28,209 bases of DNA from a virus. The DNA lies in the IMG/VR virus record IMGVR_UViG_3300047461_000017, positions 1 through 28,209 of that record. One strand, given 5' to 3'. Position numbers and translations under genes: made by a program. Below are positions 1 through 28,209 of the stretch, one piece after another; the stretch's first letter is position 1; every line of letters starts with the position of its first letter. The notes beneath the pieces are model-generated. The model was not told the DNA's origin. It saw only the letters and a list, made by a program, of their open reading frames with translations, and did not search any database.

Positions 1-1
1 A

Positions 2-109
2 GAAGATTCATCTGCCATCAATATAGAAGATGAAAAGGTAGGAGAAACCTTACAACAATTCTCACAAACACAAAACCGATTATCTAAATTTGCAGAATGG
101 AACGTATAA
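2..109 (+). CDS. C-terminal end of an unrecognised protein (partial)
   Basis: An open frame runs in from the left edge for 35 codons and stops with TAA at 107-109. The visible tail is acidic then polar and glutamine-rich and ends in the residues AEWNV. The stop overlaps the start of the mazG-like gene by 13 bases, which is the tight packing seen across the window and supports a real upstream gene. No domain can be recognised from so short a piece, and the start lies outside the window. Confidence 0.55.
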   Translation, partial: EDSSAINIEDEKVGETLQQFSQTQNRLSKFAEWNV

Positions 110-513
110 AGCATGTGGACTTTGATAGGTACACTCATTTCGTGGATGCTGTCACAAGCACTCCTAGTAAGGATTTTAAATCTCTTGTTGATCGCTTGGG
201 TGAACTTGACAGAGAAGGTGCCAATATTGAACGCCTTACCACTGCTGGTGTTGGGATTAATGCTGAAGGTGGAGAGTTCCTTGAGATCATTAAGAAGATG
301 GTATTCCAAGGTAAACCATGGAACGAAGACAACAGAGAACATCTGATCATTGAACTTGGTGACATCATGTGGTACGTAGCACAAGCATGCATGGCACTCG
401 AAGTATCGTTTGATGATGTGATTGCTACCAATGTTAAGAAACTAGAGAAGCGTTATCCTGAGGGATCTTTTGACGTTTACTTTTCTGAGAATAGGAAGAA
501 AGGAGATAGGTAA
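97..513 (+). CDS. mazG: MazG-like nucleoside triphosphate pyrophosphohydrolase
   Basis: 138 residues with the MazG all-alpha NTP-PPase signature: E57-x2-E60 followed 25 residues later by E86-x2-D89, the EXXE...EXXD Mg2+ site. Enzymes of this family hydrolyse (d)NTPs to monophosphates and pyrophosphate, and short single-domain versions are common in marine cyanophages, where a role in dNTP supply or alarmone control has been discussed. The ATG at 97 overlaps the previous gene; the next gene follows directly after the stop. Substrate cannot be told from sequence. Family call is confident, the physiological role is not. Confidence 0.85.
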   Translation: MERIKHVDFDRYTHFVDAVTSTPSKDFKSLVDRLGELDREGANIERLTTAGVGINAEGGEFLEIIKKMVFQGKPWNEDNREHLIIELGDIMWYVAQACMALEVSFDDVIATNVKKLEKRYPEGSFDVYFSENRKKGDR

Positions 514-1695
514 GTGGCATTCGACATCCTACCATCTACATTTGAAGAAGCTGGAAAAGCAGTAAAATTTATGAATGAAGCATCTGCTAAAGAAGCATTG
601 CGTTTGTACAGATATTTGCTTCAAAATTATGGAGATGTCGTACAAAATCCTTTAGCATTTGATTCTAGTAAGAAGAATGAATGTAAGATTATAAGGTTGT
701 TAGAAGGTGGATTTACTATAAAACAACTTACAAAAGAATTAAGTCTCACAAAATTGAGACCAGATTTTGGTGATGGTAGTAGAGGAAAAAAAGGAAAGAA
801 TAATCAAGGAAGTTTATTTGAGAGAGACATGGAAGTCGCTCTTAACAAATGGATTGATACAAATACTATACAAAACAATAAATACAAAAGTTTTCTCGAA
901 GACATAATAAAATATTATAAGTTAGAAAAATGTCAAAAAATTATTGTAGTTCCTGAGGGTAAATCAAATAAAAAAAGACCAATGAAATTAGTAAGTGAAC
1001 ATTGGGAAGTGGGAACTGCATCATATACTAATGGATATGACATAGGTTCTACTGTTACTGATATAACATTAGATACTGAATGTGATAATGTAAAACGTAA
1101 AATATATCTTTCACTTAAAACTAGTGGTACAACCAACCTATCTAATCTTGGATTAAAAACTAATGTATTTCCCGTAGAAGAAGTTAAGGCAGGAAAAATA
1201 GAAAAGAAAGAAGGACAAGCATTAATAAGAACTTTTGGTTTGAATGAACAATTTTTATGTGCTACTTTTAATGAATATCAAAATGGAAATAGAAAATATC
1301 ATCAAGTAGATACTAGACCAGTGTATAATCATCAATTAATAAAGGAACTTATAATGGGATCTCTAGGATATGGTTATCACTATGTGCATTTACAGAGAGG
1401 AACAAAAATTAAACATCTAGAAATAGATAAGAATTTTTTAGAAAGAGCATCCACTCCAAGAGATGTAAAAATAAGTTACGGTGGTGACACAGGAGGGAAA
1501 AAACGTGTTAATATACATATGGTGACTCCTGTATTTAACATGGTTTTTAACATCAGAAACACAACTGATAAAGGAACTACAGCAGATCCACTTCGTGTGT
1601 ATCCTGACAAGTTACAGACAAAATATACAATCATAGGTGAGACTGTTGCAACAGGACATAAAGGAGATTCTACAGAAATAGCAGACGATAGTTAA
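514..1695 (+). CDS. phage protein, candidate PD-(D/E)XK-like nuclease
   Basis: 393 residues beginning at a GTG directly after the mazG stop, with an AGGAG ribosome site at 501-505. I do not recognise the family with certainty. The middle holds a nuclease-like layout: a helix with E103 (GSLFERD), then D183 in the stretch VTDITL, then a strand ending S200-L201-K202 (IYLSLKTSG). This resembles the PD-(D/E)XK core of several restriction-enzyme-like nucleases, although the acidic residue of the (D/E)XK element would be a serine here. The N-terminal third is helical and lysine-rich, so DNA or RNA contact is plausible. The stop shares one base with the next start, suggesting translational coupling to the ligase-like gene. 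It could instead be a structural or unrelated phage protein. Confidence 0.5.
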   Translation: MAFDILPSTFEEAGKAVKFMNEASAKEALRLYRYLLQNYGDVVQNPLAFDSSKKNECKIIRLLEGGFTIKQLTKELSLTKLRPDFGDGSRGKKGKNNQGSLFERDMEVALNKWIDTNTIQNNKYKSFLEDIIKYYKLEKCQKIIVVPEGKSNKKRPMKLVSEHWEVGTASYTNGYDIGSTVTDITLDTECDNVKRKIYLSLKTSGTTNLSNLGLKTNVFPVEEVKAGKIEKKEGQALIRTFGLNEQFLCATFNEYQNGNRKYHQVDTRPVYNHQLIKELIMGSLGYGYHYVHLQRGTKIKHLEIDKNFLERASTPRDVKISYGGDTGGKKRVNIHMVTPVFNMVFNIRNTTDKGTTADPLRVYPDKLQTKYTIIGETVATGHKGDSTEIADDS

Positions 1696-2885
1696 TGGCA
1701 AACGTAACTCAACTAAAACACCTTGAACATTTGGAAGATGAAATGCTCAACTATGGAGTTGATGGTTGTATAGCGTCTGTTAATTTTCTCAAAGAACTGA
1801 GAAAGATGCTTGGATGTGATAACAGTACAGGTTTTATGCAAACTAAATGGGATGGTGCACCATCAGTTGTATGTGGTACTGATCCTAATAGTGGTATGTT
1901 TTTTGTTGGAACTAAATCTGTTTTTGCAAAAAATTCTAAGGCATGTTACGATGACGTTGATGTAGATTTATATTATGAAGGAGATCTTGCAGAAAAATTA
2001 AAATATTCTTTGAAGTATTTTTCTACTTTAGGTATACAAGGTATAGTTCAAGGAGATTTACTGTTTACTACTGATGTAAAAAGAGAAACAGTTAGTGGAG
2101 AGAAATTATATACATTTACACCAAACACTATAACGTATGGTATACCTGTAGATCATCCTATAGGTGTAGCAACAGGTAAAGCAAAGATAGGTGTAGTTTT
2201 TCATACACATTATAGAGGTACTGATTTTCAAACTATGCAAGCAGTTGCTGGTGCAAAGGTAAAAGGATCTATTGATGTGTTATCTGTTGATAATGACACT
2301 CCAATGGATAGAGTTGGTTTGAATCATTCAGAAGAATTGTTGTTTGATAAGTATGTTGCTAACATAGAAAAAATGTGTGCTGAATCTGGAGACTTTTTAG
2401 ATGAATTAACCACTCTTTCTGGTACTGCAGGAGATGCTAAATGGCATGTATCTTCATATCTCAAACAGTTTTTCAATAGTCAAATCAAAAATCAAAAGAC
2501 TATATCAAATACAACAAAAGCACTCGAAGACTTGACTAATTTTTATCATAGTAAGGTAAAACCTCTTGCTGATAAGATAAAAACACCAAAGACACAGGTT
2601 GCTAAGAAGAAATTAATATATGATAGTGAAAACTATCTAATCAATAACGCTACAAAGTTCAAATCAATGCTAGGTTTGTACAAAGAGATACAAGAAATCA
2701 AGAAATTTGTCATTGATAAACTAGATAAACTAGAAACTTTTAAAACATTTGTACAAACAGACACAGGATATAAAGTCACAGGTCCTGAAGGTTATGTTCT
2801 ACATAAGAATGGAGACATGATTAAGTTTGTTAATCGTCTTGAGTTCTCATACAATAACTTTACTGTTGCAAAGAAATGGCGTTAG
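1695..2885 (+). CDS. DNA/RNA ligase-like nucleotidyltransferase (DUF6267-like phage protein)
   Basis: 396 residues with the covalent nucleotidyltransferase motifs of ATP-dependent ligases and capping enzymes. Motif I is K51-W-D-G54, where the lysine would be adenylylated. A motif III-like strand lies at residues 114-124 (GIQGIVQGDLL) and motif IV-like at about 165-170. Motif V is at the extreme C-terminus, with E365-G366 and K377 in the context IKFVNR. Between motifs IV and V there is an unusually long insertion of roughly 180 residues, mostly predicted helix and lysine-rich. No OB fold follows motif V, since the protein ends about 20 residues later. I believe such phage proteins are filed as a domain of unknown function (DUF6267), but that is from memory. 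It overlaps the NMNAT-like gene by 10 bases, so the two are probably made together. Substrate is unknown. Confidence 0.6.
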   Translation: MANVTQLKHLEHLEDEMLNYGVDGCIASVNFLKELRKMLGCDNSTGFMQTKWDGAPSVVCGTDPNSGMFFVGTKSVFAKNSKACYDDVDVDLYYEGDLAEKLKYSLKYFSTLGIQGIVQGDLLFTTDVKRETVSGEKLYTFTPNTITYGIPVDHPIGVATGKAKIGVVFHTHYRGTDFQTMQAVAGAKVKGSIDVLSVDNDTPMDRVGLNHSEELLFDKYVANIEKMCAESGDFLDELTTLSGTAGDAKWHVSSYLKQFFNSQIKNQKTISNTTKALEDLTNFYHSKVKPLADKIKTPKTQVAKKKLIYDSENYLINNATKFKSMLGLYKEIQEIKKFVIDKLDKLETFKTFVQTDTGYKVTGPEGYVLHKNGDMIKFVNRLEFSYNNFTVAKKWR

Positions 2886-3439
2886 TAACAAAACGATGCT
2901 ATATGACATTTGGTAGGTTTCAACCACCAACTACAGGACACGAAGCAAACTTTAATAGTGTAAAACGTGCTGCTGGTACAGATGATTATAGAATTTACAT
3001 TTCTCAGACAGTAGATACCAAAGGAAACAACCCTTTGCTGCCAGATAGAAAATTATTTTACATGAAAAAAATGTTTCCTATACACAAATCTAACATATAC
3101 AGCGGACCTAGAGATCCAGTAGCAGTTTTGCAAGATATTATGATGGCAGGATATGATGAGTGTATATTTCTTGTAGGATCTGATAGAGTTAACGCTATGC
3201 AGTGGATTCATAAATATAATGGAGACGAGTATTCTTTCCGAAAGTTAGACATCGTATCTTCTGGTAGTAGAGACGCAGATGGTGACACATTTGCAGTATC
3301 TGGTACTAAAATGAGAAGAGCAGCGTTTGCTGGAGATTTTAAAACATTCAGATCTGGTATACCTACCAGTCTAAAAGAAGATGATTGTCGAATGATGATG
3401 ATGGAAGTAGCAGCGAATTTACCCGCAAACTATAAATGA
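2876..3439 (+). CDS. NMNAT/cytidylyltransferase-like nucleotidyltransferase
   Basis: 187 residues of the HxGH nucleotidyltransferase superfamily. The signature GRFQPPTTGHE spans residues 13-23 with T19-x-G-H22 replacing HxGH, and the second phosphate-binding motif SGTKMR is at 142-147. A glycine/aspartate turn VGSDR at 100-104 fits the middle of the fold. Relatives make NAD from NMN and ATP, or activate small alcohol phosphates with CTP; the GRFQP start is typical of NadM/NadR-type and phage versions. It begins 10 bases inside the ligase-like gene and its stop overlaps the next start by 4 bases. NAD synthesis or NAD salvage is an inference. Confidence 0.75.
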   Translation: MALVTKRCYMTFGRFQPPTTGHEANFNSVKRAAGTDDYRIYISQTVDTKGNNPLLPDRKLFYMKKMFPIHKSNIYSGPRDPVAVLQDIMMAGYDECIFLVGSDRVNAMQWIHKYNGDEYSFRKLDIVSSGSRDADGDTFAVSGTKMRRAAFAGDFKTFRSGIPTSLKEDDCRMMMMEVAANLPANYK

Positions 3440-3663
3440 TAAATTTTAAGAAATTACGAGAACAAGCACTAAGACAAGAGCAAAGACACGAAAAAGGTCT
3501 GAGCGAGGGTGATAGTGTCATGTCTTCAAGAACAGGAGTCAAAGGAACTATTCACAGAGTGGGTGGTAACTATGCAATTGTTATATCTGAAGAAGGAAAA
3601 ATGTTCCGTGAGTGGATTAAGAATGTTAGAGCTATAAATAATACGAGAAGAACCTCCTTGTAA
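3436..3663 (+). CDS. small phage protein with SH3/KOW-like segment
   Basis: 75 residues starting at ATG 3436, overlapping the upstream stop by 4 bases. The N-terminal 20 residues are helical and charged. Residues about 24-67 (GDSVMSSRTG through EWIKNVRAIN) have the glycine and beta pattern of a small SH3-like barrel such as KOW. No catalytic residues are apparent. The 3' end of the gene contains an exact TATAAATA late-promoter box at 3633-3640. Function unknown. Confidence 0.6.
   Translation: MINFKKLREQALRQEQRHEKGLSEGDSVMSSRTGVKGTIHRVGGNYAIVISEEGKMFREWIKNVRAINNTRRTSL
3633..3640 (+). promoter_or_regulatory. T4-like late promoter inside the upstream gene
   Basis: TATAAATA is an exact match to the T4 late-promoter -10 element. 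It lies in the last codons of the small SH3-like gene, 27 bases upstream of the ATG at 3668, a spacing like that of the boxes at 5233 and 17661. It would start late transcription of the block beginning at 3668. Confidence 0.55.
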
Positions 3664-3667
3664 GTAA

Positions 3668-4444
3668 ATGAAGAAGCAAGAAAGAATTAACACCGTCAGA
3701 AACAATGATGATTTTTCATCAGGTTTGATGGAACAATATAATAAGTGGATGGGTGGCGATTGCTTCCAAAACACTAACCTACCAGATTTACATTTATCTG
3801 AAGCACCTTTTGATGGCATGGATCCACAGTCTAATGGTGCAGAGATAGAGAATACTCTGGTTAAAAAGAAAGGTCCTAAGAAAGAATCACCTAAAGCACA
3901 ACTTGCTACTAAGGAAGAGTACGAAGTTTTAGAACGTGAAGAGGTAGAGATTGACGGAGAACTATACGTCATAGAAAAGAGAAGATATGCTACTGAAGGT
4001 ATGGCAGCAGCTCGTGATAACGTTGGTGCTTCTACATGCTGGAAAGGATATAAGGCAAAGGGAACTAAGAAGAAAGGTGGTAAAGAAGTTCCTAATTGTG
4101 TTAAAGAAGATGATTTTCATCATCAAAAAGATAAAGATGGTAACACAATTCCACACGAAGATGAGATAAAAGAAGGCAAGAAGGGTCTATATGACAACAT
4201 TCATGCAAAAAGAAAGAGAGGTGAGTCTCCAGCAAAACCTGGTGATAAAGGATATCCTGCTAAGAATGCATTCAAAAAAGCAGCAGAGTCAGTTGAGCAT
4301 GTAACAGAGAAGAAGTTAGATCCAGTTGGTAAGGCAGACGCTGATATCGACAATGATGGTGACGTAGATAAGTCTGATAAGTTTTTACACGCAAGACGTA
4401 AGAAAGTTAGCAAGATCATTGCTATGTCTAAGAAGAAAAAATGA
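3668..4444 (+). CDS. lysine-rich phage protein with EF-hand-like loop
   Basis: 258 residues, highly charged and low in hydrophobic content. The N-terminal half is acidic and polar; a short segment around residues 115-146 contains ASTCWKGYKAKG and a second cysteine (PNCV). A lysine-rich stretch follows (KGLYDNIHAKRKRGE, about 178-192), resembling segments I associate with cyanophage proteins of unknown role. Near the C-terminus, DADIDNDGDVDKSD (about 224-237) has the spacing of an EF-hand/dockerin calcium loop. It is preceded by a late promoter, suggesting a virion or assembly protein. The stop overlaps the next start by 4 bases (ATGA). Function not established. Confidence 0.65.
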   Translation: MKKQERINTVRNNDDFSSGLMEQYNKWMGGDCFQNTNLPDLHLSEAPFDGMDPQSNGAEIENTLVKKKGPKKESPKAQLATKEEYEVLEREEVEIDGELYVIEKRRYATEGMAAARDNVGASTCWKGYKAKGTKKKGGKEVPNCVKEDDFHHQKDKDGNTIPHEDEIKEGKKGLYDNIHAKRKRGESPAKPGDKGYPAKNAFKKAAESVEHVTEKKLDPVGKADADIDNDGDVDKSDKFLHARRKKVSKIIAMSKKKK

Positions 4445-4995
4445 AATCCTTTAATCAATTCAAAACTGATTCTAAGAAAAGAAAAGAAAAACTAAAGAAC
4501 AAGAAGGTTGGCAACGTAGAAGTCATGCCCATTGTTAATGATGACGATGGCAAAGGTATGACTACTCGTGCTACTAATGAGGAGGTGTTAAATGAAAAGT
4601 CAGTCTCAAAGTCCCAACAAAGATTCTTCGGGATGGTTAGAAAAGCTCAAAAGGAGGGTGAGAAGAAAGCTTCCTCACCTGAGGTTGCCAGAGTTGCTGC
4701 CAGCATAAAGAAAAAAGATGCCAAGGACTTTGCATCTACTAAACATAAAGGACTACCAGAGAAAAAGGTAGCAAAAGAAGAGACTTGTGGTAAAGGACAG
4801 TACTATTGTAATGATACTCAGAAGTGTAAACCCATTCCAAAAGGTATGAAAGTAAGGGATGATGGGTTTTTAACTAAAGAATCATTCGAGTCAGGTGTAA
4901 TGAAAGCGAGGAGATATCATAGAGTAGGAAAACTCATGTCATTCAAGGATTTCATGAAGATTATGGGTGAAATTTTGGGGGAATGGGAAAAGTAA
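4441..4995 (+). CDS. basic phage protein with DUF3008-like segment
   Basis: 184 residues, rich in lysine. Residues about 57-107 (SKSQQRFFGMVRKAQKEG, then SIKKKDAKDFASTKHKGLPEKK) match the pattern I know as DUF3008, a short domain of unknown function found in cyanophage and bacterial proteins. A following segment has two cysteine pairs (TCGKGQYYCNDTQKCK), possibly a small disulfide or metal loop. The C-terminus is amphipathic helix. It overlaps the preceding gene by 4 bases and probably shares its late transcript. A structural or DNA-associated role is only inference. Confidence 0.65.
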   Translation: MKSFNQFKTDSKKRKEKLKNKKVGNVEVMPIVNDDDGKGMTTRATNEEVLNEKSVSKSQQRFFGMVRKAQKEGEKKASSPEVARVAASIKKKDAKDFASTKHKGLPEKKVAKEETCGKGQYYCNDTQKCKPIPKGMKVRDDGFLTKESFESGVMKARRYHRVGKLMSFKDFMKIMGEILGEWEK

Positions 4996-5001
4996 TAAAT
5001 A
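4994..5001 (+). promoter_or_regulatory. late promoter box AATAAATA
   Basis: AATAAATA fits the cyanophage late consensus NATAAATA. It overlaps the stop of the DUF3008-like gene and lies 27 bases before the ATG at 5029. Confidence 0.6.
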
Positions 5002-5028
5002 GATACACACACATTATGGAATATTACC

Positions 5029-5226
5029 ATGTTTTCTTTTCTACTACCACTTGCAACGAAAGTTATTTCGGACGCAGTAAACAAAATTCCTGACAACGAG
5101 GAACTTGGAGAAAAATTAATAGATATTTGCTTAGTTATCCTAGGTAAGGCAGTTAAACTGACCAAAACTGACATGGATGACAAGTTACTTGAGACTGTGA
5201 AGGCTGCTATTGCAGCAAAGGAATAG
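5029..5226 (+). CDS. small phage protein with hydrophobic N-terminus
   Basis: 65 residues. The first 16 residues are hydrophobic (MFSFLLPLATKVISDA) and the rest forms two likely amphipathic helices ending in an alanine-rich tail. It sits alone between two late promoters (4994 and 5233) and just before an Ig-like virion protein. That position suggests a late-expressed virion component or a small membrane-active protein, but nothing in the sequence decides between these. Confidence 0.55.
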   Translation: MFSFLLPLATKVISDAVNKIPDNEELGEKLIDICLVILGKAVKLTKTDMDDKLLETVKAAIAAKE

Positions 5227-5232
5227 TCCTTT

Positions 5233-5240
5233 TATAAATA
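5233..5240 (+). promoter_or_regulatory. late promoter box TATAAATA
   Basis: Exact T4 late -10 element in the 46-base gap between two genes, 32 bases upstream of the virion protein ATG at 5273. No hairpin terminator was seen in this gap. Confidence 0.75.
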
Positions 5241-5272
5241 AAACTTAGAACAATACACGATTAGAGAAAAAG

Positions 5273-6097
5273 ATGTCACTTATTGGAACAACGGATGCTG
5301 CTGCATTCTCAAATAGTGTTGGTGTCACCAATGGCGATGCCACCGTAACAAAGAACGCTGCTGACACCGTTGTCGGTGGTGATGTACTTGAAATTTCTGG
5401 TGTTAACTATATTGTTAAGACCATTACTAGCACTACTAGCATAGAATTACATAAAGTATATGCTGGATCAACTGCTACAGTTGCTGCTGCTAATGTAATT
5501 AAAAGAACTCCTCCAAAACAGGTTGCAGAATTTGTAATCTTAGGTGGAGACTCTAACAGTTATGAGTTAATTTTTGCTGATTCTACTGAGGGTTCTCTTG
5601 CTGAGAGTAAGTCTCGTGGAATTAAGAATCCTGGTTGGTGGTTATACAGAACATTTACCGATCACTATGGTAACACTCGTCATAAGGCAGAGTGTATAGC
5701 AGCGATGTCTGTTGCTGCTGGTGTATCTGGTGACGCATCTGATGATACCATTGCTGCTGAAGTTGCATCTGCTGTAACTATCACATCACAACCTGGTAAC
5801 TCTGCTTCATCTTCTGGTGCTGGTACATTTGCTGTTGCAACAAGTACAACAGGAACACCTGGCACACTTGCTTATGTTTGGCAACGTCAGAAAGCTGGAA
5901 CTAAGCGTTGGGTTAACATCACTGCATCACTTGATACAGGTATCACATATGCTAACTTCACTACAGCCACACTTGGTTACAGTGGACTTGCTGGTGCTAC
6001 ACTAGATGGTCAAAACTATAGAGTTAAGATCACTTCTGCCAATGGTACAGAAGAAGTTACCTCTAACGGAGCAGGAACTTTAACATTCGGATCATAA
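5273..6097 (+). CDS. virion structural protein with C-terminal Ig-like domain
   Basis: 274 residues. The N-terminal half (MSLIGTTDAAAFSNS through about residue 90) is beta-rich with a GDVLEISGVNYIVKTI strand pattern. A middle segment (about 95-145) contains conserved-looking aromatic residues (GWWLYRTFTDHYG). The C-terminal 110 residues, from about VTITSQPGNSA, form an Ig-like beta sandwich with the typical tryptophan (YVWQRQ) and the LDGQNYRVKITSANG ending. Phage Ig-like domains decorate capsids or tails and bind carbohydrate weakly. A perfect late promoter precedes it, as expected for a virion gene. Exact location in the particle is not known. Confidence 0.75.
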   Translation: MSLIGTTDAAAFSNSVGVTNGDATVTKNAADTVVGGDVLEISGVNYIVKTITSTTSIELHKVYAGSTATVAAANVIKRTPPKQVAEFVILGGDSNSYELIFADSTEGSLAESKSRGIKNPGWWLYRTFTDHYGNTRHKAECIAAMSVAAGVSGDASDDTIAAEVASAVTITSQPGNSASSSGAGTFAVATSTTGTPGTLAYVWQRQKAGTKRWVNITASLDTGITYANFTTATLGYSGLAGATLDGQNYRVKITSANGTEEVTSNGAGTLTFGS

Positions 6098-6103
6098 TAT
6101 GAT

Positions 6104-6460
6104 ATGAATATTAGTGAATTGAACCATGAAAACTGGTTAATCTTTGCAATTAGAAATTATAACAACCCGTTGTCAGTTACCTATTCAGACTTTGAAGAGG
6201 ATTTAAAGAGATTTAAGTACATTAAAAGACTACTGAGAAGGTATGAAACAACGGGTGAGTTGAAGACTCACTTGATACTTAATCATGTGATAGTATTGTA
6301 TAATGTCTTTGATGAGGCAGCAACACCGCTGCTATTCTATAGAGTAGAAGCAACATATTGGTCTATTATGAAGGCGTTTATGTTATTTCTAAATAGATTA
6401 CCACCTAAACTTAACGAAGATGTTGACGAGGAATGTCTAAAACAACTGAATCTAATATGA
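6104..6460 (+). CDS. conserved-looking phage protein, helical
   Basis: 118 residues, predicted mainly alpha-helical, starting ELNHENWLIFAIRNYNN and with a central helix pair (EEDLKRFKYIKRLLRRY; HLILNHVIVLYNVFDEA). It resembles a small gene I recall from many T4-like cyanophages that is annotated only as hypothetical. It begins 6 bases after the Ig-like gene's stop and overlaps the next gene by 28 bases, so it is likely co-transcribed from the late promoter at 5233. No function can be assigned. Confidence 0.65.
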   Translation: MNISELNHENWLIFAIRNYNNPLSVTYSDFEEDLKRFKYIKRLLRRYETTGELKTHLILNHVIVLYNVFDEAATPLLFYRVEATYWSIMKAFMLFLNRLPPKLNEDVDEECLKQLNLI

Positions 6461-7167
6461 CTGAATCAATTAACTCTGCTGGTAATGGATCTGGTTTACA
6501 GTTACCACCAGCATTTGTCATGGTAAATCCTAGACAACATCGTAAGTATAAGAAAAATAATGAGACAGTGGATGGTCGTACCAAAGGTGCTAAAGATCTC
6601 TTCTCCCGTATACAACGCAGAAAAATGACTGGAACAAAAAAAGAACATACTGAAATTGAATCTCCCATCACTGAAGTAGTGTCCTCTGAAACAGAGAGAG
6701 CACAGAAACAAATCGGACAGATGAAAAAATTAAATCGTCAGAAAGATTTACAGAAAAAACGTGGTGAAGCAAAGTCTAAAATGATGAATAAGACAAAGGA
6801 GATGGATACTCTTATGAAGGCAAGATTATCTGACTTCAAAAAGAAAGCATCATCACAACAGAAAAAATTAAAACGTAATAATGAGGAAACTAACGTGAAT
6901 AAAGATGTAATACTTGAAAAACAAGACGTAGTACAGGTCGCACTAGACGTTGCTACATCAGAACTTGCACCACAGGGTGAAGGTCAATTTGCAAAGATCC
7001 AGTTTGGTGATGGATCTGTACAAAATCTAGATAACTTCTCAGCAAAGAGAATTGCAGCATGTTATGGTCAGTTGGATGATACACATAAGCAACAGTTCCA
7101 GTACATGCTGAACAAAGACGCTTCTACATATCAATCTGCACTTGATTTCGCAATCAGAAATGTGTAA
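6433..7167 (+). CDS. phage protein with long basic coiled segment
   Basis: 244 residues. A polar N-terminus (about 1-40) includes LQLPPAFVMVNPRQ. Residues about 85-155 form a very lysine-rich helical stretch likely to be coiled coil. The C-terminal 85 residues are acidic to neutral and look globular (GQFAKIQFGDGSVQNLDNFSA, then helices). The chosen ATG at 6433 has a GAGGA ribosome site immediately upstream but overlaps the previous gene by 28 bases; the in-frame ATG at 6457 is an alternative. Unrecognised family. Confidence 0.6.
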   Translation: MSKTTESNMTESINSAGNGSGLQLPPAFVMVNPRQHRKYKKNNETVDGRTKGAKDLFSRIQRRKMTGTKKEHTEIESPITEVVSSETERAQKQIGQMKKLNRQKDLQKKRGEAKSKMMNKTKEMDTLMKARLSDFKKKASSQQKKLKRNNEETNVNKDVILEKQDVVQVALDVATSELAPQGEGQFAKIQFGDGSVQNLDNFSAKRIAACYGQLDDTHKQQFQYMLNKDASTYQSALDFAIRNV

Positions 7168-7178
7168 GATTAGGAGCA

Positions 7179-7574
7179 ATGTCTGACATTAACACAGCAA
7201 TACTAGAAAGACTAGAAAAAGTTGTTGACACTCTTCAAGAAAACTCTATGAAGATGGGTCAACTTCTTGCTGTGCACAATGAGAAGTTAGACAAACAAGA
7301 TAAGGTAGATGAAGTTCTGTTTGAAAAGTTAGACAGATTGTCAGCAGATCTAAACAGAGAAACAGCATCAATAAAGAAGGGGTGTGAAAGAGATATAAGA
7401 TTGGTAGATGATAGACTACGTTTGATGGAGAAGAAGATGTGGACGATAGCAGGAGCGTTGACTGTTATATCGTTTATAGTCAGTCCAATAGGACAAAGAG
7501 TGCTCCAAGGCATAGTTGCAAACCAAAACTTGACAGAATCAATTCCAACACCTATAATAAGAACATTGAAGTAA
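7179..7574 (+). CDS. coiled-coil protein with one membrane segment
   Basis: 131 residues. Residues 1-85 form a heptad-patterned coiled coil (LERLEKVVDTL, then LFEKLDRLSADLN). A single hydrophobic segment at about 91-107 (AGALTVISFIVSPIG) is followed by a short polar tail. This layout resembles phage XhlA-like hemolysin/holin accessory proteins and other small membrane-anchored phage proteins. It lies between the virion block and the primase. A lysis or membrane-anchoring role is possible but not shown. Confidence 0.55.
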   Translation: MSDINTAILERLEKVVDTLQENSMKMGQLLAVHNEKLDKQDKVDEVLFEKLDRLSADLNRETASIKKGCERDIRLVDDRLRLMEKKMWTIAGALTVISFIVSPIGQRVLQGIVANQNLTESIPTPIIRTLK

Positions 7575-7583
7575 TCATTATGA

Positions 7584-8579
7584 ATGTCGTATATCGACGA
7601 TAAGTACATAAACTTAATATCTCCTCGCCTATCTCTCTTTACTCGCAAGAAAGCAGGACTCTACAATTTTAGATGTCCTTATTGCGGAGACAGTAAAAAG
7701 AGAAAGAATAAAGCAAGGGGATATTTTTTTAGAATTAAGGCAGACACTGTATACAAGTGCCACAATTGCGGTGTTGGTAGAACTTTGTCTAATTTTTTAA
7801 AGGATCAAGACATATTATTACATGATCAATATGTCATGGAAAAGTTTAAAGACTCTACCTCTAGTACAGGTAAAGGGTCTTACACACCAAATCCAAAACT
7901 TAATTTTTTACCTCCTAATTTTGTTAAATCTGCTACTGGTCTAGAAAAAATCTCAGACCTAAATATTTTTCACGAGGCTAGGAAATATCTAGAACAAAGA
8001 GGCATCAAAGATCTCGACTATTTCTACTATTGTCCAAAATTTAAAGAGTGGACTAATAAACAGAAGCGAACATTTGATACCCTCAGGCAGGATCATCCCC
8101 GCATCATCATCCCTTTCAAAGACAAAGAAGGTAACCTTTTTGGATACCAAGGCAGATCACTAGCACGCAATGCTAAACTTAGATATATCACGATCATGCT
8201 GGACGAGGAACAACCCAAGATCTTTGGACTGGATAGAATAGATACAAACAAATCAATTTACATTACAGAAGGACCTTTTGATGCGACGTTCATTAAAAAC
8301 TCGGTTGCCATGGCTGGTTCCGATATTGATATTAGGGCGTTTGGTTGGAGCGATTATATTTGGGTATTTGATAACGAACCACGCAATAGAGAAATCGTCA
8401 ACAAAATCTCCAAAGTCATTGACAGAGGAGATAAGGTAGTCATTTGGCCTAACAATATTCAGCAAAAGGACATAAACGACATGTCACTTGGTGGACATGA
8501 TGTGCAAAAGATGGTAGAATCTAATGTATATCAAAAACTAGAAGCAAAACTTAAATTTAATAACTGGAAGAAAGTATGA
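7584..8579 (+). CDS. 61: DNA primase (T4 gp61-like)
   Basis: 331 residues with the two expected primase parts. The N-terminal zinc ribbon has C31-x2-C34 and C59-x2-C62. The TOPRIM catalytic core includes E229 (YITEGPFDA) and the acidic pair around D263 (VFDNE), which bind Mg2+. Primases of this type make short RNA primers for lagging-strand synthesis with the gp41 helicase, which is not in this window. The length matches T4 gp61 (about 340). The stop overlaps the nrdA start by 4 bases, linking replication and dNTP synthesis in one operon. Confidence 0.9.
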   Translation: MSYIDDKYINLISPRLSLFTRKKAGLYNFRCPYCGDSKKRKNKARGYFFRIKADTVYKCHNCGVGRTLSNFLKDQDILLHDQYVMEKFKDSTSSTGKGSYTPNPKLNFLPPNFVKSATGLEKISDLNIFHEARKYLEQRGIKDLDYFYYCPKFKEWTNKQKRTFDTLRQDHPRIIIPFKDKEGNLFGYQGRSLARNAKLRYITIMLDEEQPKIFGLDRIDTNKSIYITEGPFDATFIKNSVAMAGSDIDIRAFGWSDYIWVFDNEPRNREIVNKISKVIDRGDKVVIWPNNIQQKDINDMSLGGHDVQKMVESNVYQKLEAKLKFNNWKKV

Positions 8580-10891
8580 CAAACGGTCACGGAACCAAAG
8601 TTCGTAAGCGAGACGGGTCTCTAACACCCCTTAATCTAGATAAGATTCATAAGGTAGTAGAAGAAGCGTGTGAAGGGTTAGGGGGCGGTGTGAGTGCCTC
8701 TCAAGTAGAGATGAACTCAGGTCTTCAATTCTTTGATGGAATATCTACTAACGACATCCAAGAAATATTAATTAGATCAGCGAGTGATCTTATTAGTTTG
8801 GAAACACCAAACTATCAGTTTGTAGCAGCAAGATTGTTGTTGTATTCTGTTTATAAACAGGTGTTTGGATCTGAATGGGTCAATGGATTCACCAGTGTTT
8901 ATGATCATGCGTCAAAATGTGCTGATATTGATGTATATGATAAGGATATTCTTGGTAAATATACAGAAGAAGAATGGGATGAAATTAATTCATGGATAGA
9001 TCATGATAGAGACATGTTGTTTACCTATGCAGGACTCAGACAAGTCGTTGACAAATATCTTGTACAGGATAGAAGTTCTGGTGATGTTTATGAAACACCA
9101 CAGTACATGTATATAATGATTGCTGTCACATTATTCCAAAATTACACTGAAAATAGATTAGATTACATAAGGAGATATTACGATGCCATTTCCAAACACA
9201 AGATCAACATACCAACCCCCATCATGGCAGGAGTTCGCACCCCTCTTCGGCAGTTTGCGTCTTGTGTTTTGGTTGACGCTGACGACACCTTGGATAGTAT
9301 TTTTACTTCTGATATGGCCATTGGTCGTTACGTCGCTCAGAGGGCTGGGATTGGTATCAACGCAGGCCGCATCCGTGGGATCAACAGTAAAATCAGGGGT
9401 GGAGAAGTTCAACACACAGGTGTTGTACCGTTCCTCAAAAAGTTTGAAGCAACTGTCAGATGCTGCACTCAAAATGGCATTAGAGGTGGATCAGCGACTG
9501 TCCACTTCCCAATCTGGCACAAAGAAATAGAAGATATTATTGTACTTAAAAATAATAAAGGTACAGATGATTCTAGAGTTCGTAAGTTAGACTATAGCAT
9601 ACAAATTACAAAATTATTCTATGAAAGATTCATTAGCGGGGGTACTATCAGTTTGTTTTCTCCTCATGATGTTCCCGATCTTTATGATGTCTTTGGAACT
9701 GAGGGATTCGACGAACTCTACGAACAATATGAAGCAGACGAAACTGTCCCAAGAAAATCAATTCCTGCTCAGGATTTGATGTTAAGCATCTTAAAGGAAA
9801 GGGCAGAGACAGGAAGATTATACATAATGAATATTGATCATTGCAATAGTCATAGTTCTTTCCTAGACAAGGTAAACATGAGTAACTTATGTCAGGAAAT
9901 TACATTGCCCACTACACCACTAGAACACATTGATGGTGAGGGTGAAATTGCATTGTGTATTTTGTCTGCTATCAACGTAGGCAAGATCAATAGGTTAGAT
10001 GAACTTGAAAATCTCTGTGACCTAGCAGTTAGAGGACTAGAAGAACTGATTGATTATCAGAACTATCCTGTTGCTGCTGCAGAACGTAGCACACTAGCAC
10101 GTAGGTCATTGGGTATTGGTTATATTGGACTAGCACATTACCTAGCAAAACAAGGACTCAAGTATGACAACCCAGAAGCATGGAAATCAGTACACCAATT
10201 GTCTGAATCTTTCCAGTACCATCTACTCAAGTCAAGCAACGCAGTTGCAAAAGAGAAAGGAGCATGTGAATATTTCTCTCGTACGAAATATTTCAAAGGT
10301 ATCCTCCCAATCGACACTTATAAAACAGACATTGATGAGTTCTGTAGTGGAGAGTTAAATTATGATTGGGATTCTTTACGGTTTGACATCCAAGAGTACG
10401 GACTTAGGCATTCAACGCTGTCCGCACAGATGCCATCAGAAAGCAGTTCCGTTGTGTCTAACGCAACAAATGGAATCGAACCACCTAGAGCATACTTGTC
10501 CACTAAGAAGTCCAAGAAAGGACCTCTTAAGCAGATTGTTCCACAGTATGGGTCTTTGAAGAATAATTACACATTGCTATGGGACATGAAGGACAACGAT
10601 GGATATATAAAGATCGTGAGTGTGATGCAGAAGTTCTTTGACCAAGCAATTTCTGGCAACTGGAGTTACAATCCAGAAAATTATGAGAACAATGAAGTAC
10701 CTGTATCAGTTATGGCGGGTGACCTACTTAAAACATATAAGTATGGTTGGAAGACATCGTATTATCAAAATACATACGATCAGAAAGGAGATGAACCACA
10801 ACTGACAGAAGAGAAGAAAGCAAGTATAGAAGATCTATTACAAGACATACTAACAACCGAGGAAGAAGACTGTGACAGTTGCAAAATTTAG
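8576..10891 (+). CDS. nrdA: ribonucleoside-diphosphate reductase, large subunit
   Basis: 771 residues, full length for class Ia NrdA. An ATP-cone-like regulatory region occupies about residues 5-95. The active site is intact: C230 and C461 as the redox pair, the N437-x-C439-x-E441 triad in SNLCQE carrying the thiyl-radical cysteine, and the radical-transfer tyrosine pair Y729-Y730 (SYYQNT). The flexible C-terminal tail keeps the shuttle cysteines C766 and C769. It reduces NDPs to dNDPs with NrdB, re-reduced by thioredoxin or glutaredoxin; a glutaredoxin gene lies 4 kb downstream. Overlaps with primase (4 bases) and nrdB (20 bases, if the GTG start is used) indicate one operon. Confidence 0.97.
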   Translation: MTNGHGTKVRKRDGSLTPLNLDKIHKVVEEACEGLGGGVSASQVEMNSGLQFFDGISTNDIQEILIRSASDLISLETPNYQFVAARLLLYSVYKQVFGSEWVNGFTSVYDHASKCADIDVYDKDILGKYTEEEWDEINSWIDHDRDMLFTYAGLRQVVDKYLVQDRSSGDVYETPQYMYIMIAVTLFQNYTENRLDYIRRYYDAISKHKINIPTPIMAGVRTPLRQFASCVLVDADDTLDSIFTSDMAIGRYVAQRAGIGINAGRIRGINSKIRGGEVQHTGVVPFLKKFEATVRCCTQNGIRGGSATVHFPIWHKEIEDIIVLKNNKGTDDSRVRKLDYSIQITKLFYERFISGGTISLFSPHDVPDLYDVFGTEGFDELYEQYEADETVPRKSIPAQDLMLSILKERAETGRLYIMNIDHCNSHSSFLDKVNMSNLCQEITLPTTPLEHIDGEGEIALCILSAINVGKINRLDELENLCDLAVRGLEELIDYQNYPVAAAERSTLARRSLGIGYIGLAHYLAKQGLKYDNPEAWKSVHQLSESFQYHLLKSSNAVAKEKGACEYFSRTKYFKGILPIDTYKTDIDEFCSGELNYDWDSLRFDIQEYGLRHSTLSAQMPSESSSVVSNATNGIEPPRAYLSTKKSKKGPLKQIVPQYGSLKNNYTLLWDMKDNDGYIKIVSVMQKFFDQAISGNWSYNPENYENNEVPVSVMAGDLLKTYKYGWKTSYYQNTYDQKGDEPQLTEEKKASIEDLLQDILTTEEEDCDSCKI

Positions 10892-12062
10892 AACAAACAC
10901 ACCTAACAGACCTATGACAAGTGTAGAGGGCATGACGGTATTTAATACCGACAAAGTAGATACTACTAAAGGACAGATGTTCTTTGGTGCTCCTCTAGGA
11001 GTACAAAGATATGATAAGTTTAAGTATCCTATCTTTGATAAGTTGACACAGAATCAACTTGGTTTCTTTTGGAGACCAGAAGAGGTGTCTCTACAAAATG
11101 ACAGGGCGGATTACCAGAAATTAAATGCTGCACAGAAACACATATTTACTAGCAATCTCAAGTATCAGATCCTCTTGGACTCCGTACAAGGTCGTGGTCC
11201 TGGCATGGCATTCATGCCTTATTGCAGTTTACCTGAGTTAGAAGGTTGCATGAACATATGGCAGACTATGGAGATGATTCATAGTAGATCATATACACAT
11301 ATCATCAAGAATGTATATCCAGATCCATCAGAAGTCTTTGATAAGATTTTAGATGATGATCATATACTTAAGAGAGCACAATCAGTTACTAAAGCATATG
11401 ATGAATTCATTAATGATGCTCATACATATGACACTAGCAACTGGTGGAGACCAGACTGGCAAGGCAGTCCAACTGTAGCATGGGAAAAGAAAGAATTGAA
11501 GAGAAAGTTATACAGAGCAGTAGCAAATGTATACATCTTAGAAGGTATTAGATTCTATGTTTCTTTTGCATGTTCATTTGCATTTGGTGAACTTAAATTG
11601 TTAGAGGGTTCAGCAAAGATCATAGGACTGATTGCGAGAGACGAATCACAACATATGACAGTTACACAAAACATTATGAATAACTGGAAGAAGGGTGATG
11701 ACCCTGATATGTTAGAGATTGTCAAGGAAGAGGAAGACTATGTGTATAGTATGTTCCAAAATTCTGTAGAAGAAGAGAAGTTATGGGCAGAGTATTTGTT
11801 CAAGGATGGATCTATCATAGGTCTCAATGATAAATTACTACAGAGGTATGTTGAATGGACTGCGAATCGTAGACTTAAGTCAATCGGTTTGAAACCTATC
11901 TTTGATGTACCTATATCTAACAACCCACTACCATGGACGCAGCATTGGTTATCTTCTAAAGGTATGCAAGTTGCACCACAGGAGACAGAGGTAGAATCTT
12001 ATCTTATTGGTAGTATAAAACAAGACGTTAAGAAGGATACCTTTGCGGGATTCAAATTATAA
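10872..12062 (+). CDS. nrdB: ribonucleoside-diphosphate reductase, small subunit
   Basis: 396 residues from the GTG at 10872. The diiron ligands are present: D103, E134 and H137 (EMIH), E224 (ILEGIRFY), E258 and H261 (ARDESQH). The radical tyrosine Y141 follows in HSRSYTH, so this is a normal tyrosyl-radical class Ia subunit. Start choice is uncertain: by comparison with E. coli NrdB the conserved protein begins near MTVFNTDK, the ATG at 10932, which has AGAGGG just upstream and would leave a 40-base gap after nrdA. The GTG has GAGGAAG upstream and gives a 20-residue extension without recognisable features. Pairs with NrdA for dNTP synthesis. Confidence 0.96.
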   Translation: MTVAKFRTNTPNRPMTSVEGMTVFNTDKVDTTKGQMFFGAPLGVQRYDKFKYPIFDKLTQNQLGFFWRPEEVSLQNDRADYQKLNAAQKHIFTSNLKYQILLDSVQGRGPGMAFMPYCSLPELEGCMNIWQTMEMIHSRSYTHIIKNVYPDPSEVFDKILDDDHILKRAQSVTKAYDEFINDAHTYDTSNWWRPDWQGSPTVAWEKKELKRKLYRAVANVYILEGIRFYVSFACSFAFGELKLLEGSAKIIGLIARDESQHMTVTQNIMNNWKKGDDPDMLEIVKEEEDYVYSMFQNSVEEEKLWAEYLFKDGSIIGLNDKLLQRYVEWTANRRLKSIGLKPIFDVPISNNPLPWTQHWLSSKGMQVAPQETEVESYLIGSIKQDVKKDTFAGFKL

Positions 12063-12064
12063 CT

Positions 12065-12691
12065 ATGGATCTTTGGAAAAATTATAAAGCAACTGTTGCT
12101 AAGATTTTTCCAGATATAGAATTTGTTAAGCGACATGCTGAATGGACTAATAAGAAAGGTGTAAACCTAACTGCTGATTTGTACTCAGGTGAACATCTAA
12201 TTAAGTCAAGACAAGTTGAAATCTGGGATGATAAATCTTGCAGCATTCATAACAATATAATATACCCTAAGACAGGATCTAATCTACCCTGTTTTGGTAT
12301 GGATCTCATGGGAATGAGTGATAAACGAGTTGTTATTGTGTTTGATTTCCAACATCCTGTAGAGAACTACTTGTTTTATACACCAGAGTTACCTAAAGTA
12401 GAGGGTACATATAGATTCTTTGAAGCGGGTAATCATTTCTCTGACAATCTTATTGTTAGATACTGCAAACCTGATGAGGTAGATGAATATCTACCACTGT
12501 TTACAAAGTATCTACAATTCTATAAAGATATGCTCAATGAGCATCAACCAACTGGTACTGATACTGATCAGTACAATGACTTTGATAAGTATATGATAAG
12601 ACTAGATCCAATCTCTGGATATCTCTCCAGTAGATTTGGTAAAGAACAATCAGAAATTTTAATCAAAGAATTCTTTTTCAGTTATGCCTAA
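12065..12691 (+). CDS. pebS: PebS-like ferredoxin-dependent bilin reductase (phycoerythrobilin synthase)
   Basis: 208 residues closely matching phage PebS as I recall it from P-SSM2: IIYPKTGSNLPCFGMDLM, FDFQHP, YRFFEAGNHFS and VRYCKPDEVDEYL. Two catalytic aspartates are expected at D105 and D206 in that protein; here D80 and D181 have the same 101-residue separation. The N-terminus is about 25 residues shorter than the P-SSM2 enzyme. PebS converts biliverdin IXalpha to phycoerythrobilin in one four-electron reaction using host ferredoxin. The gene starts 2 bases after nrdB and is followed in the same run by a PcyA-like gene. Heme oxygenase, the usual partner, is not in this window. Confidence 0.88.
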   Translation: MDLWKNYKATVAKIFPDIEFVKRHAEWTNKKGVNLTADLYSGEHLIKSRQVEIWDDKSCSIHNNIIYPKTGSNLPCFGMDLMGMSDKRVVIVFDFQHPVENYLFYTPELPKVEGTYRFFEAGNHFSDNLIVRYCKPDEVDEYLPLFTKYLQFYKDMLNEHQPTGTDTDQYNDFDKYMIRLDPISGYLSSRFGKEQSEILIKEFFFSYA

Positions 12692-13079
12692 GATAGAATT
12701 TGAACACAGTTGGGGTGGTAAAGAAACAACCTTACAAAAAATTAAGAAGTGGATCAATAAACAGAAACCACCTTTTAATATTATTCTTAAATATCTTTTT
12801 TCATACATAGAAAAATGGTACTGGGATGGTAAAGTTCTACAAACTATGGCAGGAGTTGATCTAGAAACTAAAAAACTACATGAACAATGGGATAAAGATG
12901 ACAAACAAATCACCCCACACATCGTGGAGAAAGGAGTACTTGGAGATGAAGGCTGGTCTATCGAAATATCAAATCCAATTGTTGAACGAGGGACCTCAAC
13001 AACTAGCACAGGCATGGTTACTGGGAGCGATGCACAACGACTACAAGAAGATGAAGGGGATAAAGGAACCACCCTATAG
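12684..13079 (+). CDS. unrecognised phage protein overlapping the next ORF
   Basis: 131 residues starting 8 bases inside the end of pebS. The first two thirds look like real protein: charged and aromatic, with KKWINKQKPPF and FSYIEKWYWDGK. The last 30 residues are serine, threonine and glycine rich with low complexity, and there the +1 frame reads as a convincing protein instead. Either two genes overlap by over 130 bases, or this is one gene carrying a +1 shift between about 12960 and 13000. I know no homologue. Its place between two bilin reductases may be incidental. Confidence 0.5.
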   Translation: MPKIEFEHSWGGKETTLQKIKKWINKQKPPFNIILKYLFSYIEKWYWDGKVLQTMAGVDLETKKLHEQWDKDDKQITPHIVEKGVLGDEGWSIEISNPIVERGTSTTSTGMVTGSDAQRLQEDEGDKGTTL

Positions 13080-13131
13080 AGAGTCAGGATATCAAACTAC
13101 AATGAAGGAATTTTTTGCTCGATGGAAGTAA
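12946..13131 (+). CDS. small helical phage protein, or C-terminal half of a frameshifted gene
   Basis: 61 residues from the ATG at 12946, which has a good AAGGAG ribosome site at 12931-12936 (9-base spacing). The open frame extends upstream to another ATG at 12880, but those residues look like shadow. The protein is helical and charged, containing NEGPQQLAQAWLLGAMHNDY and ending KEFFARWK. It overlaps the preceding ORF in the +1 frame by 134 bases and the pcyA-like start by 10 bases. The strong ribosome site favours a separate overlapping gene over a sequencing frameshift, but both remain open. Function unknown. Confidence 0.5.
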   Translation: MKAGLSKYQIQLLNEGPQQLAQAWLLGAMHNDYKKMKGIKEPPYRESGYQTTMKEFFARWK

Positions 13132-13805
13132 TTGAAGATCTAATAAAAATAATACAGAAACATCAGAGGACTCTACCAAATGTAGAACCTCTTGATGTTG
13201 ATTCTGAGTTTGAATCTGTACTACATGATACTGATGATGGCAAACTTGATATCAAAAATGAGATGTACTATTGTACTGGACTTAGGAAGGTGCATATAGA
13301 GATTGCTAAACTAGGTAATCTAAACATAGTACATTGTATATGGTATCCTGATCCAGAGTTTGACTTACCTATTTTTGGTGTAGATATAGTTGCAGTAAAA
13401 GATATAGTTAGTGCTGCCATCACAGACATATCTCCTGTAGATGGTCTTGAACATGATATCTTTGAAGACATAGAAGACATCAGTGACAGTTTTTATTTCC
13501 CACACGAGAGAGTTTTACCAGAATGGGGTGAAGTATTCTCACCATACTGTAAGTTTGCAAGACTAACCACAGATAAAGAGAAGAAAAATTTCTGTGATAT
13601 TGTAGACCAGTACCTTGACATATTTGTTGGTGCTGTATGGGGTGCTACTAGAGATAGTTCTAGATCAGAACACAGATACTTTGGACAGATAGAATACTGT
13701 CAACAACAAATGAAAAATGATAAGACTAAGAATATATTGATAAACTATTTTGGTAAGGAATGGGCAGAAAGATATATGACAGAGGTCTTATTTGACGAAC
13801 CATAA
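13122..13805 (+). CDS. pcyA: PcyA-like ferredoxin-dependent bilin reductase
   Basis: 227 residues with the PcyA core: RKVHIEIAKLGN, then HCIWYP and FDLPIFGVDIVA. E60, H71 and D88 align with the PcyA catalytic residues E76, H88 and D105 of the Synechocystis enzyme. The H-to-D spacing (17) is the same, while E-to-H is 11 instead of 12, a one-residue deletion in the GN-L-N turn. PcyA reduces biliverdin to phycocyanobilin in a four-electron, ferredoxin-dependent reaction. PcyX, a PcyA-related phage enzyme that makes phycoerythrobilin, is an alternative that sequence alone does not exclude. It overlaps the upstream small ORF and ends in a late promoter for the next gene. Confidence 0.85.
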   Translation: MEVIEDLIKIIQKHQRTLPNVEPLDVDSEFESVLHDTDDGKLDIKNEMYYCTGLRKVHIEIAKLGNLNIVHCIWYPDPEFDLPIFGVDIVAVKDIVSAAITDISPVDGLEHDIFEDIEDISDSFYFPHERVLPEWGEVFSPYCKFARLTTDKEKKNFCDIVDQYLDIFVGAVWGATRDSSRSEHRYFGQIEYCQQQMKNDKTKNILINYFGKEWAERYMTEVLFDEP

Positions 13806-13808
13806 ATA
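13801..13808 (+). promoter_or_regulatory. late promoter box CATAAATA
   Basis: CATAAATA spans the pcyA stop codon (TAA at 13803-13805), 22 bases before the GTG of the GIY-YIG gene. It gives this nuclease a late start independent of the metabolic operon upstream. Confidence 0.65.
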
Positions 13809-13830
13809 TTAGGAGACTTGTTATGACAAC

Positions 13831-14253
13831 GTGGCAGAGTACACAAACCCGTGGATTTATAAAGGCAATATTTTTGATTCTGATGACATCGGCGATCACT
13901 ATGGGTTCGTCTATTGCATCACCAACACCATCAATGGGAAGTCCTACATCGGAAGAAAGTACTTCGTGCAAAAAAGAAAACCCAGAGGAGGAAAGCGAAG
14001 AGTTACAAGTGAGTCAAACTGGAAACGATATTTTGGAAGCTCTGACGAACTTAAACAAGATATTAGAACAATGGGAGAAGAGAATTTCCGAAGAGAAATC
14101 CTCTCGCTCCATCCAACAGTCGGAAAAACAAACTACGCAGAGACAAGACAACTCTTTTTAAATGATGTCCTGACAAAGAGGTTGACAGATGGCACTCCTG
14201 CCTATTATAATAGTAACATCTTAGGAAGATACTATAGAAAAGATTATTTTTAA
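13831..14253 (+). CDS. GIY-YIG family endonuclease
   Basis: 140 residues with a GIY-YIG core: G25-F-V-Y28 and Y39-I-G41 followed by R42, and E104 as the likely metal-binding glutamate. A basic stretch (KRKPRGGKRR, 48-57) and SNWKRYFGSS fit the T4 Seg/EndoII-like and cyanophage versions. It is late-promoted, so a role in packaging-stage DNA processing or homing is possible. Start choice is awkward: this frame has only the GTG at 13831, 15 bases after an AGGAG site at 13811. The better-placed ATG at 13823 leads into another frame lacking any domain. The GTG is chosen because the domain frame demands it. Confidence 0.75.
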   Translation: MAEYTNPWIYKGNIFDSDDIGDHYGFVYCITNTINGKSYIGRKYFVQKRKPRGGKRRVTSESNWKRYFGSSDELKQDIRTMGEENFRREILSLHPTVGKTNYAETRQLFLNDVLTKRLTDGTPAYYNSNILGRYYRKDYF

Positions 14254-14258
14254 ATATT

Positions 14259-14906
14259 ATGCAAATTTTTCTAGACACTGCTGATATCAATGCAATAGAA
14301 GAACGATACGACAGTGGAATAGTTGCGGGTGTAACAACTAACCCGACACTTGTTGCAAATCAAGGAATCAATTACCTAGAATTAATACAAGATATTGCAG
14401 AAGCATTTCCTGAGATGGAAAGTATATCTGCAGAGGTCAAAGGTGACACAGCAGCAGAGATGATAGATGATGCTGCAAAGTATCGTGACATTAGCGAAGC
14501 AGTAACTATCAAGTTACCTATGACAAAGGAAGGAATCAAAGCATGTAAATATTTTAGTGATGTTGGTGTCAAGACTAACGTGACTCTTTGTTTCTCAGTA
14601 GCACAAGCAGCAATGGCAGGAATGGCAGGAGCAACATACATCTCACCATTTGTAGGTCGTCTTAATGACAACTCATTTAGTGGTGTAGAATTAGTTCGTG
14701 GCATTGCTGATTTGTATTGCACACAAGCAATAAAAACAAAAGTCCTCGCTGCTAGTTTACGTGATGTACATCATGTATCTCGCTGCTTCCTTTATGGTGC
14801 AAAGGTTTGTACCCTACCTGTAAAAATATTTGATAAAATGTATGACCATGTTCTTACTCGTGAAGGACTAGATATATTTGACAAAGATTTTAAACGCATG
14901 GTATAA
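14259..14906 (+). CDS. talC: transaldolase, phage TalC type
   Basis: 215 residues of the short transaldolase/fructose-6-phosphate aldolase subfamily. D6 lies in MQIFLDTAD, GVTTNPTL is at 24-31, and K85 (TIKLPMT) is the Schiff-base lysine, with later conserved NVTLCFS and SPFVGR. Marine cyanophages carry this enzyme widely; with host Calvin-cycle inhibition it is thought to push carbon through the pentose phosphate pathway to supply NADPH and ribose for NrdAB. The gene starts 5 bases after the GIY-YIG stop and its last base overlaps the glutaredoxin start. Confidence 0.95.
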   Translation: MQIFLDTADINAIEERYDSGIVAGVTTNPTLVANQGINYLELIQDIAEAFPEMESISAEVKGDTAAEMIDDAAKYRDISEAVTIKLPMTKEGIKACKYFSDVGVKTNVTLCFSVAQAAMAGMAGATYISPFVGRLNDNSFSGVELVRGIADLYCTQAIKTKVLAASLRDVHHVSRCFLYGAKVCTLPVKIFDKMYDHVLTREGLDIFDKDFKRMV

Positions 14907-15151
14907 TGTTTACTGTATACTCTAAACAAGGGTGTCCTTTCTGTGAAAAATTTAAACAAATTTTAGAACTAGAAGGATTGCCTAGTCTGATATTAGATTT
15001 GAATACAGACTATTCGTACGATGAATTCTATGAATTATTTGGAGAAGGATCTACCTTTCCACAAGTAATCATGGATGACATACCTTTAGGAGGTTGTCAA
15101 GATTCATTAAGATACATGCAAGAAAATAATTTATGCTGTGAAATATCATGA
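14906..15151 (+). CDS. glutaredoxin
   Basis: 81 residues with the dithiol active site C10-P-F-C13 and the glutathione-binding TFPQV and GGC elements of the glutaredoxin fold. It can pass electrons from glutathione to ribonucleotide reductase, and NrdA here keeps its C-terminal CxxC acceptor. Gene position in the same run as nrdAB supports that. The start overlaps the talC stop (TAATG) and the stop overlaps the next ATG by 4 bases. Confidence 0.92.
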   Translation: MFTVYSKQGCPFCEKFKQILELEGLPSLILDLNTDYSYDEFYELFGEGSTFPQVIMDDIPLGGCQDSLRYMQENNLCCEIS

Positions 15152-15330
15152 CAGAAGCATTAGAAATTACAAAAGAAGAATTTGATACTAACAAAGATGA
15201 TTACCTTGATCGTGTAGAGAAAGGAGAGATTATTATTGTTAGACATCCTGATGGACGAGCAGTTCTTGCTATTCCAGAACAGTGGGATGAAGACTTAATA
15301 AATTTATGGAACCATGATGACGGAGCATGA
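15148..15330 (+). CDS. Phd/YefM-like antitoxin-type protein
   Basis: 60 residues resembling the N-terminal half of Phd/YefM antitoxins: ITKEEFDTNKDDYLDRVEKGEIIIVRH has the 'act on one strand, then KGE-xxxI-xR-x-G' pattern, followed by GRAVLAIPEQW. These proteins bind DNA and neutralise RelE/Doc-type toxins. No toxin gene is adjacent: upstream is glutaredoxin and downstream a membrane protein, both overlapping by 4 bases. The toxin-binding C-terminus is very short. It may be an orphan antitoxin acting on a host toxin, or a reused DNA-binding module. Confidence 0.6.
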   Translation: MTEALEITKEEFDTNKDDYLDRVEKGEIIIVRHPDGRAVLAIPEQWDEDLINLWNHDDGA

Positions 15331-16364
15331 TTAAAATTATAGAATCAATAGCACAGAAAGAACTCTACATGGGTTATATCTTTGGTATTATGATAATAGG
15401 CGGTTACATCAGACAGTATCATGTACTTGATGATGTATATTCATTAGCAAAAAGATATGTAAAAGATGCTCGCATCATGATTATTATTACATCATTGATA
15501 GGAGGAGTCTTACCAATACCTGGTAGAGTTGCATTGTCAGCACCACTATTGGATGCTATTGCACCACCTGATAAAAAGAAAAGAAGTGAGTTTGGTATTA
15601 TAGATTATCTTTCTACACATCATTACTATTGGTGGTCACCATTAGAGAAGACAATCATTCTTCCTATGGCAGCACTAGGTATAACTTATGGAGAGATGCT
15701 AAGTTATACTTTTCCTTTTCTACTCGTATGCATTGGATACACTTGGTGGTATATCTTTACCAAAGTAAATCCTAGAAGTGTCATACCTGACATGAGTAAC
15801 ATCAGAGATTTTGATTGGAAGAGAGCATTAAAAGGTTGGGCACCATTCATAGCAACAATATGGTTCTTGTTATGTGTGGGTAAAGCAGGAGCAATCCTAT
15901 TCTTTCCTTGGTTTGCTGCTATGTGTTGTTACTATGCATGGTTATGTAAGGATTGGAACTGGGGCAAGTATATTAATAAACAGTTTGCAATTATATCTAC
16001 AATAGTTTTAGCACTAGGTGGTGTGGTAGGATTGATTAAAGAACCAGTTATGGTATATCTTAAATCTGCAACACCAGAAATGATTATACCTGTAACTATT
16101 GTATCCATGGTAGCAGCATGGATCATGGGATCATCAGGTAAGTATGCAGGAATGACATCAGCACTTGTGTTGATCTTTGGTCCTCAATATCTTACATGGT
16201 TTCTTGCTACAGAATACTCAGGGTACTTATTATCTCCTGCACATAAATGTTTAATGATAGGTCAACAATATTTTGGTACACCAATTCGTAAATATTATGT
16301 TGTCTTAGGACGAATGTGTGCTATACTAATAGTATTAGCATTTATTGGCACCTTTTTACCATGA
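15327..16364 (+). CDS. polytopic membrane protein, DUF401-like
   Basis: 345 residues with about nine to ten hydrophobic segments, for example IFGIMIIGGYI, IMIIITSLIGGVLPIPG, IILPMAALGIT, PFLLVCIGYTWWYIF, FIATIWFLLCVG and IIPVTIVSMVAAWIMGSSG. The stretch SLIGGVLPIPGRVALSAPLLDAI and STHHYYWWSPLEKTI resembles DUF401, a family of bacterial and archaeal integral membrane proteins related to ion-transporter-superfamily folds. Function of the family is unknown. It is not a holin or other lysis protein by size and topology, so it probably acts in the host membrane as a transporter during infection. It is coupled by 4-base overlaps at both ends. Confidence 0.7.
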   Translation: MIKIIESIAQKELYMGYIFGIMIIGGYIRQYHVLDDVYSLAKRYVKDARIMIIITSLIGGVLPIPGRVALSAPLLDAIAPPDKKKRSEFGIIDYLSTHHYYWWSPLEKTIILPMAALGITYGEMLSYTFPFLLVCIGYTWWYIFTKVNPRSVIPDMSNIRDFDWKRALKGWAPFIATIWFLLCVGKAGAILFFPWFAAMCCYYAWLCKDWNWGKYINKQFAIISTIVLALGGVVGLIKEPVMVYLKSATPEMIIPVTIVSMVAAWIMGSSGKYAGMTSALVLIFGPQYLTWFLATEYSGYLLSPAHKCLMIGQQYFGTPIRKYYVVLGRMCAILIVLAFIGTFLP

Positions 16365-16621
16365 AACTTGAAGTGATCTTAGAACGCTATCCGTACAGGT
16401 ATGTACAGTTTGGCAAACTAAAAACTGGTTATCCAGATTTTAGAATACAGAAGTTCAATGAATGGACACGAAGATACAATGACATGTACTTGCTAGATAG
16501 TCAAGCACAACTAGATTGTTGTATAGAAGACCACGAATATACTAAGTGGTTAGACCCTGACCCAGAAGTTGCTGCCTATGGTGGCAGAAAAGATACAGTT
16601 ACATCCCCTTACACATCATGA
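16361..16621 (+). CDS. small unrecognised phage protein
   Basis: 86 residues from the ATG at 16361, which overlaps the membrane-protein stop as ATGA; a longer frame starting at 16316 would be buried in that gene and is not preferred. The protein is rich in tyrosine, aspartate and tryptophan (RYPYRYVQFGKLKTGYPDF, TKWLDPDPEV) with two adjacent cysteines. No domain recognised. The stop overlaps the following start by 4 bases. Confidence 0.6.
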   Translation: MKLEVILERYPYRYVQFGKLKTGYPDFRIQKFNEWTRRYNDMYLLDSQAQLDCCIEDHEYTKWLDPDPEVAAYGGRKDTVTSPYTS

Positions 16622-16932
16622 GCGTAAAATCAAACGTAGAACGTGCTGAATCAGCAATGAGAAAGGCACTAATCAATGCTCTCGCAGAGGGAGAAGATCA
16701 ACATCTATGTGAACTATTTGAAATGCTAATGGCATTACGTGACTTAAAATCACAAGTCAATAACACTATTAGATTCACTGACAATACACAGCAGTATTAT
16801 AATAGAGAAAGTGAATTTAATCTAGACATTAGTTCACATGATAATGTTATACAGTTTCCTACTAAACATGGAGGAGATTTAGATGCACTGGATGATATTG
16901 AAATCAACACAGATGGAGACGAAGAGGGTTGA
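16618..16932 (+). CDS. small unrecognised phage protein, last gene of the operon
   Basis: 104 residues. The first 55 form helices (RAESAMRKALINALAEG, ELFEMLMALRDLKSQVNN); the C-terminal 40 are acidic and likely disordered. Its last codons and stop lie inside the terminator hairpin at 16924-16939. It closes the run of overlapping genes starting at talC. Function unknown. Confidence 0.6.
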   Translation: MSVKSNVERAESAMRKALINALAEGEDQHLCELFEMLMALRDLKSQVNNTIRFTDNTQQYYNRESEFNLDISSHDNVIQFPTKHGGDLDALDDIEINTDGDEEG

Positions 16933-16946
16933 CACCCTCTTTTTTT
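16924..16946 (+). terminator. Rho-independent terminator of the talC operon
   Basis: GAGGGT (16924-16929) pairs with ACCCTC (16934-16939) around a 4-base loop, followed by seven T residues. The stop codon of the last gene is inside the hairpin. The downstream promoter's -35 box shares the loop and the first stem bases. Confidence 0.9.
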
Positions 16947-16956
16947 ATGCTATAGT
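16929..16956 (+). promoter_or_regulatory. sigma70-type promoter
   Basis: TTGACA at 16929-16934, 16 bases, then TATAGT at 16951-16956. Both hexamers are at or one base from consensus. Predicted start is about G16963. Unlike the NATAAATA boxes elsewhere, this would be read by host sigma70-type polymerase early in infection. Confidence 0.75.
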
Positions 16957-16962
16957 ATATTT

Positions 16963-17200
16963 GTTGGACGCAACGTTGGGAGTGACTGAATAAACTTACT
17001 GGCAACCGCTAGTTAAGGTGATGAGACACAGGTGGTGCTGCTACGAAAGTAGAACCGACTCAACCAGTCGGGTCTCAGGCAAGAAGGTTTTTACTCTGTA
17101 GTAATGCCCCTTCTTTGTTGGTATACAGGATTCCAACCTCCCTCTTTATTTTTTAAAGACCTAAGATGCAACTGAGAAGTGGGGCAGATGGTCTTTTTTT
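16963..17200 (+). ncRNA. candidate structured RNA or leader switch (unknown family)
   Basis: About 238 bases between a strong promoter and an intrinsic terminator hold no convincing gene but are almost entirely hairpins. (a) 16975-17006: GTTG/CAAC and AGTGA/TTACT stems separated by a symmetric GG/GG internal loop. (b) TGAGAC 17022-17027 pairs with GTCTCA 17072-17077, enclosing CTAC-GAAA-GTAG (17041-17052, a GNRA loop) and CCGACT/AGTCGG (17055-17071, loop CAACC), a three-way junction. (c) 17081-17115: AAGAAGG/CCTTCTT with inner TTACT/AGTAA. (d) 17117-17137: GTTGG/CCAAC. (e) the terminator. I do not recognise the family; it is not tmRNA, RNase P RNA or 6S by the features I know. Because the terminator ends 12 bases before the oxygenase ATG, it may be a free sRNA or an attenuating leader. 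Confidence 0.6.
17155..17200 (+). terminator. intrinsic terminator before the oxygenase gene
   Basis: AAAGACC (17155-17161) pairs with GGTCTTT (17190-17196) and the T run continues to 17200. The 28-base loop is long for a simple terminator. AGACC here can alternatively pair with GGTCT at 17071-17075, inside the RNA's three-way junction. Confidence 0.65.
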
Positions 17201-17212
17201 ATTGTGAATGTG

Positions 17213-17665
17213 ATGGACATAGACGAGATACAAGCACATAAGTATCCTTTCGCACAGGACATAAATCCAGATCTTCATAGAGTCATTTGTGAGAATAGTG
17301 TTACCGAAGATAAGGGAGCATTGATGACTCAGTGGAATTGTTTTGATGTAGAAGAGTTTAATGTTATCGCAGACTATGCGAAGAGTTTAATTGATAGACC
17401 TACTAAATTGGTAGATCTATGGGGTCAAGTGTATCAGTATGGACACTATCAGAGTTATCATAATCATATTCATAACGATTGGGCATTCGTATACTACGTG
17501 AATACACCATATGGATCTTCACCTATTGTATTCAGAACAAGTAACAAAAGAATTAAACCTATAACTGGGATGTTGATATTATTTCCTGGTTATATGGATC
17601 ATTATGTACCTCCTAATAAGGGAGAAGGTAGAAGTATCGTAGCGGGAAATTTAGTATACACATAA
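17213..17665 (+). CDS. 2-oxoglutarate/Fe(II)-dependent oxygenase
   Basis: 150 residues from the ATG at 17213; in-frame GTG codons at 17204 and 17210 are alternatives, and no clear ribosome site is seen for any. The iron and 2-oxoglutarate site is visible: H87-x-D89 in IHNDW, distal H130 (YMDHY) and R140 ten residues later. The surrounding YYVNTPYG strand and LILFPGYMDHYVPP turn are typical of small phage and bacterial 2OG oxygenases. Cyanophages often carry several; targets are unknown but protein or nucleic-acid hydroxylation is usual for the family. It follows the hairpin RNA and terminator and precedes the fibre region, with a late promoter at its stop. Confidence 0.85.
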   Translation: MDIDEIQAHKYPFAQDINPDLHRVICENSVTEDKGALMTQWNCFDVEEFNVIADYAKSLIDRPTKLVDLWGQVYQYGHYQSYHNHIHNDWAFVYYVNTPYGSSPIVFRTSNKRIKPITGMLILFPGYMDHYVPPNKGEGRSIVAGNLVYT

Positions 17666-17668
17666 ATA
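17661..17668 (+). promoter_or_regulatory. late promoter box CATAAATA
   Basis: Overlaps the oxygenase stop codon and lies 37 bases before the first fibre gene at 17706. Fits the late consensus. Confidence 0.7.
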
Positions 17669-17705
17669 CTTCTAGCTTAGAGAAAGTGTCTGTAGGACTA
17701 GAAGT

Positions 17706-19850
17706 ATGTCAAAAATTCTTGCAAATGAAATTGCTAATTACGGTGATGACTCACCGATAGATCTGAAGGAGGGTCTGAATATCCCTGCTGGAAAACCAAT
17801 ACAGACAGCAGGATCGTCTGGTACTACAGGACAAGTCCTGTCTACTACAGGTACTACAGTGCAATGGGTAACACCATTTAGTGGAAGTTATAATGACTTA
17901 TCTAATAGACCAACTATTCCTGCAGCACAGGTAAACTCTGATTGGAATGCTTCGAGTGGTGCTGCTGTAATCTTAAACAAACCAGTAGTTCCTCCTCAAT
18001 CAAGTGTCACTACAGCATCTGTAGGAACTGCTGCTCTATCATACAACAGTGGTAATGGAGAGTTTACATTCACTCCTCCAGATCTTTCATCATACGCTAC
18101 AGAAACATACGTAACTACTAGAGGATACTTAACATCATATACAGAAACTGATCCTGTATTCTCTGCATCTGCTGCATCTAATGTAACTACTGCAAAAATT
18201 TCTAACTGGGATACATCATACAGTTGGGGTAATCATGCTTCTGTAGGATACTTAACTATGGAGTCTGATACTCTACAGACAGTTGTTAGTAGAGGTAATA
18301 CAAGTACAAGTCCAGCATACTTTACAGCAAAATTACAATATAGTAATGCGTTTGTAGCAGCAGATATTACTTCATCTCTTGCTACAACTTATGATGGTTT
18401 CTTTTTAAAGAATACTACTGATGGTAATGCATACTATTCACACAATACTGCATGGAAAAAATTATTAAATGAAGATTCAATCCTTGATAATCTATCTGAT
18501 GTAGATCTATCTGTTGCACCTACAAATGGACAGGTTCTTAAATGGGATTCTGGTACATCAAGATGGAAAGCAGCAAATGATTTAACAGGTGGTGGTGGAG
18601 GAGGTCTTTCACTATCAGATCTTTCTGTTCAATCATCAACAGCAGCAGGAGGAGGTACTCTTGTATACAATAATGGTAGTGGTGTATTTACATATACTCC
18701 ACCAGATCTTAGTAGTTACATAACATCACTAGGAGATGCTATTCGTGATGCTGATTTCACAACCAGTGGTTTGATGAAGAGATCTAGTGCTGGAGTTTAT
18801 ACATCAACTACAGATAATAGTTCTAACTGGGACTCAGCATTTGGATGGGGTAACCATGCATCACAAGGATATCTAACACAACTTCCTGTTCATGGACTAG
18901 GAGTTCATACTGGTGTAACTCTTACTAATGAAACAGCAGGAGACTTGTTACAATATAGTGGTACACAATGGGTTAACTGGACACCAAACTATCTTACATC
19001 AGAAACAGATACACTACAATCTGTAATTGATAGAGGTAATACTGTTACAGGGAAAGATATAAATTTTGGAGAATATGCAGCAAATGCTCCAAAGATTACA
19101 TATGATGATTCTGACCATTTACTTTGGTTTAAAAAACAAACTGCTGGTGGTGCTTCTGCTAAAATCTGGTTAGGGAGTGGAGTAAGTTTTGATAATCTTG
19201 AACTTAAACAAACCTATACGAACGGTGGTCAATCAGAAATTACTGCATATAATTCAGACTTATTTTTATCAACTCAATCTACTGGTAAAAATATTAAGAT
19301 ACAAAGTGGCAACGATATCTATATTAGTAACGGTGGTTATGATGCTATTAAAGTTCTAGAAAATGGTGTTAACAATGGTGCTGCTTTAAGTGTTGAACTT
19401 CATTGGGGAACAGGAGCAGGAAGTAAAAAATTAGAAACAACTACCAATGGAGTTACCGTATCAGGAGCGTTGACTGCTGGTGGTTTGACCTATCCAACAG
19501 TTAATGGTACAAATGGTCAGGTATTGACGAGTGATGGAGCTGGTAACGTAGCATGGGGAGTTGGCGGTGGTGGAGGTGCTAGTGTAACTATAAGTGACAC
19601 ACCTCCAGCAGCATCTGCTGGTGACCTATGGTGGGAAAGTGACAGTGGACGTCTAAAAATTTACTATCAAGATGTTGATAGTTCACAGTGGGTTGATGTA
19701 GCACCACCACTTGCACCAGCGTTATCCTCAAACGCCCCTGCTACTGCTAGTTCTACTGGTACTGCGGGTGATATTAGATATGATTCTGGTTATGTATACA
19801 TTGCTGTTGCAACTAATACTTGGAAAAGAGCAGCACTAACAACTTGGTAA
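17706..19850 (+). CDS. tail fibre-like virion protein with internal repeats
   Basis: 714 residues, rich in Ser, Thr, Gly and Asn and without catalytic motifs. Repeats: a unit ending FTFTPPDLSSY near residue 129 recurs as FTYTPPDLSSY near 338; NWDTSYSWGNHASVGYLT (about 174-191) recurs as NWDSAFGWGNHASQGYLT (about 376-393); each is followed by a SxTDTLQSVxxRGNT-type segment. This is the beta-rich repetitive architecture of phage fibres. The C-terminal 120 residues (SDTPPAASAGDLWWESDSG) look like a small globular domain of fibre tips. A late promoter precedes it. It shares modules with the next gene. Host-receptor contact is inferred from the architecture and position. Confidence 0.75.
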   Translation: MSKILANEIANYGDDSPIDLKEGLNIPAGKPIQTAGSSGTTGQVLSTTGTTVQWVTPFSGSYNDLSNRPTIPAAQVNSDWNASSGAAVILNKPVVPPQSSVTTASVGTAALSYNSGNGEFTFTPPDLSSYATETYVTTRGYLTSYTETDPVFSASAASNVTTAKISNWDTSYSWGNHASVGYLTMESDTLQTVVSRGNTSTSPAYFTAKLQYSNAFVAADITSSLATTYDGFFLKNTTDGNAYYSHNTAWKKLLNEDSILDNLSDVDLSVAPTNGQVLKWDSGTSRWKAANDLTGGGGGGLSLSDLSVQSSTAAGGGTLVYNNGSGVFTYTPPDLSSYITSLGDAIRDADFTTSGLMKRSSAGVYTSTTDNSSNWDSAFGWGNHASQGYLTQLPVHGLGVHTGVTLTNETAGDLLQYSGTQWVNWTPNYLTSETDTLQSVIDRGNTVTGKDINFGEYAANAPKITYDDSDHLLWFKKQTAGGASAKIWLGSGVSFDNLELKQTYTNGGQSEITAYNSDLFLSTQSTGKNIKIQSGNDIYISNGGYDAIKVLENGVNNGAALSVELHWGTGAGSKKLETTTNGVTVSGALTAGGLTYPTVNGTNGQVLTSDGAGNVAWGVGGGGGASVTISDTPPAASAGDLWWESDSGRLKIYYQDVDSSQWVDVAPPLAPALSSNAPATASSTGTAGDIRYDSGYVYIAVATNTWKRAALTTW
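19464..19559 (+). repeat. fibre repeat copy 1
   Basis: Ungapped match to 20452-20547, with the first 20 bases identical. It encodes GALTAGGLTYPTVNGTNGQ and then VLTSDGAGNVAW; the other copy has the same frame and pattern. It marks sequence sharing between adjacent fibre genes. Confidence 0.7.
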
Positions 19851-19858
19851 AATAAATA
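19851..19858 (+). promoter_or_regulatory. late promoter box AATAAATA
   Basis: Starts immediately after the stop of the first fibre gene and 23 bases before the ATG at 19882. Fits NATAAATA. Confidence 0.65.
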
Positions 19859-19881
19859 AAACATAAGGAGCATACTGAGCA

Positions 19882-20925
19882 ATGGCAATTAATTTTCCCG
19901 CAACGGGAGGGCAAGCAACTGACGGAACTTTTACATACACTGTAGCAGGGATAACATACGCATGGAATGGATCATCGTGGGCAGCTGCAGGAGCTGGTGC
20001 GAGTGCTACTAATAGATCATTGTTTAGTGTCACTACTAACTCTTCTTCTGGTGGTGGAGCATTAAGTTATGATCAGAACAGTGGAGGATTTACATACACA
20101 CCTCCAGATTTATCTGCGTTTATTACAGGAGAATCAGATACACTGGCAACAGTAACTGGAAGAGGTAACACAACAACTCAAACAATTGAAACTACTCTTG
20201 GTAGTTTTAAATGTCAGATTGGTAATGGTAATCAAGGATTTTATCTTTATAATGGTGCTTCAACACATGCATCTTTTCATTGGAGTAGTTCTGCAAGTGG
20301 AAATTATTTTAGAGGTGATGCTGGTGGTAATCATCCATTCATTATGCAGGACTTTTCAAGTGTTAGTATAAATCCTGGCACTTCTGGTGTTAATTTAAGT
20401 TACGGTGGAAGTTATAAATTTTCCACTACTAATACTGGTGTAACAATTACGGGAGCGTTGACTGCTGGTGGCAATACTTATCCAACAACCAACGGGACTA
20501 GTGGACAGGTCTTGACTACTGATGGTGCAGGATCTGTAACATGGGAAACTGCTGCAGGATCAAGAACTACTGCAGTCGTAACAGTTAACATTGCAAACGA
20601 AGCTGTATCTAACACATCATTTACAACTCCCAAAACATATGCTCTTCTAAAAGTATCAACATCTCATGCTGCATGGGTAACATTATACAGTGATACTGGT
20701 AGTAGAACTGCTGATGCATCAAGAGGAATAAATGTAGATCCTTTACCAGGTTCTGGTGTTCTATCTGAAGTAATTACTACTGGTAACCAAATACAATTAA
20801 TTACACCTGGCACAATATGTTTTAACTCTGCTGGTACAGGAACCACATACGCAAAGATAGTTAATAAATCAGGATCAACAGCGAACATAACAGTAACACT
20901 TACATACGTTGTATTGGAGAGTTAA
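19882..20925 (+). CDS. short tail fibre-like virion protein, paralogous module set
   Basis: 347 residues. It starts with a small domain (MAINFPATGGQATDGTFTY through about 45) containing the WNGSSW element common in phage fibre proteins. Next comes a unit ending FTYTPPDLSAF, followed by GESDTLATVTGRGNT, both matching repeats of the preceding protein. A GALTAGGNTYP segment is shared with it almost base for base at its start. The C-terminal 120 residues, from about residue 230, form a predicted beta sandwich (TVNIANEAVSNTSF to ANITVTLTYVVLES) not seen in its neighbour. Late-promoted, with SD GGAG at 19867-19870. Likely an exchangeable fibre or adhesin. Confidence 0.75.
   Translation: MAINFPATGGQATDGTFTYTVAGITYAWNGSSWAAAGAGASATNRSLFSVTTNSSSGGGALSYDQNSGGFTYTPPDLSAFITGESDTLATVTGRGNTTTQTIETTLGSFKCQIGNGNQGFYLYNGASTHASFHWSSSASGNYFRGDAGGNHPFIMQDFSSVSINPGTSGVNLSYGGSYKFSTTNTGVTITGALTAGGNTYPTTNGTSGQVLTTDGAGSVTWETAAGSRTTAVVTVNIANEAVSNTSFTTPKTYALLKVSTSHAAWVTLYSDTGSRTADASRGINVDPLPGSGVLSEVITTGNQIQLITPGTICFNSAGTGTTYAKIVNKSGSTANITVTLTYVVLES
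20452..20547 (+). repeat. fibre repeat copy 2
   Basis: Partner of 19464-19559, offset 988 bases, same reading frame and no gaps. Confidence 0.7.
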
Positions 20926-20926
20926 T

Positions 20927-23900
20927 ATGTCAGAAAAAATCTATATTGTCACTCTTCATAATAGGGAAGACTTGGACGGATTTTATGATGATATGAAGGA
21001 CAATGGGTTTCGTTTAAATATGAAACGTCCTATCAGTAGGAACACACACTACTGGATGACAGATGAACAAGCAGAAGAATTAAAACAAGATCCTAGAGTA
21101 TGGGATGTAGACTTGCGTCCAGAAGATAGAGGAATATATCCTAAGAAATGTGCAACACCAACTGATAATCAAGTTCCTAGAACACTTGAGGGAAGTTTCT
21201 GGAAAGCAGGAGGCATTGATACTAACAATAGTTTTCCATGGGGTCTTTCACATACCATTGATTCTACAGGTACAGTTAGAGGTAAAGGACAGTTTGGATC
21301 AAGTGGAGGAAGTTATAATCAATATGTTACAACCATACCAGGTGATAATTATGAAAATGCATGGGGAGATGGTAGACACGTAGACATAGTTGTTTGTGAC
21401 GATCCTGTATCTGCTGACTGTGGTGATTGGAGTGGGTTTGCAGCAAACAGATTTGTTTCATATGATTGGTTCAACGAGTTGAATACTGAAGTGACATCTA
21501 TAGATGATGATGGTCAGACTCTACCTACTGGAGCTGTAACTTACTATAGTAATGCAACCAATCCTGAGTATCATGGAACTCACGTTGCTGGAACTTGTGC
21601 AGGAAATTATTATGGACTTGCAAACGAAGCAAACATATATGGATTACAAATTCTAGGAACGATGCCTTCTGGTCAGAGTTTACCTACACTATTATTATAT
21701 GATTACCTTAGAGCATTCCATAAAAAGAAACCTATCAATCCTGTAACTGGATATAAGAACCCTACAATATCAAATCATAGTTGGGGGTATAGTACAGAGA
21801 CATCTTTAGAATCAGAATTTCCTGCTGGTATTGCAATTGGAAATGTTGTAGAAGTAAATTATCAAGGTGTGCAATACAATTCTGGTAATCCTAATGCTGC
21901 TGGTTGGACAATGGCAGGATTAGAAACAGATTTTGGTATTGCTCCTAACAAATGGAGTATTCCTGTTACACTTACATCTGTCAATGCTGATGTAGAAGAT
22001 GCTATTGCAGATGGTATAGTTATTATTTGTGCTGCTGGTAATGATAATTTTCATGTAGTACCACAAGGTGATGCAAATTATAATAATTTTGTTATCTTCC
22101 AAGGATATAATAGTAACTCTCCAGTCTATTTTAATAGAGGTATGTCTCCTGCCAGTGCACCAAATGCAATTATGGTAGGATCATTGAATAGTGATGCTTC
22201 ATTCAAGAGGTCATCTTTTACAAACTTCGGTCCTAGAATAGATGTCTTTGCACCTGGCACTAATATATTATCTGCATGGGGAAATCCTGCTACTATTACA
22301 GGAGGTAATGCAGGAGCAGGATTCGCTGATACGAAATATGGTGGTAATAACTGGATGTATCCTATAAGTGGAACTAGTATGGCATCACCATTAATTGCTA
22401 GTGTTGCAGCAATGGTTGCTAGTGCTAGGAGGACAGATAGATTTAGTAATGATGATCTCCGTGCATACATGAATAACAATAGTGTCTTTGGTGACATGAC
22501 ATTTGATGTTGGTGGAGGAACATTTGCTGACAACTCATGTAGAAAAGATAGTCCTAACAAATATTTGGTAACAAAAAATCCTAGAAAACAGAATGGTAAT
22601 TTACAGAATAAAGTAGGAGATAGAAGAAGTGGTGCAGTATTTCCTAGACCTAAAAAATTACATGCTACTAATGGATTTCCTAGTGGTCTATTATCTACCT
22701 CATCACAATTATCAATACAAAAAGAATGGAAATCATATAATTCAACAGTAGGTCCTACAGGTTTTAAAGATCCTGCAACTGCTGGTTTATATAATTATCT
22801 TTCCGATCTATACATTCCTACTAATGAAGCAGGTCCTACAGGATACCCAGTAATGATTTGTTTACATGGTAATGGTGGTAATGGTAGTACTATCAATGAT
22901 CCAATCTATGCTACACTAGGAGATCATATTAGAGTAGGTCCTTATGGTTCTGGAAGCAGTTGGAATATAGTTGATGAAAGTAGCATCGCTCCTGACATAG
23001 AATATCTAAGAAATCTTATTAAGTTATTGAAGACATTTACAAATGTAGATAGCACAAGAATTAGAATCTCTGGTATATCTAATGGTGCAGCACTAGCATG
23101 CAGAGCGTTTGTTGAGATAGATGATCCTGCTGTTGATTTAATTGTTCCTATTGTATCTCAATTTCATACTAATGAGGTAAATAATTTTACACAGTTCTTT
23201 ATGCCAACAGATCATTTAGATACTAGTGGATCTGCTGGAAGTTATGGATACACTGTTCAGAAAGTTCCTGTTGCTGGTAGAAAAATATTGATGATGCAGA
23301 ATACTAATGATGGTGTCATACCTTATAATGGTGGTGCTGGTGTTGGTATTCAATTCATAGGTGCTAGACTATCCACATATCGTATGGCACAAGCTATGGG
23401 ATGGGCAGGAGGAGAACAGAATACTGGATTAACATTCCAAGGAGACGCAGCAACACAACTCTATCGTTATAATATTAATGGGAATGTAAATGAAGTTGTT
23501 CATTGTGCAAGTAATGGTGGACATGGTGTCAATGCAAAGATGATTGCTTTGTTTGAGGAATGGGTAGAGAGTGATGGTCAGACAATTACAGTTACATTAC
23601 CATCTAATACATATAATATAACTGTGACTGCAAACAGTAACGTTAACTATCAACTAAGTGGAAATGATAGGAATGGATTAGTAACTGGTAATGATCCTAC
23701 AGTTACTGTACAGGCAGGAGATACAATTAACTTTATTGTTTCAAATACATTTGGTCATCCATTCTATATTAAGACTGTTTATGTTGGTGGTTCTGGTAGT
23801 CAAGTATCAACAGGAACTGTAACTGGAACACAAGGAACACAGAGTGGAACTCTGTCTTGGAACACAACAGGAGTGTCATCAGGAACATATTATTATGTTT

Positions 23901-23950
23901 GTTCTCCACACGCATCTCTTGGTATGGGTGGATCAATCGTTATCACATAA
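20927..23950 (+). CDS. subtilisin-like protease + alpha/beta-hydrolase + plastocyanin-like domain fusion
   Basis: 1007 residues from the ATG at 20927 (GGAGA upstream at 20916), one base after the previous stop. Residues about 1-75 are a small N-terminal domain. A subtilase (S8) domain follows: D158 (IVVCDD), H216 (HGTHVAGT), oxyanion N372 (AAGNDN) and S484 (GTSMASP), so the triad is complete. Next is an esterase-like alpha/beta-hydrolase resembling PHB-depolymerase/LpqC proteins: oxyanion HG at 647, nucleophile S718 in GISNG, D795 and H866. The last 110 residues are a cupredoxin with type 1 copper ligands H944, C992, H995 and M1000, with the plastocyanin spacing C-x2-H-x4-M. No signal peptide is seen. 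Its place among fibre genes suggests a virion-borne enzyme degrading host surface material. The combination is unusual to me. Confidence 0.85.
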   Translation: MSEKIYIVTLHNREDLDGFYDDMKDNGFRLNMKRPISRNTHYWMTDEQAEELKQDPRVWDVDLRPEDRGIYPKKCATPTDNQVPRTLEGSFWKAGGIDTNNSFPWGLSHTIDSTGTVRGKGQFGSSGGSYNQYVTTIPGDNYENAWGDGRHVDIVVCDDPVSADCGDWSGFAANRFVSYDWFNELNTEVTSIDDDGQTLPTGAVTYYSNATNPEYHGTHVAGTCAGNYYGLANEANIYGLQILGTMPSGQSLPTLLLYDYLRAFHKKKPINPVTGYKNPTISNHSWGYSTETSLESEFPAGIAIGNVVEVNYQGVQYNSGNPNAAGWTMAGLETDFGIAPNKWSIPVTLTSVNADVEDAIADGIVIICAAGNDNFHVVPQGDANYNNFVIFQGYNSNSPVYFNRGMSPASAPNAIMVGSLNSDASFKRSSFTNFGPRIDVFAPGTNILSAWGNPATITGGNAGAGFADTKYGGNNWMYPISGTSMASPLIASVAAMVASARRTDRFSNDDLRAYMNNNSVFGDMTFDVGGGTFADNSCRKDSPNKYLVTKNPRKQNGNLQNKVGDRRSGAVFPRPKKLHATNGFPSGLLSTSSQLSIQKEWKSYNSTVGPTGFKDPATAGLYNYLSDLYIPTNEAGPTGYPVMICLHGNGGNGSTINDPIYATLGDHIRVGPYGSGSSWNIVDESSIAPDIEYLRNLIKLLKTFTNVDSTRIRISGISNGAALACRAFVEIDDPAVDLIVPIVSQFHTNEVNNFTQFFMPTDHLDTSGSAGSYGYTVQKVPVAGRKILMMQNTNDGVIPYNGGAGVGIQFIGARLSTYRMAQAMGWAGGEQNTGLTFQGDAATQLYRYNINGNVNEVVHCASNGGHGVNAKMIALFEEWVESDGQTITVTLPSNTYNITVTANSNVNYQLSGNDRNGLVTGNDPTVTVQAGDTINFIVSNTFGHPFYIKTVYVGGSGSQVSTGTVTGTQGTQSGTLSWNTTGVSSGTYYYVCSPHASLGMGGSIVIT

Positions 23951-23953
23951 ATA
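23946..23953 (+). promoter_or_regulatory. late promoter box CATAAATA
   Basis: Overlaps the stop of the protease fusion and lies 31 bases before the ATG at 23985. Fits the late consensus. Confidence 0.7.
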
Positions 23954-23984
23954 AACTTGAGCAGTAGTAACATTTGGTAGATAA

Positions 23985-26900
23985 ATGGCAGATCGTTTTC
24001 CGTTAATAGTAAATGCGGTTTCTCAAAAGATTGAGGAACTGATTTCTGGTGACAATTTAGAATTGTCTGGTAACAATATAGTCATAAGTGGTGACACAGG
24101 AGCAGGAAAATATCTTACCAGTAACGGTACGGTTGTTTCATGGGGAACACCTGGTGATGTGTATCTAACACAAAACCAAGTCTTAGAAAATAAAACTTTT
24201 ACTTCATGTGTAATTTCTGGATCTGCTAATACTCTCTCTAACATACCAAACGCTGCTCTTTCAAACTCCACAATACAAGTAAACGGTGCTGCTATTGCTC
24301 TAGGTGGATCTGTTACAACACCAAATGACAACACCACTTACGTTGTGAGTGCACAAGATGGTGTCAATAATAATACAAAAGTTATTAGACTAACTGCTGG
24401 TGGATCAGGACAAGGAGATGATGATGTCAGTATCGCTGTAGGTCCTCCTGCTGCTGTTCCTGCTGGATCTAATGCTCTTGCTCTAGCAATCAATAGAGTT
24501 GGTGAAGTCATTACAATATCTGGTACAGCACCTGATGCTGATACTATAACAACAGTGAAGTCTGGAACTGGTGGTACAGCACAGACTGGAGATATTACAA
24601 TTGCTGCAACTGGATCCTCTACAGTATCTCAGGACACAGCATCTAAAACAATTACGATCAACTCAACATATGTTGACACGATCACGAAGATAAGAGCAAC
24701 CACAGGACAAGTATTAAATCCTGGTAACTTTACATTCTTATCTGGTGGTGCTACTACTGTTGCTCAAGGTGTTGATGGTAATGGCGACTCAACAATTACA
24801 TATACATCTGTTGATACTATAACCAGATTGAAGGGAGGAGCAGCTGGATCACTTGTAACTGGTGATGTCGAGTTTACTGGTGGAGCAAACGTCACAGTAT
24901 CACAAGCGGGTAACACAATTAGTATTGCTAGTGTAGATACAAACACAGTAACTAGACTTTCATCTGGTGCTAACGTTGTTACTGCAGGAGACTTTAAGTT
25001 TGTAGGAACTGGTGCTACTAGCATTTCACAAGCAACTGCTGGTGGTGTAACAACATTCACAGTCACATCTGCTAACGATGACACTGGTGCAGCGTTGACA
25101 GCATCCGCTGGTATCTTATTATCAGGTACAGATTTCCAATTAAAAAATGCTGGTAACTTTAGTGGTAATCAATTATTAAAGTGGGACTCTGGTAACAGTC
25201 AGATAGGAAACAGTTTGATTTCTGATAACGGGTCTACTGTTACAGTTTCTGGTGACTTAGTTGTAGATGGCACTCAAACAATTTTAAATACTACTACTTT
25301 AATAGTAGAAGACAATAGTATAGAATTAAGAAAGGGAAATAATTTAGTTGGAAATGACGGCGGTGTACAGATAAACTTAGAAACAGATGGTAGTGGATCT
25401 GTCACAAAATATCAATCATTACAGTGGTTTAACTCTGGTGGATACTGGAGAGGATGGGACGGTTCTGTTGAAAGAAGGTTTGTTACAGAGGCAGAGACAC
25501 AGATTCTTACTAACAAAACTCTTACATCTCCAACACTTACCTCACCTAACATCGGTGCTGCTGTTGCGACATCAGTCAATGGTCTTATAGTTAGTACAAC
25601 TGCATCTGCAACACTAGACATCGCAACATCTAAAGTGTTGGATGTAAATGATTCTCTAACATTAACATCAGATAACCCTGCTGCAACAGTTGCTGTTAAC
25701 TTTAGAGTTGGTGGAGACGTAGCATATAGATCTGATACTCTTGCATCATTCTCATCTACCACATCTACACAGATGCGTGGTTTGATTACAGATACAACAG
25801 GATTAGATAAGTTAGTATTCCAGACCAACCCTACAATTTTAACTGGTATTACTACAACATCTGCAGGATTTAATTTAGTTAACACTGGTGCTACAAGTAT
25901 ATTGTTTGGTGGTGCTGCTGGAAGCATCGTCATGGGTGCTTCAACTGGTGATACAACTATCAACCATGACTTAATACTTAAAGAAGATCTCACTGTTGGT
26001 GTTGATACAAATGATAACGCTGTATTCAATGGTAATCTTAACATTGAAAATGCAGACCTTACAATACGTGGAACTTCTAGTGATCCAATGCAAATTGGTA
26101 GAGGTGGTGGTGCTGTAAATACAAACACTCGTGTGGGTACATCAGCACTTGCTGCAAACACTTCTGGATCTCAGAACACAGCATTTGGATACCAAGCATT
26201 GTTCACAAATAATATTGGTGCATCCAATACTGCAATTGGCCACAGGGTTTTGAGGGCAGCGGGTGTCGGAAATAATAATATTGGTATTGGTAAAGATGCA
26301 TTACTTGTTACACTTTCTGGTAGTAAGAACCTTGCGATTGGTAACAATGCAATGGAGACAAACTCGACGGGTAGTGGAAACGTCTGTATTGGACACTATG
26401 CTGGTTTTGATGTACAAGGTAATAACAACGTTCTTATAGGTCCTGCATACAATGAGACTTCTGCTGATGTAACATTTAGACCTCCTAATATTAGTGGAGA
26501 TAATCAACTTGTTATTGGTTCTGGTGGACAAGCATGGTTGCGTGGTGATTCTAGTTACAATATTAGTACTAGTCAAAATCTTACCGTAGATGGAGATACA
26601 CTTATCAAGGGTGATCTTACAGTTAATGGTACTACAACCACAATTAAATCTAATATTGTACAGATTACAGACAAGGCAATTGAACTTGCTGCTGTTGTAA
26701 GTACACAGTTTACATGTACTGCTGTATCTGGATCTGCAAATATCGTAGCGATTGCTCCTACACTAGGACTAATACCTGGCATGGAGATTACATCAAACAC
26801 TGCTGGTATTACAGTTCCTGCTGGAACAATCATTGTAAGTATCACAAACGACACAGCGGTATTGAGCAACAACGTAACAGGATCTGGTACACCTACATTC

Positions 26901-27743
26901 AGTGCGATAGGTCCTTCTGATACTGCTGCAGAAGACGGTGGTATTATTGTTAAGGGTACAAGTGATAAGACATTCCTATGGAGAGGAGTTGATGGTGGTG
27001 TAACATATAATAGTTGGACATCATCAGAACATATAGATCTTGCAAGTGGTAAGAACTATTATGTAAATGGTATTCTAATTGCCAGTGATACTAATAAAGT
27101 TATCGGACCTACAAATGGTGGTGGTCAAGGACAGATTGATTTAAGTGGTGCTGGTGTTGCATACACACTTGGTAGTGCAGTCACAGGATCATCATTAACA
27201 TCTGTCGGAACTCTTAGTGCATTGACTGTTAGTGATAATTTCAAAGTTAGACCAGGTAATACTTCAAACGCTACATGCTACATGGGAGTTGTAGGTAAAT
27301 CTAGTGTAAACTATGCTGGAGGTAATGCCGATACTGCCTGTTTAAGAATTGAAGACACTGGTTCTAATAATGGTTATTATCATGGATTGGAATTTAGAAC
27401 AAGACGTAGTGGTGATATTAGATTATATGCTCATGATCAAGGTGATAATTTAGCTGATTTTGTTGTTGCAGTTGATAATGGTAGTGTACTCGTAGAAAGA
27501 TTACGCATACAATCTGATGGTGACGTAGTACCTGGTTCAGATAACGCACAAGATCTTGGAGCATCTAACTTACGTTGGGCAAACGTCTACTCTGGTGACG
27601 TTCATCTAAACAACACAGGAATGGGTGGTAACGAGGTAGATGGAACTGAAGGAAACTGGACAATGCAAGAGGGTGCTGATGATCTATTCTTAATCAATAG
27701 AATCACTGGTAAGAAGTATAAGTTCAACTTAACTGAGGTGTAA
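23985..27743 (+). CDS. long tail fibre-like virion protein
   Basis: 1252 residues, the largest protein of the window, beta-rich. Residues about 170-400 hold tandem units of roughly 40-60 residues built on VDTITxL...GDxxFxGGAxxTVxQ-type strands. Residues about 425-520 carry a different segment (TTLIVEDNSIELRKG). Residues about 723-820 have seven-to-eight copies of an NTAIGxxAL-like motif spaced about 14-22 residues apart, the pattern of YadA/trimeric-adhesin head repeats and some phage fibres. A second IVEDNSIEL-like segment (IVQITDKAIELAAV) occurs near 888. The C-terminus (DLGASNLRWANVYSGDVHL and then NRITGKKYKFNL) resembles fibre ends in other marine phages. No chaperone or peptidase domain is obvious. 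Probably trimeric. Confidence 0.75.
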   Translation: MADRFPLIVNAVSQKIEELISGDNLELSGNNIVISGDTGAGKYLTSNGTVVSWGTPGDVYLTQNQVLENKTFTSCVISGSANTLSNIPNAALSNSTIQVNGAAIALGGSVTTPNDNTTYVVSAQDGVNNNTKVIRLTAGGSGQGDDDVSIAVGPPAAVPAGSNALALAINRVGEVITISGTAPDADTITTVKSGTGGTAQTGDITIAATGSSTVSQDTASKTITINSTYVDTITKIRATTGQVLNPGNFTFLSGGATTVAQGVDGNGDSTITYTSVDTITRLKGGAAGSLVTGDVEFTGGANVTVSQAGNTISIASVDTNTVTRLSSGANVVTAGDFKFVGTGATSISQATAGGVTTFTVTSANDDTGAALTASAGILLSGTDFQLKNAGNFSGNQLLKWDSGNSQIGNSLISDNGSTVTVSGDLVVDGTQTILNTTTLIVEDNSIELRKGNNLVGNDGGVQINLETDGSGSVTKYQSLQWFNSGGYWRGWDGSVERRFVTEAETQILTNKTLTSPTLTSPNIGAAVATSVNGLIVSTTASATLDIATSKVLDVNDSLTLTSDNPAATVAVNFRVGGDVAYRSDTLASFSSTTSTQMRGLITDTTGLDKLVFQTNPTILTGITTTSAGFNLVNTGATSILFGGAAGSIVMGASTGDTTINHDLILKEDLTVGVDTNDNAVFNGNLNIENADLTIRGTSSDPMQIGRGGGAVNTNTRVGTSALAANTSGSQNTAFGYQALFTNNIGASNTAIGHRVLRAAGVGNNNIGIGKDALLVTLSGSKNLAIGNNAMETNSTGSGNVCIGHYAGFDVQGNNNVLIGPAYNETSADVTFRPPNISGDNQLVIGSGGQAWLRGDSSYNISTSQNLTVDGDTLIKGDLTVNGTTTTIKSNIVQITDKAIELAAVVSTQFTCTAVSGSANIVAIAPTLGLIPGMEITSNTAGITVPAGTIIVSITNDTAVLSNNVTGSGTPTFSAIGPSDTAAEDGGIIVKGTSDKTFLWRGVDGGVTYNSWTSSEHIDLASGKNYYVNGILIASDTNKVIGPTNGGGQGQIDLSGAGVAYTLGSAVTGSSLTSVGTLSALTVSDNFKVRPGNTSNATCYMGVVGKSSVNYAGGNADTACLRIEDTGSNNGYYHGLEFRTRRSGDIRLYAHDQGDNLADFVVAVDNGSVLVERLRIQSDGDVVPGSDNAQDLGASNLRWANVYSGDVHLNNTGMGGNEVDGTEGNWTMQEGADDLFLINRITGKKYKFNLTEV

Positions 27744-27744
27744 T

Positions 27745-28131
27745 ATGGCATACTTTGGAGACGGATCAAATTTATCAGGGGTATCAGGAATACCAACTGG
27801 ACTGATAGCAATGTGGTCTGGTGCTACAAATGCAATACCATCTGGATGGGTATTGTGTGATGGTAATAATGGCACACCAAATTTACAGGATAAATTTATA
27901 GTAGGTGCAGGAAGTTCTTATGCTGTAGATGCAACAGGTGGTTCTACAACTGATACTGTAAACATCTCTGTTAGTGGTTCTACAGGTTTTGAAAGTTTAG
28001 CAACTGGAGGTAATTCTGTATCAACAGGTTCTTTAAACAGAAGACACACTCATAGTTTTAGTGGGTCTGGTTCTGACACAGTTAATACTGTACCACCATA
28101 CTATGCGTTAGCATACATATTTAAAACTTAG
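27745..28131 (+). CDS. small fibre protein with phage tail-collar domain
   Basis: 128 residues starting one base after the long fibre stop, with GAGGTG just upstream. The N-terminus MAYFGDGSNLSG is a short fibre motif. Residues about 19-55 (GLIAMWSGATNAIPSGWVLCDGNNGTPNLQ followed by DKFIVGAG) match the tail-collar domain of phage short fibres such as T4 gp12-type proteins. The C-terminus ends in HTHSFSGSG and PPYYALAYIFK, typical of the same family, where HxH sites may bind metal. It is the best candidate for a fibre-tip or short-fibre protein of the set. Confidence 0.85.
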   Translation: MAYFGDGSNLSGVSGIPTGLIAMWSGATNAIPSGWVLCDGNNGTPNLQDKFIVGAGSSYAVDATGGSTTDTVNISVSGSTGFESLATGGNSVSTGSLNRRHTHSFSGSGSDTVNTVPPYYALAYIFKT

Positions 28132-28135
28132 TCAC

Positions 28136-28209
28136 ATGGCATTTATAGGAACCACTGAAAGTTCTGGATCTAGTTTATCTGGTAAGTTACAGATAGATTC
28201 TGCTGGTCT
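28136..28209 (+). CDS. start of another fibre-like gene (partial)
   Basis: An ATG 4 bases after the collar-protein stop opens a frame reading MAFIGTTESSGSSLSGKLQI and continuing off the right edge. The Ser/Gly-rich start resembles the other fibre proteins here, and the first residues recall the MSLIGTT start of the Ig-like virion protein at 5273. Too short to identify. Confidence 0.5.
   Translation, partial: MAFIGTTESSGSSLSGKLQIDSAG

Follow-up and report, generated by a model that had tools for sequence, protein, structure and literature searches.

Analysis of a 28,209-nt stretch of virus DNA (IMG/VR record IMGVR_UViG_3300047461_000017, positions 1 to 28,209; hereafter the window) revealed one open reading frame of 1007 amino acids that combines a propeptide-like domain, a subtilase, a putative esterase and a plastocyanin-type cupredoxin. 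The virus carrying it is a T4-like, Kyanoviridae-like phage of marine cyanobacteria. On balance, we favour the reading that this is a late-expressed protein of the fibre region that would act at the host surface; its virion location, activity and copper are inferred. The features referred to below are as follows.

17706..19850, + strand: tail fibre gene (phrog_9729, E 1.4e-154)
19851..19858, + strand: late-promoter-like sequence AATAAATA, 31 nt ahead of the gene at 19882
19882..20925, + strand: small fibre-like upstream gene (phrog_9627, E 7.8e-77; tail fiber phrog_9729, E 8.1e-7)
20927..23950, + strand: protease-esterase-cupredoxin coding sequence, 1007 aa (profile searches and structure model)
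20927..21124, + strand: inhibitor-I9-like propeptide, aa 1-66 (beta-alpha-beta-beta-alpha-beta in the 75-row model)
21179..22582, + strand: subtilase catalytic domain, aa 85-552 (PF00082 and fold match)
21398..21400, + strand: catalytic D158
21572..21574, + strand: catalytic H216
22376..22378, + strand: catalytic S484
22697..23590, + strand: predicted alpha/beta-hydrolase esterase, aa 591-888 (phrog_2576, profile, triad)
23603..23947, + strand: plastocyanin-type cupredoxin, aa 893-1007 (PF00127, profile matches, fold match)
23756..23758, + strand: predicted copper ligand H944 (residue check and conservation)
23900..23926, + strand: predicted copper ligands C992, H995 and M1000 (C-x2-H-x4-M)
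23985..27743, + strand: downstream virion structural protein gene (phrog_6002, E 0)

The reading frame opens with ATG at 20927, closes with a stop codon ending at 23950 and contains no internal stop. The stop codon of the upstream gene lies one base ahead of this ATG, and an alternative TTG start at 20909 would run into the end of that gene. The initial annotation had described three intact sites within the one frame, and all ten residues (D158, H216, S484, S718, D795, H866, H944, C992, H995 and M1000) were found at their numbers. Inspection of the N-terminal sequence itself revealed no signal-peptide-like stretch. As a whole, the protein gave a full-length match to the family phrog_9158 (E 3e-202). 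Profile searches identified subtilase, esterase-like and cupredoxin matches, in agreement with the domains first proposed, and the subtilase and cupredoxin folds were seen in structure models. Two models were used: the second, an AlphaFold2 model built on a 75-row alignment, had a mean pLDDT of 81.5, and the first, built on an 8-row alignment, was poor (mean pLDDT 32.6) and served for the two ends of the protein alone, where block pLDDT was 38-71 in the propeptide and 42-81 in the cupredoxin.

The subtilase matched Pfam above threshold (Peptidase_S8, PF00082; E 1.7e-28, 100.2 bits against a curated cut-off of 21.8). Its part of the 75-row model superimposes on the proteinase-K-like chain 8c4z_B over 278 residues (Z 34.7, rmsd 2.4). 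The catalytic D, H and S occur in order and are conserved among the long relatives: aspartic acid in 84 of the 84 having a letter at that position, and histidine, serine and the oxyanion asparagine in 86/86 each. By profile, catalytic residues and fold the protein belongs to peptidase family S8, and a protease function is predicted. An I9 propeptide is common in this peptidase family, not universal. Inhibitor_I9 was matched by 10 of the 20 family members, at E 0.0014 in the best case; the window's own copy gave no match, and a propeptide profile found nothing convincing by sequence in the PDB. In the low-confidence 8-row model this region resembled a subtilisin propeptide (Z 7.9) and the N-terminal region of EpiP (Z 8.2).

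The esterase domain matched phrog_2576 (E 1.1e-59). No Pfam family exceeded its cut-off there, BD-FAE reaching 14.2 bits against 26.8 (E 0.031) and AXE1 10.8 bits against 21. A profile built from five esterases matched the feruloyl esterase 9j07 (E 2.9e-5); a feruloyl-esterase-like substrate class is suggested by this single distant profile match. The triad S718/D795/H866, with its G-x-S-x-G nucleophile, is kept in 14 of 14 relatives. Confidence in the 75-row model is lowest for this domain (block pLDDT 47-88). On the subtilase tree the esterase was gained or lost five times, with starred branches forcing at least four of these changes. The same esterase, with an intact triad and 37-42% identity to that of the window, also occurs beside gp9/gp8 at the baseplate locus of S-ShM2, S-SSM4 and ACG-2014d; there it follows a YHYH domain (identified by Pfam in both proteins scanned) and, unlike the window protein, is accompanied by no subtilase or cupredoxin match. 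A search for a host source of the esterase found no match to its profile (A4) in 151 genomes from the genus group to which G002 belongs, a result that shows little as the search had no positive control.

The C-terminal domain was predicted at the outset to be a cupredoxin, and both profile and fold matches bear this out; a C-terminus of another fold was thereby ruled out. Copper-bind (PF00127) matched at 34.9 bits against a cut-off of 21.2 (E 2e-8), and a cupredoxin profile search matched amicyanin (E 3.5e-5) and plastocyanin. The C-terminus of the 8-row model matched rusticyanin over 101 residues (Z 10.1, rmsd 2.4), most other matches listed in that search being cupredoxins, and in the 75-row model block pLDDT was 85-94 here. 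Hence, the domain is a plastocyanin/azurin-type cupredoxin by sequence and model, with probable copper binding. Of the 105 unique domains that align in full, 100 keep the ligand set HCHM; another 22 unique matches, incompletely aligned at the four ligand columns and some of them also lacking ligands, were left out of this count. Among the five departures, three sister copies (L086, L087 and L092) have all four ligands replaced with the fold signature retained, one loses three and one loses a single ligand. Since these sisters lack the ligands and one host copy (L321) lacks the methionine, copper appears dispensable in some copies. The location of the cupredoxin varies among relatives, and in L017 it is nested within the C-terminal part of the subtilase.

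Comparison with relatives revealed that this architecture is not confined to the window. The initial annotation knew of no phage protein with all three domains; one had already been deposited, from the isolate Synechococcus phage S-MbCM7 (ACG-2014h), as AHB80591.1 ('hypothetical protein') and UniProt V5URI3 ('Peptidase S8/S53 domain-containing protein'). It has the same domains in the same order and a similar gene neighbourhood, with 41% identity over 99%. Several IMG/VR lineages also carry all three domains. The window protein is therefore new in its recognition and not the first of its kind. S-MbCM7 differs in its copper loop (C-x2-H-x2-M against C-x2-H-x4-M), and its cupredoxin scores slightly under the PF00127 cut-off (19.4 against 21.2 bits). 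Architecture counts come from a capped sample, in which the top-ranking 80 relatives out of at least 551 were kept. Among the loci searched, 14 reading frames, that of S-MbCM7 included, have three domains, 17 have a subtilase match alone (some being cut by contig ends) and most lack the esterase. The family, phrog_9158, is recorded as T4-GC 292 in S-MbCM7 and S-SSM7 and has similar synteny in ACG-2014e and in S-RSM4, which carries the subtilase alone in contrast to the window's three domains. As some relatives lack one or the other, the esterase and the cupredoxin are not essential to the role of the subtilase.

For a virus fragment of metagenomic origin such as the window, an assembly chimera or frameshift artefact might be supposed. 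This explanation is almost certainly wrong, as the same architecture is found in an isolate and in several separate contigs, two of which differ from the window by 3 nt over 3021 nt, and purifying selection acts on every domain. Across seven pairs, omega was 0.28-0.48 for the subtilase, 0.16-0.30 for the esterase and 0.23-0.37 for the cupredoxin; one short linker comparison (25 codons) gave 1.14. Loss of the active sites in relatives was likewise ruled out by the residue counts given above.

The placement of the gene among fibre genes, claimed from the window alone, was recovered as a recurrent setting, with fibre genes upstream and a structural gene downstream. Of the 87 loci, 62 have more than 600 nt of upstream sequence, and in 61 of these a fibre homologue sits no more than 1.5 kb away on that side. 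More than 600 nt of downstream sequence is available at 83; 52 of them have a structural or collar homologue in the next 1.5 kb, and none was found there in the other 31. In S-SSM7 the relative directly precedes gp9, and PF00082 is noted in its record. The late-promoter motif described for S-PM2 is NATAAATA (PMC2984593). In the window, seven of nine such sites on the + strand sit 30-45 nt before gene starts and none was found on the - strand. The site at 19851..19858 is the probable promoter of the gene pair 19882-23950, and these motifs suggest late-type control of a gene lying among fibre and structural genes. Synteny and the late-promoter-like sites point to packaging in the particle; synteny by itself is no proof.

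Our analysis also showed that tail proteins of cyanophages commonly contain this cupredoxin module, gp9 and fibre proteins among them, a point that the initial annotation had not remarked. The baseplate wedge tail fibre connector, gp9, ends in a cupredoxin with copper ligands in all 77 complete proteins sampled (80 loci found with an N-terminal query, three cut by contig ends being excluded); this query returned close relatives alone (at least 70% identity). All four ligands are kept in 56/56 unique gp9 domains. A separate gp9 pattern search was biased toward C and H. In eight divergent gp9s the four ligands are among 17 invariant columns. Cyanophage gp9 thus shares the C-terminal cupredoxin and its four ligands with the window protein and has a T4 gp9/gp10-like N-terminal part where the latter has enzymes. 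No solved gp9 structure with a cupredoxin was found, the gp9 profile matching T4-type gp9/gp10 chains by the N-terminal part only.

Outside its own phage group, the window's cupredoxin is closest to a secreted, stand-alone protein of Prochlorococcus (59-67% identity along the full domain), compared with at most 50% identity to isolate phages. Unlike the window protein, this host protein of about 134 aa is hydrophobic at its N-terminus and is not fused to an enzyme. The two share the rare copper loop C-x2-H-x4-M, present in 53 of 57 host loci, the others being cut, broken or without methionine (L321, a second copy in MIT 9201). The host scan relied on short peptide patterns derived from the window's cupredoxin and would miss hosts having other copper loops. 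Plastocyanin was rejected as host source: the second match in four of these host genomes (frames of 119-121 aa, presumably plastocyanin) has a far lower identity of 37-38%. In the tree the hosts form a single clade (support 98) beside the window group; the clade uniting the two also takes in one stray row on a long branch (L088, 657-748) and excludes S-MbCM7. A constrained-tree test, with two bacterial rows and five long-branch phage domains dropped and 39 hosts thinned to 14, gave a p-AU of 0.0146, which is optimistic because the tested groups were picked after the first tree was seen. One constrained tree beat the free tree, hence the quick search had missed the best tree. Two bacterial sequences from outside the cyanobacteria (L341 and L342) also have a C-x2-H-x4-M-like loop, which favours host-to-phage transfer without proving it. 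Overall, the cupredoxin of most relatives sampled appears to be a phage-lineage module related to that of gp9, and that of the window lineage appears to be of the kind found in the secreted Prochlorococcus protein.

Other roles have to be weighed against action at the host surface. The cupredoxin may be a stable beta-sandwich serving for adhesion or as a spacer, with metal binding incidental or absent. Its occurrence at several places, even nested in a subtilase, and the loss of ligands from some copies are consistent with this possible, if doubtful, explanation; the near-complete retention of HCHM, in gp9 above all, is not, and four of the five departures lose three or four ligands, a pattern suggesting that the site is lost whole. 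It is unlikely that the subtilase is an assembly protease that cuts fibre or structural proteins of the phage itself inside the cell at maturation, the other domains being structural. The recurrent position among long fibre genes, the subtilase-only relatives in the same place and the timed activation that an I9-like propeptide could provide would suit such a protease, which leaves unexplained the repeated gain or loss of an esterase, the intact esterase triads and the host-like cupredoxin. Released enzymes are known from other phages, and a soluble protein freed at lysis to digest debris or nearby surfaces would stay outside the particle; we consider this just as improbable as the assembly protease, given the probable late promoter common to this gene and the fibre gene, the recurrent fibre synteny and the location of cupredoxin relatives in gp9 and fibre proteins.

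Under the favoured reading, of action at the host surface, the protein would be made late in infection in the host cytoplasm, without a signal peptide. The I9-like domain would chaperone folding and then be removed by the subtilase, and the mature protein would join the adsorption apparatus. There the subtilase may trim a protein on the host surface and the esterase may strip ester groups off a surface glycan, with the cupredoxin as a compact docking tip; in the window lineage a host-like tip would suit binding to a host partner of the Prochlorococcus secreted protein. The most likely role of copper is to stabilise the tip and give it its shape; a role in electron transfer is less likely, since no redox partner is fused to the cupredoxin or seen beside it.

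A further-reaching proposal, which we put forward as rather unlikely, is that cyanophage particles are copper-loaded. Type-1 sites on gp9 and on fibre-region enzymes would then form a lineage-wide attachment device, and the window lineage would have taken its host's secreted blue-copper protein as a tip, docking by mimicry of an extracytoplasmic Prochlorococcus protein. This would be the copper counterpart of the Ferrojan or Trojan Horse hypothesis, in which iron sites at HxH motifs of phage tail fibres place metal in a tail protein as a possible attachment aid (PMC11705849); the window protein differs in that a cupredoxin fold holds its predicted type-1 copper site. The literature searched gave no sign of a metal site at the cyanophage baseplate-fibre joint.

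Because the esterase has been repeatedly gained or lost, this putative three-module surface enzyme is a good test case for the modular evolution of adsorption machinery. If copper is bound, many T4-like cyanophages would have a metal site at the baseplate-fibre joint. This, if true, would bear on host recognition, on how copper is budgeted in infected picocyanobacteria and on the reuse of host secreted proteins by phages.

Checking of the reading frame and of the individual residues confirmed that the ORF at positions 20927-23950 is real and complete, in agreement with the initial annotation. Its 1007 amino acids comprise the following domains, all encoded on the + strand.

Amino acids 1-66: I9-like N-terminal domain
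About amino acids 85-552: subtilase (D158/H216/S484)
About amino acids 591-888: esterase (S718/D795/H866)
About amino acids 893-1007: cupredoxin (H944/C992/H995/M1000)

The source of the window, a virus record of 28.2 kb, is a T4-like cyanophage, and Prochlorococcus is inferred to be its likely host. Matched parts of the nrdA-to-DUF401 stretch are 72-73% identical to the best-listed Synechococcus phages (e.g. S-CAM4 and ACG-2014j), and the GC content per kilobase is 32-40%. Genes for a ferredoxin-dependent bilin reductase (12065-12691; Pfam Fe_bilin_red, 4.1e-15), a DUF401 membrane protein (15327-16364; Pfam, 1.7e-11) and a 2OG-Fe(II) oxygenase (17204-17665, immediately 5' of the fibre genes) were also found. 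A DUF401 homologue was found upstream of the subtilase at 6 of 87 loci, many of which are short.

The three-domain protein had been thought to be without a known phage counterpart; one was already deposited, from Synechococcus phage S-MbCM7 (ACG-2014h; AHB80591.1/V5URI3), and is not recognised as three-domain in its examined records. A total of 106 phage records were matched by tblastn. In two of these, both S-MbCM7/ACG-2014h, the match at a single locus spanned 80% or more of the protein, and all three domains lie in one 974-aa ORF. The neighbourhood of this gene is similar to those of its relatives in ACG-2014e (subtilase and cupredoxin) and S-RSM4 (subtilase alone). Cyanophage S8 peptidases are present in database annotation and in print, one being described as common to P-HM1 and P-HM2 (PMC3037559).

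Architectures were counted in 112 sequence sources including the window, minus 9 repeats or parts; the sources include the best 80 of at least 551 relatives from an alignment-based scan of IMG/VR. Analysis of this set revealed 43 subtilase-cupredoxin ORFs, 17 with subtilase alone, 16 with subtilase and two to five cupredoxin matches, 14 with subtilase, esterase and cupredoxin, three with esterase and no subtilase, and a few other types. The 14 three-domain ORFs include the window and two contigs encoding the same protein. At one locus (L017) the cupredoxin is nested within the C-terminal part of the subtilase. On a FastTree phylogeny built from 83 subtilase domains, presence of an esterase (labelled in 12 rows) required five changes, at least four of them forced by starred branches, and the esterase has therefore been repeatedly gained or lost. 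An esterase of the window type also occurs behind a YHYH domain, adjoining gp9/gp8 (L006:4392-6113, L007:4110-5882 and L008:4104-5867); the S-ShM2 record calls the YHYH-esterase gene gp7 baseplate wedge initiator, a role to which none of its domains points.

Among 86 long subtilase domains, H, N and S were each kept in all 86, and D in all 84 with a letter at that column. The esterase S, D and H were kept in 14 of 14 unique domains. For the cupredoxin, 105 of 127 unique matches had letters at all four ligand columns, and H-C-H-M was found in 100 of these; the departures were T-S-D-M, H-C-N-M, and E-S-N-A (two) and E-S-S-A (one) in the sister proteins L086, L087 and L092 (ORF from 5992), in which all four copper ligands are thus replaced and the cupredoxin fold signature is retained. 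When members of the window's own group were compared in seven pairs, omega stayed below 0.5 for all three domains; it exceeded 1 only in a 25-codon linker in one pair.

Across 87 loci, a homologue of the window fibre genes was found within 1.5 kb upstream at 61 of the 62 with enough sequence, and a homologue of the window's structural or collar gene within 1.5 kb downstream at 52 of 83. The cyanophage late-promoter motif NATAAATA, described for S-PM2 (PMC2984593), occurs in the window at nine sites on the + strand and none on the - strand. Seven of the nine are 30-45 nt 5' of one of 31 start codons; positions 10-60 nt 5' of a start codon make up 5.6% of the window. None of 21 arrangements of the motif's seven letters equalled its count of start-proximal sites, and the next best (4 of 5 sites) is the same word in shifted form. 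One of the motif sites lies 5' of the fibre gene at 19882; a single base separates the stop codon of that gene from the ATG of the ORF, and the two genes are therefore probably co-transcribed late.

The ACG-2014e cupredoxin as query matched 166 of 50,697 phage records; in 154 of them the match spanned 80% or more of the domain, and 39 of the 60 matches listed carry the gene name baseplate wedge tail fibre connector (gp9). Pfam scanning of two gp9s identified an N-terminal T4_gp9_10_N domain in that of S-SSM5 and no match in the short one of S-SSM7. With a query from the gp9 N-terminal part only, the cupredoxin formed the C-terminal end in 77 of 77 complete gp9s. The ligands were kept in 56 of 56 unique gp9 cupredoxin domains and fall within 17 columns invariant among eight divergent gp9s. 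Viral models of a gp9 and of a proximal tail fibre also match the predicted fold. Cupredoxins occur further in a collagen-repeat protein of P-SSM2 and in giant proteins of S-BM3 and P-HM1; outside cyanophages, YHYH and cupredoxin share one protein in Actinomycetia phage DSL-LC01 (L026:3044-4414). Listings from an open-access library, which lacks most subscription papers, showed no publication describing a cupredoxin within a fibre or baseplate protein of a phage. The plastocyanin passages of PMC2984593 concern petE, and the nearest published idea found concerns tail fibres that carry iron in HxH motifs (PMC11705849).

A genome scan with the window cupredoxin gave 73 loci, of which 56 are titled Prochlorococcus and one Synechococcaceae; the remaining 16 are chiefly from Bacteroidetes, and their matches are short or weak. 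Where intact, the Prochlorococcus ORF encodes a stand-alone protein of some 134 residues whose N-terminus is hydrophobic; its neighbours vary among the three loci read. This secreted protein was present at E 1e-20 or better in 45 of 200 genomes of the Prochlorococcus genus group of host genome G002 and in 2 of 201 drawn family-wide, many being incomplete single-cell or metagenome assemblies. Prochlorococcus MIT 9201 has two copies, the second (L321:4929-5339) with Thr at the Met ligand position; the MIT 9201 genome also holds a weak cupredoxin match (31% identity) in a 2970-aa open frame (G001:C1:5292-5609). The C-x2-H-x4-M loop is shared by all six unique domains of the window group and 53 of 57 cyanobacterial loci. 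Of the 94 remaining unique phage cupredoxins with all ligands, 93 have C-x2-H-x2-M and one has x3 spacing. Identity of the window cupredoxin to isolate phages is at most 50%. The window group and the hosts lie on one side of a branch with SH-aLRT 94 in a first tree, with one stray long-branch row inside, and 97.5 in a second. Tying the window group to cupredoxins taken from four further three-domain proteins was rejected (p-AU 0.0146, groups chosen after the first tree). From the shared loop, the identities and the trees, the tip therefore seems to have passed either from host to phage or from phage to host.

The domains, their intact sites, selection, synteny and cupredoxin relationships are established, and the best reading of the protein is a late, fibre-associated surface enzyme. 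Less likely alternatives are that it serves maturation of the phage's own fibres, that it is a soluble lysis product, or that its cupredoxin is purely structural. As a surface enzyme, the protein would process its own I9-like propeptide and the mature form would be packaged in the phage particle; the cupredoxin tip would be loaded with copper and may dock the protein, with the subtilase and esterase cutting surface protein and esters.
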